Shown here: piece after piece, positions 1-64,000 of the stretch
Layout of the letters: every line of letters starts with the position of its first letter
Numbering within the stretch: the stretch's first letter is position 1
NCBI RefSeq assembly: GCF_001723605.1
Contig: NZ_CP017111.1
Coordinates: forward strand, 1,364,001 to 1,428,000
Source of the DNA: Sulfurospirillum halorespirans DSM 13726
GTDB lineage: Bacteria > Campylobacterota > Campylobacteria > Campylobacterales > Sulfurospirillaceae
Direction: 5' to 3'
DNA length: 64,000 nt
Made by a program: the position numbers and the translations under genes
The notes under the pieces: generated by a model
Seen by the model: the letters and a program-made list of their open reading frames with translations, nothing else
Told to the model about the DNA's origin: nothing
Database searches by the model: none

Positions 1-188
1 CGAAGTTTGGCTTTGAGCTCTTCATTGGTAATGACCAAAAATTTCCACGGCTCCATGCCAAACGAAGAGGGCGATTTTTGACCGGCTTCTAGGATGAAGT
101 GCATTTGATCATCGCTGATTTTCTTCGTCTCATCAAAAATCTTGCACGCGTGGCGAAAGTCCATCGCTTTGGTAAAGTCGTTTTGCAT
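1..188 (-). CDS. Nitroreductase family protein (partial, N-terminus only)
   Basis: Only the first 62 codons lie in the window; the gene continues past position 1. The visible part begins MQNDFTKAMDFRHACKIF and contains the family signature SPSSFGMEPWKF, which forms part of the FMN and dimer interface in NAD(P)H-dependent nitroreductases. It is clearly paralogous to the gene at 382-1005, which diverges from it: both share FRHACK, ILEAG and SPSSFG at matching positions. The ATG at 188 is preceded on the minus strand by an AAAGGATTACGA-type ribosome site. The substrate cannot be told from sequence; family members reduce nitroaromatics, quinones or flavins. Confidence 0.9.
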   Translation of the reverse strand, partial: MQNDFTKAMDFRHACKIFDETKKISDDQMHFILEAGQKSPSSFGMEPWKFLVITNEELKAKL

Positions 189-247
189 TCGTAATCCTTT
201 TTTTTAAATAGTAAGACAATTATAGGAATAAATTACTTTAATTTCTC

Positions 248-269
248 TTACAATACTTTTTGTATGTAA
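248..269. promoter_or_regulatory. Inverted repeat between divergent nitroreductases
   Basis: TTACAATAC (248-256) and GTATGTAA (262-269) form an inverted repeat around a T5 spacer, with one bulged base. It sits in the 193-base gap between two divergent paralogous genes, where an operator shared by both would be expected. It could equally be a chance AT-rich palindrome. No regulator gene is adjacent. Confidence 0.3.
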
Positions 270-381
270 TAGTGTTTTATTTTATTAAGAGATTTCTTAA
301 CAAAATGACCTTCATTTTTAGCTTAACGCAAAGCGTGTTCGAGTTGTATTATAATCTACCAAAATTACAAGGAGATTTCCA

Positions 382-1005
382 ATGGATAAAAAAGAACTTT
401 TTTTAGAAGCAATGAACTTTCGTCACGCATGCAAGCTTTTTACTGAGAAAAGAATACCCACTGAAGAGTTAGAATTTATTTTAGAAGCAGGGCGTTTGAG
501 CCCTAGTTCGTTTGGGGTTGAGCAGTGGAAATTTGTCGTCGTGCAAAATGAAGCGCTCAAAAAAGAGATCGAAAACGTATCATGGAATCAAAAACAGATC
601 TCAACGTGCAGCGATCTTCTCATCATCCTAGCGCGCAAAGATGTGAGAAGTAGCGATGCTTATACGGTCAAACAGCTTAAACGATGGGGTTTAGACGAAA
701 ATGCTTTTAAAGGATTTCTTGGTATTTATCACGGTTGGGTTGATGGCAGAGATGACCATACGATTGAGATGTGGAGCGAAAAACAGTGCTACATCGCAGC
801 AGGAAACATGATGACGGCTGCTGCGAGCATCGGTATTGATTCATGTCCGATTGAAGGGTTTGAGTACCAAAAAGTCGATGCACTTTTGGGCATTGATACT
901 TCTGTGTACCAAAGTGCTTTAGTGATTCCTTTTGGGTACCGTGCGGCAGAGCAAAGAGGCAAACATCGCTTGAGTTTTGACGAAGTTGTAGAGTTTAAAA
1001 AATAA
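382..1005 (+). CDS. NAD(P)H-dependent nitroreductase
   Basis: A 207-residue protein with the nitroreductase fold signatures: RHACKLF at 14-20, SPSSFGVEQW at 40-49 and a C-terminal IPFGYRAAEQRGKHR segment that fits the FMN phosphate-binding region. Such enzymes are soluble FMN homodimers that use NAD(P)H to reduce nitro compounds, quinones or similar acceptors. The ATG at 382 follows a good ribosome site (AAGGAGA, spacing about 7). The gene diverges from a paralogue at 1-188 and converges with the UbiB-like gene; the four-hairpin repeat lies directly after its stop codon. The natural substrate is unknown. Confidence 0.92.
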   Translation: MDKKELFLEAMNFRHACKLFTEKRIPTEELEFILEAGRLSPSSFGVEQWKFVVVQNEALKKEIENVSWNQKQISTCSDLLIILARKDVRSSDAYTVKQLKRWGLDENAFKGFLGIYHGWVDGRDDHTIEMWSEKQCYIAAGNMMTAAASIGIDSCPIEGFEYQKVDALLGIDTSVYQSALVIPFGYRAAEQRGKHRLSFDEVVEFKK

Positions 1006-1118
1006 TTCTCATAAAACTTGTTTTATGAAGCTTTAGGGGGTGTCGGGGATTTATCCCTGACCTTAAGCAATGGGTTTTACTCATTGTTTAAGATACCGTT
1101 ACGCAAACTGCGTAACAT
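1006..1118 (+). repeat. Four-hairpin dispersed repeat, copy 1
   Basis: Four consecutive stem-loops fill the gap between two convergent genes: CATAAAACTTGTTTTATG (1010-1027), an imperfect stem GGTGTCGGGGAT/ATCCCTGACC (1039-1062), a CAATGGG/CTCATTG stem (about 1065-1089) and GTTACGCAAACTGCGTAAC (1098-1116). The whole unit recurs at 31405-31518 with about five substitutions and one single-base indel. Differences in the third stem replace Watson-Crick pairs by G-U pairs when read as + strand RNA. It may act as a bidirectional terminator or mRNA-stabilising element. Confidence 0.8.
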
Positions 1119-1123
1119 AATCT

Positions 1124-1801
1124 TTAAAAAATAATTCGCGCTAATCCTAGTGTGAATAAAACCAGTGCGACCTCTTTGAGTGCGGGGTCGTACATCAGCG
1201 TAAACAGCGCGCTGAGTAGCAGTATTATTCCGAACATAAAGGGTTTTAGGTACTGTTTTAACTCTTTTTTGAGCCACTCTAACTGCGAAAGAGAGAGTTC
1301 AACCTTAACCTCGCCATCGCTGATCTGTTTAATAGACGATTTGAGATGGTGAAGTGTCAGTGGAAGTGACTTAAACTCTTTAATCAAGCTCTCCAAAATC
1401 CCCCCATCCATGCCGAGCGCTTTGGGAATATTCTCTTGCAAAATGGGCAAAATATCTTTAATGCCGTTAAAATTTTCAATGTACGTTGTCCCCAATCCTT
1501 CAATAATCGCACTTACACGTAAAATATAAATGGCTTCTTGTGGCAATTTAAACGGCAGGTCACGGGTGGAACCTAGTACATCTAAGGCAAGTTTTTGCAT
1601 ACTCTCAGAGCTTAGATTTTCATTGCCAAAGATCTCAAACATGCGCTCACTTAAAAGGGCCAATTCACTCACAGGCGCTTCATACGCAACGGTTCCAAGT
1701 CGTTTACTCGCACTAATGTAGAGTTCATAATCTTTCTCATTGGCAGCTTTTAGAAGCTCAATGATGGCGATACGGGTCTGATTTGGGATGGATTTCACCA
1801 T
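1124..1801 (-). pseudogene. UbiB/AarF (ABC1) kinase-like protein, C-terminal fragment
   Basis: This 225-residue frame is the C-terminal half of an ABC1/UbiB-family protein, an atypical kinase-like ATPase linked to quinone biosynthesis and membrane lipid homeostasis. Upstream of its apparent start the same frame encodes LLITTKGELVLLDFGMVKS, which holds the DFG metal-binding motif and joins naturally onto the end of the neighbouring fragment at 1795-2592. The last 40 residues form a hydrophobic hairpin typical of the family's membrane anchor. The break needs a single missing base near 1846-1848, so this is either a recent frameshift or a sequencing error. The reading of the two pieces as one gene is secure. 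Confidence 0.85.
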
Positions 1802-2592
1802 GCCAAAATCAAGTAAAACGAGCTCTCCTTTGGTCGTAATGAGCAGATATTGCCAGGGTGTGGATCAGCGTGGAAATAGCCACGAAGGAGCATTTGCTCG
1901 GTGTAAAAGGAGATAAGTTTGCTAATAATTGCTCTAAAATCAATATTTTCTTTTTGCAAACGCTCTTTATCATCAAAGCGAAAACCCTCTTCATAACTCA
2001 TCACCAGCGCATCTTCACTGCAATACTCCACAAAAGGTGTGGGAAAAAGAATGCCCGAACGCGCGTACACGCTAGAGAATTTTTGAAGATTGTGAAGCTC
2101 GGTGGTCATATTAACCTCTTGAAGAATCATCTTTGAAAACTCAACGATGACTGCTTCAATAGAATTTTTCGTGTAGTGTGAAAACAGAGGTCTAAACAGT
2201 CGGTTGAAAAACGAGATAATGACAATATCGGCACGGACACGTTTTTCAATGTCCAAACGCCTGATCTTAACAGCAACTTTTACGCCATCAATGCGTGCTT
2301 CATGCACTTGTCCAATGGAAGCCGAAGCAAGAGGAATAGGGTCGAAATGCTCAAAAGGCATCGGTGTAAAGGCACGTGCAAGTACCACGTTTAACTGCGC
2401 TTCAGACATGGGCGGAAGTTGGTCATGCAGTGATTTGAGTTCATCCAAATACTCCGTGCTAAAAAAATCCGCCCGAGTGGCAAGCACTTGCGCCAGCTTA
2501 ATAAAACTAGCTCCTAAATTGACAATAGTACGGTGTAAGTTGACAGGAGAGAGCGGTTTTAAAAAGAGAAATCGCTCCTTTTTTTTGAGCAA
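1795..2592 (-). pseudogene. UbiB/AarF (ABC1) kinase-like protein, N-terminal fragment
   Basis: The N-terminal half of the frameshifted UbiB-like gene. It carries the family's KxGQ-like segment (GASFIKLAQVLATRADFF), the VAVKI lysine, and HADPHPGNI, the catalytic loop; after that the frame is wrong (CSLRPKESS...) and stops. One base is missing near 1846-1848. The TTG at 2592 has no ribosome site. The frame stays open upstream to a stop near 2677-2679 and encodes plausible family sequence (NPKRVYDVFYFLLS), so the true start is further upstream. A GAGGAG motif precedes an ATC codon near 2676, which would be a rare start codon. Confidence 0.85.
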
Positions 2593-2660
2593 TAAATAAA
2601 CGCTCAGTAAAAAATAAAAAACATCATAAACCCTTTTGGGGTTGAAAAGACGCCAATAGA

Positions 2661-2924
2661 CTAAGAGAGTTTTGATTTAAGCTCCTCGATGTCGCTTTTG
2701 GTGGCAAGACCTAGCTCATTCACCACCTCTTTAATCATCTCTTTCATTTTTGCTTTGACGCGCTCATCTTCCTCTTTGCCTCTTTGGCTAATAGACTCGA
2801 TGAAACTCTTTGCATCACTGGTACTTATTTTGCCTTTTTCTTCAAGCACCTTGAGCTCTTCTTCGATCTTTTCTTTCAGTACAACCATTCCGCCTAAGCT
2901 TACATGTAAAAATTCTTTTAACAT
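2661..2924 (-). CDS. Small phasin-like/coiled-coil protein
   Basis: An 87-residue, highly charged, helical protein (many K and E), with a KxxVNELGLATKSDIEELKSKL C-terminus that resembles the phasin/PhaF-like and poly-granule-associated small proteins. I chose the ATG at 2924 because AAAGGAG lies about 7 bases upstream; an earlier in-frame start at 2984 lacks a site. It directly precedes the UbiB-like gene, a common arrangement in proteobacteria. Residues LHVS near its N-terminus come from one copy of the iterated palindrome (2899-2910). Its function is not known; a coiled-coil partner or membrane-associated role is inference. Confidence 0.75.
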   Translation of the reverse strand: MLKEFLHVSLGGMVVLKEKIEEELKVLEEKGKISTSDAKSFIESISQRGKEEDERVKAKMKEMIKEVVNELGLATKSDIEELKSKLS

Positions 2925-2986
2925 AAGATACTCCTTTTGTTTTGAGTATAGTGTAACACGATTTGAGTAATGCTTAGTAAACACAT

Positions 2987-4345
2987 TTAATGGGCTCGCG
3001 CAAACTCACTTAAAAACCGTTTTCGCGCACTTTCATGCCCAATGAGAGGCTTTGGATAGCCTGCAATGTCATGGCTCATCAAGTACACCTCTTTGTGTAA
3101 AGAGCTTGCTGGAACATCGCTTAAAATTGGAAGATAGCGTTTGATGTAGCGCGCTTCTTTATCAAACTTTAACGACTGAGCATAAGGGTTGAAAATGCGA
3201 AAATAAGGTTGCGGATCAATCCCTGTTCCTGCGCACCATTGCCATGAAAGTATATTCGCACTTGCATCATAATCCAAAAGATACTTCGCAAAAAACACCT
3301 CACCTTTTTGCCACGGTAACATTAAATGCTTCGTAAAAAAAGAACCAACCACCATGCGAGCACGGTTGTGCATCAACCCTGTTGTCAGCAGTTCCATAAC
3401 CGCCGCGTCAATGAGTGGATAACCCGTTTCAGCTTTGATGAAACGCTCATACGCATCTTCATCCTTAGAAACGGGCGGTGAATATTTGTAATTTTCCCAT
3501 TCAAGTTTGGGAAAATGGTAGAGCAAATAAGCGTAAAATTCACGAAAAATAAGTTGTCTAAAAAAAGGCTCTGTGACGTGACTTTGCTTTTTGAGATTCA
3601 CTAAAAAGCGCACGATTTCTCGAATCGAAAGTGTGCCAAAACGAAGATGCACACTTAAATGTGACGTAGCATCCTCGTCTAAAAAATCACGTTTTTCTGC
3701 ATACGAATCGACTTTACATGTAAAGATTTCGAGTGCCTTTTGAGGCTCTAAAACGTTTACATGTAAAGGCTCAAACCCCATGCTTTCTAGCTTTACATGT
3801 AACGCTGTTTTTGCTCCATCTTGAATGCTCCAAAGCGCGTTATAGTCGAAGTTTGTAAGGCTTTGCTGAGCTCTCGCGTATTCCAATGCGTAAAATTGTG
3901 TGTAAAGTGCTTGACAAGCGCGGTAATATGGGGTGAAAACAAGGTAAGGTGAACCATCTTTTTTGAGCACTTCGTTTGGCTCAAAAAGGTAGCAATCATT
4001 CAGTGCATGAAAGCTTAGCATCTCAGCGATTTTTGCATCACGCTCTTTGGCATAACTGTCATAATCCACACTGGCATAAACCTCGCTAAACTCTAATGTT
4101 TTGAGGTAGGTAAACACTTCCAAAGGTGTGCCGTAAAAGAGCGCAAGATCAAGCCCCATTGCTTTAAGATCGGTTTTGAGTTTAAGCACCTGCTCAAAAA
4201 TAAAAGAGACTCTTTTATCGTTTTTTTCAAGCGAATTTAAAATGTTCGTATCGAAAATAAAAATGGGCAACACCTCGCCCTCAGTCGCTAAAAGCATCGA
4301 GTCGTGAACACGCAGATCGCGCCTAAACCAGAGGATTTTTTTCAT
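2987..4345 (-). CDS. phrB: Deoxyribodipyrimidine photolyase
   Basis: A 452-residue class I CPD photolyase, which uses light and FADH to split pyrimidine dimers in DNA. The N-terminal antenna domain begins KKILWFRRDLRVHDS, and the C-terminal FAD-binding domain shows HLRFGTLS, LMHNRARMVVGSFF and WQWCAGTGIDPQPYFRIFNP, which are diagnostic. Length is normal for the family. It is followed at once by the DUF523 gene on the same strand (upstream, 2-base gap), suggesting one transcript. Three copies of the iterated palindrome fall within 91 bases of this gene (3713, 3756, 3792), encoding FTCK, LHVN and LHVK in the variable linker between the two domains. Confidence 0.96.
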   Translation of the reverse strand: MKKILWFRRDLRVHDSMLLATEGEVLPIFIFDTNILNSLEKNDKRVSFIFEQVLKLKTDLKAMGLDLALFYGTPLEVFTYLKTLEFSEVYASVDYDSYAKERDAKIAEMLSFHALNDCYLFEPNEVLKKDGSPYLVFTPYYRACQALYTQFYALEYARAQQSLTNFDYNALWSIQDGAKTALHVKLESMGFEPLHVNVLEPQKALEIFTCKVDSYAEKRDFLDEDATSHLSVHLRFGTLSIREIVRFLVNLKKQSHVTEPFFRQLIFREFYAYLLYHFPKLEWENYKYSPPVSKDEDAYERFIKAETGYPLIDAAVMELLTTGLMHNRARMVVGSFFTKHLMLPWQKGEVFFAKYLLDYDASANILSWQWCAGTGIDPQPYFRIFNPYAQSLKFDKEARYIKRYLPILSDVPASSLHKEVYLMSHDIAGYPKPLIGHESARKRFLSEFARAH

Positions 4346-4347
4346 AC

Positions 4348-5295
4348 TTATTTGCCTTCTTGGATCATGGAACGAAGGGAGAGGTCTTTGGGGTAGGGGT
4401 TCAAAAACTTCTGCCCCAAAAGGTAGGTCGTATTGTACTTTTTAACCAAAAATTCGATGGTGCTCATCACAGAAATGAGCGGAGTGATCTCATCGCGAAA
4501 CTCTTCGATTTGCATGTGCAGTTCTGCTTTTTCACTGCTGTTCAGCTCTTTTTTGAAAAAGCCAACCATGTGTTGAAGCACATTCACCGTTTTACCAATC
4601 GAGCCTTTGTACGCAATCGTTTTTTTAAACAGCGCAAGGTACATTTGTGTAATCTCTTGCAAACTATTTTTCTCATGATTGGCAACGATTTTGCCCAAAA
4701 GTCGGTAGTTTCCTTCGTGTTTACTTTGAAGCAGAAACTTGTACGCGGTATGAAAACTCACAAGCTCTTGCATCGTTTTGATGTTTTTTTGAAGTTGCAA
4801 GGCATCTTCATACGCAAAGAGTTGCATCACAAAGTTTTCCCGAAGCCAAGGGTCGATCAAACGCGCCTCTTCCTCGATGGGAAAATCTACGAAGTGTTCT
4901 TTACATGTAAACGCAAAAAGCCCATCTTTTTTCCCTTCACTCATCTCTTTCATGTAGTACTTGGTACTCCCAAGCCCACAACTGGGTGACTTCGATTTCA
5001 AGATAATGCCGCAAATGGCTTCGTTTTGGATTTTGTGTAGTTCCTGCGCTACCGCATCATTCATCGCTTGTGTCACATCATTTTTGGAAAAGACAGTGAT
5101 GACGTTTTTATGCCTCTCTTCAAGCACAATGCGTATGGTCTCACGCGGTGTTCCAAAGGCTAAATGCTCAGGACAAAACGGAATAAACGAAGCGTATTTG
5201 CCAAGCTTGTCGGTAATGAAACGATCTCTTTGACCCGTTTTATCGTAACGAATTGGCTCACCCAGTAAACAGGCGGAAACGGCTATTTTGAGCAT
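4348..5295 (-). CDS. DUF523 and DUF1722 domain protein
   Basis: A 315-residue protein with an N-terminal DUF523 domain (SACLLGEPIRYDKTG at 7-21, CPE at 41-43, SKSPSCGLGS at 101-110) and a C-terminal DUF1722 domain (about 190-300), the same fusion as E. coli YbgA-like and related proteins. The conserved cysteines suggest a metal or Fe-S site, but no reaction is established; some DUF523 proteins are linked to 2-thiouracil desulfuration. It lies immediately upstream of photolyase on the minus strand, an association also seen in other proteobacteria (ybgA-phr), which supports a role connected with DNA repair or stress. FTCK near residue 130 derives from the palindrome at 4900. Confidence 0.9.
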   Translation of the reverse strand: MLKIAVSACLLGEPIRYDKTGQRDRFITDKLGKYASFIPFCPEHLAFGTPRETIRIVLEERHKNVITVFSKNDVTQAMNDAVAQELHKIQNEAICGIILKSKSPSCGLGSTKYYMKEMSEGKKDGLFAFTCKEHFVDFPIEEEARLIDPWLRENFVMQLFAYEDALQLQKNIKTMQELVSFHTAYKFLLQSKHEGNYRLLGKIVANHEKNSLQEITQMYLALFKKTIAYKGSIGKTVNVLQHMVGFFKKELNSSEKAELHMQIEEFRDEITPLISVMSTIEFLVKKYNTTYLLGQKFLNPYPKDLSLRSMIQEGK

Positions 5296-5377
5296 GGTGT
5301 TCCTTTGAATAGCTTTTTGATAGTATAAAATAAGATTGATTAAAAAGGCACTGATTTTATAACTTTAGTCGTTTTAT

Positions 5378-5392
5378 TGGTATATTTTTTGC
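5378..5392 (+). promoter_or_regulatory. Sigma-54-type promoter
   Basis: TGGTAT-N5-TTGC places GG and GC ten bases apart, the -24/-12 arrangement of RpoN promoters, with a T run before the TTGC. It lies about 40 bases upstream of the ATG at 5431. In Campylobacterota RpoN mostly drives middle-class flagellar genes, so this suggests flagellar co-regulation of the unknown gene downstream. Confidence 0.6.
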
Positions 5393-5430
5393 TTATATTT
5401 TATATAAAATTTACTCTGGGGGGATAATTT

Positions 5431-6438
5431 ATGAGTAGTATTTCATCTGTAACATCATCGCCTTTACTTCAAACCACGAATATTAATGCACTACTCTCCA
5501 CTTCGTCAACAACGACAACCGATACAATAGCATCGACGTCTACAACTGAGGCAACCATCTCAACACAGTGGGGTTTTAAAGTTGATGAGAATGGCTACTT
5601 TGGTGCAGACTTTAACGCTGCTACTGGCATTCCAAGCAATGTAAAAATCAATGAAAAAACACTTGAAATGGTTGCCGATAGTATAGATCTTAGCTCGTCT
5701 ACAGACCCAATTTCTGCACTTTCCAAAGCATGGAGTAATTTTACAAAGATTGCAGGAAATTCACTGGATCCTGATGGTTCGATGAGTCTGTCACAAATAG
5801 ACAACATGCCAGTATCGTATGTAACCGATAGCAGTATTTATGGAAATATCGTAAGTGTTCAACAAACGCAAGAACAATATCTTAAGAGTGAAGAAGCTAT
5901 GAATGTTGTTTCATCACTATCAAACGGACAATTAGACACAGGCACGACTACATTTTTTGGTGTCAATAAAGGTGTGAATAAACTCTCCGACTATCAAGGC
6001 GTATTGAGTGAAATAGGAATTACAACTGATGAAGGAAATGCCAATGAAAATGAAATGTCTGTAGGGAATCTTTTTAGTTGGTTTGTTGCAACAGGAAGTG
6101 ATAGTGGCAGGGTTGAAGCAACGCAAGCTTACTATAGCTTTACGCAAAGTGGACAAAGTTTGGAAGAGTATTCCAAAAGCAATTTTGGTGAAGATTTTTT
6201 CAACGAGGCTATGAAAGGCTACGGCACCCTGTCCGATGGGTCATACAATGGTGCGTTAGTTGATCAACTCCTTAAAGAAGTTGATGATCAAGTGACAAAA
6301 GATAGAGAAGCGTATAAAAGCATTTTACAAGCGAATGCTACACAATCTACTACACCAACAAACGCATCTGCAAAACAGTATCTGAGCTTCAATGACTCCA
6401 CCCTTTTAAGTGGTAGTTTGATTAGCGCGGGGTCTTGA
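5431..6438 (+). CDS. Unknown Ser/Thr-rich protein, possibly flagellar-coregulated
   Basis: I do not recognise this 335-residue protein. The first 45 residues are almost only S, T, A, I and L, without a hydrophobic signal peptide, as in flagellar axial or flagellar-exported proteins. The rest is acidic. Two short stretches, VDENGYFGADF and LDPDGSMSLSQID, resemble Ca-binding EF-hand-type loops. The tail LSFNDSTLLSGSLISAGS is again Ser-rich. The start follows a GGGGGGA ribosome site. A sigma-54-type promoter stands about 40 bases upstream. A non-chaperoned secreted protein or flagellar co-expressed effector is inference. It converges with the paaK gene through a hairpin built of two palindromes. 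Confidence 0.8.
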   Translation: MSSISSVTSSPLLQTTNINALLSTSSTTTTDTIASTSTTEATISTQWGFKVDENGYFGADFNAATGIPSNVKINEKTLEMVADSIDLSSSTDPISALSKAWSNFTKIAGNSLDPDGSMSLSQIDNMPVSYVTDSSIYGNIVSVQQTQEQYLKSEEAMNVVSSLSNGQLDTGTTTFFGVNKGVNKLSDYQGVLSEIGITTDEGNANENEMSVGNLFSWFVATGSDSGRVEATQAYYSFTQSGQSLEEYSKSNFGEDFFNEAMKGYGTLSDGSYNGALVDQLLKEVDDQVTKDREAYKSILQANATQSTTPTNASAKQYLSFNDSTLLSGSLISAGS

Positions 6439-6447
6439 AATTAATAA

Positions 6448-6477
6448 TACATGTAAAGCCAAAAGACTTTACATGTA
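6448..6477. terminator. Hairpin made of two palindrome copies
   Basis: TACATGTAAAG (6448-6458) and CTTTACATGTA (6467-6477) form an 11-base-pair perfect stem with an 8-base loop. It lies between the stop codons of two convergent genes and so can terminate in both directions. The stem consists entirely of two neighbouring copies of the iterated palindrome. Confidence 0.65.
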
Positions 6478-6482
6478 AAAGA

Positions 6483-7793
6483 TTATTTCGCTCGTTTATC
6501 CACCACACGCGTAGCTTTTCCCTCACTTCTCTGAAGCGATTTGGGTGCGACGAGTTTGACTTCGACGTTGATGTAGAGGTTATTGAGAAGTGCGTGTTGA
6601 AGCTCTTTTTTGAGGTTTCCTAGGTAGCTTACATCATCGCTGATTAAGTGTTCATCGAGTTCCACATCGATTTCAAGTTTATCGAGGTAGCCTTTTTTGT
6701 CGGCGATGATTTGGTAGTTGAGTGTGATGCCTTCTTGTTTGGAGAGCACGTGTTCGATTTGCGATGGGAAGACGTTGACGCCGTTGATAAGGAGCATGTC
6801 GTCACTTCTGCCGACGATGCTTTCTATCCTGCCAATGGTTCTGCCACAACGGCACGGAATGCGTGTGAGAGAGGTGATGTCACCTGTTCGGTAGCGAATG
6901 ATCGGCAAGCCTTGTTTGGTCAGCGTCGTGATGACAAGTTCGCCTCGTGTGCCCTCTGGTAGGACTTCACCCGTTTTTGAGTCGATGATCTCAGGGTAGA
7001 AATGGTCTTCATGAATATGCAAAAGATTGGAGTGTTTGCAGTTACACGCCACGCCCGGTCCGATGATCTCGGAAAGACCGTATATCTCGTGGTAGTCGAT
7101 GCCCCAGATGTGCGCTATCTCGTTTTTAAGCCCTTCACTCGTAGGCTCTGCGCCGAAAAATCCCACGCGAAGTTTGAAATCTTTTTGGATGTCATAACCC
7201 TCAGCTTTCGCTACTTCTGCCATGTGTAAAGCAAACGAAGGTGTGGCAGTCAGAACCGTTGCGCCAAAGTCTTTTAGAAGTAAAAGCTGGCGAGACGTAA
7301 AGCCTGTGGAGCTTGGAATGACGGCGATTTTCATGCGTTCAGCGGCGTTATGAAAGCCAAGACCGCCCGTGAAAAGTCCGTATCCGTGCGAGTTTTGCAT
7401 GATGTCTTGACACGTCACACCACCCATCGTAAAAGCCCTGCCCATCACTTCTGCCCAGATGTCCATATCGTGCTCTGTGTAGCCCACAACGGTGGGTTTT
7501 CCTGTGGTTCCACTTGAGCTGTGTATGCGGACGATTTGGTCCATATCGACCGAGAACATGCCAAAAGGGTAGTTGTCGCGAAGGTCGTGTTTTTTGGTGA
7601 AGGGAAGCTTGGCGATGTCCTCAAGGGTTTTAATATCTTGTGGTAAAACGCCATGTTCGTCAAACTTTTTCTTGTAAAACGGCACGAGATGATAGACGCG
7701 AAGCAAGGTCTCTTTGAGGTGTTTTAACTGCCACACTTGAAGCTCATCTTTACAAAGGCTTTCGTTTTTACTGAATGTCATTGGTTTTCCCAA
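6483..7793 (-). CDS. paaK: Phenylacetate-CoA ligase (paralogue 1)
   Basis: A 436-residue AMP-forming aryl-CoA ligase. The P-loop-like motif [16 protein letters not shown] (about 91-106), the [12 protein letters not shown] adenylate segment, a zinc-type CRCGRTIGRI stretch and the C-terminal [14 protein letters not shown] region define the PaaK family. It would activate phenylacetate or another arylacetate with ATP and CoA; run in reverse it could make ATP from arylacetyl-CoA, as in archaeal arylpyruvate fermentation. It is the last gene of the iorA-iorB-paaK-ACT-paaK operon, and is a diverged duplicate of the ligase at 8231-9529. Exact substrate preference is unknown. Confidence 0.93.
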   Translation of the reverse strand: MGKPMTFSKNESLCKDELQVWQLKHLKETLLRVYHLVPFYKKKFDEHGVLPQDIKTLEDIAKLPFTKKHDLRDNYPFGMFSVDMDQIVRIHSSSGTTGKPTVVGYTEHDMDIWAEVMGRAFTMGGVTCQDIMQNSHGYGLFTGGLGFHNAAERMKIAVIPSSTGFTSRQLLLLKDFGATVLTATPSFALHMAEVAKAEGYDIQKDFKLRVGFFGAEPTSEGLKNEIAHIWGIDYHEIYGLSEIIGPGVACNCKHSNLLHIHEDHFYPEIIDSKTGEVLPEGTRGELVITTLTKQGLPIIRYRTGDITSLTRIPCRCGRTIGRIESIVGRSDDMLLINGVNVFPSQIEHVLSKQEGITLNYQIIADKKGYLDKLEIDVELDEHLISDDVSYLGNLKKELQHALLNNLYINVEVKLVAPKSLQRSEGKATRVVDKRAK

Positions 7794-7796
7794 CCT

Positions 7797-8231
7797 TTAC
7801 ATGTAAAAATGTTTGGCTTGAACAATCTCAATATTTTGAGCTTGAAGTGCGGCAATCGCGTCGTCAAATCGCTCTTTATCGACACTGAAAATGAAAATAC
7901 CCGTGCTGGCTTCGTAAAAACTGTAGGTGTAGAGAATGTTAATGCCTGCACGTGAAAGCGCGCTGACGGCTTTGTCAAAACTGCCCACGACATCTTCGAT
8001 CTTCACACCAAACACGTCGGTGAAACGCACACTAAAACCCTCATCTTCAAGTACGGCTTTGGCTTTTTCAGGATTGTCTACGATGGTGCGAACCAAACCA
8101 AAATCGGTTGAATCCGCGAGCAAAATCGACTTGATCGAGATGCCATTTTTGGAAAGCACGTTGGTCAGTACCGAGAGCTCGCCTGCCTTATTTTCTAGAA
8201 AAATCGTTAATTGTTTGATGTTGCATTTCAT
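7797..8231 (-). CDS. Tandem ACT-domain amino-acid-binding protein
   Basis: A 144-residue protein composed of two ACT domains (about 3-65 and 70-140): IKQLTIFLENKAGELSVL begins the first and GSFDKAVSALSRAGINILYTY the second. ACT pairs bind amino acids and control enzymes; proteins of this type commonly accompany paaK/ior genes and probably sense aromatic or branched amino acids. It overlaps the stop of the upstream paaK by one base. The protein ends FYM-stop, and these last codons are supplied by the palindrome at 7796-7807. Confidence 0.92.
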   Translation of the reverse strand: MKCNIKQLTIFLENKAGELSVLTNVLSKNGISIKSILLADSTDFGLVRTIVDNPEKAKAVLEDEGFSVRFTDVFGVKIEDVVGSFDKAVSALSRAGINILYTYSFYEASTGIFIFSVDKERFDDAIAALQAQNIEIVQAKHFYM

Positions 8232-9529
8232 TACAGACTCCTTTTGTCGATGACGCGAACGGCTTTGCCGACACTGCGTTCTATGGTTCGAGGCTCAACG
8301 AGTTTGATCTCGGCGTTGATGTAGAGGTTGTTGAGCAGTTCATGTTGGATCTTCTTTTTCAAGGCTTCAAGTTGCCCGATGCTATCCAGCGGCATATCTT
8401 CGGTGACTTCAACCATGATTTCCAGTTTATCGAGATAACCTTTTTTATCGGCGATGATTTGGTAGTTCAGCGTAATGCCTTCAATGTTGGAGAGTACGTG
8501 TTCCACTTGCGATGGAAAGACATTGACACCGTTCACGATGAGCATATCATCCACACGCCCCATGACGCTTTTCATGCGCACATGCGTTCTGCCGCACTTA
8601 CATGGGGTTCTATCCAAAGAGGTGATGTCGCCCGTTCGGTAGCGAATGATTGGAAACGCTTGTTTGGTAAGGCTGGTGATAACCAGTTCGCCTTTTTCAC
8701 CATAAGACAACACTTCCAAGGTTTTGGGGTCGATGATCTCAGGGTAGAAATGATCTTCAAAAACGTGCAGGTCTTTGCTCTCAAAACAGTTAGAGGAAAC
8801 GCCCGGTCCTATGATCTCAGAAAGACCGTAAATCTCGCAGTAGTGAATGCCCCAAACACGGGCTACTTCTTCTTTCAGCCCAAGACTTGTAGGTTCTGCT
8901 CCAAAGATACCGCATTTGAGTTTGAAATCTTTAGCGATGTCATAGCCTTCAGCTACTGCCGCTTCTGCCATATGCAGAGCAAACGAAGGTGTAGAGGTCA
9001 AAACGGTTGCTTCAAAGTCTTTCATGAGCATCAGCTGACGTGAGGTAAAACCACCAGAACTAGGCACAACGGTTGCACCGACGGTTTCAGCGCCGTAATG
9101 AAGCCCCAGACCGCCTGTGAAAAGACCGTAGCCGTAGGCATTGTGCGATGTATCTTCACTCGTGACGCCTGCCATCGTAAAGACGCGTGCCATCACTTCA
9201 TTCCATGTATCAAGATCGGCTTTGGTGTACCCGACAACGGTGGGTTTGCCCGTCGTTCCGCTACTGCTGTGAATGCGCACGATCGCATCTTTTTTGACCG
9301 CGAAAAGCCCAAAAGGGTAGTTGTCGCGCAGGTCTTGTTTTTTGGTAAACGGCAATTTTGCGATGTCGTCAATGGAGGTAATATCAGCAGGCGTGATGCC
9401 CAGTTCTGCAAACTTTTTTTGGTAAAAAGGCACATGCGCATAGACGCGCGCAACGGTGTCTTGAAGCCTTGTGGTTTGAAGTTCGGTCAGTTTATGGCGT
9501 GGAAATGTCTCCTCTTTCGACCAGATCAT
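8231..9529 (-). CDS. paaK: Phenylacetate-CoA ligase (paralogue 2)
   Basis: A 432-residue PaaK-family AMP-forming ligase with the SSSGTTGKP motif at 88-96, [32 protein letters not shown] and a C-terminal [14 protein letters not shown] segment. It is roughly two-thirds similar by eye to the ligase at 6483-7793 and is separated from it by an ACT gene. The 4-base overlap with iorB suggests translational coupling, so it likely handles the arylacetyl-CoA formed by IorAB. Having two copies could reflect different aromatic side chains (phenyl-, indole- or hydroxyphenylacetate), which is inference. Confidence 0.94.
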
Positions 9530-10062
9530 TTCTTTGCCTTTGCATCGTTGATTCCTTGGTGAAGCACGGCGATATTTTTCTCTGCCACTTTCGCGTTCAT
9601 CGCAGTTATCGCCTCTTCGATCTCTTTACATGTAAAAGGGAAATGTGCATCGAGTGCGAGTGTAACACCGAGCATGTAGACGTTAAGAGCGTCGATAGGG
9701 AACTCTTTGGCTTTGGCTTTTTTAAATGCGTCAATGCTATGGGTTTCAAAGTCAACTTTGGGGAAATTTTTCGGCGCATTCATGACAATGACACCTTTGT
9801 CTTTGTGAAGGTATTGGATGTTGCGCAACGCTTCATTGCCCTCAAGTGCGATAAGAAGGTCTGCTTGTCCTTCATCAATCGCAGGGGCGTAAAAGTCGCC
9901 GATTTTGACGTAACACGAAACGGAACCGCCACGTTGGCTCATACCGTGGTTTTCCGTTCCTAAACATTTTTGTTTAGCAAGCGCTGAGGCGATGCTAAGC
10001 ACTTTGACCAAAAAGACCGCGCCTTGTCCGCCGATACCTGCGATAACGATTTGATATTTCAT
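9526..10062 (-). CDS. iorB: Indolepyruvate ferredoxin oxidoreductase, beta subunit
   Basis: A 178-residue subunit of the 2-ketoacid ferredoxin oxidoreductase gamma-domain type. [15 protein letters not shown] (about 9-23) is the conserved start, and [18 protein letters not shown] is the family signature. With IorA it decarboxylates arylpyruvates (from Phe, Tyr, Trp) to arylacetyl-CoA and reduces ferredoxin. The gene is two bases from iorA and overlaps the following paaK. FTCK near residue 143 comes from the palindrome at 9625. Confidence 0.95.
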
Positions 10063-10064
10063 GG

Positions 10065-11891
10065 CTAGTTCTCCTCTTTTTTCACAAACGCATCGGTCGG
10101 ACAGACCACATCAAGGCACGAGCCGCATCCTGCGCATAAGAACGGATCAATCTCCATCTTGCCTGCATCGTTGTAGTGCATTGGTGGGCATTTGTAGTTG
10201 GTGATGCACGAATCACAGGCGACGCATTTGTCTTCATCGACTTCAACAAGCACATTACCAAGGCGACCAACGGCATTCTCTTTATCGAGCACACAAAATT
10301 CGCGAACTACTGCAACAACAGGTGCCGTGGCAGTTTTATACGCCTCTTGGAGCGATTTCATAAAGTCAACGGTTTTGTTCAAATCTTGCTCATAGACGTA
10401 TTCGTGACACGCGATGCCACACCCTTCGATGATGCGTTTGATGTCAATTTGGTTGGGGTTAGTACGCTCGGGCGTGGTTTGTCGACCCGTCATCGCGGTG
10501 GTGGAGTTGTCCAAGATGATGAGAACGAATTTATGGTTTTGATACACAGCGTTAATGAGTGGCGCAACACCTGAGTGCATAAACGTACTATCGCCAATGG
10601 TCGCTACAACGGTTTTGTCAGGATCGGAGATGCTAAAACCACTCGCCATGGAGATGCTAGCACCCATACACAAAATGGTATCAATTGCTGCTTGATTGAG
10701 TCCTAGCGTGTAGCAGCCAATGTCTGACGTGTAGATGGACTTTTTCTTTTTAAAGGTTTTAGTGATGGCATAATGCACATCGCGGTGCGGACAGCCGGGG
10801 CACATATTGGGTGGGCGTTTTGGGAGTTCTTTATCGTACTTCTCACTTTGGTACGCATGGTTTGGTTCAATCACACCTGCTTTGGCAAAGGCTGAGAGCA
10901 CTTTGTCTTTGGAAAATTCATCGATGAGATGCACGTGTTTGGTCAGTTTTCCGTAGAGTTTTGGAGAGCTTAACTGCTCTTCGATACAGGGAAAACTCTC
11001 TTCAAAGACGATCACTTTATCATAAGACTCAAAAAGCGCTTCGAGATTTTCTTTTGGAAGCGGGTAGGGCATATCGAGTTTTAAAATGTCCACTTGAATG
11101 TTAAGCTCTTCGACTGCTTCTTTCACATAGCCATCTCCCGTTCCACTCGTGAGGCACAGCACGCGTGAACCTTTAAGTGCGTGCGTTTTGGGTTCAATAA
11201 GATGTTCCCAGTTCCACAGCTTGATGGCTTCCAAACGCTCGATCTGCTCCAATCCTTGGCGAAATCTTCCAGCAGGAGGCACAGCGCCCCAACGAGGAAT
11301 ATTGCGCTCAAAATTACCTTGGTTTGCCTTTACATGTAAAGTATCATCGACCTCGCAAATTTCTCTGGCATGGCTGACGCGCATAACAGGGCGAAGCATG
11401 ACAATGGTTTCAAATTGATGGGAGAATTCAATGCCCAGTTTGACCATGTCATATGCTTCTTGCGGCGTTGAAGGATCAAGCACGGGAATGCGTGCGAACT
11501 TGGCGAAACTGCGGCTATCTTGCTCGGTTTGCGAAGAGTAAAAGCCCGGATCATCACAGGAGATAAGCAGCATCGCACCTTTTAGCCCGATGTACGAAGC
11601 GCTCATCAATGGGTCGCTTGCCACATTAAGACCGACTTGTTTCATAGTCGCGCACGTTCGTTTGCCTGAAATGGCACCTGCGTAGGCGACTTCAAAACCC
11701 ACTTTTTCATTGGTCGCCCACTGCGCGTAGGCTTCTAATTTAAATTTATCGCGAAATTTTTGAAAATTTCCCAAAATCTCACTCGAAGGTGTACCTGGAT
11801 AGCCTGAGAGCATATCCACACCTGCATGAATCAGCCCCAAGGCAATCGCTTCATTCCCCATCAAAATCTGTTTCATATCGTTGTGCTCCAT
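10065..11891 (-). CDS. iorA: Indolepyruvate ferredoxin oxidoreductase, alpha subunit
   Basis: A 608-residue subunit with, in order, a pyrimidine-binding domain (GYPGTPSSEIL near 34), a linker domain, the thiamine diphosphate domain (GCPHRDVHYA, SDIGCYTLG, and GDSTFMHSG...ILDNSTTAMTG) and two C-terminal 4Fe-4S clusters (CVACDSC...C at 556-568 and CAGCGSC...C at 586-597). The second cysteine set has CITNYKCP spacing. It is the first gene of the arylpyruvate operon. The upstream gap of 199 bases is shared with a divergent symporter operon, and a palindrome copy sits at 11968. LHVK at about residue 188 comes from the palindrome at 11329. Confidence 0.96.
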   Translation of the reverse strand: MEHNDMKQILMGNEAIALGLIHAGVDMLSGYPGTPSSEILGNFQKFRDKFKLEAYAQWATNEKVGFEVAYAGAISGKRTCATMKQVGLNVASDPLMSASYIGLKGAMLLISCDDPGFYSSQTEQDSRSFAKFARIPVLDPSTPQEAYDMVKLGIEFSHQFETIVMLRPVMRVSHAREICEVDDTLHVKANQGNFERNIPRWGAVPPAGRFRQGLEQIERLEAIKLWNWEHLIEPKTHALKGSRVLCLTSGTGDGYVKEAVEELNIQVDILKLDMPYPLPKENLEALFESYDKVIVFEESFPCIEEQLSSPKLYGKLTKHVHLIDEFSKDKVLSAFAKAGVIEPNHAYQSEKYDKELPKRPPNMCPGCPHRDVHYAITKTFKKKKSIYTSDIGCYTLGLNQAAIDTILCMGASISMASGFSISDPDKTVVATIGDSTFMHSGVAPLINAVYQNHKFVLIILDNSTTAMTGRQTTPERTNPNQIDIKRIIEGCGIACHEYVYEQDLNKTVDFMKSLQEAYKTATAPVVAVVREFCVLDKENAVGRLGNVLVEVDEDKCVACDSCITNYKCPPMHYNDAGKMEIDPFLCAGCGSCLDVVCPTDAFVKKEEN

Positions 11892-12031
11892 CGCTTCTGC
11901 ATTGTAATTTTAAAGGGTATTGAAACTAAGATTATAAATTACTTATCTAAGATGCTTTGACAAAATCCTTACATGTAAAGTGAGCAAATTTGAAACTAAA
12001 TGATTTTTTTAGGACGAATTAAGAATAAAAC

Positions 12032-12044
12032 TAACGTTCCGTTA
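12032..12044. promoter_or_regulatory. Short inverted repeat upstream of the symporter operon
   Basis: TAACG-TTC-CGTTA is a 13-base inverted repeat. A -10-like TATATT follows at 12053-12058, so the repeat would cover the -35 region of the promoter for the 55-residue protein and symporter. It could be an operator shared with divergent iorA; the regulator is unknown. Confidence 0.35.
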
Positions 12045-12090
12045 AACTGTTTTATATTACTTTGGGGAACATTTAAAAGGAGATGTGGGC

Positions 12091-12258
12091 ATGGGAACAT
12101 TTGATTTGGGCGTTGGATCGGCATTTTGGTTGATGAATGCGAGTGCACTTTTATGCGTGGTTTATGGTGTGATCAACTGGAACAAAGACAAAGAAGAGAA
12201 GGTCTTAAACACGAAATCTTGGGAAAAAGATGAAGCGCGAATCAATAAGGATTTATGA
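12091..12258 (+). CDS. Small accessory subunit of the sodium:solute symporter
   Basis: A 55-residue protein with a single transmembrane helix (about 11-29, AFWLMNASALLCVVYGVINW) and a charged C-terminal tail (NKDKEEK...). It starts at ATG 12091 behind AAAAGGAGATG and its TGA overlaps the ATG of the symporter gene, so the two are translationally coupled. Short one-helix proteins of this kind precede several bacterial SSS-family transporters and are thought to be small subunits or stabilisers. Too short to appear in many automatic gene calls. Confidence 0.85.
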   Translation: MGTFDLGVGSAFWLMNASALLCVVYGVINWNKDKEEKVLNTKSWEKDEARINKDL

Positions 12259-13898
12259 TGAATATGCTTGAAAATATCATCATTATTATTTACCTCGCGG
12301 TATTGGGCTATCTCGGTTTTGTAGGCTATAAACAGACAAAAAGCTCGGCAGATTACTTAATCGCAGGAGGCAACACACATCCGTTTGTGATGGCGCTGAG
12401 TTATGGAGCTACCTTTATCTCCACAGCGGCGATTGTTGGGTTTGGAGGCGTGGCAGCGTGGCTTGGAAATTCACTGTTATGGCTTACGTTTTGTAACATC
12501 TTTATAGGTGTCTTTGTCGCCTTTGTCTTTTTAGGAAATCCAACCCGCAAAATGGGTATTCGGCTTAATGCACACACCTTTCCTGAACTCTTGGGACGAC
12601 GTTTTAACTCTAAGTTTATTCAGATGTTTGGTGGTGTTTTGATTACCATCTTTATGCCTTTGTACACTTCGGCTGTTTTAATTGGTGGAACAGAGTTCTT
12701 GGTTGCTTACTTTAAAGTAGACTATCATCTAGCCCTTTTAGTTATGTCCGTCATTGTGACAGGTTATGTTTTAGCAGGTGGTCTTAAAGGCGTTATGCTG
12801 ACCGATGCACTTCAAGGTGTCATTATGTTTGTAGCAATGCTCATACTTTTATTCATGGTTTTTGATGCTGTAGGTGGTGTTGATGCAGGTTTTACAAAAT
12901 TGGAAACCGTGTGGAATGAAACGGTAGCATCGCTTGGGAGTGTCAACATTAAAGAGCTCAAAGCTGGAAGTCCCGATTTTATGATGAAGCTCTCTATGAA
13001 TTGGGGTTTTCAAGGTTGGAATAAGATGCCACTTTTCCTCTCTGAAGGATGGCTTTTTGTTATTACAACGATTACGATGGGTGTGGGGGTGGGTGTTTTG
13101 GCACAACCACAGTTGGTTGTTCGTTTTATGACCGTTAAAAGTAAAAATGAGCTCAATCGCGCCGTTTTAATTGGGGGTGTTTTTATCATTGCAATGACGG
13201 GCATCATCTTCATTGTAGGGGCACTTACCAACGTTTGGTATTATGAGTTTAATGAAGGTAAAAATGCACTTCAAAGTGCTGGTGGCATTGGCAAAGTCAT
13301 TCCTCATTTCATTAATGCGGCAATGCCCAAATGGTTTGCATTTATTTTTCTATTTGCTTTAATTTCGGCTGCCATGAGCACACTCTCAAGTCAATTTCAT
13401 GCAATGGGAACAGCGATAGGTCGCGATGTTTTTGAGCAAATTGCAGGAAAACACACTCAAAATTCACTGCTGATTACACGTGTGGGTATTGTCGTGATGA
13501 TTGTCATTTCAGTCTCTTTAGCCTATGTATTTGATAAACAGCCAGCGATTATTGCACGTAGTACGGCTATCTTTTTTGCACTCTGTGCGAGCATCTTTTT
13601 ACCGACCTATTTTGGTGGACTTTTTTGGAAACGAATGACGAAAAAAGGTGCGATTGCGTCAATGGTCGTGGGTACGGTCATTACCACTTTTTGGCTTTTG
13701 TTTGTTCACTTTCAAGAGGCAAAAGAGTTGGGTCTGTGTAAAATGCTTTTCGGCGTGAATTCACTTTTAAGTGGAAAGATCATTTTTGTTGATGCGATGA
13801 TTGTGGCATTGCCACTCTCCGCTTTAACCGCGGTGGTTGTCTCATTACTCACAAAGCCAGAGAGTTCAACGCTACTGAAAAAGTGTTTTGAGGATTGA
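12255..13898 (+). CDS. Sodium:solute symporter (SSS family)
   Basis: A 547-residue inner-membrane transporter with about 13 transmembrane helices. The family pattern YLIAGGNTHPFVMALSYGATFIST near the N-terminus, GYVLAGGLKGVMLTDALQG and the FALISAAMSTLSSQ sodium-site helix identify it as SSS. It begins at ATG 12255 (or 12258), overlapping the small gene upstream by four bases. Substrate is unknown: relatives move carboxylates, pantothenate, proline and others. The location back-to-back with the arylpyruvate operon makes an aromatic or carboxylic acid possible, as inference only. Confidence 0.92.
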   Translation: MMNMLENIIIIIYLAVLGYLGFVGYKQTKSSADYLIAGGNTHPFVMALSYGATFISTAAIVGFGGVAAWLGNSLLWLTFCNIFIGVFVAFVFLGNPTRKMGIRLNAHTFPELLGRRFNSKFIQMFGGVLITIFMPLYTSAVLIGGTEFLVAYFKVDYHLALLVMSVIVTGYVLAGGLKGVMLTDALQGVIMFVAMLILLFMVFDAVGGVDAGFTKLETVWNETVASLGSVNIKELKAGSPDFMMKLSMNWGFQGWNKMPLFLSEGWLFVITTITMGVGVGVLAQPQLVVRFMTVKSKNELNRAVLIGGVFIIAMTGIIFIVGALTNVWYYEFNEGKNALQSAGGIGKVIPHFINAAMPKWFAFIFLFALISAAMSTLSSQFHAMGTAIGRDVFEQIAGKHTQNSLLITRVGIVVMIVISVSLAYVFDKQPAIIARSTAIFFALCASIFLPTYFGGLFWKRMTKKGAIASMVVGTVITTFWLLFVHFQEAKELGLCKMLFGVNSLLSGKIIFVDAMIVALPLSALTAVVVSLLTKPESSTLLKKCFED

Positions 13899-13902
13899 AA
13901 AG

Positions 13903-13923
13903 AGGAGGGTAGCTTTACCCTCT
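13903..13923. terminator. Bidirectional hairpin between convergent genes
   Basis: GAGGGTA (13905-13911) and TACCCTC (13916-13922) form a 7-pair stem with a short loop, right after the symporter stop codon and overlapping the stop of the minus-strand gene at 13915. Confidence 0.6.
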
Positions 13924-14172
13924 GTACTCTCGTTTAGGGGAGGATCCTAAATTTGCGGACATTAAAAAAGCACGTGTTTTTTTATTTTTTTCCATAGAAT
14001 CACGCGTTTTTGCCTGTTCTTCTTTTATAATTTTGAGTGCTTCTTGTATGAGTGCTTGTGCCTGCTTCGCTTCATTAACATCGGTTATTGTTGGTATCTC
14101 TTTGATTAATTTACCCATTTTTTTAGGATTTTTTTCAATGATGGCAATGGTAAAAGCATTACACCATGACAT
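13915..14172 (-). CDS. Small protein downstream of fliS
   Basis: An 85-residue helical, charged protein (many K, E, Q; no signal peptide or membrane segment). It overlaps the end of fliS by 14 bases and lies at the same place as the small hypothetical gene after flaG-fliD-fliS in Campylobacter, so it is probably a flagellar assembly accessory. Its size, helical nature and position resemble FliT-type chaperones, but I see no sequence signature to name it. Confidence 0.75.
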   Translation of the reverse strand: MSWCNAFTIAIIEKNPKKMGKLIKEIPTITDVNEAKQAQALIQEALKIIKEEQAKTRDSMEKNKKTRAFLMSANLGSSPKREYRG

Positions 14173-14536
14173 GTTCTGTCTCCTCTTTCCACGCTTCTAA
14201 AAGACCGCGTGCAACGTTAATGACTTCATCAAGTTTAGCTGTGTCATTTTTTAAATTAGCATCAGAGAGTAGCTGAAGCTGATACGTATATAGACCACGA
14301 AGATAGAATGCAACTGGTCCTCCATCGTAATTAAGTGAATGAATCAGCTCTGCAAAAATAGCTGAAGTTCGATTGATCCAGTAGGTTCTTTTTTCAATAT
14401 CTTTATCTTCAATCGCTTTTTTAGCTTGAGATGAAAAACGTAAAACTCCCTCATAAAGCATCTTAATCAACTTTTCAGGCGACTCAATAGAAATATTATT
14501 TTGTGAATAAGTTGAATAGGCTAAATTAGTATACAT
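14159..14536 (-). CDS. fliS: Flagellar export chaperone FliS
   Basis: A 125-residue cytosolic chaperone that binds flagellin and keeps it unfolded for export. The start MYTNLAYSTYSQNNI, followed by SPEKLIKMLYEGVLRF, is typical of FliS (tyrosine-rich N-terminus and LIxMLYEG). It lies 17 bases after fliD and overlaps the next small gene, in a flaG-fliD-fliS operon on the minus strand. Length is normal. Confidence 0.95.
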   Translation of the reverse strand: MYTNLAYSTYSQNNISIESPEKLIKMLYEGVLRFSSQAKKAIEDKDIEKRTYWINRTSAIFAELIHSLNYDGGPVAFYLRGLYTYQLQLLSDANLKNDTAKLDEVINVARGLLEAWKEETEHVMV

Positions 14537-14553
14537 GCAAAAATCCTTTAAAA

Positions 14554-16254
14554 TTAATCACTACTACTTTCATCAATCATCATTGAAAGCGTATCAAATG
14601 ATGTAGTCATTTCGCTAATCATGCTATCGTATGCAGCAAACTTTGTTGCCATAATCTCGTATTTTGTATCCAAACTTTCAACCAATTTTTCTCTTTGCTC
14701 TGTCAATGATTCCAATCTGGTATCCAGATATTCAGAATAAACGGTAAGGATACCTTCCGAATCATCCGTATATGTTTCCAAAAGATCTTCAAATTCTGTA
14801 AACATTCCATCACGAGTGGTACTATGTCCGTAAATCATTGTCTGCTTAAGCCCTAATGTTGATAACACAGTTGCGTCACCAGTAATTTCAATATCACTAC
14901 CTGTCGTACTTTTCAAAATGATATTTCCATCACTTCCAACGGTTGCTGTAACCCCTTCAACTCCCGCTTCATTAATAGCTTTTTGTAGAGCAACAGCATT
15001 CTCTTCAGCGGTGGATCCTGCATCGGTAGTAAAACGAATGCTCGTATCATTAATATAAAGACCTTTGTATGTAATCGATAACGCTCCTGAAGCAATAGAA
15101 GTTCCTGTATAGGTTGTTGTTTCATGCGTGGTGGAACCCATAAAAAAGTCTTGAACATCATCAGGATCGTCTTCAACTTTCTCATCGAAAGTATCTTCAT
15201 CAAAACTAAGCGTTCCATCTTCAAAGGTAAGACCATAATCGAGAAGACTACGTCCATTTTCATCAAGAGATTGTACCTGTTGTTTGATGCTTGAAAGAAA
15301 TCCAGTCAGTTGGCTAACACCTTGAAAGACACCTGCGGTTTCTTCTTCAGCATCGTAACTGGTTGCTGAATCTAGATTGGAAACAAGGCTATTGAAGGCA
15401 GAGACAAAAGATTCAATTTGTGTTTTAATATCTGTCCAATCTTGCTCAATAGAAACGGATGTTGTATCACCCGTATCCTGGACTTCATTTAAGGTAATAG
15501 TGACACCTACTATTAAGTCATCAACCGTATTGGATGAGCGAGTAATGCTAACACCATTGTAGGTAAAACTTGCATCTTGCGCTGTTTGAATGTGGCTATC
15601 TGTGTCATCCCATCCTAGGCTGCTAAGAATATTAGTTGAAGTGGGATCGCTCTCATAATTAGTAGATGAAAGGGTAATAGCATAATCTGCACCTGTGTCA
15701 TCTGATTTGAGAATAAGTTTATAGGGTGTATCTCCACCGGTGTTTAAAATAGAAGCGGTTACATTACCATCGAGTTTATCATTGATCATATCAGCAAGAT
15801 CTGTTATTGTTGTAGAAGAAGATACTGCAAAAGAGTAGGATGTTCCATTGATCTCGATCGTTAAAGTGTCAGATGCTGTGGTAACGGCACTCGTTTCAGA
15901 GCTAAAGCCAGTACTTTGATAAATATCTTGTTGTGCAAGTTGCTCTACATGTAATGTAAAATCTTGAACGTTGGTACCACCATCGGCGGTAACAGTTATT
16001 GCCTCATCTGAAACCGTTGTGGTTCGTTGTAAATAATAGGTATCATCTGCTAAAGCGCTTGCTGATGTCTGAAGGGCTGATGCAAGTGTTGTTAACGTTT
16101 CTAAATCGGTTTGCTGTGTTGAATTGGTTGCCAAATCTTCATCAATCGGGTCTAATTGTGCCTCTTCATCAACTGCACGTAAGCTATCGATAAGATCATA
16201 AGTTAAAACACTATCACTTCCAAGTCCGAGTGAACTTAACGTAGAGGTTGACAT
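14554..16254 (-). CDS. fliD: Flagellar hook-associated protein 2 (filament cap)
   Basis: A 566-residue filament cap protein; it oligomerises at the filament tip and helps flagellin fold. The N-terminal D0 region (LGLGSDSVLTYDLIDSLRAVDEEAQLDPIDE) and the C-terminal coiled coil (SLTEQREKLVESLDTKYEIMATKFAAYDSMISEM) are conserved; the central part is Thr/Ser/Asp-rich and variable, with internal hook_IN-like motifs. Acidic and without Cys, as in exported axial proteins. It is followed by fliS and preceded by flaG. One weak palindrome copy at 15944 encodes LHVE. Confidence 0.95.
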   Translation of the reverse strand: MSTSTLSSLGLGSDSVLTYDLIDSLRAVDEEAQLDPIDEDLATNSTQQTDLETLTTLASALQTSASALADDTYYLQRTTTVSDEAITVTADGGTNVQDFTLHVEQLAQQDIYQSTGFSSETSAVTTASDTLTIEINGTSYSFAVSSSTTITDLADMINDKLDGNVTASILNTGGDTPYKLILKSDDTGADYAITLSSTNYESDPTSTNILSSLGWDDTDSHIQTAQDASFTYNGVSITRSSNTVDDLIVGVTITLNEVQDTGDTTSVSIEQDWTDIKTQIESFVSAFNSLVSNLDSATSYDAEEETAGVFQGVSQLTGFLSSIKQQVQSLDENGRSLLDYGLTFEDGTLSFDEDTFDEKVEDDPDDVQDFFMGSTTHETTTYTGTSIASGALSITYKGLYINDTSIRFTTDAGSTAEENAVALQKAINEAGVEGVTATVGSDGNIILKSTTGSDIEITGDATVLSTLGLKQTMIYGHSTTRDGMFTEFEDLLETYTDDSEGILTVYSEYLDTRLESLTEQREKLVESLDTKYEIMATKFAAYDSMISEMTTSFDTLSMMIDESSSD

Positions 16255-16257
16255 GGG

Positions 16258-16626
16258 TTATCCTTTTTTGTCAAATATCATTCCAACAATCTCTTTCATT
16301 TTAGCAGAGAGAGCCATGGCTTCTTCTGTTGGAATCTTGCGAATCATCTCGCCTGTGCTATTTTCGATTACAGTAACGTACATTTTATTGATTTCATCGT
16401 TGAAGCCAAAAGAGATATTGGTATCTAAAAGATACATTTGTTCATTAAGTTCCTTTACGGTTTGGCTTAGAACTTGCGCTGTTTCACTTTGACTTTGATT
16501 TTGACTTTCTTCGGTTACTTTTTCTGCTACTTGAATCTCTTCTACTTGTCTTGTTGGTGTCTCGCTTGCTACCGTAGGAGTGGTTGCAGTTTCAACGTGC
16601 TTGCTGGTTGCGCTAAATATGTCCAT
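16258..16626 (-). CDS. flaG: FlaG-family flagellar protein
   Basis: A 122-residue protein. The C-terminal FlaG domain (about 60-120) contains SFGFNDEINKMYVTVIENSTGEMIRKIP and ends ALSAKMKEIVGMIFDKKG; the N-terminal half is low-complexity (T, E, Q, S). FlaG influences filament length. I prefer ATG 16626, since GGAGGG lies 7 bases before it; an earlier start at 16644 has none. It heads the flaG-fliD-fliS operon. Confidence 0.92.
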   Translation of the reverse strand: MDIFSATSKHVETATTPTVASETPTRQVEEIQVAEKVTEESQNQSQSETAQVLSQTVKELNEQMYLLDTNISFGFNDEINKMYVTVIENSTGEMIRKIPTEEAMALSAKMKEIVGMIFDKKG

Positions 16627-16666
16627 AATTGCCCTCCTTAACATTCTCTTTTTGATTCTGTAAACA

Positions 16667-16694
16667 AGATCGACACATCTTTTTTTTTGTTTAA
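16667..16694 (-). promoter_or_regulatory. Sigma-28-type promoter for flaG-fliD-fliS
   Basis: Read on the minus strand, TTAAACAA (16694-16687), a 12-base spacer and GTCGATCT (16674-16667) resemble the FliA consensus (TAAA...CCGATAA type). It lies about 40 bases upstream of the flaG start codon, as expected for a late flagellar gene. Confidence 0.45.
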
Positions 16695-16755
16695 TTGACC
16701 CAGTGAATTAAGATTGAGTGTGTTACTATTTCAGGATTACAAGAAGAGGACTAAG

Positions 16756-17121
16756 ATGAAAATAGCGCTAGTATGTCAATCATTGCTGTTAAGTCGTGCA
16801 CTAAAGAGTTTTTTAGGCGAGAGTGTTGTGGCTTATAAACAGTGCGACTTTGTGATTAGCGATAAAAAAATTGAACTCGATAAACCTGTTTTTTACATCT
16901 CTTCCCATGAGGGTAATTTGATAATTCCCTTTTCCAAATCTTCACTTCTTTTAGAATTAGATAAATTTTTTCAACACCTTCGTTTACTCCAAGGCATAGT
17001 GGAAGATGAAGGGGTGGTCGCTTCTAAAAGCACCCACCTTCTTGAAGAAAAGATTACCGCATTGACTGAAAAATTTAGAGCAGAACTGATTCAGACGATC
17101 CGAGGCTATTATGGCAATTAA
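16756..17121 (+). CDS. Conserved hypothetical protein in flagellar cluster
   Basis: A 121-residue protein of unknown function, without signal peptide or membrane helix. ATG 16756 is chosen because AGAGGA lies just upstream; an in-frame start 42 bases earlier lacks one. It overlaps rsmD by 11 bases, matching the arrangement of a small hypothetical gene before the DNA/RNA methylase and flgI in Campylobacter jejuni. The C-terminal part (SKSTHLLEEKITALTEKFRAE) is helical. A flagellar role is inferred only from position. Confidence 0.75.
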   Translation: MKIALVCQSLLLSRALKSFLGESVVAYKQCDFVISDKKIELDKPVFYISSHEGNLIIPFSKSSLLLELDKFFQHLRLLQGIVEDEGVVASKSTHLLEEKITALTEKFRAELIQTIRGYYGN

Positions 17122-17686
17122 GCCCCTTTCTTCAACCATTAGTGCAGGCAAATACAAAGGAAAAAAGATTCTTCTTCCCTCTTTGGAGAGCACGCGAAGC
17201 ACCAAAGCCATTTTAAAAGGTTCTCTGTTTGACAGCCTTCAATACGACATCGTCGATGAGCTTTTTGTTGAAGTGTTTGGTGGCAGTGGTTCGATGGGGC
17301 TTGAGGCACTCAGTCGTGGCGCTAAACACGCCTATTTCATTGAAAAAGACAAAGCAGCGTTTCAAACACTGAAAAGTAACTGTAAAGCAATCGATGAAGA
17401 ACACACAACGCCTCTTGAGGGTGACAGTTTTATTCTTTTTCCTACACTGCTAGGAAAGCTTACATGTAAAGCGTATTTCTATTTCGATCCACCTTTTTCC
17501 ATTCGTGAGGGGATGGAAGATGTGTACGAAAACGTGATGGGTTTAATCGCCTCAATTCCCCGTGAAATGGCACATTGGATCGTGATTGAACATATGAGCA
17601 CCCTTGTCCTTCCAGAAGCCATTGGTTCGTATACGTTAACCAAGCGTAAAAAATTCGGAAACAGTTCGCTCTCCTTTTACATGTAA
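17111..17686 (+). CDS. rsmD: 16S rRNA (guanine-N2)-methyltransferase RsmD-like
   Basis: A 191-residue SAM-dependent methyltransferase. VEVFGGSGSMGLEALSRGA (53-71) is the SAM-binding glycine motif and DPPF (126-129) the catalytic NPPY-type motif of N-methylating enzymes; RsmD methylates G966 of 16S rRNA. Its place before flgI is shared with Campylobacter. The gene carries two palindromes: one at 17459, encoding LTCK just before the catalytic motif, and one at 17676 that encodes the final Tyr-Met and the stop codon. Confidence 0.9.
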   Translation: MAIKPLSSTISAGKYKGKKILLPSLESTRSTKAILKGSLFDSLQYDIVDELFVEVFGGSGSMGLEALSRGAKHAYFIEKDKAAFQTLKSNCKAIDEEHTTPLEGDSFILFPTLLGKLTCKAYFYFDPPFSIREGMEDVYENVMGLIASIPREMAHWIVIEHMSTLVLPEAIGSYTLTKRKKFGNSSLSFYM

Positions 17687-17691
17687 GAACA

Positions 17692-17708
17692 TGGAACATT
17701 AATTGCTT
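17692..17708 (+). promoter_or_regulatory. Sigma-54-type promoter for flgI
   Basis: TGGAAC-N5-TTGCTT has GG and GC ten bases apart, fitting the -24/-12 RpoN consensus. It lies directly after rsmD and 35 bases before the flgI start. RpoN control of rod, ring and hook genes is established in Campylobacterota. Confidence 0.7.
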
Positions 17709-17743
17709 TAAATTGGCAAGAACGCTAAATTTAAAGGGAATTG

Positions 17744-18796
17744 ATGAAGATTGTTAAACTCTCTTTCGTACTGATTTCAGCACTCAGCACACTGTATGCT
17801 CAAAGACTTGGCGATATTGCCAATGTCATTGGTGTGAGGGAAAACCAACTCATCGGGTATGGTCTTGTCGTTGGACTTAACGGCACAGGAGATGGCTCAT
17901 CGTCTGAATTTACGCTACGATCACTCTCAAATCTTTTGCAAACCGTCAACGTTAAAATTGACCCTGCGGATATTAAATCTAAAAATATTGCCGCGGTTGT
18001 GGTGACTGCAAAACTTCCAGCCTTTGCAAGGCAGGGTGACAAAGTCGATGTCTCTGTCTCTTCCATTGGCGATGCAAAGTCCTTACAAGGTGGAAATCTG
18101 CTTTTAACACCGCTCAAAGGTGTGGATGGAAAAATCTACTCTTTAGCACAAGGTTCACTTACCATTGGTGGTATGAACGGTAAAGAAAAAGGGCAACTCA
18201 ATCACCCCGCTTCAGCGAACATCTTTAGTGGCGCTTTGGTCGAGCGCGAAATTGAAAATAACCTCCATGACCAAGAATTTGTGGATCTCTCTTTAAAAGA
18301 AGCCAATTTTAATACAGCCGTTTCCGTGCAAAATGAACTTAACGCCAAATTTGGTCGAAAAATTGCCGTTGCAACCGATTCACGAACCATTCGTTTGATG
18401 AAACCTGATGGTCATTCGACCGTTGAGTTTTTAGCAAAAACACTAGATGTCGATGTCAGGTACGAAAAAGAAGAAAAAATTGTTATCGATGAGCGTACGG
18501 GGACGATTGTTTCAGGTGTCAATGTCAGGGTTGATCCTGTTGTGGTCACCCATGGAGACATTACGATCAAAATTGAAGCCGAAGATGTGTTAGCAGATGA
18601 GCGAAATGTGGATATTGGCGGTAATGTTAAGATCGCTGGATCGGAAAATCGCATTAAAATCAAACAAGAGAGTATGACGGTTGCGAACATTGCACGTGCA
18701 CTCAATAAATTAGGAGCTAGGCCTAAAGATATTATCTCTATTTTAGAAAATATCAAGCGCGCAGGCGCCATTACCGCTCCGTTGGAGATCATCTAA
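17744..18796 (+). CDS. flgI: Flagellar P-ring protein FlgI
   Basis: A 350-residue periplasmic protein that forms the P ring around the flagellar rod. The signal peptide ([18 protein letters not shown]) is followed by [32 protein letters not shown], the invariant family start; [20 protein letters not shown] and the C-terminal [27 protein letters not shown] are also diagnostic. ATG 17744 is used because AAAGGGA precedes it. The stop overlaps the start of the next gene by one base. Confidence 0.97.
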
Positions 18797-19095
18797 TGCA
18801 AACTGATAGCAGTGTAGCTCTTTTAAATGCGAATTATAATCCAACGCCAACATCCGTAGATAATACGGAGCAAAATGATGCGTTGCTGAAAGAGCAAACC
18901 GATAAATTTGAAGCATTTTTCTTAAAACAGATTCTTGATATTGCGCTTAGTAGTGACGAAGAGGGTGGGCTTTATGAGAAAGATGCGGGTGATAAAATTT
19001 ATAAATCGATGTATAACGATACGATGAGTAATGCTTTGAGTGGTAATTTGGGTTTGAGTGAAATGTTATTTAGCTATTTAAAAGAGGAACGTTAA
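18796..19095 (+). CDS. flgJ: Rod-binding protein, FlgJ N-terminal-like
   Basis: A 99-residue protein that matches only the rod-scaffold domain of Flg[39 protein letters not shown] and [12 protein letters not shown]. The muramidase domain of gamma-proteobacterial FlgJ is absent, which is normal for Campylobacterota, where another enzyme opens the wall. It immediately follows flgI. Confidence 0.88.
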
Positions 19096-19118
19096 AGTTT
19101 TATCATTTTAGACGATAT
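19093..19118 (+). promoter_or_regulatory. Sigma-28-type promoter for flgM
   Basis: TAAAGTTT (19093-19100), a 10-base spacer and GACGATAT (19111-19118) resemble FliA promoters. It is about 40 bases upstream of flgM, whose product inhibits FliA, so it would form an autoregulatory loop. Confidence 0.5.
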
Positions 19119-19158
19119 AGTTGCAAGCGATACTAAATTTAACTGTAAAGGTTCTAAA

Positions 19159-19359
19159 ATGATTTCAACGGTTCAATCGTCCAATGTGGCGTACGTACAA
19201 CAAAACAGTCTTAAAGAGGATGCCTCAAAAGGTGTCTCAAAAACAGAAAAAAGTGAAGGGGTAGACAAAGTCTCCGCGCTTAAAGCTGGCATCGAAAATG
19301 GAACGTATAAATTCGATCTAGCAAAAACGGCTCAAGCAGTCGCGGAAGAGTTGCTCTAA
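19159..19359 (+). CDS. flgM: Anti-sigma-28 factor FlgM
   Basis: A 66-residue polar protein. The C-terminal part VDKVSALKAGIENGTYKFDLAKTAQAVAEELL is the FlgM domain that binds and blocks the flagellar sigma factor FliA until the hook is complete. It is shorter than the enteric protein, as in Campylobacter. Location between the flgJ-like gene and flgN-flgK agrees with synteny. Confidence 0.92.
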   Translation: MISTVQSSNVAYVQQNSLKEDASKGVSKTEKSEGVDKVSALKAGIENGTYKFDLAKTAQAVAEELL

Positions 19360-19385
19360 ATCCTTACATGTAAAAGGATCAAACG

Positions 19386-19814
19386 ATGTTAACACACTAT
19401 TTGCAAAACGCGATTAAAGATATTGATAGCCTTATAGAGCAGACTGAAAAAGATATTGTTGCTATCAAAGCTGCACAGCACGGAGATGTTGCTGAACGAT
19501 CGAAAATTAAAGAAGATCTTATTCACTCTTTTGAGACTAAAAAGTCTCTTTTGGACAATGAACTTTCCAAAATGCTTAAAGAGAGCGGCAAAAAATCACT
19601 GGAAGAGTTATTAAACGCTACTCAAAAAGAGCTTCTAGCTCAAATAAAAATAAAGCTCACAGAACTTAGAGTCTGTAATAAACAGTATGCAAAATATGTG
19701 GTTACCATTAGTCAATTTTACAACGTGTTACTTGATAGTATCTTTCCAAGGGAGATGGATGGTTATAAAACAGCCAATCATAAACCTGCTTCTTTATTAC
19801 AAATTAAGGCATAA
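19386..19814 (+). CDS. flgN: Flagellar export chaperone FlgN-like
   Basis: A 142-residue, mostly helical protein at the flgN place between flgM and flgK. It has long helices rich in K, E and L (ALIEQTEKDIVAIKAAQ; SLEELLNATQKELLAQIKIK) as in FlgN, the chaperone for FlgK and FlgL. Sequence conservation in this family is low, so the call rests on length and gene order. The 26-base gap to flgM contains a palindrome copy (19363). Confidence 0.8.
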   Translation: MLTHYLQNAIKDIDSLIEQTEKDIVAIKAAQHGDVAERSKIKEDLIHSFETKKSLLDNELSKMLKESGKKSLEELLNATQKELLAQIKIKLTELRVCNKQYAKYVVTISQFYNVLLDSIFPREMDGYKTANHKPASLLQIKA

Positions 19815-19816
19815 TG

Positions 19817-21661
19817 ATGGGACTTTTTAGCACACTCAACACAGGAACATCTGCCCTAAATGCCGCTCAAGTTGCTGTTTCCATTACCAGTCAAAATATT
19901 GCAAATGTGGATAACACATCCTACAGTAGACAACGTGTTAATCTGTCAGCAAGCACTGCTGTCAGTTCAGGTGGTGTCAGTGTTGGTACTGGTGTTACGG
20001 TTACTTCTGTTACACGTGTGCATGATGAATATACTTATATGGAACTGAGAAATGCAGCAACTGATGTTGCTTATGATTCGTATAAAACACAAGTATTGGA
20101 AGAAGTAGCTCAGTATTTTCCAGACTTGGATGAATCTGGTATTGCAACGGATCTTGAAGAGTATTTCTCTGCTTGGAATGATTTGGCTTCTAATGCAACG
20201 GAAGGCTCACAAAAAATTGCTTTGGTTCAATCAGCTTCAACCATGGCAAGTGAGATTCAATCCACGAGAGAAACGTTACGTGATCTTCAAGACTCAGTGA
20301 ATGATCAGCTGAAAACAGCGGTGGAAGAGATTAACAGTTTAGCAGAACAAATTGCAGATATCAATAAACAAATTAGTGCCGTAGAATCAGAAGAAGGCAA
20401 TTATGCCAATGACTTAAGAGATGCGCGTGATGAGCTTGAACTTACTTTGGCAAATTTAGTGGATATCTCTGTTTCCAAAGGTGATATAAGTAGTTACACT
20501 TCTTCCGTATCATCAGATTTAAGTACTTCTGAGGGGACAGAGTATAGCCTTACTGTTTCAGGATTTACAATTATTGATGGTACGACATACCATCCCTTAA
20601 CCATTAGCAATACTTCAAATGAGAGCGGTTATTATTCTATTTCCTATGAAACGCAGGATGGTACGGATTATGATTTAACGGAAAAAATTTCTGGTGGAGA
20701 AGTGGGGGCGATGCTTGATCTTCGTGGTCGAGTTCTTGATGGTGAGAGCGGGTACCCAACCGATGGCTCAATTCAAGATTATATCGATGAATTAGATACG
20801 TTTTCACAAACACTCATTACCGCAACAAACAATATTTATGCACAAAGTGCACAATCGAGTATGCAATCTCCTGTTTTAGATATTGAGGGTGATACTTCAT
20901 TAAAAAACGCATATGACAACATTGAATCAGGTACCTTTGACGTTATAGTTTACGGTAGTGACGGTGAAGAGATTGCCCGTAAAACAATTTCAATTAGCAA
21001 CACTACGACAATGACAGATGATACTTTTTCAGAGAGTATTGTTTCTCAAATTAATGCAGAATCTGATGATAATGCAGATAATAATTCATTAAATGATGTG
21101 GATGACTATTTTACGGCTATTTTTATGGAAGATGGTACTTTCTCACTTTCTCCAACAAGTACGAACAGTACGTATACAATTGCTATTGAAGATAGTGGTA
21201 CCAATTTTCCTGGCGCCATTGGTGTCAGTCAGTTCCTCACAGGAAGTGATGCGTCCGATATTAGTGTAGCGACTGAATATCAAAAAGATCCTTCTTCTAT
21301 GCAAGGCTTTGCTGCACCCATCTCGGGTGATAATACGGTTGCGAATGCTATGGTGCAGTTGCAATACGATACATTGAGTTTTTATAATTCCAATGGAACT
21401 GTCTCCAGTGAAACACTTGAAGGCTATTACAGTGCTTTAACGACCAATATTGCTACCGATGCTTCAGCTGCTTCAGCTAGTCTTTCAACCAATGAAACAT
21501 TGTATAACACCGTCTATACGGAATACCAATCGATTAGTGGTGTGAATGAAGATGAGGAACTAACAAATTTGATCATGTATCAAGCTTCTTATACCGCGGC
21601 TTCTAAAATTATTACAACGATTGATGAGATGTTAGAGACCCTTTTAGGCATAAAATCCTAG
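19817..21661 (+). CDS. flgK: Flagellar hook-associated protein 1
   Basis: A 614-residue protein that joins hook to filament. GLFSTLNTGTSALNAAQVAVSITSQNIANVDNTSYSRQRV is the axial N-terminal domain and the C-terminal segment YQASYTAASKIITTIDEMLETLLGI is the matching helix. The centre is Ser/Thr/Asp-rich and variable. Two start codons stand in tandem (19814 and 19817); the second has better spacing from AAGG. No palindrome copy occurs in its 1.8 kb, in contrast to many nearby genes. Confidence 0.96.
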   Translation: MGLFSTLNTGTSALNAAQVAVSITSQNIANVDNTSYSRQRVNLSASTAVSSGGVSVGTGVTVTSVTRVHDEYTYMELRNAATDVAYDSYKTQVLEEVAQYFPDLDESGIATDLEEYFSAWNDLASNATEGSQKIALVQSASTMASEIQSTRETLRDLQDSVNDQLKTAVEEINSLAEQIADINKQISAVESEEGNYANDLRDARDELELTLANLVDISVSKGDISSYTSSVSSDLSTSEGTEYSLTVSGFTIIDGTTYHPLTISNTSNESGYYSISYETQDGTDYDLTEKISGGEVGAMLDLRGRVLDGESGYPTDGSIQDYIDELDTFSQTLITATNNIYAQSAQSSMQSPVLDIEGDTSLKNAYDNIESGTFDVIVYGSDGEEIARKTISISNTTTMTDDTFSESIVSQINAESDDNADNNSLNDVDDYFTAIFMEDGTFSLSPTSTNSTYTIAIEDSGTNFPGAIGVSQFLTGSDASDISVATEYQKDPSSMQGFAAPISGDNTVANAMVQLQYDTLSFYNSNGTVSSETLEGYYSALTTNIATDASAASASLSTNETLYNTVYTEYQSISGVNEDEELTNLIMYQASYTAASKIITTIDEMLETLLGIKS

Positions 21662-22473
21662 TGAAACGATTTCCGTTTTTGAGCACCACTCTTTTGGTGC
21701 TCATCTTTTTCTTTTGCTTTACCTTCCCCTCTTTTTATGCAGGTTCTGCGTATGAACTAAGCCCCACTGCTATTTTATTACCTCCCAGTTTTGAGCATCT
21801 TTTAGGTACCGATAGGCTAGGGCGTGATCTTTTGGCTCGTTTGATGGTGGGTGGTCAAGTCTCTTTGCTGATCGGCATTTTAAGTGCACTGATTTCGAGT
21901 ATTGTAGGGCTTATGATTGGTATTAGCGCAGGGTTTTTTCAAAAAAGTGTTGATAAACTCATTATCGTTGTGATCGATCTTTTCTTAACCTTTCCTACCT
22001 TTTTTCTTCTTTTAGCGTTGATTAGTTATATGAATGCTTCGGTGTGGGTGCTCGTTTTTATTATCTCCATCACTGGTTGGATGGGAATGGCGAGAATGAT
22101 ACGAAGTGAGAGCTTCGCTATCTCTAACGCTCCCTTTATTAAAATTCTTAAACTCTCCAATGTCAATACTTTCAAAATTATCTTTAAATACTTTGCTCCC
22201 TTGCTTGCTCCTATCTTTTTTATCAGCTTTACATTTGGGGTGAGTGGGGCGATTTTAGCAGAAAGTGGGCTGAGCTTTTTAGGTATTGGGATTACGCCTC
22301 CGCAGATGAGTTGGGGTGTGATTATCAGTGAAGGCAAGGAAGTGATCGATATTGCATGGTGGCTGAGCTTTTTCCCAGGTTTTCTTATCTTTCTCGTCAC
22401 CTTTTCCTTGATTAATCTCTCTGATTATCTTCAATCTAAAAGTAACGAAAAAGATGTCTTAAATGACCTTTGA
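21661..22473 (+). CDS. ABC transporter permease, DppC/OppC-like
   Basis: A 270-residue inner-membrane permease with about six helices. GTDRLGRDLLARLMVGGQVSLLIG near the N-terminus and the EAA loop region (LSNVNTFKIIFKYFAPLLAP) mark the dipeptide/nickel permease class, and ESGLSFLGIGITPPQMSWGVII is the typical end. It begins with GTG, overlapping the flgK stop by one base. The ATPase, binding protein and second permease are not in the window, so it may be part of a split system. Peptide is the likely substrate, but nickel-type systems look alike. Confidence 0.9.
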   Translation: MKRFPFLSTTLLVLIFFFCFTFPSFYAGSAYELSPTAILLPPSFEHLLGTDRLGRDLLARLMVGGQVSLLIGILSALISSIVGLMIGISAGFFQKSVDKLIIVVIDLFLTFPTFFLLLALISYMNASVWVLVFIISITGWMGMARMIRSESFAISNAPFIKILKLSNVNTFKIIFKYFAPLLAPIFFISFTFGVSGAILAESGLSFLGIGITPPQMSWGVIISEGKEVIDIAWWLSFFPGFLIFLVTFSLINLSDYLQSKSNEKDVLNDL

Positions 22474-23218
22474 AGCTATTGCAAAACTTTTAAATGAAGA
22501 GGCAACTAAACGTAACCATGCAGAAGAGATCAGTTTAAATCGTCCTGATCCTTTACTGATTGCTTCACGGCATAACGATGAATTTATCGCCCTTATTTGT
22601 GCTCTGTTTGCCTATGGTAATGTTCCTGCTATCATTCAATTTTTAGAGAGCTTGGATTTTTCACTCTTGGATGCGGATGAAAGCATGATTGAGCAGGCAT
22701 TAGCGCATCACTATTACCGTTTTCAAAATGCCAAAGACATTCAAGCGCTTTTTACAACGCTTGGACGTGTTAAACACGACGTTGGCTCATTCGAGTCAGT
22801 TTTTCTCCCTGCGTATCAAAAAAAATCAAATGTGATGGATGGTTTACGCGCATTGATTGCGTTGTTGTACGATATTAATCCTTATCGCTCACGCGGCTAT
22901 CAGTTTTTATTGGGTACAATACCTCCCATAACCCCAGTATCGCCTTATAAACGATGGCATATGTATCTTAGATGGATGGTGCGTAAAGATCATCTCGATC
23001 TTGGACTTTGGAGCGGTGTTGATACCAAAGATTTGCTCGTTCCACTGGATACACACACCTTTGCATTGGGGAAAAAATTGGGCTTGATTCAGCGAAAATC
23101 GTATGATTTTAAGGCTGTCTTAGAGTTGAGTCGCGCACTCCAAAAGATTGATCCGAGTGATCCTGTCAAATATGATTTTGCACTCTATCGCTTAGGACAA
23201 GAGAAAATTCTTCTTTAA
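22463..23218 (+). CDS. TIGR02757 family protein (DUF2400)
   Basis: A 251-residue protein with the conserved stretches SRHNDEFIALICALFAYGN and YKRWHMYLRWMVRKD plus DLGLWSG and PLDTHTFALGKKLGL. The HTH-like and helix-hairpin pattern suggests a relation to the endonuclease III fold, but no activity is known. It overlaps the permease gene by 11 bases and lies in the same neighbourhood after flgK as in other Campylobacterota. Confidence 0.88.
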   Translation: MTFEAIAKLLNEEATKRNHAEEISLNRPDPLLIASRHNDEFIALICALFAYGNVPAIIQFLESLDFSLLDADESMIEQALAHHYYRFQNAKDIQALFTTLGRVKHDVGSFESVFLPAYQKKSNVMDGLRALIALLYDINPYRSRGYQFLLGTIPPITPVSPYKRWHMYLRWMVRKDHLDLGLWSGVDTKDLLVPLDTHTFALGKKLGLIQRKSYDFKAVLELSRALQKIDPSDPVKYDFALYRLGQEKILL

Positions 23219-23226
23219 GGTTCACA

Positions 23227-24921
23227 ATGAATGTGAAGTATTGGCTTCCTAGGAGTTTTACGGTTTTGAGGGAGGGCTACTCTGTTACAAAACTATCGTC
23301 TGATATTGTAGCAGGCTCTACGGTTGCGATTATCGCCTTACCTTTAGCAATGGCATTTGCCATAGCCAGTGGTGTTAGTCCTGAAAAAGGGCTCTTTACA
23401 GCGGTTGTCGCTGGACTTATTATCTCTCTCTTTGGTGGGAGTAGGTATCAGATTGGAGGTCCTACAGGGGCTTTTGTTGTGGTACTCTATGCGGTTATTT
23501 TAAAACATGGATACGATGGCTTAGTCATTGCCACATTTATGGCAGGTATCATGCTCTTTTTGATGGGTGTTTTTAAGCTTGGTAACATCATCAAGTACAT
23601 TCCTTATCCTGTTACGGTGGGTTTTACAACCGGTATCGCACTCATTATTTTCTCTTCGCAGATCAAAGATTTTTTTGGGCTTCCTATTGCCAAAATGCCA
23701 GCAGAGTTTGTCGATCAGTGGAAACTTTACTCGACAGAGCTTTTACATGTAAACTATTATGCTATGGCTATTGGTGTGGTGAGTATGATCCTTTTGCTTA
23801 AATTGCGCCACCGTTTTCCGCATATTCCTGCACCCATTATTGTCATTATTCTCTCCGCCCTTGCGGTTTATCTTTTTAAACTGCCTGTGGAAACGATTGG
23901 TTCAAAATTTGGAGCACTTCCTTCAACTTTGCCATACCCTTCCATGCCTGCGTTTTCATTGGAAAAAGTACGGGTTGTGTTTCCTGATGCGATGACGATT
24001 GCCCTTTTGGGAGCTATCGAATCCTTGCTTTCTTGTGTTGTAGCCGATGGTATGACGGGAGATCGTCACCACTCGAATAAAGAGCTTATGGCACAAGGTG
24101 TAGCCAATATCGCTTCCGTTCTTTTTGGAGGTATCGCCGCCACTGGTGCGATTGCACGAACGGCTACGAACATTAAAGCGGGTGCTTACAGTCCTGTTTC
24201 GGGTGTCATTCATGCCCTCATGTTGCTTGTGTTTATGTTTTTATTTTCAAAACTCATTGTGCTGATTCCCTTAGCGACGCTGGCAGCTATCTTGATCGTT
24301 GTGGCATGGAATATGAGTGAGTTTCACCACTTTAAAGCCATTGCCCTTAAGTCTGAGCGCAACGATATGGTCGTGCTTTTAATGACGTTTTTCTTAACCG
24401 TCTTGATTGATCTCAACACCGGTGTTCAAACAGGCATTATGCTTGCAGGTCTGCTGTTTATCAAACGTATGATTGACGTGACAGGCATTGTGGATACGAA
24501 AAATACGATTGGCATGCCTTTAGATGAAGACGATGAGCCCATGGAAATGGATGATGCGAATGCCATTTCTAAGAAAATTGTTCCAAAAGATGTGGAAGTG
24601 TATGAGATCGATGGACCATTCTTTTTTGGTGTTGCCGATCGGCTTAAAAATGTCCTTGGGGAAGTGAGCAGTCCTCCCAAAGTCTTTATACTGCGTATGC
24701 GTCATGTTCCTATGATCGATGCAACAGGACTTCATGCCTTAGAGGAGTTTTTTGATCTTTGCCAAAGCAACGGAACGATTCTTGTACTTTCAGGGGTCAA
24801 TGAGCACATCAAGCTTAAAATTCGCCGTCTTGGTTTTGAGAAAAAAATAGGGTTAGAAAACATTACCGACAATATCGATATGGCACTTTCGCGTGCCCAT
24901 CGACTTTTAATGAAGGAGTAA
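23227..24921 (+). CDS. SulP family anion transporter with STAS domain
   Basis: A 564-residue membrane protein: about 11-12 helices (to about residue 420), with the signature GGSRYQIGGPTGAFVVVLYAV, followed by a cytosolic STAS domain (about 450-555; MRHVPMIDATGLHALEEFFD). SulP proteins carry sulfate, bicarbonate or dicarboxylates. A highly acidic linker, PLDEDDEPMEMDDAN, joins the two parts. LHVN at about residue 174 reflects the palindrome at 23742. Substrate unknown. Confidence 0.94.
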   Translation: MNVKYWLPRSFTVLREGYSVTKLSSDIVAGSTVAIIALPLAMAFAIASGVSPEKGLFTAVVAGLIISLFGGSRYQIGGPTGAFVVVLYAVILKHGYDGLVIATFMAGIMLFLMGVFKLGNIIKYIPYPVTVGFTTGIALIIFSSQIKDFFGLPIAKMPAEFVDQWKLYSTELLHVNYYAMAIGVVSMILLLKLRHRFPHIPAPIIVIILSALAVYLFKLPVETIGSKFGALPSTLPYPSMPAFSLEKVRVVFPDAMTIALLGAIESLLSCVVADGMTGDRHHSNKELMAQGVANIASVLFGGIAATGAIARTATNIKAGAYSPVSGVIHALMLLVFMFLFSKLIVLIPLATLAAILIVVAWNMSEFHHFKAIALKSERNDMVVLLMTFFLTVLIDLNTGVQTGIMLAGLLFIKRMIDVTGIVDTKNTIGMPLDEDDEPMEMDDANAISKKIVPKDVEVYEIDGPFFFGVADRLKNVLGEVSSPPKVFILRMRHVPMIDATGLHALEEFFDLCQSNGTILVLSGVNEHIKLKIRRLGFEKKIGLENITDNIDMALSRAHRLLMKE

Positions 24922-24923
24922 AG

Positions 24924-25130
24924 ATGCCTTATGTCAATATCAAAATCACCAAAGAGGGTGCAACAAAAGAGCAAAAAGCTGAGCTTATTGAGGGTGTAAC
25001 AAACCTCTTAGTGAACGTTTTGGGTAAAAATCCAGCCACAACGGTTGTTACGATCGACGAAGTGGATATGGATAATTGGGGTATAGGTGGGCAACAGGTC
25101 AGCGAACTTCGCAAAAAGCCGAAGCCTTAA
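24924..25130 (+). CDS. 4-oxalocrotonate tautomerase family enzyme
   Basis: A 68-residue enzyme of the 4-OT family. The mature N-terminal proline (MPYVNIKITKEGATKEQK) is the catalytic base. It resembles the DmpI-like tautomerase found in Helicobacter pylori. It starts two bases after the SulP stop. The physiological substrate is unknown. Confidence 0.93.
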   Translation: MPYVNIKITKEGATKEQKAELIEGVTNLLVNVLGKNPATTVVTIDEVDMDNWGIGGQQVSELRKKPKP

Positions 25131-25189
25131 ACTACTATTAAATGATTTATAGATACAATCACGCAAATTATTAACGAAGGAAATGTGTA

Positions 25190-25867
25190 ATGGGCGAAAT
25201 GTTTACATTTTTAGGTCTTATTAACCACTCCCATGACTTCATCTTTGTATCACACATTGTTTTAGTCGGTGTTATCAGTTTTGTCTTGGCAAAACTTGCA
25301 ACGTCTAAAATGCAATTGGTACCAAGTGGTGTTCAAAATGTCATGGAAGCGTATCTTGAGAGTGTCGTCTCAATGGGTAAAGATGTCATTGGTGAAGAGT
25401 TGGCACGTAAATATCTACCACTGGTTGCAACACTTGGGTTGATGGTGTTTATTGCAAACGTTATCGGTATTATTCCTGGGTTTGAAGCTCCTTCAAGCAA
25501 CCCAAACATGACATTGGCACTGGCATTGATGGTATTTATCTATTATAACTTTGAAGGTATCCGTGTCAACGGTGTTGTGCATTATTTTGCGCACTTTATG
25601 GGACCATTGAAAGTTTTAGCGCCTCTTATGTTCCCAATCGAGATCGTTTCACATCTTTCTCGTATCGTCTCTTTGTCTTTCCGACTTTTCGGTAACATTA
25701 AAGGTGATGATCTGTTCTTAGCCGTTGTCTTGATGCTGGCTCCTTGGGTAGCACCACTTCCTGCGTATGCGCTTTTAACATTCTCTGCATGTTTGCAGAC
25801 GTTTATTTTTATGATCTTAACATACGTTTATCTAGCAGGTGCTGTTTTAATTAGCGAAGAGCACTAA
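25190..25867 (+). CDS. atpB: ATP synthase F0 subunit a
   Basis: A 225-residue membrane subunit of the proton channel. [21 protein letters not shown] contains the essential arginine, and [13 protein letters not shown] ends the protein. It stands apart from the other ATP synthase genes, as is usual in Campylobacterota. A clear AGGAAATGT-type ribosome site precedes ATG 25190. Confidence 0.97.
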
Positions 25868-25878
25868 AAAGTACTCTC

Positions 25879-26163
25879 TTGTTGCAACACCAACAAACGC
25901 GTTTTGAAAAACTCCTCAGCTTTTTGCACGGTGCCTCTTGGGCACTTGCATTGGCTGGTGGAGGTTATACCTTCTTACTTTTTCTTCCTTTTGGCACTAT
26001 CATCGCTTCTCTCATTGCACTTTTCTTCTTTCTGAGTGGCTGTTTTTTTGTTATTATCTTTTCAATGGCACAACTGCAACTGGATAAATTTGAAGAGCTT
26101 AAAAAACAGACGCAACTCTTAGAAAAACTTAGCCTCAATGATCAAACGCTATCTCATCACTGA
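25879..26163 (+). CDS. Small membrane protein after atpB
   Basis: A 94-residue protein with two transmembrane helices (about 18-35 and 40-62) and a coiled C-terminal tail (KFEELKKQTQLLEKLS). It starts with TTG 11 bases after atpB and overlaps thiE by 26 bases. A small membrane protein follows atpB in related genomes too. Function unknown. Confidence 0.72.
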   Translation: MLQHQQTRFEKLLSFLHGASWALALAGGGYTFLLFLPFGTIIASLIALFFFLSGCFFVIIFSMAQLQLDKFEELKKQTQLLEKLSLNDQTLSHH

Positions 26164-26695
26164 TCCCTCTTTTTATACTTCCAACCCAGCAAAAGTCGTT
26201 CAAAAACTTTTACATGTAAAGGCAAAGTATCAACCTGATTACATCTGTTTACGCGATAAACAGACCTCAGATTACACCTCGCTCGCCAAAGCCGTTTCAA
26301 AGGCTTCCCTTCAAGATGACCGAACTAAACTCTATTTGCATACCGATTTTAAACTCGCACATGACCTTGGCTGTGATGGTGTGCATCTGCCTTCCAATGC
26401 TTTACATGTAATAGAAAATGCCAAAGCATTAGGTTTGGAAGTCATCGCAAGCACACATACCCTCAAAGAGATAGAAGAGGCTGAAAAAAGAGGCGCAGAT
26501 GCGATCACCTTTAGTCCCATTTTTGCAACGCCCAACAAGGGCGAACCGCTTGGTTTAGAGAAGTTAAAAGAAATAAATGATAGAATCCGCGTTAAATGTT
26601 TCGCGCTTGGTGGCATCATCAACGCTGATCAGGTGAAAGCTTGTGAAGCGGTTGGAGTGCATGGTTTTGCCTCAATTCGCTTTTTTTTAGATTAA
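26138..26695 (+). CDS. thiE: Thiamine phosphate synthase family (ThiE/TenI)
   Basis: A 185-residue TIM-barrel protein: YICLRDKQTSDYTSLAKAV, LYLHTDFKLAHDLGCDGVHLPS, ADAITFSPIFATPNKGEPLG and CFALGGI are ThiE/TenI signatures. ThiE joins the pyrimidine and thiazole parts of thiamine; TenI makes the aromatic thiazole. At 185 residues it is short for ThiE, so the two cannot be separated with certainty. Palindromes at 26209 and 26401 encode LLHVK and ALHVI. Confidence 0.82.
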   Translation: MIKRYLITDPSFYTSNPAKVVQKLLHVKAKYQPDYICLRDKQTSDYTSLAKAVSKASLQDDRTKLYLHTDFKLAHDLGCDGVHLPSNALHVIENAKALGLEVIASTHTLKEIEEAEKRGADAITFSPIFATPNKGEPLGLEKLKEINDRIRVKCFALGGIINADQVKACEAVGVHGFASIRFFLD

Positions 26696-26710
26696 TCCAA
26701 AGGCTATTTA

Positions 26711-28141
26711 ATGGAATTTGAAGTTGTTATTGGACTTGAGGTTCATGCTCAGTTAAACACAAAAACCAAGATTTTTTGCAGTTGCCCAACCAGTTTTGGC
26801 GACGAACCCAATACCAATGTCTGTGAAGTTTGCCTAGGACTTCCTGGCGCTTTGCCTGTTTTAAACAAAGAAGTGGTTAAAAAAGCGATTGCTTTAGGTA
26901 CCGCTATCAATGCAACAATCAATCAAAAATCTATTTTTAACCGTAAAAACTACTTCTATCCTGATCTTCCAAAGGGGTATCAGACCAGCCAGTTTGAGAT
27001 CCCTATCGTTGAAGCGGGTGAAATTTATATTGATTTTGAAGATGGCACAACGAAGCGTATTGGTGTGACGCGTGCGCACCTTGAAGAGGATGCGGGTAAA
27101 AACATTCATCATGGCAATGTAAGCCATGTGGACTTAAACCGTGCGGGAACACCGCTTCTTGAAATCGTCAGTGAACCGGATATGCGAAGCAGTGAAGAGG
27201 CGATTTTATACCTTAAAAAACTCCACGCTATTTTGCGCTACCTCGACATCAGTGACGCCAATATGCAAGAGGGAAGTTTTCGCTGTGATGCCAACGTCTC
27301 GATTCGCCCAAAAGGTGAGACTAAACTTTATACCAGAGCGGAGATTAAGAACCTAAACTCGTTTAAATTTATCCAAAAAGCGATTGATTACGAAGTAGAG
27401 CGTCAAAGTAATGCGTGGGAAGATGGCGTGTATGAGAAAGAAGTCGTTCAAGAGACACGTCTGTACGATACCGAGAAAAATGAAACGAGAAGTATGAGAG
27501 GTAAAGAAGATAGTGCTGAGTATCGCTACTTCCCCGATCCAGACTTACTGCCCGTACTTGTTCCTGATGATATGTTGGCGGAGTGTATCCAAATTCCTGA
27601 ACTCCCCGATCAAAAACGTGATCGTTTCTTAAAAGAGTACGGCATCAAAGAATATGATGCCAATGTGATTACATCCAGTGTTGAAATGGCTCAGTTTTAC
27701 GAGACGATGATAAGCGAGGGTGCCGGGGCAAAGAATGCTGTAACATGGCTCACCGTTGAGCTTCTTGCACGCTTAAGTCATGGTATGACTCTGATGACTT
27801 CGCCTGTGGACGCGGTTAAACTCGCCTCTATTGTCAAACGCATTGAAGATGGAACGATCAGTGGAAAAGCTGCGAAAGAGGTGCTGGATTATTTGATGGA
27901 AAATAACAGCAATGTTGATGAAGCCATTGAAAAACTAGGACTCAAACAAGTGAGTGATGATGGCGCTATTTTAGCAATCATCGATGCGATCATCAGTGCC
28001 AATGCCGATAAAGTCGCAGAGTATCGAGGCGGTAAAGATAAACTCTTTGGTTTCTTTGTGGGGCAAACAATGAAAGAGAGTAAAGGTGCTGCTAATCCTT
28101 CTAAAGTGAATGAACTTTTAAAATCCAGATTGGATGCGTAA
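26711..28141 (+). CDS. gatB: Aspartyl/glutamyl-tRNA amidotransferase subunit B
   Basis: A 476-residue subunit of GatCAB, which converts Glu-tRNA(Gln) and Asp-tRNA(Asn) to the amidated forms. [23 protein letters not shown], the zinc cysteines (CSC...CEVCLG) and [12 protein letters not shown] are diagnostic; the C-terminal YqeY-like tail region ends [11 protein letters not shown]. No palindrome copy occurs in it. gpsA follows directly. Confidence 0.97.
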
Positions 28142-29041
28142 GTGGGCAAGAGCGTGAGTATAGCTGTCATTGGAGCGGGAAAATGGGGGCAAGCACTTCA
28201 GTTTGCGCTCTCTTTCACGCTTACATGTAAGATCACCTCACGTCATATAAAACCTATTGAAAATTTTGTCAGCCTTGAAGAGGCCTTGAAATGCGAATAC
28301 CTTATCTTCGCTCTTCCTGCTCAAGTCGTTCGTGGTTGGCTAGAAGCACATTTTACATTTCGTGGGCAAAAAATTCTGGTTGCTGCCAAAGGCATCGAAC
28401 AGGGCAGTGGTTCTTTTTTAAATGAGATTTTTGCACACTATGTTCCAGAAGATCATCTCAGTTTTTTATCGGGCCCTTCGTTTGCAAGCGAGGTGATGCA
28501 AGGACTTCCTACCGCGGTTGTTATTAACTCCAGTAATGAAACACTTTCCAAAGAGTTTGCCGCTTTTTTCCCTTCGTTTATTAAAACCTATACGTCAAAA
28601 GATGTCATTGGTGCGGAAGTATGTGGTGCGTATAAAAACGTACTGGCGATTGCCAGTGGAATTTGTGATGGACTTAAACTTGGCAACAACGCACGTGCGA
28701 GTTTGATTGCACGTGGATTGGTTGAAATGCGCCGTTTTGGAAAATATTTTGGTGCGCACGATGAGACGTTTTTAGGGCTCAGTGGAGCGGGAGATCTTTT
28801 TTTAACCGCTTCGAGTACGCTCTCGCGTAACTACCGTGTTGGGCTTTTCTTGGCTGAGGGTAAAAAACTTGAAACTATTTTAGAAGAACTTGGCGAAGTG
28901 GCGGAGGGCGTTTTTACCTCTGAAGCGATTTTTGAACTCTCGGCAAAACATATGATTTATACACCCATTGCTCATGAAATAGCACTTATTTTAAAGGGAA
29001 AAGAGCCGCGCATCAGCGTGAAAGACCTCTTGTCAGATTGA
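28142..29041 (+). CDS. gpsA: Glycerol-3-phosphate dehydrogenase [NAD(P)+]
   Basis: A 299-residue enzyme that makes glycerol-3-phosphate from dihydroxyacetone phosphate for phospholipids. It has the Rossmann motif AVIGAGKWGQAL, LSGPSFASEV and the catalytic lysine region EVCGAYKNVLAIASGICDGL, followed by LSGAGDLFLT. Start is GTG: either 28142, touching the gatB stop, or the GTG at 28154. A palindrome variant at 28220 encodes LTCK. Confidence 0.94.
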   Translation: MGKSVSIAVIGAGKWGQALQFALSFTLTCKITSRHIKPIENFVSLEEALKCEYLIFALPAQVVRGWLEAHFTFRGQKILVAAKGIEQGSGSFLNEIFAHYVPEDHLSFLSGPSFASEVMQGLPTAVVINSSNETLSKEFAAFFPSFIKTYTSKDVIGAEVCGAYKNVLAIASGICDGLKLGNNARASLIARGLVEMRRFGKYFGAHDETFLGLSGAGDLFLTASSTLSRNYRVGLFLAEGKKLETILEELGEVAEGVFTSEAIFELSAKHMIYTPIAHEIALILKGKEPRISVKDLLSD

Positions 29042-30135
29042 TGATGCTAAAATTTTTCTTCTCTTGCTTACTGCTTTCTTCGCTTTTGCACGCCAAAACA
29101 CCTCCATTGGAAGATATGATTGCTCAGATGATTATCATCGGCTTTGATGGCACCAAAGAGGGTGACAAGTGGGTTGAACAGATTGCTAAAGACATTAAAC
29201 GTGAAAAAATTGGTGGGGTTTTTATCACCGAAAAAAATGTTCAAAACCCAGCACAGCTTAGAAAACTCAATGATTATTTAAAAGCACAAGCACCCAAAGC
29301 ACTTCCGTTGATCGTGGCAGTTGAACATGAAGGCGGAAACAGTCTGTTTGAGGCTAAAAAAGGTTTTAGCGAAGTTCCCTCTGCGCATGAGCTTTTTCAA
29401 AACAAAGATATTGCTGAGACAGAAGCACTGTATCAAAAACTCAGCTCAGATCTTGCTCAAAGTGGTGTTAATGTCAATTTTGCGCCCGTACTTGATCTTC
29501 AACCTAAATTTGATGTGCTTGATAGCTCCAAACTGCAACGCAGTTACGCCGCGTATGAAGAGATTGTCACGACCTATGCGATGCTCTTTATCAATGCGCT
29601 TAAAGCTGAAGGCGTGATGCCCGTTGTCAAGTATTTCCCCACCTCGGGTGCCAATCTTTGGAATAACTTCTCCAGCGAAGAAGATGTCACAAAAACATGG
29701 CGTTTTGAGCAGTTAAAACCCTATTATGATCTGATCGCTTTTGGTAAAATGGACGCCGTTTTGATCTCCCATGTCATGCACCAAGAGCTCGATCCCAAAA
29801 ATCCAACGCTCTTTTCAAAATTAGTCATTCAAGGCTTGCTAAGAGATAAAATGCACTTTGAAGGCGTCGTTTTTGCCGATAATTTACGCACCAATTCGAT
29901 TGCGAGTAGTATTGATTTTAAACACCGTGTGATTCGTAGCATCGATGCTGGGGCTGATATATTGGTCTTTACAAACTATTTTGCCGAGAGTGCGAGTATG
30001 ACCTTTACCGTTAATAAAATTATTAAAGAAGCGATTCAAAGTGGGGAGCTGAGCTCTGAGCGTATTGCTCTCTCCTATGAGCGAATTGTGCGTTTTAAAC
30101 AAAAATTATCCAAAAGAGGAAGCCATGTTAATTAA
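29041..30135 (+). CDS. NagZ-like glycoside hydrolase family 3 protein, altered active site
   Basis: A 364-residue exported protein: a signal peptide (LKFFFSCLLLSSLLHA) precedes a GH3 barrel with MIAQMIIIGFDG, GGVFITEKNVQNPAQL and VNFAPVLDL. The NagZ catalytic motif KHFPGHG, which supplies the general acid histidine, is here KYFPTSG, so the His dyad is lost; the nucleophile segment is FADNL with the aspartate kept. It may bind peptidoglycan sugars without normal hydrolysis, which is inference. It overlaps the gpsA stop and the next gene, forming an operon. Confidence 0.85.
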   Translation: MMLKFFFSCLLLSSLLHAKTPPLEDMIAQMIIIGFDGTKEGDKWVEQIAKDIKREKIGGVFITEKNVQNPAQLRKLNDYLKAQAPKALPLIVAVEHEGGNSLFEAKKGFSEVPSAHELFQNKDIAETEALYQKLSSDLAQSGVNVNFAPVLDLQPKFDVLDSSKLQRSYAAYEEIVTTYAMLFINALKAEGVMPVVKYFPTSGANLWNNFSSEEDVTKTWRFEQLKPYYDLIAFGKMDAVLISHVMHQELDPKNPTLFSKLVIQGLLRDKMHFEGVVFADNLRTNSIASSIDFKHRVIRSIDAGADILVFTNYFAESASMTFTVNKIIKEAIQSGELSSERIALSYERIVRFKQKLSKRGSHVN

Positions 30136-31354
30136 GAATGCTTTGGTGTCAACACAAGAGGGCGTTTTACGTCACGATGTCCTGATCAAAGAGGGTAAAA
30201 TCGTTGCTATTGGCAAAGCGCTTGATGCAGCCGCGAATGATGAAGTGATCAATGCTGATGGGCTTTATTTGCTTCCCGGTCTCATTGATCTTAACGTGCG
30301 CTTTTCCAACAGTTGTCTCAATCAAGAATACATCGATAAACTCTCCAACAGCTGTCTCAAAGGCGGCGTTACAACGGCTGTCGTGATGTCTGATTTTAGC
30401 CCACGCCTTGAGAGTGCAACACTTTTGGAATTGGTGAAATTTAAGATCGATCAAGCCAAGGTTAATCTGCACATGAGTGCTCCTTTGGCGGATGAAAAAG
30501 AAGATCAGCTCCATAACATTGCCACTTTGTTAAACAATGGTGCCGCAGCTATTTTAGCCGATTCGCATCGCAATGCCAACCTTTTAAGACGCGGTATGCA
30601 GTACGCAACGATGAAAAAAAGACCGCTTTTTGTACAGTGTTATGAGCCAAATTTGGATGATAATGGACTGATGAACGATGGTGTGATTGCTTCTAAATTA
30701 GGACTCTCTGGTATCTCTAAGATCTCTGAAACAGCGGAAGTCGCCAAAGTAGCTGAGATGGCACATTCTTACGGTGCAAGAGTTGTTTTAAAATCGCTCT
30801 CAACCAAACGCTCTTTAGACATCGCCAAATCGCATAAAGCCCTTAAATCAGACCTTTACACAGAAGTTTCGATTCATCATCTCTCCAAAAATGACACCAG
30901 TTGTGATGGCTTTAACACTTACGCAAAATTGATGCCACCGCTTCGAGAAGAAGAGGAGCGCAAAGCCCTTATTCAAGCACTCAAAGAGGGCTTGGTAGAT
31001 ATTTTAACCTCCGCACATTCTCCTAAATCCATTTTATACAAAGATGTGGCGTTTGAAGATGCCGCTTTTGGGATAGGCTCGATTGAAGAGTTCTTAACAC
31101 TTGCCCATACATTTTTAATTAAAAATGGCGTGATTGATTTTAGGGAACTTATTCGCATCTGTTGCGTGAATCCTGCGCATATTTTGGGGCTCTCTTCCAA
31201 AGGGGCTATCGAAGTGGGGTACGATGCTGATTTGGTCTTATTTGACCCCAAAGAGAGCTATGAAGTGAGCAACAAACACTCGCTCTATTACGGTGAGACG
31301 TTGTATGGTAAAGTCAAAAAAGTGGTTGTCGCTGGAAAGCTACTTTTGAATTAA
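30125..31354 (+). CDS. pyrC: Dihydroorotase-like protein lacking metal ligands
   Basis: A 409-residue amidohydrolase-fold protein related to dihydroorotase: GLYLLPGLIDLNVRF, TTAVVMSDFSP and LTSAHSPKS follow the class I pattern. The zinc-binding HxH after the GLIDxH position is LNVRF here, and the usual HCED is CYEP, so two metal sites are gone. This resembles the non-catalytic PyrC-like (PyrX-type) partner known in some bacteria and the second pyrC of Helicobacter. ATG 30125 follows AGAGGAAG and overlaps the upstream stop. It is followed by a hairpin and the repeat. Confidence 0.85.
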   Translation: MLIKNALVSTQEGVLRHDVLIKEGKIVAIGKALDAAANDEVINADGLYLLPGLIDLNVRFSNSCLNQEYIDKLSNSCLKGGVTTAVVMSDFSPRLESATLLELVKFKIDQAKVNLHMSAPLADEKEDQLHNIATLLNNGAAAILADSHRNANLLRRGMQYATMKKRPLFVQCYEPNLDDNGLMNDGVIASKLGLSGISKISETAEVAKVAEMAHSYGARVVLKSLSTKRSLDIAKSHKALKSDLYTEVSIHHLSKNDTSCDGFNTYAKLMPPLREEEERKALIQALKEGLVDILTSAHSPKSILYKDVAFEDAAFGIGSIEEFLTLAHTFLIKNGVIDFRELIRICCVNPAHILGLSSKGAIEVGYDADLVLFDPKESYEVSNKHSLYYGETLYGKVKKVVVAGKLLLN

Positions 31355-31360
31355 GAACGA

Positions 31361-31392
31361 ATGTTACGCACTTCTTCAAAAGAGCGTAACAT
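31361..31392 (+). terminator. Hairpin after the pyrC-like gene
   Basis: ATGTTACGC (31361-31369) pairs with GCGTAACAT (31384-31392), with an inner TTCTT/AAAGA pairing, then T-rich sequence. The outer stem uses the same GTTACGC/GCGTAAC words as the last hairpin of the four-hairpin repeat, so it may be a relic of another copy. Confidence 0.65.
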
Positions 31393-31404
31393 TTTACCTT
31401 TTAT

Positions 31405-31518
31405 TTCTCATAAAACTTGTTTTATGAAGCTTTAGGAGGTGTCGGGGATGTATCCCTGACCTTTAAACAATGGGTTTTACCCATTGTTTAAGATACCGTT
31501 ACGCAAACAGCGTAACAT
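31405..31518 (+). repeat. Four-hairpin dispersed repeat, copy 2
   Basis: The second copy of the element at 1006-1118, again between convergent genes. It has CATAAAACTTGTTTTATG (31409-31426), the GTCGGGGAT/ATCCCTGAC stem, a perfect AAACAATGGG/CCCATTGTTT stem, and GTTACGCAAACAGCGTAAC (31498-31516). It aligns with copy 1 over about 107 bases with one indel and roughly five substitutions. Confidence 0.8.
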
Positions 31519-31521
31519 CAG

Positions 31522-32256
31522 TTAGTAAAAGACCCGTGAAAGGTAAAGTCCGCACGCTGGAATCAGTGTTGTGGACACTTTCATTTTACGATCGCGTTGT
31601 GCGATAAGATCATTGTACTCAAGCACGCCATCGCACGCTTTAAGTAAACTGCCGCACATCATCCGTATCTGAGAGCGTAAAAAAGCATCGCCTAAAAAGT
31701 AGATAACAATCAGATGTTTGTAACGGTAGGCTCCTGCTTTAAAGATGGTACGCTCATCTTTGGTCTTTCCCCCACCCAATTTTTTAAAATACTCAAAGTT
31801 ATGAAATCCGACAAAAACCTGCGCATATTCGTTCAATTTTATAACATCGAGTGGCTTTACATGTAAAGCATAATGGGATAAAAACGGCTGATACGCTCCA
31901 TCGTAAAGCACATAACGGTAGAGCCTCTTTTTTGCATCAAAACGTGCATGAAACGAGTCATCAACAGGGGTTATGCGCTGAATAAAAATATGTGGCGCTA
32001 AAAAAGCATTGAGCTGGGTTTGAAGTTTTGCAAGGTCACTCCAAAAGGGTGGAAGGTCTACATGTAAAACTTGATGGGTTGCATGCACACCCGTATCGGT
32101 GCGTCCACTGCCCACAACGGTGGTCTCAATGTTGATATGACGCAAAGCCCGTGTCAGAGCACCTGCAACACTTTGGCAGGTTTTGGTCTCATTTTTTTGA
32201 ATTTGGAAGCCAATGAAAGCGCTTCCGTCGTAACTTAGAGTGATTTTAACACGCAT
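31522..32256 (-). CDS. truA: tRNA pseudouridine(38-40) synthase
   Basis: A 244-residue enzyme that modifies the anticodon arm of tRNA. GSGRTDTGVHATHQV holds the catalytic aspartate; RFDAKKRLYRYVLYDG and AFLRSQIRMMCGSLL are conserved. Two palindrome copies fall in it (31856, LHVK; 32057, LHVD). It is the last gene of a minus-strand run beginning at glmU. Confidence 0.95.
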   Translation of the reverse strand: MRVKITLSYDGSAFIGFQIQKNETKTCQSVAGALTRALRHINIETTVVGSGRTDTGVHATHQVLHVDLPPFWSDLAKLQTQLNAFLAPHIFIQRITPVDDSFHARFDAKKRLYRYVLYDGAYQPFLSHYALHVKPLDVIKLNEYAQVFVGFHNFEYFKKLGGGKTKDERTIFKAGAYRYKHLIVIYFLGDAFLRSQIRMMCGSLLKACDGVLEYNDLIAQRDRKMKVSTTLIPACGLYLSRVFY

Positions 32257-32262
32257 GAGTAT

Positions 32263-33288
32263 TTAGAACATAGCGCGAATGCGTTTTTGGTAAATTTTAT
32301 AGGTACTTAAAAACATAATCAAAAATACAACAAGGGGCGCGCTTTGCGGATGCCATGTGGATAAAAGCGTTGCAAGGACAAGGTAAAATGAGATTGCTAC
32401 GAACATCTCAAAGTAGATCCCACCTTTGTTGTAGCGGTACGTGACAATCCCAATACTGAGTGCTGCCAACGTTGAGGCAAGCGGGAAAAGGGAGATGAGC
32501 AGTAAAAAAGAGAGGTCGTAGGCTCGTTTATGATCGGTAAAAACACCGTTCCAATACTCAATAATACTCTGCAATTTCCCCACAATCGTTTTAGGCTGAG
32601 AGTTGATGTGCATACGTTCAAAGTCAACTTGCTGAATACCCTCTTTGGTAAATTCAAAAATTTTGCCTTGATCAAGATTGAGTCTTAGAACACCTTTTTC
32701 ATTGTCGATGATCGCATTGGTAGCTACAATGAGTTTTTCATCATCCTTTTGCGTGGCAGCTTGGTAGAGCGTTACGCCTTTGTAGCGTCTGTCATTATCG
32801 CTGTGTTCGATGTAGACGAGCCAATCAGAGAATCGTTGACCAAACTCATTGGCTTTGATATTAAATTTGGCTTCGGCTTTTTTGTACTCTATAAAGTTTG
32901 AGTTGAGTTGTTTGGAGATCGGAATCAGCAATAAAACATCTAAAATCAAGATAAAAGAGAGCAGGGCGGAGAGTCCTAAAAAGAGCTGTGCAATTTTTTT
33001 GGGATCGTATCCAAGCGTAAAAAGTACGATGGTTTCGTTCTCTTTGGAGAGGTTAAAGAGTGTGATACACAAGGCAACAAAAAAGGTAATGGGTAAGGTA
33101 TACACAAGTGTTTTGGGCAGAAGATAGATGTAGAGCGTTCCTAATTCCCAAAAGTTCATCTTAATAATGGCGGTCAGTGCCGTTATTTTAATAAAAAATA
33201 CCACGGATGTGATAAAAAAAAGGATAAAAAAGAGCGAACTAAAAAGCTCACTGAAATGTTTTAAAAGATAACGACTGACTCTATTCAT
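32263..33288 (-). CDS. LptF/LptG family permease
   Basis: A 341-residue inner-membrane protein with three N-terminal and three C-terminal helices and a periplasmic domain between (about 130-250). It belongs to the YjgP/YjgQ family, the membrane part of the Lpt exporter that draws LPS out of the inner membrane. I cannot tell LptF from LptG. It overlaps the prepilin peptidase by four bases. Confidence 0.88.
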   Translation of the reverse strand: MNRVSRYLLKHFSELFSSLFFILFFITSVVFFIKITALTAIIKMNFWELGTLYIYLLPKTLVYTLPITFFVALCITLFNLSKENETIVLFTLGYDPKKIAQLFLGLSALLSFILILDVLLLIPISKQLNSNFIEYKKAEAKFNIKANEFGQRFSDWLVYIEHSDNDRRYKGVTLYQAATQKDDEKLIVATNAIIDNEKGVLRLNLDQGKIFEFTKEGIQQVDFERMHINSQPKTIVGKLQSIIEYWNGVFTDHKRAYDLSFLLLISLFPLASTLAALSIGIVTYRYNKGGIYFEMFVAISFYLVLATLLSTWHPQSAPLVVFLIMFLSTYKIYQKRIRAMF

Positions 33289-34016
33289 AAGATAAATTCC
33301 ATTACATGTAAAATTGGTAGATCAAAAAACCACGTGAGCAAAAGCCCTAAGGCTAGAAACGGAATAAAGGGAAGTTCATACCCACGTTTACGCACGATCA
33401 TAAACGCAACCAAGGCAATCAGTGCGCTGAGATAGATAGCCACAAGCCCCAGTTTGATGCCAAGCACCGCACCGATAATACCTGCGATAATAATATCCGC
33501 TTCGCCCATCACCTCTTTTTTAGCCAGCGCTGAGATACCAAAGCGTAAAAACGTAAATGCTCCCATCAGCAAAAGCCCGTTTTGAAGCGATTGCAAAGGA
33601 TCTTGCGTGCAAAAAGAGAGGATGAGTGTGGGTAAACTGAGCGCATCTGGAACAGCTTTATACCGCAAATCAATAATGCTCAGAGCAAGCAAAAGCGCAA
33701 AAACAGAACCCATTAAAAGCGCTTGTGTAAGACTCTGCAAACGGTAAAAACAGAGACCATAAAGCAGCGCAGTGCCAAGCTCAACGAGTGGGTATTGCAC
33801 CGAAATGGGCTCGTTGCAAAAAGCGCATTTTCCTCTTAAAAAGAGCCATGAAAAAAGAGGAATATTGTGGTACCATCTCAAAGGATGCAGGCATGTCGGA
33901 CAGTGCGATGCGGGAAGATTGATGCTTTGATGACGAGGCATGCGCACAATCGCAACGTTTAAAAACGATCCTATGCACAGACCAAAAAGCATGATGAAAA
34001 CAGCTTCAAAACCCAT
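33285..34016 (-). CDS. Prepilin peptidase (A24 family)
   Basis: A 243-residue membrane aspartyl protease that cleaves and methylates type IV prepilins or pseudopilins. The N-terminal methylase domain with four zinc cysteines (HCPTCLHPLRW...CAFCNEPI) and the two catalytic aspartates (SIIDLRYKAVPDALS and GEADIIIAGIIGA) are present. No pilin genes are nearby, so its substrate lies elsewhere. A palindrome variant at 33301 covers the LHV codons close to the C-terminus. Confidence 0.93.
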   Translation of the reverse strand: MGFEAVFIMLFGLCIGSFLNVAIVRMPRHQSINLPASHCPTCLHPLRWYHNIPLFSWLFLRGKCAFCNEPISVQYPLVELGTALLYGLCFYRLQSLTQALLMGSVFALLLALSIIDLRYKAVPDALSLPTLILSFCTQDPLQSLQNGLLLMGAFTFLRFGISALAKKEVMGEADIIIAGIIGAVLGIKLGLVAIYLSALIALVAFMIVRKRGYELPFIPFLALGLLLTWFFDLPILHVMEFIL

Positions 34017-34019
34017 CGA

Positions 34020-34739
34020 CTAACCCTTCACGTCTAATGCCACGTCGCCCAGATCAAAAAGAGGTTTGAGCTCTTTTTGCAGGCTAAGGTGTGTAATCAT
34101 ACCCAATTTAGGGCTCTCTTTTTGTAAATAGTAGACACTTTTCTCATACATCGCCGCAATTTCAACGCTTGAATCTTGAATGATGCCATACATTGGTCCT
34201 AAATGCTCATAAGCAATGTAAAACAGGAGCGATCCATCTTCTCTTTTTTGAAACTGCACCATCACTTTTTTACCTTCGTGAATCAAAGGAAGATGAATGA
34301 TGGCTTTGGAGAGGGCTAAGAGCATATACGCATAAAGGGTGAAGAGCTCTTTAGGAATCTCACTGCTCAGCTGTTTCACTAAGAAAGCCCTAAATTCGTT
34401 GTAGCTAAAGCTGTTTCCGTCCAGTATCTGCTCCAATCCCATGGGTAAAAAATAAGCGTCATTTTCAAAGAGTTTGGGTTGTTGGTAGAGGTTTGAAATG
34501 GTTAAAATGCCGCCTTTGCCCTCAGCAAAATTTGCCCAGTATTTTTCACCCTCTTTGAGATTTTTACTGCTTTTGGTTGTGAGCTCTTTGCGTCCCACTT
34601 TGAGGCAGTAGCGACCACCATCAATTTGGCGTATGACTTCAATGCTCACCGGTAAATTGGCATTAAAATTGACACTCGAACTACTGGTGCGTCCGATGTC
34701 TGAGCCAATGCCTGCTAACTTTTGAAGGGTTGAAATCAT
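34020..34739 (-). CDS. Conserved hypothetical protein
   Basis: A 239-residue soluble protein that I do not recognise. It has an N-terminal beta-rich section (NLPVSIEVIRQIDGGRYCLKVG) and no signal peptide or membrane helix. ATG 34739 overlaps the coaBC stop by four bases (ATGA); an in-frame GTG at 34751 is the alternative. It lies in a minus-strand operon with coaBC and the prepilin peptidase. A role in flagellar hook-length control (FliK-like) has been noted for some proteins of similar composition, but I see no proof. Confidence 0.7.
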   Translation of the reverse strand: MISTLQKLAGIGSDIGRTSSSSVNFNANLPVSIEVIRQIDGGRYCLKVGRKELTTKSSKNLKEGEKYWANFAEGKGGILTISNLYQQPKLFENDAYFLPMGLEQILDGNSFSYNEFRAFLVKQLSSEIPKELFTLYAYMLLALSKAIIHLPLIHEGKKVMVQFQKREDGSLLFYIAYEHLGPMYGIIQDSSVEIAAMYEKSVYYLQKESPKLGMITHLSLQKELKPLFDLGDVALDVKG

Positions 34740-35947
34740 AGGTGTGAACACTGCTCCACGATCTGTTCAGCGATCTCAAATTTACCTGCAAGAGCAAATT
34801 TTTGAATATGCGAAGCGGTGATAAAATGAACCTCATTTTTACTGCTTCCAAAGCTGTTTTGCTCTTTAAGCACATTGAGACACACAGCGTCCAACCCTTT
34901 TTTCTCTAGCATCGCACCTGCATTGGCAAGTGCTTTACTCTCATCCATCTCTGCTTTAAACCCAACCATTTTAAATCCTCGTTTGGGAAGTGATGTGAGC
35001 ACATCGATGTTGCGTTTGAGCTCTAGGGTGTACGTCTCACCCAGCTCCTCTTTTTTGAGCTTGCCTTCGTGGGTTTTGATGGGCACATAATCGCTCACCG
35101 CGGCTGCCATCAAAAGATAGGGCGTTTTCTCGTTTTTGGTGACATACTGCATCTGCGAAAGAAGGGCGGCTTGAAGCTCTGCCGTACTCTTTACATGTAA
35201 AGTATTGATGGCGTTGATCTGAGGGGTTTCGCCACTGCTAATTAGCGTTACATTGGCACCTCTGAGGTAAAACGCAAGCGCAAGCGCAGAGGCTTGTTTT
35301 CCACTGGAAAAGTTGGTCAGGCACCTGACATCATCGATCTTTTCCATCGTACCGCCACCTGTGATAACGACTTCGCGCTCACTCCAAAAGGCTTCTTTAA
35401 GCAGCAACCGTGCGCAGTGGTAGAAAATCTGCTCAACGTCTGCAAGGGCACCCACACCTTCATCATTGCACGCTAAGAGTTTGGATTGCGGTGCGATGAT
35501 CTCGTAGCCGAGCGCTTCAAGCTTTAAAAGGCTCTCTTGAGTGATGGCATTGAGCATCATATTGGTATTGGCTGAAGGCGCTAGTACAATGGTTTTGGTA
35601 AAAGCAATGGCGGTTTGGGTTAAGAGATTGTCCGCAATGCCATGGCTGAGTTTATTGATCGTATTGACCGAAGCAGGAGCGATGACAAAAATATCTGCCC
35701 ATTTGCCCGTGTGAATGTGGCTCAGCCCTTCGCTCCAGCTTTCCGTGTCACCATGTAAAACCTTATTTTGACTGATCGCCTCAAAGGTGAGCGGTGTTAT
35801 AAAACGCTTCGCATCTTCGCTCATCAGCACTTTGACTTCCGCGCCCGCTTTAATGAAGAGTCGAATCAACTCCAACGCTTTGTAAATTGCAATGCTACCT
35901 GTGACCCCTAAAAGGATTTTTTTCCCTGCAAGTTGATTATTTCGCAT
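34736..35947 (-). CDS. coaBC: Bifunctional phosphopantothenoylcysteine decarboxylase/ligase
   Basis: A 403-residue fusion for coenzyme A synthesis. The N-terminal CoaC flavoprotein half shows LLGVTGSIAIYKALELIR and APASVNTINKLSHGIADNLLT; the C-terminal CoaB half shows VVITGGGTMEKIDDVRCLTNFSSGKQ. The LHVK stretch at about residue 251 comes from a palindrome (35190). It overlaps glmU by 11 bases. Confidence 0.95.
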   Translation of the reverse strand: MRNNQLAGKKILLGVTGSIAIYKALELIRLFIKAGAEVKVLMSEDAKRFITPLTFEAISQNKVLHGDTESWSEGLSHIHTGKWADIFVIAPASVNTINKLSHGIADNLLTQTAIAFTKTIVLAPSANTNMMLNAITQESLLKLEALGYEIIAPQSKLLACNDEGVGALADVEQIFYHCARLLLKEAFWSEREVVITGGGTMEKIDDVRCLTNFSSGKQASALALAFYLRGANVTLISSGETPQINAINTLHVKSTAELQAALLSQMQYVTKNEKTPYLLMAAAVSDYVPIKTHEGKLKKEELGETYTLELKRNIDVLTSLPKRGFKMVGFKAEMDESKALANAGAMLEKKGLDAVCLNVLKEQNSFGSSKNEVHFITASHIQKFALAGKFEIAEQIVEQCSHL

Positions 35948-37241
35948 CTTTTTTCCCGAAGAATTTGTAGAAGAAACCCTCTATGATTTTAAGGGGTTCT
36001 CGGTTGATTGCTAGTGCACCTTTGGGGATGTCCTTAGTGACCGTTGTACCCGAAGCGATAAGCACATCATCGCCAATCGTAACAGGTGCGATCAGTTGAG
36101 AGTCACTGCCCACAAAGACGTTTTTGCCGATGATCGTTTGGTATTTGCCTTTGCCATCATAATTACATGTAATGGTTCCACAGCCAATGTTGGTTCCCTC
36201 ATCAATGATCGCATCGCCCAAATAACTGAGATGCCCTGCTTTAACGCCTTTAAGCGTTGATTTTTTGATCTCAACAAAGTTCCCAATGTGCGTATCTTCG
36301 ATAAGTGAATCAGGTCGCACGCGTGCCATTGGTCCTATGTCAGAGTTTTTAATCACACTTTTTTCAATGACCGAATGCGCTTTAATGTGCGCATTTTCAA
36401 GCACCGTGCCTTTAAGCAAGGTTACCCCATTTTCAAGTTTGCATTCGCCACTCATCTGAACATCCGCTTCAATGTAGATGGTCTGAGGTAGGCGCATACT
36501 CACCCCTTGTTCCATAAAACGACGCTTGATGCGCTCTTGCATCAGTGCTTCGGCTTGCGAGAGATGGTACTTGGAATTAACACCCATAAACGTCGCTTCA
36601 TCGACAAAAAGCGCTTTGACACTTTTGTTCTCTGCGTTGGCTAGTGCGATCAAATCGGTGATGTAGTACTCTTTTTGACTATTGTGGTTGGAAAGTTTTG
36701 GAAGTGTCTCGTTTAAAAAGTCGGTTTTAAAGAGGTAAACGCCTGCATTGACCGCCGTGACCTGCTTCTCTTCCGCGCTTGCATCTTTCTCTTCAACGAT
36801 TTTCTGAACGTTTAACTGTGCATCCAGAATGACGCGACCGTAGCCAAAAGGCTCTTTACATGTAAACGCACTCATCACAACGTCGGCATCTAAATGTGTA
36901 AAATTTTGCATAGTTTCCGCTTCAAGCAGAGGCATATCGCCATTGAGTACTAAGAGTCGCTCGTATTTTGGGCTCACCCCACGGATCGCACCACCCGTTC
37001 CTGGGAAGTTTTGATGATCTTGAATGATGTAATTAATGTTGGAAAAGTAGCGGTTCATACGCTCTTGCACAAGGTCTGCTTGGTGGTATAAAATGACGTG
37101 AATGTCGTCGCTAATCTTTTGAGATTCTTTGATGATGTGGTAAAGCATTTCAAAACCGCTGATCTCGTGAAGAACTTTGGGAAGGGTAGATTTCATGCGT
37201 GTGCCTAAGCCTGCCGCCATAATTGCAATCGAAATATTCAT
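35937..37241 (-). CDS. glmU: Bifunctional GlmU (UDP-GlcNAc synthesis)
   Basis: A 434-residue enzyme with an N-terminal pyrophosphorylase domain (IMAAGLGTRMKSTLPKVLH near 7-25) and a C-terminal left-handed beta-helix acetyltransferase (VEIKKSTLKG, LSYLGDAIIDEGTNIGCGT). It supplies UDP-N-acetylglucosamine for wall and LPS. ATG 37241 is preferred over an upstream GTG/TTG because AGGA precedes it. FTCK at about residue 126 comes from palindrome 36855; the variant at 36162 lies on the conserved ITCNYDG codons and may be chance. Confidence 0.95.
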   Translation of the reverse strand: MNISIAIMAAGLGTRMKSTLPKVLHEISGFEMLYHIIKESQKISDDIHVILYHQADLVQERMNRYFSNINYIIQDHQNFPGTGGAIRGVSPKYERLLVLNGDMPLLEAETMQNFTHLDADVVMSAFTCKEPFGYGRVILDAQLNVQKIVEEKDASAEEKQVTAVNAGVYLFKTDFLNETLPKLSNHNSQKEYYITDLIALANAENKSVKALFVDEATFMGVNSKYHLSQAEALMQERIKRRFMEQGVSMRLPQTIYIEADVQMSGECKLENGVTLLKGTVLENAHIKAHSVIEKSVIKNSDIGPMARVRPDSLIEDTHIGNFVEIKKSTLKGVKAGHLSYLGDAIIDEGTNIGCGTITCNYDGKGKYQTIIGKNVFVGSDSQLIAPVTIGDDVLIASGTTVTKDIPKGALAINREPLKIIEGFFYKFFGKKDAK

Positions 37242-37356
37242 AAAGTGTGTTCCTAACAATCAGATGAAATCTATTTTAACGAAAAGTTGTTTAAAGATTA
37301 AATGGTTTTTAACGCAAAACCAACTAAAATCATAGAATACATTCAAAGGAATCGGG

Positions 37357-38100
37357 TTGAAAAAAATTACAAAGGTGCTCTTTTTATTGATGGTGTTGAT
37401 GTCACCGCTCGCGTTTGGTGCCGACACGATCCCTACCGTTAACCTCTCTTTAAGTGCGCCCGATACACCCCAACAGCTCGTGACTAGCCTAAACCTGGTT
37501 CTTGTTTTAACGATTTTGACCCTCGCACCTTCACTGGTGTTTATGATGACCAGTTTTTTACGTCTTCTCATCGTTTTTTCATTCCTGCGACAAGCACTTG
37601 GAACGCAACAGATGCCACCGTCTCAAGTCATGGTCTCTTTGGCGATGATCTTGACCTTTTTCATTATGGAACCCGTGATGAAAGAGTCGTACGACGTGGC
37701 GGTCAAACCTTATTTAGAAGAAAAAATGGGCTATCAAGAGGCGTTTGAGAAAGGTGCTGCGCCGTTTAAAGCCTTTATGATTCGCAATACCCGTGAGAAA
37801 GATTTAGCCCTTTTCTTTCGGATTCGTAACCTTGAAAACCCTAAAAACATCGAAGATGTACCTTTAACAGTAGCGATGCCTGCGTTTATGATCAGTGAGC
37901 TTAAAACTGCTTTTGAGATCGGCTTTTTGCTCTATCTGCCTTTTCTCGTTGTCGACATGGTGGTGAGTTCCGTTTTGATGGCGATGGGTATGATGATGTT
38001 GCCACCGGCTATGATCTCGTTGCCGTTTAAACTGCTCATTTTTGTACTGGTCGATGGGTGGAACTTGTTGGTGCAACGACTTGTGGAGAGCTTCCATTAG
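37357..38100 (+). CDS. fliP: Flagellar export gate protein FliP
   Basis: A 247-residue membrane protein of the flagellar type III export gate. A signal-like N-terminus (VLFLLMVLMSPLAFGA) leads to VLTILTLAPSLVFMMTSFLRLLIVFSFLRQALGTQQ and DMVVSSVLMAMGMMMLPP, both highly conserved. Start TTG 37357 follows AAAGGA. It stands alone, away from the other flagellar genes here. The mutarotase gene overlaps its end. Confidence 0.96.
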   Translation: MKKITKVLFLLMVLMSPLAFGADTIPTVNLSLSAPDTPQQLVTSLNLVLVLTILTLAPSLVFMMTSFLRLLIVFSFLRQALGTQQMPPSQVMVSLAMILTFFIMEPVMKESYDVAVKPYLEEKMGYQEAFEKGAAPFKAFMIRNTREKDLALFFRIRNLENPKNIEDVPLTVAMPAFMISELKTAFEIGFLLYLPFLVVDMVVSSVLMAMGMMMLPPAMISLPFKLLIFVLVDGWNLLVQRLVESFH

Positions 38101-38899
38101 CGCGCAATACCTCACACAAAACGATCTTTTTCTTGAGATTCACCATCCGCTTTTTGATGCGATCCTCCTTAAACAAGGTGCGCAACTGATTCACTTTCAA
38201 CCCAAAGGTGGTGAGCCTTTTTTTTGGAGTGCTAAGCGTTCAACGTTTCAAAAAGGTAAAGCGTTTCGTGGCGGCATTCCGCTATGCTGGCCGTGGTTTG
38301 GCAAAATGGGAACACCGTCGCATGGATTTGCGCGCATTGTTGAGTGGGAAATGGCGCAATATAGTGAAAATGAAGAGGGCGTTCAGCTGATTTTTGAACT
38401 ACACGATGACGCGTTTACGAGGTCGTTATGGCCTTATGCGTTTCGTGCACGGCTTGAGATGCACTTGAACCGCGCTGTTGAACTGTGTTTACATGTAAAC
38501 GCTGAAAAAGCGAGTACGGCGGCACTTCACACGTACCTTACGTGTCAAAACATTCATGACGTGACGGTGATGGGCTTGGGTAGCGCCTACAACGATGCGT
38601 TGCAAGGTGGCATGGCATGTGAAACCAAAGAGCCGGTTTTACATGTAAACCATTCCATCGATAGAATTTACACCATGTCCGAAGCGACTACGTTACTTCG
38701 CGAAAAGGATCGAACGCTGAGTATCACGCATAAAAATCACAGCGATGTGGTGGTTTGGAATCCTTGGCGTGAGGGCGAAAGTAGTTTTGCTGATATGAAC
38801 GAGAATGATTACACGCAAATGCTCTGCATAGAAAGTGCTCGCATTTCCAAGTCTTTGGCGTGTGAAGATCGTTTACATGTAAAGATTGCGTCGCTTTAA
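38081..38899 (+). CDS. D-hexose-6-phosphate mutarotase-like (aldose 1-epimerase family)
   Basis: About 272 residues, beta-sandwich family of galactose mutarotase; GGEPFFWSAKRSTFQKGKAFRGGIPLCWPWFG and MVVWNP-like (VVVWNPW) fit YeaD-type glucose-6-phosphate 1-epimerases. The start is uncertain: TTG 38081 (MWRASISAQYL) overlaps fliP, while the open frame extends to 38042. Four palindromes lie in 430 bases in and just after this gene (38488, 38638, 38872, 38904), the densest group in the window; three encode LHVN or LHVK. Confidence 0.85.
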   Translation: MWRASISAQYLTQNDLFLEIHHPLFDAILLKQGAQLIHFQPKGGEPFFWSAKRSTFQKGKAFRGGIPLCWPWFGKMGTPSHGFARIVEWEMAQYSENEEGVQLIFELHDDAFTRSLWPYAFRARLEMHLNRAVELCLHVNAEKASTAALHTYLTCQNIHDVTVMGLGSAYNDALQGGMACETKEPVLHVNHSIDRIYTMSEATTLLREKDRTLSITHKNHSDVVVWNPWREGESSFADMNENDYTQMLCIESARISKSLACEDRLHVKIASL

Positions 38900-38922
38900 A
38901 CGCTTTACATGTAAACTTGGTT

Positions 38923-39300
38923 TCACGCCTTTTTAGAGAGTTTTGGTTCGCACACGGTTCCCTCCGTAAAGGCGCCACATACGGTGACATAATCAATACC
39001 CCAATCAAACATTTCATTGAGTACAGGGCGTAATTTTTCGCCGATGGGGGTGAGTGAATAGACCACTTTGGGTGGAATTTCAGGAAAAACCTGACGCGCG
39101 ATAATGCCTTTTTCTTCGAGCTCTCGCAGTTTCACAGTGAGCGTCTTTTGGGTAATCTCACACACCTCTTCAAAAAGCTCTTTGTAGCGTTTTTCACCTG
39201 AGAGCAGATGCCAAATAATGCCCAATTTCCATTTATCGTTAAAAATATCTTGTGCGATGGCGATAGAGCACGTGTACTCTTTTCCATTAACTAAATACAT
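38923..39300 (-). CDS. HxlR-family transcriptional regulator
   Basis: A 125-residue winged-helix regulator. CSIAIAQDIFNDKWKLGIIWHLLSGEKRYKELFEEV and the conserved VYSLTPIGEKLRPVL mark HxlR. It diverges from a quinone-reductase-like gene and most likely controls it, in response to electrophiles or quinones, by analogy with HxlR-type proteins such as YodB and HypR. The residue Cys near position 11 is a possible redox sensor. Confidence 0.92.
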   Translation of the reverse strand: MYLVNGKEYTCSIAIAQDIFNDKWKLGIIWHLLSGEKRYKELFEEVCEITQKTLTVKLRELEEKGIIARQVFPEIPPKVVYSLTPIGEKLRPVLNEMFDWGIDYVTVCGAFTEGTVCEPKLSKKA

Positions 39301-39365
39301 GGGGCGTACCTTTTTTTGGAGGAATTATAGCATAAATACAAAAATATATCATTACATGCTAAAAG

Positions 39366-39378
39366 TATCGTAAGGATA
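39366..39378. promoter_or_regulatory. Candidate HxlR operator
   Basis: TATC-GTAAG-GATA is an inverted repeat in the 131-base gap between the divergent hxlR and quinone reductase genes. Divergent regulators commonly bind such sites; the assignment is inference. Confidence 0.4.
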
Positions 39379-39431
39379 TATTAAGCGTGCGAACATTATA
39401 ATTTTCCAACAAAAAATATAAAAGGAAACGA

Positions 39432-40022
39432 ATGAAAAATGTACTGATCATCAACGGGCATCAAAAATACCCTGTGGTCGCTGAGGGAAAACTCACACAG
39501 TTTTACATTGACACCGCCACGGAGTTTTTTCACAAAGCAGGTTATGCCATCAAACACAGTGAGGTTGAGGGCGATTATGACGTTAAAGAAGAGGTTGAAA
39601 AGTTTGCGTGGGCCGATATTATCCTCTTTCAATTCCCAACCTACTGGATGGGCGTGCCTTGGCTGGCTAAAAAATACATCGATGAGATTTTTTCCACAGG
39701 TCAAGGAACCGTCACCTATGAGAACGATGGCAGAACGAGGAGTGACGCAACAAAACGTTATGGAAGTGGTGGCTTGATGCAAGGGAAATCGTACATGCTC
39801 TCCATCACCTACAACTGCCCAACATCAGAATTTAATGACAAAGAGGGCTTTTTTAGTGGACTGAGCCTTGATGAAGCCAATGTCGCCACGCATAAAACCT
39901 TTCAATTTTGTGGTGCAGAACCGCTCGAAACCTTCTCCGTGCATGACATTTTCAAAGGCGATTTGGATTTGGAAAAAGAGAAAGTACGCTTTATAGCTCA
40001 TTTAGAGAAGCATTTTTCTTAA
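39432..40022 (+). CDS. NAD(P)H-dependent quinone reductase (MdaB-like flavodoxin fold)
   Basis: A 196-residue flavodoxin-fold oxidoreductase: KNVLIINGHQKYP begins it, QFPTYWMGVPWLAKKYIDEIF is the FMN or FAD site, and SYMLSITYNCP follows. It resembles MdaB/modulator of drug activity B, which reduces quinones in two-electron steps to avoid radicals. The start has an AAAGGAAACG site. Divergent hxlR probably regulates it. Confidence 0.9.
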   Translation: MKNVLIINGHQKYPVVAEGKLTQFYIDTATEFFHKAGYAIKHSEVEGDYDVKEEVEKFAWADIILFQFPTYWMGVPWLAKKYIDEIFSTGQGTVTYENDGRTRSDATKRYGSGGLMQGKSYMLSITYNCPTSEFNDKEGFFSGLSLDEANVATHKTFQFCGAEPLETFSVHDIFKGDLDLEKEKVRFIAHLEKHFS

Positions 40023-40050
40023 TAAAGTCCTTCTAAAAATCTATCAAATA

Positions 40051-40078
40051 GCTTTACATGTAATCTTACATGTAAAGC
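40051..40078. terminator. Hairpin made of two palindrome copies
   Basis: GCTTTACATGTAA (40051-40063) and TTACATGTAAAGC (40066-40078) form a perfect 13-base inverted repeat with a two-base gap, between the convergent quinone reductase and 173-residue genes. The minus-strand gene reads its last codons and stop from it. Confidence 0.65.
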
Positions 40079-40587
40079 TCAAACCCTTTTTGTTGCTTTA
40101 AGATACTCTCAAAGAGTTTTTGTGTCTCTTGGAGCGTTTTTTCATTTTGATTTTCGACTTTGGCTAAGATTTTATCAAGGCTTGTCAAAAGCGAGTCATT
40201 GATGTAATTTTGCGTGTTTTCATCACTTGTTTGAGGAAGTGCTGCGTTGACTTCATACGCGGTGTTGGTCAAACTTGCAAGGTTGGTGTTGCTCGCACTC
40301 TCTTGGACGTTTTTGAGGTACTCGTCCATCATCGGCTGAATGGTTTCCATCGCCGCGTCAATCTCTTTTTGATCATTGGCGTCGATGCCATTACCTTCGT
40401 AATGAAAATTATAGCCATACGCGTGTGCAAGTGTGAATGTTGTACTTTGTGAGTTACCATCACTCTCTTGTGAAATCTCTGCGTAGCGCGCATCATACAT
40501 GCTCAGATCGATAACATCGCCACTACTGGTTTGCAGTGAAAAACCAAAGCTATTATAATTGTAATTATTGGCTCTGACGGTTTCCAT
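40066..40587 (-). CDS. Unknown protein, possibly flagellar-coregulated
   Basis: A 173-residue acidic, soluble protein I do not recognise; no signal peptide. The N-terminal half is beta-like and rich in N, Y and S; the C-terminal half (ESASNTNLASLTNTA...KILAKVENQNEKTLQETQKLFESIL) is helical. GNGIDANDQKEI resembles an EF-hand-type loop. A FliA-like promoter precedes it, so late flagellar regulation is likely. Its final GFELYM and stop codon lie in the palindrome pair at 40053-40076. Confidence 0.75.
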   Translation of the reverse strand: METVRANNYNYNSFGFSLQTSSGDVIDLSMYDARYAEISQESDGNSQSTTFTLAHAYGYNFHYEGNGIDANDQKEIDAAMETIQPMMDEYLKNVQESASNTNLASLTNTAYEVNAALPQTSDENTQNYINDSLLTSLDKILAKVENQNEKTLQETQKLFESILKQQKGFELYM

Positions 40588-40618
40588 AAAGTTGCCCCCT
40601 TATTTAAACATACGAGTA

Positions 40619-40644
40619 AGATCGGCACCTTGTAAAATTTTTTA
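40619..40644 (-). promoter_or_regulatory. Sigma-28-type promoter for the 173-residue protein
   Basis: On the minus strand, TAAAAAAT (40644-40637), a 10-base spacer and GCCGATCT (40626-40619) fit FliA promoters, about 32 bases before ATG 40587. The -10 word closely matches GCCGATAA. It overlaps the last codon of the upstream gene. Confidence 0.5.
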
Positions 40645-40953
40645 AATCGTAATCAAACAATCCAGCTTGTTTTGCACCGATTCAATTTTTTGGTGCATGC
40701 CATCTTCACGGTTAGCTCTTATGTCAAATTTTAAACACGCATACACACGCCCGCACGCTTCAAGCAGTGCATAAGCCTCTTCGACCAGTTTCAGCGCTTC
40801 GCTCATCGTAGGTGTCTCAACCACCGTACTCATGGGGGTCAGTTTATAGCTGTAGCCACTTTTATGAACCATCTCGACAATGCGCGCTACATCCGCACTT
40901 ATACTGCCTTCACCTTCAAGAGGAAACATACTAAATTCCATTAAAACGCTCAT
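40642..40953 (-). CDS. Thiamine-binding protein (MTH1187/UPF0045 family)
   Basis: A 103-residue ferredoxin-like fold protein: MSVLMEFSMFPLEGEGSISADVARIV and LTPMSTVVETPTMSEALKLVEEAY match the MTH1187/YkoF-type thiamine-binding family. Role in the cell is unclear. The site AAAGGAGAAAGA precedes ATG 40953, and its AAA is the end of a perfect palindrome at 40963-40974, so the palindrome abuts the ribosome site. Confidence 0.88.
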   Translation of the reverse strand: MSVLMEFSMFPLEGEGSISADVARIVEMVHKSGYSYKLTPMSTVVETPTMSEALKLVEEAYALLEACGRVYACLKFDIRANREDGMHQKIESVQNKLDCLITI

Positions 40954-40974
40954 TCTTTCTCCTTTACATGTAAA

Positions 40975-42222
40975 CTACGAGAGTGCATAATAAGCACCAC
41001 AAAATGTTCCAATCGTCAGCACGAGATAGCCACCAACATACGAGGCAATGCGGCGTGTACCCAGTAGAAAAACAATGATACTTTTAAGCAATGAATTGGC
41101 GATGATCGCAAGGGTAATAGCGTTTAATGCGGTTGTTGTATCCAGTCCATTGTTGGACAAAGAGGCAAGGGAAAGTGCTATCGCATCGGTGTCCGTTAGA
41201 CCTGAAATAAAGGAGATAATATAAACACCCAATTCACCAAAGGAAGTGTTTGCAAATTTGACTAAAGCGATGACAGCGCCAAATAAAACGCCTAAAATAA
41301 GCGCTTCAGAGAGTTGAAAGGGATTTTTAAACACGGTCTCTTGGATGATTTTCTCTTTTTCGGTGGTAACGTAGAGAAACCCAAGATAGAGATACCCCAC
41401 ACCAGAGGCGATCAAAACAGGGTACAAAATCTTATAAGCCAGCGCGGCATTGATGATCAAAAGTTCGATATAAATGCGAAAAAGCATGATGGAGCAGGCA
41501 AGTCCTATACCAATCGCTAGGTTTTTAGAAAGTGAAGGATTCTCTTTGGAGCGTCTTGCAAGGCTTAAGGCTACGGCGGTTGAGGAGACAATGCCTCCTA
41601 ACAAACCTGCCAACCCGATGCCATGCTTGGCACCCACAAGGCGTACGGCGATGTAGCCTAAAAAAGAGATGCCTGCAACCAAAACGACCATCAGCCAGAT
41701 ATTGTAAAGATTGAAATAACCCCAAGGATCAAGCGGTTCATCGGGGAAAAGCGGCAAAATAACAAAGCTCATCATCAAAAAAAGAATCATAGCACTCAGA
41801 TCTCGCTTCTCAATCACTTTTTCATAGGTCTGTATCTTCTCTTTAAGATTGAGGATAAAAAGGACACTCATAGCAACAAAAACAGCCAGTGCCATCTTCT
41901 CATAAGCAAGCAAGGCACCTAGGAAAAAAACCACCAGCGCTGAAAACTCTGTGGTCATGCCGTTTTCTGTAGGTGTTCGATTGAGAATATACGCACCCAT
42001 CAGAAGAGCGCCTAAAACACATGTAGAAGCAATAAGCAGATAAGGAACAGACGCATTAAGCCACGCAGAGAGATAGCCAATGAGTGCGATGAGCGCAAAG
42101 GTGCGTGCCCCTCCAAAGTCTTTCTGACGGTTGGCATACAAAAGGTTCATTTCACGTTGCAACCCAATGAGTAGTCCAAGAACAATAGCGATAATGATGT
42201 TTTGAAAAACAAGCGTATCCAT
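40975..42222 (-). CDS. MgtC/SapB family membrane protein (DUF4010)
   Basis: A 415-residue inner-membrane protein with about 12 helices. The N-terminal MgtC part (IIAIVLGLLIGLQREMNLL) is followed by a DUF4010 domain (about 170-400) containing GLLGGIVSSTAVALSLARRS and SGLTDTDAIALSLASLS. The role is not established; related proteins influence magnesium or respiration homeostasis. It stands upstream of the thiamine-binding gene. Confidence 0.9.
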   Translation of the reverse strand: MDTLVFQNIIIAIVLGLLIGLQREMNLLYANRQKDFGGARTFALIALIGYLSAWLNASVPYLLIASTCVLGALLMGAYILNRTPTENGMTTEFSALVVFFLGALLAYEKMALAVFVAMSVLFILNLKEKIQTYEKVIEKRDLSAMILFLMMSFVILPLFPDEPLDPWGYFNLYNIWLMVVLVAGISFLGYIAVRLVGAKHGIGLAGLLGGIVSSTAVALSLARRSKENPSLSKNLAIGIGLACSIMLFRIYIELLIINAALAYKILYPVLIASGVGYLYLGFLYVTTEKEKIIQETVFKNPFQLSEALILGVLFGAVIALVKFANTSFGELGVYIISFISGLTDTDAIALSLASLSNNGLDTTTALNAITLAIIANSLLKSIIVFLLGTRRIASYVGGYLVLTIGTFCGAYYALS

Positions 42223-42263
42223 TGTCGACCTCTTTGGGATTATTTTACCTAAATTTGGCTAGA

Positions 42264-43979
42264 TCAGCTGTCTAATCCACTGTAGTATTTGCGCTCTTTA
42301 GCCACAACGATCTCTTTTTGACGCTCTTTTTTCTGCATATCTTTCTCCACAAAAAGCGGTTTTCGCGTCACAGGATGAAGCCCTGTGTAGTACATGAGTG
42401 TGGCATACGTTGAAGGAGTTGGTGTAAAGATTTGCGCTTGTTCAGGATTGATTTTTAACACATTGCTTGCAAATTGTTTAAGCGAGTGCATGTGTTTTTC
42501 CTCACACCCAGGATGTGCGGCGATAAGGTAGTAGGTTAAAAACTGTTTTTTTCCTGACTCACGAGAAAGCCGATCGAAGAGCGCTTTAAACTCAACCAAC
42601 GACTCTTTCCCTGGTTTTCCCATAAGCGCTAAGATCTCATCATCAATATGTTCAGGAGCGATCTTCATCTGCCCACTGAGATGATGCTCCACGATCTCTT
42701 TAAGATACTCATAGCCATAGGCTTTATCTTCGCTGATAAGATCATACCGAATACCCGAAGCGACAAATGCTTTTTTAATGCCTGGAAGAGAGCGTACTTT
42801 TCGAAGTAGATCAAGCTGTTTTTTGTGCGTTGGTTTCAGCGCCTTACAAAGCTTTGGAAACATACAGCTTTTATCTTCGCAGGTTCCTTTGGTCACTTTC
42901 TTGTGGCACTCATAGCCGTACATATTTGCTGTGGGCCCTCCAAGATCGGAGATAATGCCTTTAAAATCTTTGTAGGTCGTAAAGTGTTTTGCCTCTTTAA
43001 GAATGGAGTTTTCACTTCGACTTCGGATGGTTCTGCCTTGATGCACGCTGATCGCGCAAAAACTGCATTCGCCATAACAGCCTTGGTGCGTTGAGATGGA
43101 AAATTTGATCGTTTCAAGCGCTTTAACCGCACCCTCTTTTTTGTGGTACGGATGCACATCACGCATAAAGGGAAGCGCACTTACTTCATCCATCTCTTCG
43201 GTCGTAAGATACAGCGCAGGTGGATTTTGGATGAGGTAACGCGAATCGACTTTTTGACAGAGCCCTTTGGCAGAAATCGGGTCATTATTGTGGTAGAAAA
43301 TGTCAAACATATCCATAAATTTAAGCTTATCATCCAAGCACTCTTGATGGCTTGGAAGGCTCAAAAACGCCTCGTTCGGCTCTTTGGAAATGTAACACAA
43401 CCCTTTTACATGTAAAGGCGCAATTCCCTTTTTTAGAGCATCGGCAAACTCGACAATGCTATGATCTGACATGCCATAAAGAAGGTAATCGGCTTTGGCA
43501 TCAAACAAAATGGGTTTGCGAAGTTTATTGCTCCAAAAATCATAGTGCGTGACACGTCTGAGGCTTGCTTCAATGCCGCCGAGCATAATCGGCACAGTCT
43601 CTTTAAAGTGCTGGCGGATGAGGTTGGTGTAGACCAAACTGGCACGATCAGGGCGTTTGTTATTCACGCCTCCTGGCGTGTAGTCATCGCTGTTGCGAAA
43701 CCGTTTGGTCGCGGTGTAGTTGGACACCATCGAGTCCACACTGCCACCACTGACACCCCAAAAAAGCTTTGGCTCTCCCAAACGGGCAATGTCATCTTTA
43801 CATGTAACATCAGGTTGTCCGATGATGCCGACTTTATACCCTGCTTTTTCCAACACGCGACCTACAACCGAAACGCCCATATAGGGACTGTCGATATAGG
43901 CATCGGAGGTGATCAGAATGATGTCGAGTTGAGTCCAACCTCGCTCCATCATCTCTTCGTGTGTGGTGGGTAAAAACAT
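42264..43979 (-). CDS. YgiQ family radical SAM protein
   Basis: A 571-residue radical SAM enzyme: the cluster motif STHQGCYGECSFCAI (C-x3-C-x2-C) lies near 296-310, and the N-terminal part MFLPTTHEEMMERGWTQLDIILITSDAYIDSPYMG is YgiQ-specific. Reaction unknown, although distant relatives act on tRNA. Two palindromes (43405 LHVK, 43797 TCK) fall in it. Confidence 0.93.
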   Translation of the reverse strand: MFLPTTHEEMMERGWTQLDIILITSDAYIDSPYMGVSVVGRVLEKAGYKVGIIGQPDVTCKDDIARLGEPKLFWGVSGGSVDSMVSNYTATKRFRNSDDYTPGGVNNKRPDRASLVYTNLIRQHFKETVPIMLGGIEASLRRVTHYDFWSNKLRKPILFDAKADYLLYGMSDHSIVEFADALKKGIAPLHVKGLCYISKEPNEAFLSLPSHQECLDDKLKFMDMFDIFYHNNDPISAKGLCQKVDSRYLIQNPPALYLTTEEMDEVSALPFMRDVHPYHKKEGAVKALETIKFSISTHQGCYGECSFCAISVHQGRTIRSRSENSILKEAKHFTTYKDFKGIISDLGGPTANMYGYECHKKVTKGTCEDKSCMFPKLCKALKPTHKKQLDLLRKVRSLPGIKKAFVASGIRYDLISEDKAYGYEYLKEIVEHHLSGQMKIAPEHIDDEILALMGKPGKESLVEFKALFDRLSRESGKKQFLTYYLIAAHPGCEEKHMHSLKQFASNVLKINPEQAQIFTPTPSTYATLMYYTGLHPVTRKPLFVEKDMQKKERQKEIVVAKERKYYSGLDS

Positions 43980-44091
43980 GCTTTTCCTCTGTCGTTAATA
44001 TAGGTATTAATATACCACAACGCCTCTATGTTTTGGCTTTTTTAAGATTGTTCGTAGTAATATCACAGCAATTATCATTTGGAGGATACGT

Positions 44092-45357
44092 TTGAAAAAT
44101 TCACTCTATTTTAATATTAAAGTAGAAGAGGGCATCTTTGAAAAAATCATTGCGGAACAGGACACCATTGGCTACTATGCCTTGCCCGATCAAGAGATTA
44201 CCGATCTTGTAAATTACCTAGAAGAGTTTAAATCTAAAAATGATTACGATGCGATCAAAGATATCGCCATTATCGGCATTGGTGGAAGTTCTTTAGGGCC
44301 TAAAGCGATTTTTAGAGCACTTCAAGGTATTCGCGATTTTGACAAACGATTGCACCTTTTTGAGAGTACCGATCCTGCTTCGATTCGCTCCACGCTCAAT
44401 AAACTGGACATCAAAAACACCCACTTTTTTGTTATCAGTAAATCAGGCTCAACCATCGAGACCATTTCAGTTTACAAATACATTCTCTCTTTACTCAAAG
44501 CCAAAGAGATTTCACTCGATTATCGCTTCACCTTTGTGACCGACAATGGCTCAAAACTCGAAGCTCATGCTAAAACCTTTAACTCATTTATCTTGCACAT
44601 TCCTATCAATGTCGGCGGACGTTTTTCCGTTTTAAGTGCCGCAGGACTGGCGCCTTTGCTTTTGGTCGGTGTGGACATTCAACGCTTACTCGATGGTGCC
44701 AAAGCAATTAAAAAAAGCTTCTTTGAAGATGGTTACATCAAAGAGACATTGCTTAAAAAAGCAACCTACTACGCTAAAAACTCAATGCACTACAACATCA
44801 ACACTCTTTTTGCATACTCGGAGAGTTTGGACAGTTTTACCGACTGGTACGTGCAACTTTGGGGCGAGAGTTTGGGTAAAAAACAGAGACACAGTAGCTT
44901 TAACGTGGGATTAACACCGGTTGGTTTGATTGGACCAAAAGATCAACACTCCTTCTTGCAACTTATCGTTGAAGGGTTACGCGATAAAAGTGTGACGGTG
45001 CTTAAAATCGAAAATTTTGATGACAAAATTAAGATTCCTGCCATTACGCTCAAAGAGCTTGAGAACTTGGATTTGATGAATGGCATTGCGTTTTGTGACC
45101 TTATTAACATGCAAGCCGATTCAACGATTGAAGCACTGTTGGATAAAAAAGATATTCCAATCGACACGATTACCCTACAACATATTGATGAAGAGAACAT
45201 CGGAAAGTTGATTTTTTACTATGAGCTTTTAACCTCACTGGTCGGTCAAATGATGAATGTCAATACGTATGATCAACCCGGTGTTGAGAGTGGTAAGAAA
45301 ATTCTTGAGGGTAAATTGATCGAAGAGAAGAAGAGTTTTCCTAAAAAAGGAAAATAG
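44092..45357 (+). CDS. pgi: Glucose-6-phosphate isomerase
   Basis: A 421-residue enzyme that interconverts glucose-6-phosphate and fructose-6-phosphate. IIGIGGSSLGPKAIFRAL, SKSGSTIETISVYKYIL, NVGGRFSVLSAAGLAP and QHSFLQLIVEG are the family signatures. It is shorter than E. coli Pgi (549), matching the compact Campylobacterota type. A TTG start is used at 44092 with GGAGGA upstream. A strong terminator follows. Confidence 0.95.
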   Translation: MKNSLYFNIKVEEGIFEKIIAEQDTIGYYALPDQEITDLVNYLEEFKSKNDYDAIKDIAIIGIGGSSLGPKAIFRALQGIRDFDKRLHLFESTDPASIRSTLNKLDIKNTHFFVISKSGSTIETISVYKYILSLLKAKEISLDYRFTFVTDNGSKLEAHAKTFNSFILHIPINVGGRFSVLSAAGLAPLLLVGVDIQRLLDGAKAIKKSFFEDGYIKETLLKKATYYAKNSMHYNINTLFAYSESLDSFTDWYVQLWGESLGKKQRHSSFNVGLTPVGLIGPKDQHSFLQLIVEGLRDKSVTVLKIENFDDKIKIPAITLKELENLDLMNGIAFCDLINMQADSTIEALLDKKDIPIDTITLQHIDEENIGKLIFYYELLTSLVGQMMNVNTYDQPGVESGKKILEGKLIEEKKSFPKKGK

Positions 45358-45367
45358 TGTACGTCCC

Positions 45368-45393
45368 GTGTAAACGCCAAAAGGCGTTTACAC
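45368..45393. terminator. Strong bidirectional terminator
   Basis: GTGTAAACGCC (45368-45378), an AAAA loop and GGCGTTTACAC (45383-45393) form an 11-pair perfect stem between pgi and the convergent TerB-like gene, whose stop codon starts in the next base. Confidence 0.8.
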
Positions 45394-45837
45394 TTAATCT
45401 GTCGTAAAAACCATCGCTTGTTCGTATAGCGCCGATCCCATTTTCCCCCACATTGAAAAAAGGTGCATCTCTCTTTCTGATAGATTAAAAATATGTGCAA
45501 TTTTATCCATCGTTTTGTGCTCATAAATGCCAAATTTATCATCAATATGGACCAAAACCATTAACGCGAGAATGGTGATTTTTCGGCTTTGTATCGATCT
45601 AAAGGTCTCCAATGTCTCTTCTAAATTAAAAGATTCTAAATTAATTTCCATATTTTCAATGCCCATCTCTGTGCAATATTCATCGACCAATTCGCGCTCT
45701 TTTAGCCCGTATTCCCCATCGAGTTTCGCAACATACTGTGCGAGTTGTAAAAAAGCAAATTTCTCTTCAGTTTTCAGTTTCATAAGTAACAATTCGTACT
45801 CCTTTGAGATTAAATCATAGAAATTATAGTCAAACAT
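45394..45837 (-). CDS. TerB-like protein
   Basis: A 147-residue all-helical cytosolic protein with a TerB-like pattern: AQYVAKLDGEYGLKERELVDEYC and VLVHIDDKFGIYEHKTMDKIAHIFNLSE, acidic helices with Asp/Glu that may bind metal in TerB. The name implies tellurite resistance, but most such proteins have other roles, so no function is assigned. It diverges from tetR. Confidence 0.75.
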   Translation of the reverse strand: MFDYNFYDLISKEYELLLMKLKTEEKFAFLQLAQYVAKLDGEYGLKERELVDEYCTEMGIENMEINLESFNLEETLETFRSIQSRKITILALMVLVHIDDKFGIYEHKTMDKIAHIFNLSEREMHLFSMWGKMGSALYEQAMVFTTD

Positions 45838-45900
45838 TTTAAACGAATATTAATAAAGATGGTAAAATAAGCAAAACGACACTTTGGAAGGATCACACAC

Positions 45901-46485
45901 GTGGATAAAAAACTACGTAAAAGCGAAAAAATTTTAGATGCGGCGTTAATGCTCTTTTCAACACGAGGTTTTTATGCCACGACGATTCCTGACATCGCCA
46001 AAGCAATGGGGATGAGTGTGGGAAATATGTATAACTATTTTTCCTCCAAAGAGATGCTTGCCAAAGAGATTATCAAATACTCGTCCGATATTTTAGGCGC
46101 TGAGATCCGTCATGTGAACGAAGAAGAGGGAAATTCGAAAGAGAAGATTCGAAAGATTGTGGCGCTCTATTTTGAGATGGCTTCTTCAAAACCACAACAC
46201 ATCAACTACTTTTTACGTGTCTATCTCGCCAATAGGGAAGTCTTCAAAGAGGGATGCGAAGGGATGCTGTGTGTCTCATCGTTTGTCACCGAATTGATGA
46301 TCTTTTTTGAAGAGGGAGTGGCGTGCGGAGAACTTCGCAATCAAGACTTCTTCTCTGCATTTGGGCTGTTTATGGGCTATTTGGGTGGGTTTGTTTTTTT
46401 AAGTGGGGAAGGTGTTTTGGAAAAAGATCTTAACCATTATGTCGATGAGATTGCGCTCAATATCTACAACGCGCTCAAACACTAA
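45901..46485 (+). CDS. TetR-family regulator of the hydrogenase region
   Basis: A 194-residue repressor: the N-terminal helix-turn-helix (ILDAALMLFSTRGFYATTIPDIAKAMGMSVGNMYNYFSSKE, residues about 10-50) is followed by a ligand-binding domain. GTG start 45901 follows GGAAGGA. Its stop overlaps hupS by one base, so tetR, hupS and hupL form an operon. Candidate operators occur upstream of hydA. A link to hydrogen or redox sensing is inference. Confidence 0.9.
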   Translation: MDKKLRKSEKILDAALMLFSTRGFYATTIPDIAKAMGMSVGNMYNYFSSKEMLAKEIIKYSSDILGAEIRHVNEEEGNSKEKIRKIVALYFEMASSKPQHINYFLRVYLANREVFKEGCEGMLCVSSFVTELMIFFEEGVACGELRNQDFFSAFGLFMGYLGGFVFLSGEGVLEKDLNHYVDEIALNIYNALKH

Positions 46486-47375
46486 TGTCTCAAAAATCCA
46501 CCATCATCTGGCTTCAAGGTCTTACATGTAATGGCAACAGCCACTCCTTTTTTAACTACCCACAGATGCCAAGTTTTGCCGCTTCCTTTGAGATGCTGTA
46601 TCATCCACTTTTATGCGGCGCAGAGGATTTTCTAAGCTTTTTAAAGAGCGATACGAAGTTTGATTTTTTGATATTAGAGGGTGCTTTGAGCCATGATGAG
46701 AGGCTCATCGAGCGTTTTGGTCTTCCTTTTTATGAAATCCTTGATGTTCTCGCCACTCGTGCTAAGCATATCATCTGTGCAGGCAGTTGCGCTAGTTTTG
46801 GCGGTGTTTTTAGACTGCGTGATCCGCAAAAGATTACAGGCGCACTCTTTAGTGGTAAAGAAAAAGGCGGTTATTGGCTGGAGAAAAACAATGTCATAAA
46901 CATCTCAGGCTGTCCCGTGCATCCGCGCTGGCTGGTGGAAACACTTTTAGCGTTGCATGTGGGTGAAAAAGTACTTCTAGATGCCTTTTTGCGCCCCAAA
47001 GAGGTCTTCTCTTATCTTGCCCATCATGGGTGTTTGCGCAATGAATATTTTGAATGGAAGGTCGATAGCAAACAACTTGGCGAGAGAGAAGGGTGCTTGT
47101 TTTACGAACACGGCTGTTTAGGGCCTATGAGCCATGCCAATTGCAATAAGATTTTATGGAATGGAGTGAGCTCCAAAACAAGGGCAGGCTCGCCCTGCTT
47201 AGGATGTACAGAGTTTGACTTTCCAAGAATTGCGTTGTATGAAACCCAAAAAAATATGTCCTTGCCTCAAACGCCTTTTGGCATCTCAAAGCGTGCATAT
47301 TACAGCCTTGCAGGTGTGGCAAAAAGTTTTAAAATTGAGAGACTTGAAAAGAAGCTGATTGATGAAGATAACTAA
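46485..47375 (+). CDS. hupS: Cytoplasmic [NiFe] hydrogenase small subunit, atypical
   Basis: A 296-residue small subunit without a Tat signal, so it stays in the cytoplasm. SCASFGGVF, INISGCPVHPRW, HGCLRNEYF, EGCLFYEHGCLGP and AGSPCLGCTEFDFP supply Cys/His for the Fe-S clusters. In the proximal cluster motif (normally CxxC) it reads CNGN at residues 15-18, so the second cysteine is an asparagine. It starts on the tetR stop codon and overlaps hupL. An uptake enzyme or hydrogen sensor is possible. Confidence 0.88.
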   Translation: MSQKSTIIWLQGLTCNGNSHSFFNYPQMPSFAASFEMLYHPLLCGAEDFLSFLKSDTKFDFLILEGALSHDERLIERFGLPFYEILDVLATRAKHIICAGSCASFGGVFRLRDPQKITGALFSGKEKGGYWLEKNNVINISGCPVHPRWLVETLLALHVGEKVLLDAFLRPKEVFSYLAHHGCLRNEYFEWKVDSKQLGEREGCLFYEHGCLGPMSHANCNKILWNGVSSKTRAGSPCLGCTEFDFPRIALYETQKNMSLPQTPFGISKRAYYSLAGVAKSFKIERLEKKLIDEDN

Positions 47376-48705
47376 AGAGATTATACAGCGCATCGAAGGC
47401 GAAGCGACCTTGGAGCTGGAGTGGGAAGAGCAGAAGATAAGCTTTGCTCGCATTAAATTTTTTAATTACCGTGGCATTGAAGAGATTTTGCAAAAGCGTC
47501 CTATTTTAGACGCGCTGGCTTTAACGCCTAGGGTCTGTGGTATCTGCTCGCATTCGCATGCCATTGCCTCCGTACACGCCATCGAAGCGTGTTATAAAAA
47601 TGCAGGTGAGCTTTTACATGTAAGCCAAAAAGCCAAAGATATTCGTGAAATTGCTCTCAATGCTGAGAAGATTCATAATCACATTAAGTGGTATTTTTTC
47701 ACCATTTTGCCTGAACTGAGAAGAATCTCCGATCCAACCTATCATGGCAACGCTTTTAAAGAGAAGCAGTGGTTCCATGCACAAAATGCGATTATGGAGA
47801 CGCTTAAAATGAGCGCTCATTTTACAGGGCAATGGCCGCATGGCTCGTTTGTGATGGCAGGAGGTGTGACGTGTGATCCCCTTAAAAGCGATCTTCTCAG
47901 TGCACTTGGCTGTTTAGATGCTGTGATTGCTTTTTGTGAAGAGCATTTTTATGGCATGCGTTTAGAAGAGTTGTTGGGATTTGATTCTGCCTTGCAGGTG
48001 ATGTCGGCACCTTCAGCGCTCTCTCACGGTATTGATGAGATGCTCAAACATGGTTTTGATCGTTTGGGACGTAGTTTTGATCGCTTTTTAGCCTTGGGTG
48101 AGTCTTACATGTACGAAGGAAGTCTTAAAGCATCCAAAACAACCGTCCTCAGTGCGGATGTTAAATATGTGCATGAGAGTTTGGAACACACCTTTTTTGA
48201 AGACAAGCACAAAGGCTATACCTACTCGAAAAGTGCCATGTACAAAAAGAGTTATTGGGAAGTGGGTCCCATGGCACGTTTAATGGTCGCAAAAGAGCCG
48301 TTGATGCGTGATTTTCACCGCAGGTTTAAAGATGCAGCACTTACTCGTGTGGTGGCACGCGCCGTTGAATGTGCCCATTTGCTCTGGCGTACAAAAGATC
48401 TTTTAGAGCATTTAACCCTCAAAGAGCCCTCTTTTATTCCACCCAAAAAAGAGATTCACACTTTAAGTGGCGAGGGAATGGGCGTGGTTGAAGCGCCACG
48501 TGGATCACTCATCCATCATGTAAAAGTGCATCAAGGGATGATTCAATCGTATGATATTATCACGCCAACGGTTTGGAATTTAGGCAACGGTGACACAGAA
48601 AATCCATCCACGGCACAAAAAGCACTTATTGGTCTACATTCGTTTACCAAAGCCGACTTTATCCTCAAAAGTTTTGACGTTTGTTCGGTCTGTACCACCC
48701 AATAG
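47362..48705 (+). CDS. hupL: Cytoplasmic [NiFe] hydrogenase large subunit, atypical terminus
   Basis: A 447-residue large subunit. RVCGICSHSH (C59, C62) and the C-terminal DVCSVCTTQ give the four Ni-Fe cysteines. The normal DPCxxCxxH is altered: P is V, and H is Q, and the protein ends there. There is no C-terminal peptide to be cleaved by a maturation protease, as in regulatory (HoxC/HupV) hydrogenases. It overlaps hupS by 14 bases. Palindromes at 47613 and 48104 lie inside it. Confidence 0.88.
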   Translation: MKITKEIIQRIEGEATLELEWEEQKISFARIKFFNYRGIEEILQKRPILDALALTPRVCGICSHSHAIASVHAIEACYKNAGELLHVSQKAKDIREIALNAEKIHNHIKWYFFTILPELRRISDPTYHGNAFKEKQWFHAQNAIMETLKMSAHFTGQWPHGSFVMAGGVTCDPLKSDLLSALGCLDAVIAFCEEHFYGMRLEELLGFDSALQVMSAPSALSHGIDEMLKHGFDRLGRSFDRFLALGESYMYEGSLKASKTTVLSADVKYVHESLEHTFFEDKHKGYTYSKSAMYKKSYWEVGPMARLMVAKEPLMRDFHRRFKDAALTRVVARAVECAHLLWRTKDLLEHLTLKEPSFIPPKKEIHTLSGEGMGVVEAPRGSLIHHVKVHQGMIQSYDIITPTVWNLGNGDTENPSTAQKALIGLHSFTKADFILKSFDVCSVCTTQ

Positions 48706-48801
48706 CAAGATGGTTTGATGTGTGACAATTTAGCCATTTTTAATACAATACACTTTTTATCTTCTTTTTTTGTTACCTTTCTACTCCGTTGATTTAAAAT
48801 C

Positions 48802-48905
48802 TCCTGAATAATGTGCCTTCCTAGCATAATATGAAATATTTTTTGATTTAATACTAAATGAATACTCATTCAGGTAAACAAAATTTGTCTGTTTCCTGAA
48901 TAATG
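48802..48905 (+). promoter_or_regulatory. hydABC regulatory region with direct and inverted repeats
   Basis: The 242-base gap before hydA holds a 12-base direct repeat TCCTGAATAATG at 48802-48813 and 48894-48905, an inverted copy of its core (ATTCAGG, 48868-48874), and a TetR-like inverted repeat TGAAT-ACTC-ATTCA at 48859-48872. Such spaced repeats suggest cooperative binding or looping. The cotranscribed TetR at 45901 is the natural candidate, as inference. Confidence 0.5.
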
Positions 48906-48947
48906 CCTTAACTTTTTGATCTTGGAAAATTTACACAGGAGAGATTT

Positions 48948-50105
48948 ATGGAACACGCTAAACTGTACGAAAGGCTTGCTGATAGACTTAGCAATCTTGA
49001 GAAGTTCCCCCGTATTAAGGAGGAAAAATCTATTGCGGCACTGATGGAAGAACATGGTATCAGCCGTAGAGATTTTATGAAGTGGGCAGCAGGCGTTACT
49101 GCTATGTTGTCATTACCTTCAACATTTACACCATTGATGGCACAAGCGGCTGAGTTGACGGATCGTTTACCCGTTATTTGGTTGCATATGGCTGAGTGTA
49201 CGGGCTGTAGTGAGAGTTTGCTCAGAACGGATGCTCCTACTATTGATAGTTTGATCTTTGATCACATTTCCCTTGAGTACCATGAGACCTTAATGGTCGC
49301 CTGTGGATGGCAAGCAGAGCACAATTTAGAGAGTGCGATTGAAAAATACAAGGGTAAATACATTTTAATGGTTGAAGGTGGCATTCCTGCGGGCAGTAGT
49401 GAATTCTTCTTAACCGTTGGACCTCATGGTCAAACAGGACAAGCGAGCGCTAAAAAAGCTTCTGAATCAGCGGCGGCTATTTTTGCCATTGGTTCTTGTT
49501 CAAGTTTTGGTGGTATCCAAGCGGCTCATCCAAACCCAACCAATGCACAACCTTTAAGTAAAATTACCAATAAACCTGTTATTAACGTTCCAGGGTGTCC
49601 TCCAAGTGAGAAAAACATCGTCGGTAACGTGCTTCATTACATTCTTTTTGGCACACTTCCAGCACTCGATGCGTATAACCGTCCAAAATGGGCTTACGGT
49701 CTTAGAATCCATGATCTTTGCGAAAGACGTGGTCACTTTGACGCGGGCGAATTCGTTCAAGAGTTTGGTGATGCAGGTGCTAAAAAAGGCTTCTGTCTTT
49801 ATAAAGTGGGTTGTAAAGGTCCTTATACCTTTAACAACTGTTCACGTGAGAGATTTAACCAACACACTTCTTGGCCCGTTCAAGCAGGACACGGCTGTAT
49901 CGGTTGTTCAGAACCTGGATTTTGGGATAATATGGGGCCATTTGAAGAACCTCTTGGCGATAAACTTTATCATACTGTTTACGGTGATGGCGCGGATAAA
50001 ACTGCCGATAAAGTTGGCGTGGCGCTTTTAACTGCGACTGCGGTAGGTATTGCGGCTCATGCGGCGATTGCTGCGGTTAAGGGCAGTGGAAAAACTGAAG
50101 AATAA
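48948..50105 (+). CDS. hydA: Membrane-bound [NiFe] hydrogenase small subunit
   Basis: A 385-residue small subunit of the periplasmic uptake hydrogenase. A Tat signal (SRRDFMKW, RR at 40-41, after an N-terminal extension) is followed by the proximal cluster motif ECTGCSE near 85-91, SCSSFGG, NVPGCPPSEKN, then RRGHFDAGEF and a C-terminal membrane anchor (LLTATAVGIAAHAAIAA). With HydB and HydC it feeds electrons from H2 to menaquinone. AGGAGAGA precedes the ATG. Confidence 0.96.
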   Translation: MEHAKLYERLADRLSNLEKFPRIKEEKSIAALMEEHGISRRDFMKWAAGVTAMLSLPSTFTPLMAQAAELTDRLPVIWLHMAECTGCSESLLRTDAPTIDSLIFDHISLEYHETLMVACGWQAEHNLESAIEKYKGKYILMVEGGIPAGSSEFFLTVGPHGQTGQASAKKASESAAAIFAIGSCSSFGGIQAAHPNPTNAQPLSKITNKPVINVPGCPPSEKNIVGNVLHYILFGTLPALDAYNRPKWAYGLRIHDLCERRGHFDAGEFVQEFGDAGAKKGFCLYKVGCKGPYTFNNCSRERFNQHTSWPVQAGHGCIGCSEPGFWDNMGPFEEPLGDKLYHTVYGDGADKTADKVGVALLTATAVGIAAHAAIAAVKGSGKTEE

Positions 50106-50120
50106 GAGAAGGATAAGTAA

Positions 50121-51869
50121 ATGAGTAAAAGAATCGTAGTCGATCCAATAACCAGAATCGAAGGGCATTTAAGGGTTGAAGTTATCGTTGATGATAACAA
50201 TGTTGTAACAGAAGCGTACTCTTCTTCAACACTTTGGAGAGGTATTGAAACCATTTTAAAAGGTAGAGATCCAAGAGATGCTGGTTTTATGACCCAAAGA
50301 ATTTGTGGTGTTTGTACCTACTCACACTATAAAGCAGGCATTATGGCGGTTGAAGATGCTCTAGGTATCGAGCCTCCACTTAACGCAAAACTCACACGTA
50401 CCTTAATGAACAATGCACTTTTCTTACACGATCACGTGGTACACTTCTATCATCTTCATGGACTTGACTGGGTTGATGTGGTCTCAGCACTTAAAGCCGA
50501 TCCGCACAAAGCAGCTGCCGAGTCATTTAAGTACACCAATGCACCTATTGCCTGTGGTGCGGATGATCTTGTGGCAACGCAAACACGCGTGGCGGAATTT
50601 GTTAAAAAAGGTCACCTTGGACCGTTCGCAAATGCGTACTGGGGACATGCAACTTATAAATTAACACCTGAGCAAAACTTGATCGCGGTTTCTCACTACC
50701 TTAAAGCGCTAGAGCTTCAAAGAACCGTAGCCCAAATGATGGCGATTTTTGGTGCAAAACAACCTCACCCACAAAGCTTAACCGTTGGTGGTGTGACATG
50801 TATTATGGACCTTCAAACCCCTTCACGTTTAGGTGAGTACATGACAAAATTCAAAGAGATTGCTGATTTTGTGAATCGTGCGTATTATCCTGATCTTGTT
50901 ATGGCAGGCAAAGCGTATGCTAACGAGCCAAGTGTGACAGGCGGTCTTGGTGTTGCAAACCTTTGGACGCATCAAGAGTTCCAAATCAATGCGAAAGAGT
51001 TCTTGTTTGAGAGCGGTGTGATGATGGGCGAAGATGTGGTCAATTTAATCACAGGCAAACCTTTCAAAGTTCAAACACTCGATGAGAGCAAAATCACCGA
51101 AGAAGCAACACGTTCATGGTATAAAGACAATGCCGCTTACCATCCGTATGAGGGTCGTCAAGAGCCTAACTATACAGGCTTTAAAGATGCTCAAACGATT
51201 AATGATAAAGGTGTTTTGGCTCCGACTAAAGTTATCGATGAAAATGGTAAATACACATGGATTAAAGCACCTCGTTATGATGGTAAACCACTCCAAGTAG
51301 GACCATTGGCAAACATTGTTATCAACTATGCGCTTGGTAACAAACGTGTTAAAGTCGTTGTGGATAAATTCCTTGCCGATACAGGTCTTCCAATCACTGC
51401 CGTTGCATCAACCTTGGGTCGTACAGCATGTCGTATGCTTGAAGCCAAAGTGATTGCAGACAATGGTATGGAAGCGTTTACCTCATTGATTCAAAACCTT
51501 AAAGTTGATGATTCTACATGTACAAGTTACAAGATTGATAAAAACAAAGAGTACAAAGGTCGCTACATTGGTCATGTGCCTCGTGGTGTTCTGAGTCACT
51601 GGGTTAAAATCAAAAATGGTGTGATTGAAAACTACCAAGCCGTCGTCCCTAGTACGTGGAATGCAAGTCCAAAAGATGCTAAAGGTGTTAGAGGATCGTA
51701 TGAAGAGTGCCTTATTGGTCTTAAAATTACGGATCTTTCTCAACCACTTGAAATCGTAAGGATTATCCACTCTTATGATCCATGTCTTGCATGTGCAGTA
51801 CACGTCATGGATACCAAAGGGAATGAGATGAGCAGTTATAAGGTCAATGTTAACGGTGCGTCTTGCTAA
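50121..51869 (+). CDS. hydB: Membrane-bound [NiFe] hydrogenase large subunit
   Basis: A 582-residue catalytic subunit: RICGVCTYSH (C62, C65) and DPCLACAVH (C555, C558) bind Ni-Fe. After His561 come 21 residues, the peptide removed by HydD after nickel insertion. The N-terminus VVDPITRIEGHLRVEV is the standard family start. It is 15 bases from hydA, in the hydABC operon. A palindrome variant at 51513 is inside, in a variable part. Confidence 0.97.
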   Translation: MSKRIVVDPITRIEGHLRVEVIVDDNNVVTEAYSSSTLWRGIETILKGRDPRDAGFMTQRICGVCTYSHYKAGIMAVEDALGIEPPLNAKLTRTLMNNALFLHDHVVHFYHLHGLDWVDVVSALKADPHKAAAESFKYTNAPIACGADDLVATQTRVAEFVKKGHLGPFANAYWGHATYKLTPEQNLIAVSHYLKALELQRTVAQMMAIFGAKQPHPQSLTVGGVTCIMDLQTPSRLGEYMTKFKEIADFVNRAYYPDLVMAGKAYANEPSVTGGLGVANLWTHQEFQINAKEFLFESGVMMGEDVVNLITGKPFKVQTLDESKITEEATRSWYKDNAAYHPYEGRQEPNYTGFKDAQTINDKGVLAPTKVIDENGKYTWIKAPRYDGKPLQVGPLANIVINYALGNKRVKVVVDKFLADTGLPITAVASTLGRTACRMLEAKVIADNGMEAFTSLIQNLKVDDSTCTSYKIDKNKEYKGRYIGHVPRGVLSHWVKIKNGVIENYQAVVPSTWNASPKDAKGVRGSYEECLIGLKITDLSQPLEIVRIIHSYDPCLACAVHVMDTKGNEMSSYKVNVNGASC

Positions 51870-51887
51870 AGAGAAAGGGAGTCTAAG

Positions 51888-52565
51888 ATGAAAAGAGATA
51901 TAGAATTTGAGTTCTCAGCAGGGCTTCGTTGGACGCACTGGCTTAGAGCAATTGCTATTTTTGTATTAACGGTGACAGGGTTTTATTTAACCTATGTGTT
52001 CATTGCACCTGAAGCATCAGATGAGCCTATCCTCTTCTTAAATGCAAAATTCAGAATGTGGCATGAAATCGCAGGATTTTTACTCATCGCCATTACGCTA
52101 TTTAAAACATACCTCTTTTTTGCTGATCGTATCAGTTCAAAAGAGAGGGTATCGTTTTTAGATTTTGTCAGTCCAAAAGTGTGGTTTGGGCAGCTTAAAT
52201 ATTACCTTTTTATGGGGGAACATCCTCAGTTAAGAGGTGTGTATAATCCGTTGCAGTTTATTGCATACGTAGGTCTGTATACCATGATTTTTATCATTAG
52301 CATCACAGGTCTTATTTTGTATGTACATTCGTATCAAGCAGGCGGTATTGGGGGCTTTTTATATGACTATATGCGCCCCATTGAAGCAATGCTTGGCGGA
52401 CTTTCAATGGTTCGAGAGATTCACCATATCGTTATGTGGGGTATCTTGATCTTCTTACCAATTCACATCTATATGGCGATCTTTAACTCCATCATGGGAA
52501 AAGAAGGTTCCATGGATGCGATTATTAGTGGTTACAAATTTCATAAACAACACCCAAAACACTAA
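51888..52565 (+). CDS. hydC: Hydrogenase cytochrome b subunit
   Basis: A 225-residue membrane cytochrome b with four helices. FSAGLRWTHWLRAIAIFVLT holds the first heme-ligand histidine, with further histidines at MWHEIAGF and REIHHIVMW. It anchors HydAB and passes electrons to quinone. It belongs to the Ni/Fe-hydrogenase b-type family (HydC of Wolinella). Confidence 0.95.
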   Translation: MKRDIEFEFSAGLRWTHWLRAIAIFVLTVTGFYLTYVFIAPEASDEPILFLNAKFRMWHEIAGFLLIAITLFKTYLFFADRISSKERVSFLDFVSPKVWFGQLKYYLFMGEHPQLRGVYNPLQFIAYVGLYTMIFIISITGLILYVHSYQAGGIGGFLYDYMRPIEAMLGGLSMVREIHHIVMWGILIFLPIHIYMAIFNSIMGKEGSMDAIISGYKFHKQHPKH

Positions 52566-52577
52566 GCGAGTCTTGGC

Positions 52578-53117
52578 TTGAAAGTGTTGATTTTAGGCAT
52601 TGGCAATGTGATGTTCTCCGACGAAGGCGTCGGAGTTCATCTATGCCGCCTTGTTGAACAAAAGTATCAGTTTTCTTCGCCTGAGCACACAATCACATTT
52701 GTTGATGGTGGCACCCTCGCACAAAGATTAATCCCCGTTATTGCTGAATATGAATACCTTGTCGTTCTTGATTGTGTGGATGCACAAGATGGGAAGATCG
52801 GTGATGTCTACTTTTTCGATTTTGAAAATGTTCCCAACACGATCACATGGCAAGGAAGTGCACATGAAGTTGAGATGCTTCAAACGCTCACGATGATGGA
52901 TCTCGTTGGAGATCGCCCTACCACAAAAATCGTTGGTATTATCCCCGAAGTCGTGGATGATACAACACTGGAACTCACGCCTGCTGTTTTAAAAGGAAGT
53001 GTCGTGATGGAGAGTGTTTTACTGAAACATCTGGTAGAATTAGGCTTTACCTATGAGCAAATGAACAATATTGACATCCAAAGTGTAGCCAACCTGTCGT
53101 GTCTGGAGAATCGATGA
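52578..53117 (+). CDS. hydD: Hydrogenase maturation protease
   Basis: A 179-residue protease that removes the HydB C-terminal peptide. VLILGIGNVMFSDEGVGVHL (the Glu of DEG is the nickel ligand), VVLDCVDAQDGKIGDV and QGSAHEVEMLQTL (the His ligand) mark the HyaD/HupD family. TTG start at 52578. It overlaps the next gene by 19 bases. Confidence 0.94.
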   Translation: MKVLILGIGNVMFSDEGVGVHLCRLVEQKYQFSSPEHTITFVDGGTLAQRLIPVIAEYEYLVVLDCVDAQDGKIGDVYFFDFENVPNTITWQGSAHEVEMLQTLTMMDLVGDRPTTKIVGIIPEVVDDTTLELTPAVLKGSVVMESVLLKHLVELGFTYEQMNNIDIQSVANLSCLENR

Positions 53118-54769
53118 TCTTAGCCTTTGAATTTAACTATGTCTCGCATAATGGAATTTTAGAAAATTTACTGAAAGAGATCGCAAGTGATTGTGCAATT
53201 TTGCATAAAATTATTCGTAAAGAATCGATTGTAACGCTTTGTGTTGAAGCCGATGAGACAACGTTGGGCACGTTTGCCGACACGCTCTCCGCCTCACTAC
53301 CTCTGTCCATTTTCTTTAAATCTTCCAGTGTTGAAGTCGTGGATGCAATGCCAAATGAGGCAGAAGTTTTACCTTCTTTATCCTACAACGCTGAGTTTAC
53401 ACCTAAAAATTTAGCGTCAGTTGATTCACCAAGTTCGCCACACTATCTCTCACCGATTTTGGGTGAAAAAGAGTTACATGTAAGCCTTTTTCATGACGAG
53501 AAAGAGCTTTTACATGTAAACACATCGGCAGGCTATGAAACGCTTTATAGCAACGTTGCTGAACTGATTTCAAGCGGTGAAAATGTGTCGATTCAAACCA
53601 AAAATGGCTCGTTTGTCTTTGGTAAAATTGAAAACAGCACTGAGTGTAAAGCGTTTGAAGTGGTCGCGACTGATTTATCGGTTGTTGAGCGTATGGTTGT
53701 GTGCAGGGAAAATGAGATAAAAGCCTTGGCTTCATTAGAGCGCCCTGCTATTCGATTTAAAGTCAATGCCCTTTTTGCACAAAAAGGAATTATTACGCAA
53801 TCTCGCGTCACCTTACGCCTTGCCGATGATCTTTTTCTGTATCAGCTTTCTAAGCATCTGTTTGCAAAAGGCATTCAGTTCCTTTTCAAAGCATCATCGT
53901 GCAAAGCAACGTACCGTGTGAGCGTGAGTGTTACCCAAAATGCGCTAGAGCCACTTCTTATCAGCGTGCTTGAAAATGGTGCGATTCTTATTCTTAAGGG
54001 AAGTGACTATGCTTCCACGGCACTTAAAACGAGTTTGAAAAAATTTGAAGAACCTTCACATGCTGCGTTTGCATCTATTATGCAAGAGCATCAACTTTTC
54101 GATGCGACATCAAGCTGTTTTTACTTCAGCACTCTTCACAATGATCGCATGATGCACTACTCCAAAGAGCATGGTATGCTCAATCTTGTGGAGATTTTAC
54201 TGCCTATTTCTTTTACAGAACTCTTTGCTGAAGTCGAGCGAAGCAGCGAAAGTGCAGAGCGTTTGGTGGCACATTATAAAGAGCAATTTCCTGAAATTTA
54301 CGCCAAAGCGGTTGCAATTAAAATGCCCAGCGATACACCTAAAAGTGTCTATTCGCTGTGGAAAATGATGGCAATAGCCTTAGGTTTAAGCGATGATTTT
54401 GAGCGCGCAGGTGAGCAACTTTTGGAAAATGCAGAAGATTTTGGTGGACTTAAAGGGCCACGCATTGACTACTTTTTGCAAAAAGAGGACGCCCTTAGCT
54501 CCGATCTTGATTACGTCAGAATGCTTCGCAGCGGTATGAGCTTTAAACTTGCAGGAACCGATAATACGACGCTCAGTTTTGGGTATATGGAGAGTCTTTC
54601 GTATTTTATCTCTGATCTTGCCGATGCGCATAAGGAAAATTTGATGAGCACGAAGATAGCGTTGTGTGGTTCACTTTTTGGCTATAAACGTTTTTCTGAG
54701 ATGATCATTAAAAATCTCAAACCCAATCATACGATCTGCTTCAATAAAGAGTTGCCGATTGACCAGTAA
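53099..54769 (+). CDS. hydE: HydE-type hydrogenase accessory protein
   Basis: A 556-residue protein at the hydE place of the Wolinella operon hydABCDE, between the maturation protease and HypF. The N-terminus (ILAFEFNYVSHNGILENLL) is well structured, but I see no known catalytic motif. Two palindromes (53473, 53509) encode LHVS and LHVN. Late residues ISDLADAHKENLMSTKIALCGSLF resemble the end of HypF-like proteins. Role unknown, presumably maturation. Confidence 0.72.
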   Translation: MSGESMILAFEFNYVSHNGILENLLKEIASDCAILHKIIRKESIVTLCVEADETTLGTFADTLSASLPLSIFFKSSSVEVVDAMPNEAEVLPSLSYNAEFTPKNLASVDSPSSPHYLSPILGEKELHVSLFHDEKELLHVNTSAGYETLYSNVAELISSGENVSIQTKNGSFVFGKIENSTECKAFEVVATDLSVVERMVVCRENEIKALASLERPAIRFKVNALFAQKGIITQSRVTLRLADDLFLYQLSKHLFAKGIQFLFKASSCKATYRVSVSVTQNALEPLLISVLENGAILILKGSDYASTALKTSLKKFEEPSHAAFASIMQEHQLFDATSSCFYFSTLHNDRMMHYSKEHGMLNLVEILLPISFTELFAEVERSSESAERLVAHYKEQFPEIYAKAVAIKMPSDTPKSVYSLWKMMAIALGLSDDFERAGEQLLENAEDFGGLKGPRIDYFLQKEDALSSDLDYVRMLRSGMSFKLAGTDNTTLSFGYMESLSYFISDLADAHKENLMSTKIALCGSLFGYKRFSEMIIKNLKPNHTICFNKELPIDQ

Positions 54770-56978
54770 ATCACGTCTGATTTATCGTATAGAAGGTATC
54801 GTCCAAGGGGTTGGATTTCGCCCCTTTGTCTATACGTTAGCCTCGCGTTACGCTCTTAGCGGGTTTGTGTTGAACAACTCTTTGGGTGTTGTTATCGAGA
54901 TCGAAGGATTTGAAGAAAGCCTCGAAGCGTTTGAACAGGCTTTGTTTAAAGAACTCCCACTTCTCGCACGCATCGATGTTTGGACAAAAGAAATCCTTAC
55001 ATGTAAAGACGATACCACGTTTGAAATCCACCACAGCGATGAAGCGAGCACAAAATCCTCACTGGTTCTGCCCGATATGTCGATTTGCGAAGAGTGCCTC
55101 AAAGAGTTGCACGACCCAACCAATCGACGCTACCATTATTTTTTCACCAACTGCACCAATTGCGGCCCTCGTTATTCCATTATCAAAACCGTGCCATATG
55201 ATCGTCCTTACACTTCAATGGAACCTTTTGCAATGTGTGACGCGTGCAATGAGGAATACACCAACCCACTAAACCGTCGTTATCACGCGCAGCCCATTAG
55301 TTGTCCAAAATGTGGTCCCACACTCTCATTGCGTTCGATACAAGGTGAACTGTTGGGCGTCAATGAAGAAGCGATTCAAAAACTAGCCGAGCTGATTAAC
55401 ACAGGGCATATCGTCGCGATGAAAGGTATGGGTGGTTTTCATCTGATGTGCGATGCAACCAATGACACAGTGATTGAACGTCTGAGAGAACGAAAACACA
55501 GACCTTCCAAACCGTTTGCCGTGATGTTTAGAAACCTTGATGCGATCAAAGAAGTGTGTACTTTAAGCCCACAAGAAGAGGAGGGCATCGGCTCACTGCT
55601 TCGTCCGATTGTGCTTGTAAAGCATCAACCTACCACCTCCAAAATTAGTCCACGGATTGCGCCACGCATCGATCGCCTCGGTGTTTTTTTGCCGTACACA
55701 CCTTTACATGTAATCCTTTTTGAGTACCTCAAAAATCCCATCGTCGCGACCAGCGCCAATCGTTCTGGGGAACCCATTATCAGCGACGCTTCTCTTTTGG
55801 TGGAGAAATTAAGCGACGTAGTGGAGTATTATTTAGATTACAATCGTGAGATCGTCAATTCCAGTGATGACAGCGTTTTGCAATACTTGGGCGATCAAAC
55901 CCTCATTATGCGCGTATCGAGGGGTATGGCACCGCAGAGTTTTCGCGTGAATTCAAAAGATGAGCGCAAGATTTTAGCCGTAGGCGCGCATCAAAAAAAT
56001 GCGATCGCGATTTACCACCACCATCAAATCATTATTAGCCCCTACATCGGCGATTTGGATAACATCGCTTCGATTGAACTTTTTGAAACAATGATAGAAA
56101 ATTTTGCCCGTTTTTATGACTTTACACCCGATCTTATTGTGGGTGATCTGCACCCAAATTACGCCTCAACCCAGTGGGCAAAGAAGCAGAAAATTCCTTT
56201 TGTGCAAGTCCAACACCATTATGCACATATTCTTTCAACGATGTTCGAGCATCATCTCAGTGAACCCGTCCTTGGTATTGCGTGGGATGGTACGGGTTAT
56301 GGGGATGATGGCACCATTTGGGGTGGCGAGTTTTTGGTATGTGATCAAAAAAACTATGAGCGTGTCGTCTCGTTTGAGCCTTTTTTACTCTTGGGAGGGG
56401 ACGCGAGCATCAAAGAGATCAGACGTATTTTAGCCTCTTTGTTGTGGGATGTTTTAGGCGATGATGCTGATGTGCATCTATTGGATTATTTCGATGAAAA
56501 ATCACTCAAACGTCTTAAACAGGTTTATACCAAAAAGATCAATGCCCCACGCTGTTCATCTGTGGGAAGACTCTTTGATGCCGTGGCTGTTTTGTGCGGA
56601 ATGGAGGGCAATGTGAGTTACGATGGTGAGAGTGGGTTACTTCTTGAAGCACTCTACGATCCTTTGATTACGGAGTTCTATGAGGTTGAAATCGACGCTA
56701 AAATAGTCCATTATAAGCCCATGTTTGCACAAATGCTCAGAGACCGCGAACCTCGCTTAATCGCTTCTAAATTTTTAAATACACTGGTAAACATCCTCTG
56801 TGAGGTACATTCGCGCTACCCATACCCCGTGGTACTAGGCGGTGGGGTGTTTCAAAATCGCACACTTATGGAGCAAATTCTTCAAAATGTCACACAAAAT
56901 CTCTATTTTCCGCTACAATTAGCAATCAATGATGGCGGAATTTGTGTTGGACAGCTCTCTAAATCCCTTTTAAAATAA
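54759..56978 (+). CDS. hypF: Hydrogenase maturation carbamoyltransferase HypF
   Basis: A 739-residue enzyme that makes the thiocarbamate precursor of the CN ligands. Domains in order: acylphosphatase (RIEGIVQGVGFRPF), two zinc fingers (CEECLKEL...CTNCGP and CDACNEEY...CPKCGP), the YrdC domain (GGFHLMCDATN) and the Kae1-like domain (VQHHYAHILS, GIAWDGTGYGDDG). It overlaps hydE by 11 bases. Two palindromes (54996 LTCK; 55703 LHVI). Confidence 0.96.
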   Translation: MTSKSRLIYRIEGIVQGVGFRPFVYTLASRYALSGFVLNNSLGVVIEIEGFEESLEAFEQALFKELPLLARIDVWTKEILTCKDDTTFEIHHSDEASTKSSLVLPDMSICEECLKELHDPTNRRYHYFFTNCTNCGPRYSIIKTVPYDRPYTSMEPFAMCDACNEEYTNPLNRRYHAQPISCPKCGPTLSLRSIQGELLGVNEEAIQKLAELINTGHIVAMKGMGGFHLMCDATNDTVIERLRERKHRPSKPFAVMFRNLDAIKEVCTLSPQEEEGIGSLLRPIVLVKHQPTTSKISPRIAPRIDRLGVFLPYTPLHVILFEYLKNPIVATSANRSGEPIISDASLLVEKLSDVVEYYLDYNREIVNSSDDSVLQYLGDQTLIMRVSRGMAPQSFRVNSKDERKILAVGAHQKNAIAIYHHHQIIISPYIGDLDNIASIELFETMIENFARFYDFTPDLIVGDLHPNYASTQWAKKQKIPFVQVQHHYAHILSTMFEHHLSEPVLGIAWDGTGYGDDGTIWGGEFLVCDQKNYERVVSFEPFLLLGGDASIKEIRRILASLLWDVLGDDADVHLLDYFDEKSLKRLKQVYTKKINAPRCSSVGRLFDAVAVLCGMEGNVSYDGESGLLLEALYDPLITEFYEVEIDAKIVHYKPMFAQMLRDREPRLIASKFLNTLVNILCEVHSRYPYPVVLGGGVFQNRTLMEQILQNVTQNLYFPLQLAINDGGICVGQLSKSLLK

Positions 56979-56980
56979 TA

Positions 56981-57007
56981 TTAATATTTTTACATTTTAA
57001 TATTTAA
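56981..57007. promoter_or_regulatory. Candidate NikR operator
   Basis: TTAATATT (56981-56988), a 10-base spacer and AATATTTAA (56999-57007) form an AT-rich inverted repeat just before nikR. H. pylori NikR boxes are similar long-spaced AT-rich half sites, so autoregulation is possible. AT-rich palindromes also arise by chance. Confidence 0.35.
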
Positions 57008-57057
57008 AGATTAGTAAGATTAGAATGCAGATGAAGTCTATTAAGAAAGGATATACC

Positions 57058-57471
57058 ATGGATAAAATTATTCGTTTTAGTGTTTCATTACCCGAAAAAT
57101 TGCTAGAAGAACTTGATAAAAAAGTCGATGCACAAGGGTATGCCTCACGCAGTGAATTTACCAGAGATCTCATTCGTGAAAAAATCGTTAAGGACGATTG
57201 GCAAGACGATAACAGCGATGTCATCGGCGTTTTGACAATGATTTACACCCATCATCAAAATGAGCTTGTTCAGAAGATTTTAGAGATTCAACACGATGCA
57301 AAAGTGAATATTATGTGTAACACACACGTACACGTCAGTCACGAAAACTGTTTAGAAACCGTGATGGTGACGGGAAAAGTTTCTGAAGTCAAAGACTTTG
57401 CACAAAAAATTGCAGGGCTTAAAGGGGTTAAATTCTCCAAACTTGTAGAGGCATCCATCCCTGCTTCTTAA
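57058..57471 (+). CDS. nikR: Nickel-responsive regulator NikR
   Basis: A 137-residue regulator. The N-terminal ribbon-helix-helix ([21 protein letters not shown]) binds DNA; the C-terminal ACT-like domain has the nickel ligands, an HH pair near YTHHQNE and [12 protein letters not shown] with His and Cys. ATG 57058 follows AAAGGATATACC. It sits between hypF and a TonB receptor, and would sense nickel for hydrogenase supply. Confidence 0.95.
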
Positions 57472-57485
57472 GCTTTTTTAACGAG

Positions 57486-57512
57486 CGTGAGTAAACGTTT
57501 TGTTTACTCACG
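57486..57512. terminator. Terminator hairpin after nikR
   Basis: CGTGAGTAAAC (57486-57496) and GTTTACTCACG (57502-57512) form an 11-pair perfect stem with a five-base loop. A perfect palindrome (57517-57528) follows, before the convergent TonB receptor gene. Confidence 0.8.
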
Positions 57513-57546
57513 TATCTTTACATGTAAAGCATTCACCTACAAAATA

Positions 57547-59664
57547 CTAATACAATTCCACTTTATAATTCAAACGAACGATGCGAGGAGACCCTGCCGC
57601 AAGGCGTGTTCCACCTGCCGCCCAATACTCTTTATCGGTGACATTATCGACATTGATTTGCCAGATGTTTTTCTTGCCGTACAACTTGGTGACATAGCGT
57701 CCACCGACGCTGAAAATGGTCACATCATCCAACCACGCTTGGTTTAGGTCATTCACAGGACGACGACCGGTATAGTAAGCCCCTCCGTTAATCGAAAGCC
57801 CAGCAACACTGCTTAGGTCATAGCTTAGAAACAGACTCCCTGTACGACGTGCCGCATTTTCAGGTAATTTGCCGTTCAGTGCCGTTGCATCACCACTCAT
57901 ATCTTCAAAACGAGGGTCTAACCATTGTGTGGAAGCAAGCCAGCTCAGTTGCTCTGTCAGTTTTCCCTGAAGCGAGAGCTCAACGCCACTGTAGCGTTTA
58001 TGCCCACCTGCGACATAATAGTTTGCCGCGTCAGTGTAGTACCCAGGACTTTCTATATCAAACACCGCCGCTGATACCAGTGTTCCCGTTGGCATCAGCC
58101 AATGCGCGCCTAACTCGTACTGCTTGCTAATGCCTGGATTTAGACGTTCAGCTTCATTTTCGCTTCCTGTTGGTGCCGCTTCGCCTTCTTCCAACCCCTC
58201 TGAATACGAAGCATACAGCGATACGCTATCCAAAAGTTTATAGACAAGGGCTACCATCGGTGTAGTTTCACTTGCCTCATAGCGCGTTACATCTTGATCG
58301 CTCTCGTACTTGGAGTGACGCAATCCTCCGATAACCTGCCACTGCGGATTCAGTGTGACACGATCCATTGTATAAAAACCAGTATCTTTCGTGGTATACG
58401 AAACGCCCGTTGTCTGTGTGAAAACCGTTGAGGTTATCGTATGAGGCGTATAGAGATTTTGAGCAAGTGTCGAAGAGCTGCTGCTTGAAATAGGGTCTTG
58501 ATTTTTCTCAGTGTAACTGGTACCAAAGGTGATGTCATGTTGAATATCCCACGAAGTAAGCACACCATAGAGTTCTGCGCGCAACAAATCAGAAGTGTAT
58601 TCGTACTCTTGGTGGTTGACCTTGAGCGTTCCTGCACCCGTATTGAGCGTGGTTGCTTGCGGGTTAGAAAAGGTAAAGGTAGCAAGATTGCGTTCGCGTT
58701 CCGTCTTCGCTCGTCCTGCTTCAAGTCCAAGGCTCCACATATCACTGAGCGCATAATCGGATCTGAGTAAAACATTGGTCGTTTCCGTTTCAAACTTTGT
58801 AGAATCCGGCCCTACTAAGCTTTTTGGATCAACCGTGTGCGGTAAAGTAATGACGCCATTAACCGCTTTTGGAAGAGCAATGCCCACTTGTTCTGTTACT
58901 TTACGACGATCATGTTCGACATCGGCTTTGATGGTTAAGCGATCACTCACTTGCCAATCAAGCGCCATAGAGACGAAGCTACGATTTCCATTGTCCACAT
59001 CATCCAGATACGATCCCAACGTTCCTCCTGCGGCATTGACACGCACACCGACTTGTTTTTCTTCTCCAAAACGTTCACTTACATCCGCGGACGCCACGGC
59101 TGAGCCGTAATTGTCCATCATTAAACCAACAGTTGCCATAGGCTCGTTTGTTGGGCGTTTGGTGACGTAATTAATAATGCCAGCAGGAGAAGTAAACCCA
59201 TAATAGAGTGCTGATGCACCTTTAAGCACTTCAACGCGCTCTTTATCTTCAAGTGGAACTTGGCTAAAGTTCATGAGCGGCAAAGAGCCATTGAGTCGAT
59301 AATTGGTACGGTTTTGAACTTCAATGCCCCGAATAACCAATTGATCCCACGTCTCGCCACCGTTTTGCTGTTTGGTGACACCTGCGGTATTGCGAAGCGC
59401 ATCATACGTGCCCGTAGCCGCTTGCAAATCCAATGCCTCTTTGGTGATGACATTCACAGTTGAGGGCACATCCATAATGTTGGCTCCTCGAAACGAACCC
59501 GCTTCAACCGTCTCGGGTCGAAGTCCCTCTGCACGTATATCTTCAATGGTAATGCTTGAGAGAACCGATGTTTCCTCTTTTACAGATTCTGCTAGTGCAT
59601 TGGCTGTTATTAAACTCAATAACAGGCTTAGTAGTGCATGTTTTTTTATGCAAACACTTTTCAT
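57547..59664 (-). CDS. TonB-dependent siderophore-type receptor
   Basis: A 705-residue outer-membrane receptor. A signal peptide (KKHALLSLLLSLITANALA) precedes a plug domain (VPSTVNVITKEALDLQAATGTYDALRNTAGV, LVIRGIEVQNRTNYRLNG, VEVLKGASALYYGF) and a beta-barrel ending in an aromatic residue plus LY (VRLNYKVELY). The plug is of the siderophore class (FpvA/FhuE-like). A Fur box lies about 80 bases upstream. Its position next to nikR and hyp genes would also fit a nickel chelate, which is only a possibility. Confidence 0.93.
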   Translation of the reverse strand: MKSVCIKKHALLSLLLSLITANALAESVKEETSVLSSITIEDIRAEGLRPETVEAGSFRGANIMDVPSTVNVITKEALDLQAATGTYDALRNTAGVTKQQNGGETWDQLVIRGIEVQNRTNYRLNGSLPLMNFSQVPLEDKERVEVLKGASALYYGFTSPAGIINYVTKRPTNEPMATVGLMMDNYGSAVASADVSERFGEEKQVGVRVNAAGGTLGSYLDDVDNGNRSFVSMALDWQVSDRLTIKADVEHDRRKVTEQVGIALPKAVNGVITLPHTVDPKSLVGPDSTKFETETTNVLLRSDYALSDMWSLGLEAGRAKTERERNLATFTFSNPQATTLNTGAGTLKVNHQEYEYTSDLLRAELYGVLTSWDIQHDITFGTSYTEKNQDPISSSSSSTLAQNLYTPHTITSTVFTQTTGVSYTTKDTGFYTMDRVTLNPQWQVIGGLRHSKYESDQDVTRYEASETTPMVALVYKLLDSVSLYASYSEGLEEGEAAPTGSENEAERLNPGISKQYELGAHWLMPTGTLVSAAVFDIESPGYYTDAANYYVAGGHKRYSGVELSLQGKLTEQLSWLASTQWLDPRFEDMSGDATALNGKLPENAARRTGSLFLSYDLSSVAGLSINGGAYYTGRRPVNDLNQAWLDDVTIFSVGGRYVTKLYGKKNIWQINVDNVTDKEYWAAGGTRLAAGSPRIVRLNYKVELY

Positions 59665-59740
59665 ACCGTTCCTTTTTCAATACATAAATATGCAATTTTT
59701 TTAACGCTAATTAATCAAAATTTTCGGGAAGATTGCAATT

Positions 59741-59759
59741 AATTGAGAATCATTATATT
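59741..59759. promoter_or_regulatory. Fur box upstream of the TonB receptor
   Basis: AATTGAGAATCATTATATT matches the Fur consensus GATAATGATAATCATTATC well over its right half (TGAGAATCATTAT). It lies about 80 bases upstream of the receptor start, indicating iron repression. Confidence 0.65.
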
Positions 59760-59880
59760 TATTTATCGTTTAAAGTTCACTAGGGATGTGACGTAAAAAA
59801 GAATATTTTTATCTGTTTAAAAGGTTTTTAACACGAAAGGAGTCAAAATTTGAAGATAAAATTCTTTACATGTAAAGAGT

Positions 59881-61071
59881 CTAACGCAGTACTTTCCACG
59901 CTAAAAGAGCGATGATACCAAGAACCATCCAATGTGCACTCAAAAGCATACAGGCAAAGATAATTGTTAAAAAAAGTGCTGTATACCGAATGGTTTTCGT
60001 TGTTGCGAGTTTGTACGCGGCAAGAAGTGCGATTGTTGCATTGGCGATAAAAAAACCATCTGCCAAGGCGACTAAGTCTTGCGTTGTAAAGACGTTTAAA
60101 GTGACTAAGCCTAAAACAATGGCATTGATGGAGCACAAAAAAAGTGTTGCACCGACGGGTGCTCCATTTTCAAGTCGTCTGTTCAAAAGACCCAGTATTC
60201 CTGTAGCCTCAGCGGCCAGTCCACAGATGAGCCTTGAAACGCCACCCACAAAGAGTAAAACCGTGCTTAAACACAGAAGCATTGCTAAAATACCCATAAC
60301 AAACGCACTGGCTGTTCCAAATAGAGGATAGATAAGCGCCGTGATAGTGTTCGTGCGATCAAGTGAAGCACATTGGATGGCGCAGACGACTAAAAGGTAG
60401 ATGAGTGAGATAATGACAGCGCTGATCTTCACCGCTTTAGGAATCGTTCGCTTCGGATCATTCACTTCGTTAGAGTAGTTGCCCACGACTTCCCAGCCCA
60501 CAATCGCCCAAAAAGCAAGCAGTAACGCCCGTGAAATCAGGCTCATATCAAACGGTGAATCCACCGAAAAAGTGGTTTCATGCCCTACCAAAATAGCAAT
60601 GCTCCCAAGACTTAAAATAATGCCGATGATCGTCGTGACGATTAAAGAGAGCGTTCCCAAAAAATGAACAGGCCGCAAAAGGGCAAAAAGCGTGAACAGT
60701 AACATCGAAAATGCAAGTATGTTAACATCTCCGCCAAGAAGAGGTTGAAGAAAATGAGCGCCTATGAGATAAACAGCAACGGGCCCAAAAAAAACGGCAC
60801 TGATCAGATAATACGACGTCAGAAATTTGAGTTTGGTGCTAAAGGCTTCTTGTACCGCATTTGTCACCCCTTCATCGCCTGGAAATTTGATGCTTAAATT
60901 CCCAAGAACAAGCGCAAATGTAAATCCAAGCGCTAAGATGATTAACCACACAAGAATGGAAAGATTGCCCGTGAGATCATAAACAATGGGCGGCAAAAGA
61001 ATGATACCTGAGCCTAAAATAGGCCCTATCATCAAACCAGTGAGTGTTACGGTATTGAGCTGTTTTTTCAT
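59881..61071 (-). CDS. APC family amino-acid permease (YjeH-like)
   Basis: A 396-residue inner-membrane transporter with 11-12 helices. LTGLMIGPILGSGIILLPPIVYDLTG is the APC start (unwound GSGI in helix 1), and YSNEVNDPKRTIPKAVK the conserved loop after helix 6. It is closest in feel to YjeH-type exporters of methionine and branched amino acids. Substrate unknown. Palindromes flank it at 59865 and 61159. Confidence 0.88.
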   Translation of the reverse strand: MKKQLNTVTLTGLMIGPILGSGIILLPPIVYDLTGNLSILVWLIILALGFTFALVLGNLSIKFPGDEGVTNAVQEAFSTKLKFLTSYYLISAVFFGPVAVYLIGAHFLQPLLGGDVNILAFSMLLFTLFALLRPVHFLGTLSLIVTTIIGIILSLGSIAILVGHETTFSVDSPFDMSLISRALLLAFWAIVGWEVVGNYSNEVNDPKRTIPKAVKISAVIISLIYLLVVCAIQCASLDRTNTITALIYPLFGTASAFVMGILAMLLCLSTVLLFVGGVSRLICGLAAEATGILGLLNRRLENGAPVGATLFLCSINAIVLGLVTLNVFTTQDLVALADGFFIANATIALLAAYKLATTKTIRYTALFLTIIFACMLLSAHWMVLGIIALLAWKVLR

Positions 61072-61181
61072 GGGATTCGCTTTAAAAATAGTAAAAAAAG
61101 AGTGTAGTACGCTAGAGCTTTAAGTCCGCTTTTTAGGTGCTAGATGGGACTTTAACTGTTTACATGTAAAGAAAAAAGAGA

Positions 61182-61862
61182 CTATTTTTCACGAATCATC
61201 TTTTCCAAAATCAGCCTCTGCTCTTCTTCGTTATAATTAAATTTAAACTCGGCTTCTTTGAGATAATAGATAAAATTCTCTTTTTTAATCCCTTTGAAAT
61301 GATCCATCCATCCTTCTAAAAAATACCAAAAATCGACTAAGGCGTTGTCAAAACTCTCGTAATGTGCCACTTTGTGCTGGTTGAGATAGCGTGCATAGGT
61401 CTCTTTTTCGATGGAATCTTCTTCTAAATTTTTAAGATGGGCGAATTGATCGGGGAGCAGAAGCGTGTGAATGCGTTTGTCGTATAACATGCCTAAAATG
61501 CCGATAGCATCGAAGAGATACGTTGGTTTCCCTCGTTTACATGTAGGCAGGAAATAGTACTCATCGTATTGGGAAAACGTATCTGTTTGCTCTGTGTAGA
61601 GGGCTTCGGAGTGTGATATGAGCAAAAGGCGCAATTTTTGGTAGGTTTTAGTGACGGTTAGATAATTGAGCCCTAAACGTTTGGCACATTCATGGGCACT
61701 GTGATTGGCGATAAAAGAGGCGATGATGTCTCTTTTTTTGTCCTGTTTTGCATGGCTAAAGGTGCGTTTACATGTAACGCAGCGATACTGTGTGGAAGAG
61801 GCTTTGTAGAGTTTAGTGTGTCCACAAAAAATGCACGATTTTTCTTCTGTTTTCATAGACAT
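61182..61862 (-). CDS. IS1595-type transposase-like zinc-ribbon protein
   Basis: A 226-residue protein with an N-terminal zinc ribbon (CIFCGHTKLYK...YRCVTCKRTFS), a HTH region (ANHSAHECAKRLGLNYLTVTKTYQKL), and a shortened region in place of the DDE domain of IS1595-type transposases. I see no terminal inverted repeats or target duplications, so it is probably a single, domesticated gene or a relic. ATG 61862 follows AGGAAAAAT. A TCK codon group in the second zinc pair comes from palindrome 61767. Confidence 0.72.
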   Translation of the reverse strand: MSMKTEEKSCIFCGHTKLYKASSTQYRCVTCKRTFSHAKQDKKRDIIASFIANHSAHECAKRLGLNYLTVTKTYQKLRLLLISHSEALYTEQTDTFSQYDEYYFLPTCKRGKPTYLFDAIGILGMLYDKRIHTLLLPDQFAHLKNLEEDSIEKETYARYLNQHKVAHYESFDNALVDFWYFLEGWMDHFKGIKKENFIYYLKEAEFKFNYNEEEQRLILEKMIREK

Positions 61863-61921
61863 ATTTTTCCTAAAAATAACTAAGAAACTTCTTTTTTTAG
61901 CTCCCATTTAAAGAGTTGCTC

Positions 61922-61927
61922 TATAAT
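61922..61927 (+). promoter_or_regulatory. -10 box for hypBCD
   Basis: A perfect TATAAT lies 30 bases before the hypB start, followed by an AAGGAT ribosome site. No good -35 is visible, which is normal in Campylobacterota. Confidence 0.6.
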
Positions 61928-61956
61928 AGATCAAAAATATACCCAAGGATTTCAAA

Positions 61957-62805
61957 ATGTGTAAAGATTGCGGTTGTTCAATCACTCCTACTCAATGGTC
62001 TGCGCATGCGCACGAGCACACTCACGATGGTCATACGCATAGCCATTCACACGATCATGACGATCATACAGAGCACACGCATCCTCATGCGCATGACCAC
62101 GATCATCACGAGCACAAACATCACGATGAGATTCATGCCAATCCTCAGTTAAACGATAAAAAAACCATCGCGGTCATCACCAAAATTTTAGATGCCAATG
62201 ACAAGCAAGCAGGGCATAATCGCGCTCACTTTGAGGAGCATGGTGTTTTGGCGATCAATCTTATGAGCAGCCCAGGCAGTGGAAAAACCACGCTTTTGGA
62301 AGCGACAATCGATACCAAACAGATCAAACTTGCGGTCATTGAGGGCGATCTTGAGACTAATCAAGATGCCGATCGTATCATTGCCAAAGGCGCACTTGCG
62401 CATCAAATCACCACAGGTCAAGCGTGCCATTTGGATGCGTTTATGGTGCATGAGGGGCTTCATCATTTACCAATCGAAGGGCTTGATGTTGTCTTTATTG
62501 AAAATGTGGGTAATCTTGTCTGTCCAGCTAGCTACGATGTTGGAAGCCACCTCAATGTCGTGTTGCTCTCCGTCCCTGAAGGCGATGACAAACCAGCCAA
62601 ATACCCTGTGATGTTCCGAAGTGCCGACCTCTTTTTAATCACCAAATGCGATCTGTTACCTCATTTTGATTTTAGCGTTGAAAAAGCGATTCGTGAAGCG
62701 CGCAAACTTAACCCAAAAGTCGATGTCATTGAGATAGACAGCAAGTCTGGCAAAGGAATTGATCAGTGGATTAATTACCTTAAAATGAAAAAAGCATTGA
62801 GATAA
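61957..62805 (+). CDS. hypB: Hydrogenase nickel incorporation protein HypB
   Basis: A 282-residue GTPase that delivers nickel to the hydrogenase large subunit. MCKDCGC is the high-affinity N-terminal metal site. A stretch of about 35 residues (16-57) carries roughly 21 histidines, a nickel store. The GTPase domain has SSPGSGKTTLLE, and TKCDLLPHFDF. It heads hypBCD. Confidence 0.96.
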   Translation: MCKDCGCSITPTQWSAHAHEHTHDGHTHSHSHDHDDHTEHTHPHAHDHDHHEHKHHDEIHANPQLNDKKTIAVITKILDANDKQAGHNRAHFEEHGVLAINLMSSPGSGKTTLLEATIDTKQIKLAVIEGDLETNQDADRIIAKGALAHQITTGQACHLDAFMVHEGLHHLPIEGLDVVFIENVGNLVCPASYDVGSHLNVVLLSVPEGDDKPAKYPVMFRSADLFLITKCDLLPHFDFSVEKAIREARKLNPKVDVIEIDSKSGKGIDQWINYLKMKKALR

Positions 62806-62807
62806 CC

Positions 62808-63077
62808 ATGTGCCTATCCATTCCTTCCAAAGTCATTGAAATTGACGAAAATAATTATGCAACAGTCGATACCATGGGTGTTAAGCGCAAAGTCACGCTT
62901 GATTTGATCGCTGAAGAGGTTAACATTGGTGATTACGTGTTGATTCATGTGGGATTTGCGATGAATAAAATCAGCAAAGAGCATGCGGAAGATAGCATTG
63001 CCGCGTACAACGAGATCGCTGAAGCGATGAAAAACGGTGAGATTAGCGAAGATGAGGGAAACAATAACTATGTCTGA
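62808..63077 (+). CDS. hypC: Hydrogenase maturation chaperone HypC
   Basis: An 89-residue chaperone whose N-terminal MCLSIPSKVIEID holds the Cys that binds the Fe(CN)2CO unit with HypD. GDYVLIHVGFAMNKI is conserved. It overlaps hypD by eight bases. Confidence 0.96.
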   Translation: MCLSIPSKVIEIDENNYATVDTMGVKRKVTLDLIAEEVNIGDYVLIHVGFAMNKISKEHAEDSIAAYNEIAEAMKNGEISEDEGNNNYV

Positions 63078-64000
63078 GGTCGATCTCATCGAGGGATTTC
63101 GCGACCCTGAGCATATGAAAGCCTTGGCGGCACTGATCAAAAAAGAGTGTCGCTCCAAGATCAACATTATGGAAGTGTGTGGCGGACATACGCATACCAT
63201 TATGAAGTTTGGGCTTTCTCAAATTTTGCCAGAGCTCATCGAATTTGTCCACGGTCCTGGATGTCCTGTGTGTATTATGCCCAAAGAGCGCATTGATCAT
63301 GCGATTGCTTTGGCGTCGATGCCTAATACGATTTTAGCAACGCTTGGCGATATGATACGCGTTCCAGGAAGTAAAACCTCTTTGCAAAAACTTCGGGCGG
63401 AAGGCAAAGATATTCGTTCGTTGTATTCGCCTTTAGATGTCATCAAAATTGCTCAAGAAAATCCCGATAAAAACGTGGTCTTTTTTGCCATTGGTTTTGA
63501 AACGACAACACCGATGAGTGCTGTTTTGATGCAACACGCCATTGAAAATAAACTGACCAATGTCTTCTTTCACATCAACCATGTCACCGTGCCTGAAGCG
63601 GTTGAGGCGATTATGAGTAGTGGAGACGCTCTCATCGATGCCTTCTTGGGACCTTCACACGTGAGTGTTATTACAGGGTATAAAATTTATGAGCCGATTG
63701 CTGAAAAGTACCACACACCGATTGTCGTCGCTGGCTTTGAACCGACCGATGTCATGGAGTCCGTTTTGCGCATTGTGCGCCAAGTCAACGAGGGTCAAAG
63801 TGTTGTTGACAATGAGTACGCCAGAGCCGTTTCGCGTGAGGGCAATCTCAAAGCGCAAGAATTGGTCAACACCTATTTTGAAAAACGAAGCCATTTTCGA
63901 TGGCGTGGCATTGGTGATATTCCAAACAGTGCGCTTAAACTTAAAGCGGAATATGCGGCTTATGATGCTGAAATTGTATTTGATGATGTGCTTCCTAAAA
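63070..64000 (+). CDS. hypD: Hydrogenase maturation factor HypD (partial)
   Basis: About 310 codons; the gene runs past the end of the window (full length about 370). Motifs: EVCGGHTHTIMKFG (redox cysteine), FVHGPGCPVCIMP and FAIGFETTTPMS, all typical of the Fe-S scaffold protein that builds the Fe(CN)2CO group. ATG 63070 lies within the end of hypC. Confidence 0.95.
   Translation, partial: MSEVDLIEGFRDPEHMKALAALIKKECRSKINIMEVCGGHTHTIMKFGLSQILPELIEFVHGPGCPVCIMPKERIDHAIALASMPNTILATLGDMIRVPGSKTSLQKLRAEGKDIRSLYSPLDVIKIAQENPDKNVVFFAIGFETTTPMSAVLMQHAIENKLTNVFFHINHVTVPEAVEAIMSSGDALIDAFLGPSHVSVITGYKIYEPIAEKYHTPIVVAGFEPTDVMESVLRIVRQVNEGQSVVDNEYARAVSREGNLKAQELVNTYFEKRSHFRWRGIGDIPNSALKLKAEYAAYDAEIVFDDVLPK

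Follow-up and report, generated by a model that had tools for sequence, protein, structure and literature searches.

A TetR-family regulator as the constant partner of the group 2d [NiFe] hydrogenase HupSL in Campylobacterota, with a predicted operator at uptake hydrogenase promoters

The locus described here lies in a stretch of 64,000 nucleotides, referred to as the window, from a 3.03 Mb genome of the Campylobacterota. It harbors, in this order, tetR, hupS, hupL, hydABCD, a 556-aa ORF, and hypF. This order matches the description of Sulfurospirillum multivorans, where hupSL (SMUL_1421-1422) is located after a TetR gene and before hydB (SMUL_1424) (PMC5357620). The features are as follows:

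45901..46485, + strand: tetR, first gene of the module, FadR-like TetR-family regulator of 194 aa (Pfam TetR_N, 3.9e-17)
46255..46272, + strand: CX4C motif of TetR (Cys119 and Cys124), invariant, in a loop before helix 125-140 of the model
46485..47375, + strand: hupS, cytosolic [NiFe] small subunit of group 2d, 296 aa (Pfam NiFe_hyd_SSU_C, 2e-23)
46527..46538, + strand: CNGN proximal-cluster motif within hupS (Cys15 and Asn18)
47362..48705, + strand: hupL, [NiFe] large subunit of group 2d, 447 aa from ATG (Pfam NiFeSe_Hases)
48673..48705, + strand: C-terminal end of HupL, FDVCSVCTTQ plus stop, with no tail for cleavage by a maturation protease
48859..48872, strand given as ".": predicted TetR operator TGAATACTCATTCA, 75 bp before the hydA start codon
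48948..50105, + strand: hydA, Tat-exported small subunit of the membrane-bound uptake hydrogenase (TIGR00391 hydA, 1e-160), predicted TetR target
50121..51869, + strand: hydB, large subunit of the membrane-bound hydrogenase (Pfam NiFeSe_Hases, 3.4e-206)
51888..52565, + strand: hydC, cytochrome b subunit (TIGR02125)
52578..53117, + strand: hydD, maturation protease in the same gene run as hydABC (TIGR00140 hupD, barely above cut-off)

Both HupS and HupL were confirmed as [NiFe] hydrogenase subunits by Pfam and NCBIfam; an alternative TTG start of hupL at 47359 would give 448 aa. Since the tetR stop and hupS start codons overlap (TAATG) and the first 14 nt of hupL lie within hupS, the single operon of tetR, hupS, and hupL suggested in the first-pass annotation is plausible. 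This operon encodes no ferredoxin, electron-transfer subunit, or other electron partner, and no membrane gene lies between hupL and hydA in the window. As the first-pass annotation also stated, HupS lacks a Tat signal: it gave no TAT_signal match, while the neighboring HydA has one.

The surroundings of the module deserve brief mention. A gene for a TerB-like protein (45394-45837, - strand, weak Pfam match) adjoins tetR. The 556-aa ORF between hydD and hypF (53099-54769, + strand) has no Pfam or NCBIfam match and is conserved at 46% in locus L163 and at 27% in L177. A zinc-ribbon, IS1595-transposase-like gene (61182-61907, - strand) adjoins hypB, and similar genes lie by hypB, the protease gene, or hupL in four other genomes (G386, G317, G109, and G058; loci L319, L328, L326, and L124), as if a domesticated transposase accompanied the hydrogenase genes. 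On a 50-kb plasmid of Sulfurimonas paralvinellae (L276, 3384-10873), tetR-hupSL-hydABC directly follows an integrase gene; the module can therefore be mobile.

The residues that first drew attention to this hydrogenase proved to be ordinary for its family. In HupS (WLQGLTCNGNSHSF), Asn18 takes the place of the second Cys of the CxxC motif, and HupL ends in DVCSVCTTQ at the stop codon, with Val for Pro, Gln for His, and no tail. These letters had been read correctly, yet both features had been regarded as unusual, which the comparison with relatives does not bear out. Of 101 Campylobacterota relatives with sequence in this region, 90 have Asn at the proximal position, 9 have Cys, and 2 have Asp, the nine with Cys forming a Nautiliaceae-like set. 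CxGN (CSGN or CNGN) is present in all six Huc-type group 2a references (plasmid-borne, from Thermus, Mycobacterium, Sphingopyxis, Mesorhizobium, Runella, and Sulfobacillus) and is thus standard in groups 2a and 2d. CNGD, with Asp, is found in L074 and L075, from a sister genus within the family. In all 102 large subunits, two residues follow the last Cys, then His (72), Gln (25), or Lys (5), and the protein ends; a C-terminal tail occurs in none of the 102, nor does a Pro before the third Ni-Fe Cys. The four Ni-Fe cysteines (RVCGIC...DVCSVC), noted earlier as retained, are invariant in these 102 relatives. Two candidate markers were consequently discarded: Asn18 is no unique ligand, as Huc and other 2a enzymes have Asn there, and the terminal Gln is no functional mark, as His, Gln, and Lys alternate among relatives.

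In a maximum-likelihood tree of large subunits from Campylobacterota and groups 2a and 2b, 26 Campylobacterota proteins lie on one side of a branch with 100/100 support, and groups 2a (n=6) and 2b (n=3) are each separate. Both CNGN and the lack of a tail are normal for this single well-supported clade, the outcome that the first-pass annotation had named as refuting its view of these residues. The Campylobacterota family is labelled group 2d (PMC12286921, PMC5401914). The HupSL of the window is an ordinary member of group 2d, a family already known but functionally unexplained. A profile search of genome contigs, aimed at Aquificota with a Nautiliaceae-first alignment, returned matches from Campylobacterota only.

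Aligned with the 2a and 2b references, HupS appears as a mosaic of ligands. The proximal site (three Cys and Asn) and the medial site, where Lys replaces the fourth Cys of group 2b and leaves three, are like those of Huc; the distal site has His in 102 of 102 relatives, a residue shared with group 2b, whereas Huc-type enzymes have Gln. By this alignment, the proximal cluster would be held by three Cys with Asn nearby and is probably a [3Fe-4S] cluster as in Huc, followed by a probable [3Fe-4S] cluster at the three-Cys medial site and a probable [4Fe-4S] cluster (His/Cys3) at the distal site. The AlphaFold model of HupS was poor (pLDDT 70, and <50 over residues 177-241, the medial/distal cluster region) and was left unused.

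Two readings of HupSL can be judged at this point. A degenerate or inactive enzyme, to which the Asn for Cys and the Gln end might point, is very improbable, given that every other ligand is invariant phylum-wide and that the active Huc has this Asn as well. Slightly less remote, though still improbable, is a role as a Huc-like H2:menaquinone oxidoreductase for trace H2. HupS is closest to Huc by sequence (best PDB match, the Huc small subunit of Mycobacterium smegmatis, 3e-51, which reads CSGN), has the same CxGN and medial ligands, and its Tyr207 and Lys192 match Tyr229 and Lys212 of Huc. However, the menaquinone-contacting Tyr301 of Huc is replaced by Leu in 85 of 102 relatives (though not in the window, which has Tyr), no gene for a stalk subunit follows hupL, and the C-terminal tail of all six 2a references is absent.

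The tie between HupSL and the regulator is nearly absolute, and the two are inherited as a pair. In whole genomes, tetR lies directly upstream of hupS on the same strand at 100 of 100 loci. A set of 80 named loci, overlapping the former in species, has tetR at 77; one further locus lies at the edge of its contig, whereas two (L201 and L218) truly lack tetR there, which leaves 77 of 79 testable loci. Among 397 genomes across the phylum, TetR was found in 115, HupL in 113, and both in 112, the lone HupL lying on a contig that ends within hupS. TetR without HupSL is found in G033, G186, and G242 (broken gene). TetR can thus persist without HupSL, as in G033 and G186, which have retained the regulator together with its Cys pair and the operator. 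Outside the family, TetR (about 57-68% identity) is better conserved than HupSL (32-55%).

TetR shows the traits of its family, a TetR_N DNA-binding domain (Pfam) and an all-helical effector domain (model and PDB matches). Its AlphaFold model (pLDDT 91) has the CX4C pair in the loop before helix 125-140, and both Cys119 and Cys124 are present in 104 of 104 orthologs with sequence in this region. The closest solved folds include Bacillus FadR, with a TM of about 0.8 and about 20% identity. Four paralogous TetRs (L179, L180, L181, and L182; 40-44% identical) carry a CX4C-like motif and neighbor molybdate-transport, SelD-like, HypA/ferredoxin, or group 4-like hydrogenase genes, possibly as members of a wider redox TetR family. 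The idea that CX4C is specific to partners of HupSL is weakened by such paralogs and by the HupSL-less orthologs that keep the motif.

These observations bear on the view that TetR responds to a different signal (acyl-CoA as in FadR, oxygen, or the thiol redox state) and governs the H2 regulon, with HupSL an autonomous enzyme or a minor redox modifier. The closeness of the fold to FadR and the retention of CX4C where HupSL was lost, as well as in some paralogs, are in its favor. It is nonetheless unlikely, as HupL without TetR is seen only at a contig edge among the 397 genomes and the pair stays intact where hydA has moved away.

The target of TetR is suggested by a palindrome, TGAATACTCATTCA, which was spotted in the window by visual inspection and then tested in other genomes. 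A strict form, TGAATNNNNATTCA, was defined, and a score matrix was built from the strict sites, with a cut-off of at least 10. The strict form occurs at two places in the 3.03 Mb genome, namely the hydA promoter and a distant position inside or beside unrelated genes; in a matrix scan of the window, the hydA site scores 21.4 vs 5.7 for the next independent one. Among the hydA promoters of TetR-bearing genomes (n=93), 54 contain the strict form and 87 score at least 10, 86 of them above all 40 shuffles; including the promoter of L172, whose tetR is on another contig, gives 88 of 94. As the matrix was trained on strict sites, only the 39 promoters without one form an independent test, in which about 33 reach the cut-off. 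In TetR-less genomes, a site was found at one of 21 hydA promoters (G027, whose congener G033 has TetR). Fisher p values overstate the independence of such counts, since the genomes are related. Two Sulfurospirillum loci without tetR and hupSL (L167 and L169) show an operator with one intact and one decayed half, TGAATAATCATGTA, about 80 bp upstream of hydA; no site was found at the remaining TetR-less promoters. Hydrogenase promoters thus bear the palindrome almost exclusively in genomes that have TetR.

At loci with hydA displaced from hupL, the site accompanies hydA. In 11 genomes, hydA lies elsewhere than downstream of the module. Nine of these (G371, G174, G260, G382, G358, G062, G386, G230, and G317) have a strict site within 300 bp upstream of a hydA, and the remaining two (G109 and G058) have a one-mismatch site upstream of hydA. 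These genomes contain 1 to 10 strict sites each, and their second hydA-type genes lack the site, except for one in G260. In six genomes, additional sites stand before a NicO-like nickel-transporter gene with hypB behind it (G062, G174, and G358) or lie in the gap between hypB and a divergent gene (G386, G317, and G109), where a maturation protease gene follows in two of the three cases. Genes for HydA, nickel transport, and maturation are the regulon expected of a hydrogenase regulator. In G260, a hydrogenase-type palindrome (L107, about 7880 in hupL orientation) also fronts a polysulfide-reductase-like molybdoenzyme cluster, which suggests a wider regulon in that genome.

Upstream of tetR itself, 14 of 105 loci have a site that reaches the cut-off of 10, some Arcobacter-like and some Nautiliaceae-like, and none of them in Sulfurospirillum; autoregulation of tetR-hupSL through the same palindrome was rejected for this genus. 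The general lack of a site at this position argues against the published suggestion that TetR mainly represses hupSL. As a prediction, TetR control of hydA is well supported computationally: a role as repressor at TGAATNNNNATTCA is indicated by the conservation of the site, its absence without TetR, and its recurrence in trans. A description of this operator or regulon was not found in the literature searched, a search that left out most subscription papers.

Taken together, TetR is proposed to repress the hydrogenase genes, with HupSL as its H2-sensing partner that switches on H2 metabolism; a probability of about 0.6 is assigned to this reading. TetR and HupSL would constitute one signaling unit, in which TetR would act as a repressor at the predicted operator before hydA, and HupSL, a cytosolic group 2d [NiFe] hydrogenase, would oxidize H2 and signal to TetR. 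In the presence of H2, the membrane-bound hydrogenase would be made and, in other genera, the products of nickel uptake and maturation genes as well. The likeliest route from HupSL to TetR would be a redox change at the invariant CX4C or a direct H2-dependent binding. That HupSL reports H2 to TetR is suggested by the near-absolute pairing, the cytosolic location, and the lack of both a tail and electron-carrying partners. It is further suggested by very low or undetected hupL transcripts in S. multivorans (PMC5357620), by group 1b genes that are up 2.3-6.2-fold with H2 in Arcobacter butzleri (PMC12286921), and by a published remark on group 2d, which "could have a regulatory function" (PMC10052474). 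The more detailed version, in which HupSL is a kinase-free H2 sensor that passes electrons, directly or via a small carrier, to the CX4C of TetR and so frees the hydABC, nickel-transport, and hyp promoters, this being the function of Campylobacterota group 2d, is put forward only tentatively. The hydrogen or redox sensor envisaged in the first-pass annotation hence gains from the link to TetR and from the operator at uptake hydrogenase promoters in cis and in trans, but the Asn and Gln residues provide no evidence for sensing.

Several observations count against the sensor model: TetR is kept without HupSL in two genomes, hydB is nearly constitutive in S. multivorans (PMC5357620), and hynAB is unchanged between H2 and formate in Sulfurospirillum hDNRA2, albeit with H2 produced in the formate cultures (PMC12286921). 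The hallmarks of group 2b (L1 Gln, CGGC, and a histidine kinase) are missing, and the drop of huaSL with H2 in A. butzleri is left unexplained.

The main competing view takes HupSL as a metabolic enzyme that supplies low-potential electrons (ferredoxin, reductive TCA cycle), with TetR regulating H2 metabolism and merely sharing its operon. Such a role in reductant supply has been suggested for Aquifex hydrogenase III, for group 2d in general (PMC5401914), and for S. multivorans (PMC5357620), and every catalytic ligand of HupSL is intact. Yet transcripts are barely detectable in S. multivorans (PMC5357620), the Aquifex homolog is hard to detect in extracts (PMC10052474), and the operon lacks a ferredoxin or electron-transfer subunit. 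HupSL is also tied more tightly to TetR than to hydA, the pair staying together where hydA has moved away. This view is rather unlikely, if somewhat less so than a TetR that responds to another signal.

Roles of group 2d in reductant supply, H2 recycling, and sensing have each been put forward with no mechanism given; where earlier papers described the enzyme as H2-sensing, they did so from similarity alone (PMC2628731). New here are the phylum-wide obligate TetR partner and the predicted regulon of group 2d HupSL. The sensing model becomes testable through its fixed partner, its conserved regulon, and an operator defined to 14 bp, and the TetR-operator evidence turns an old guess into a specific variant of H2 sensing without a kinase. 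If true, H2 would be sensed via a one-component repressor rather than the kinase relay of HoxBC/HupUV, and this in major H2 oxidizers at hydrothermal vents.

Among known systems, the closest relatives are those of group 2d, i.e. HupSL of S. multivorans, huaSL of Campylobacterota, and hydrogenase III of Aquifex; like the window enzyme they are cytosolic, and the upstream TetR was noted in S. multivorans (PMC5357620). The regulator resembles the FadR-type TetR of Bacillus in fold, but differs from it in the invariant CX4C and in its predicted targets, the hydrogenase genes. A palindromic operator is a further likeness, that of the FadR-type regulators being of the TGAATG...CATTCA type. A TetR beside the group 2a hydrogenase of Runella shares only local similarity in the DNA-binding domain and has no CX4C. 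Huc (group 2a, PDB 7UTD and relatives), the closest solved structure, has three [3Fe-4S] clusters (PMC10017518) and shares the CxGN proximal motif and the three-Cys medial site. Its clade is separate from group 2d, and Huc-type large subunits have a cleavable tail (13-20 residues in six of six references) with a protease gene nearby.

The group 2b sensors (HoxBC/HupUV with HoxJ/HupT kinase and HoxA/HupR) are likewise two-subunit cytosolic hydrogenases without a C-terminal tail, the large subunits ending in CTVH in HoxC and HupV and in CTTQ in the window. The distal H..GC.RNEY region is alike, and both are tied to the control of energy-converting hydrogenases, in the window by the operator evidence. 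In contrast, the proximal motif is CGGC in all three group 2b references, a fourth Cys occupies the medial site, and the L1 motif is RVCGICSVSQ in HoxC, whereas HupL keeps His (RVCGICSHSH); Gln in this motif is a mark of group 2b sensors (PMC5665086). The absent L1 Gln, the proximal motif, and the absent kinase rule out HupSL as a group 2b sensor. The group 2b references are flanked by a gene annotated as ATP-binding protein (the kinase, by position), and their systems work with a kinase and a response regulator, whereas HupSL of the window has a one-component TetR, with tetR and hydABC as neighbors.
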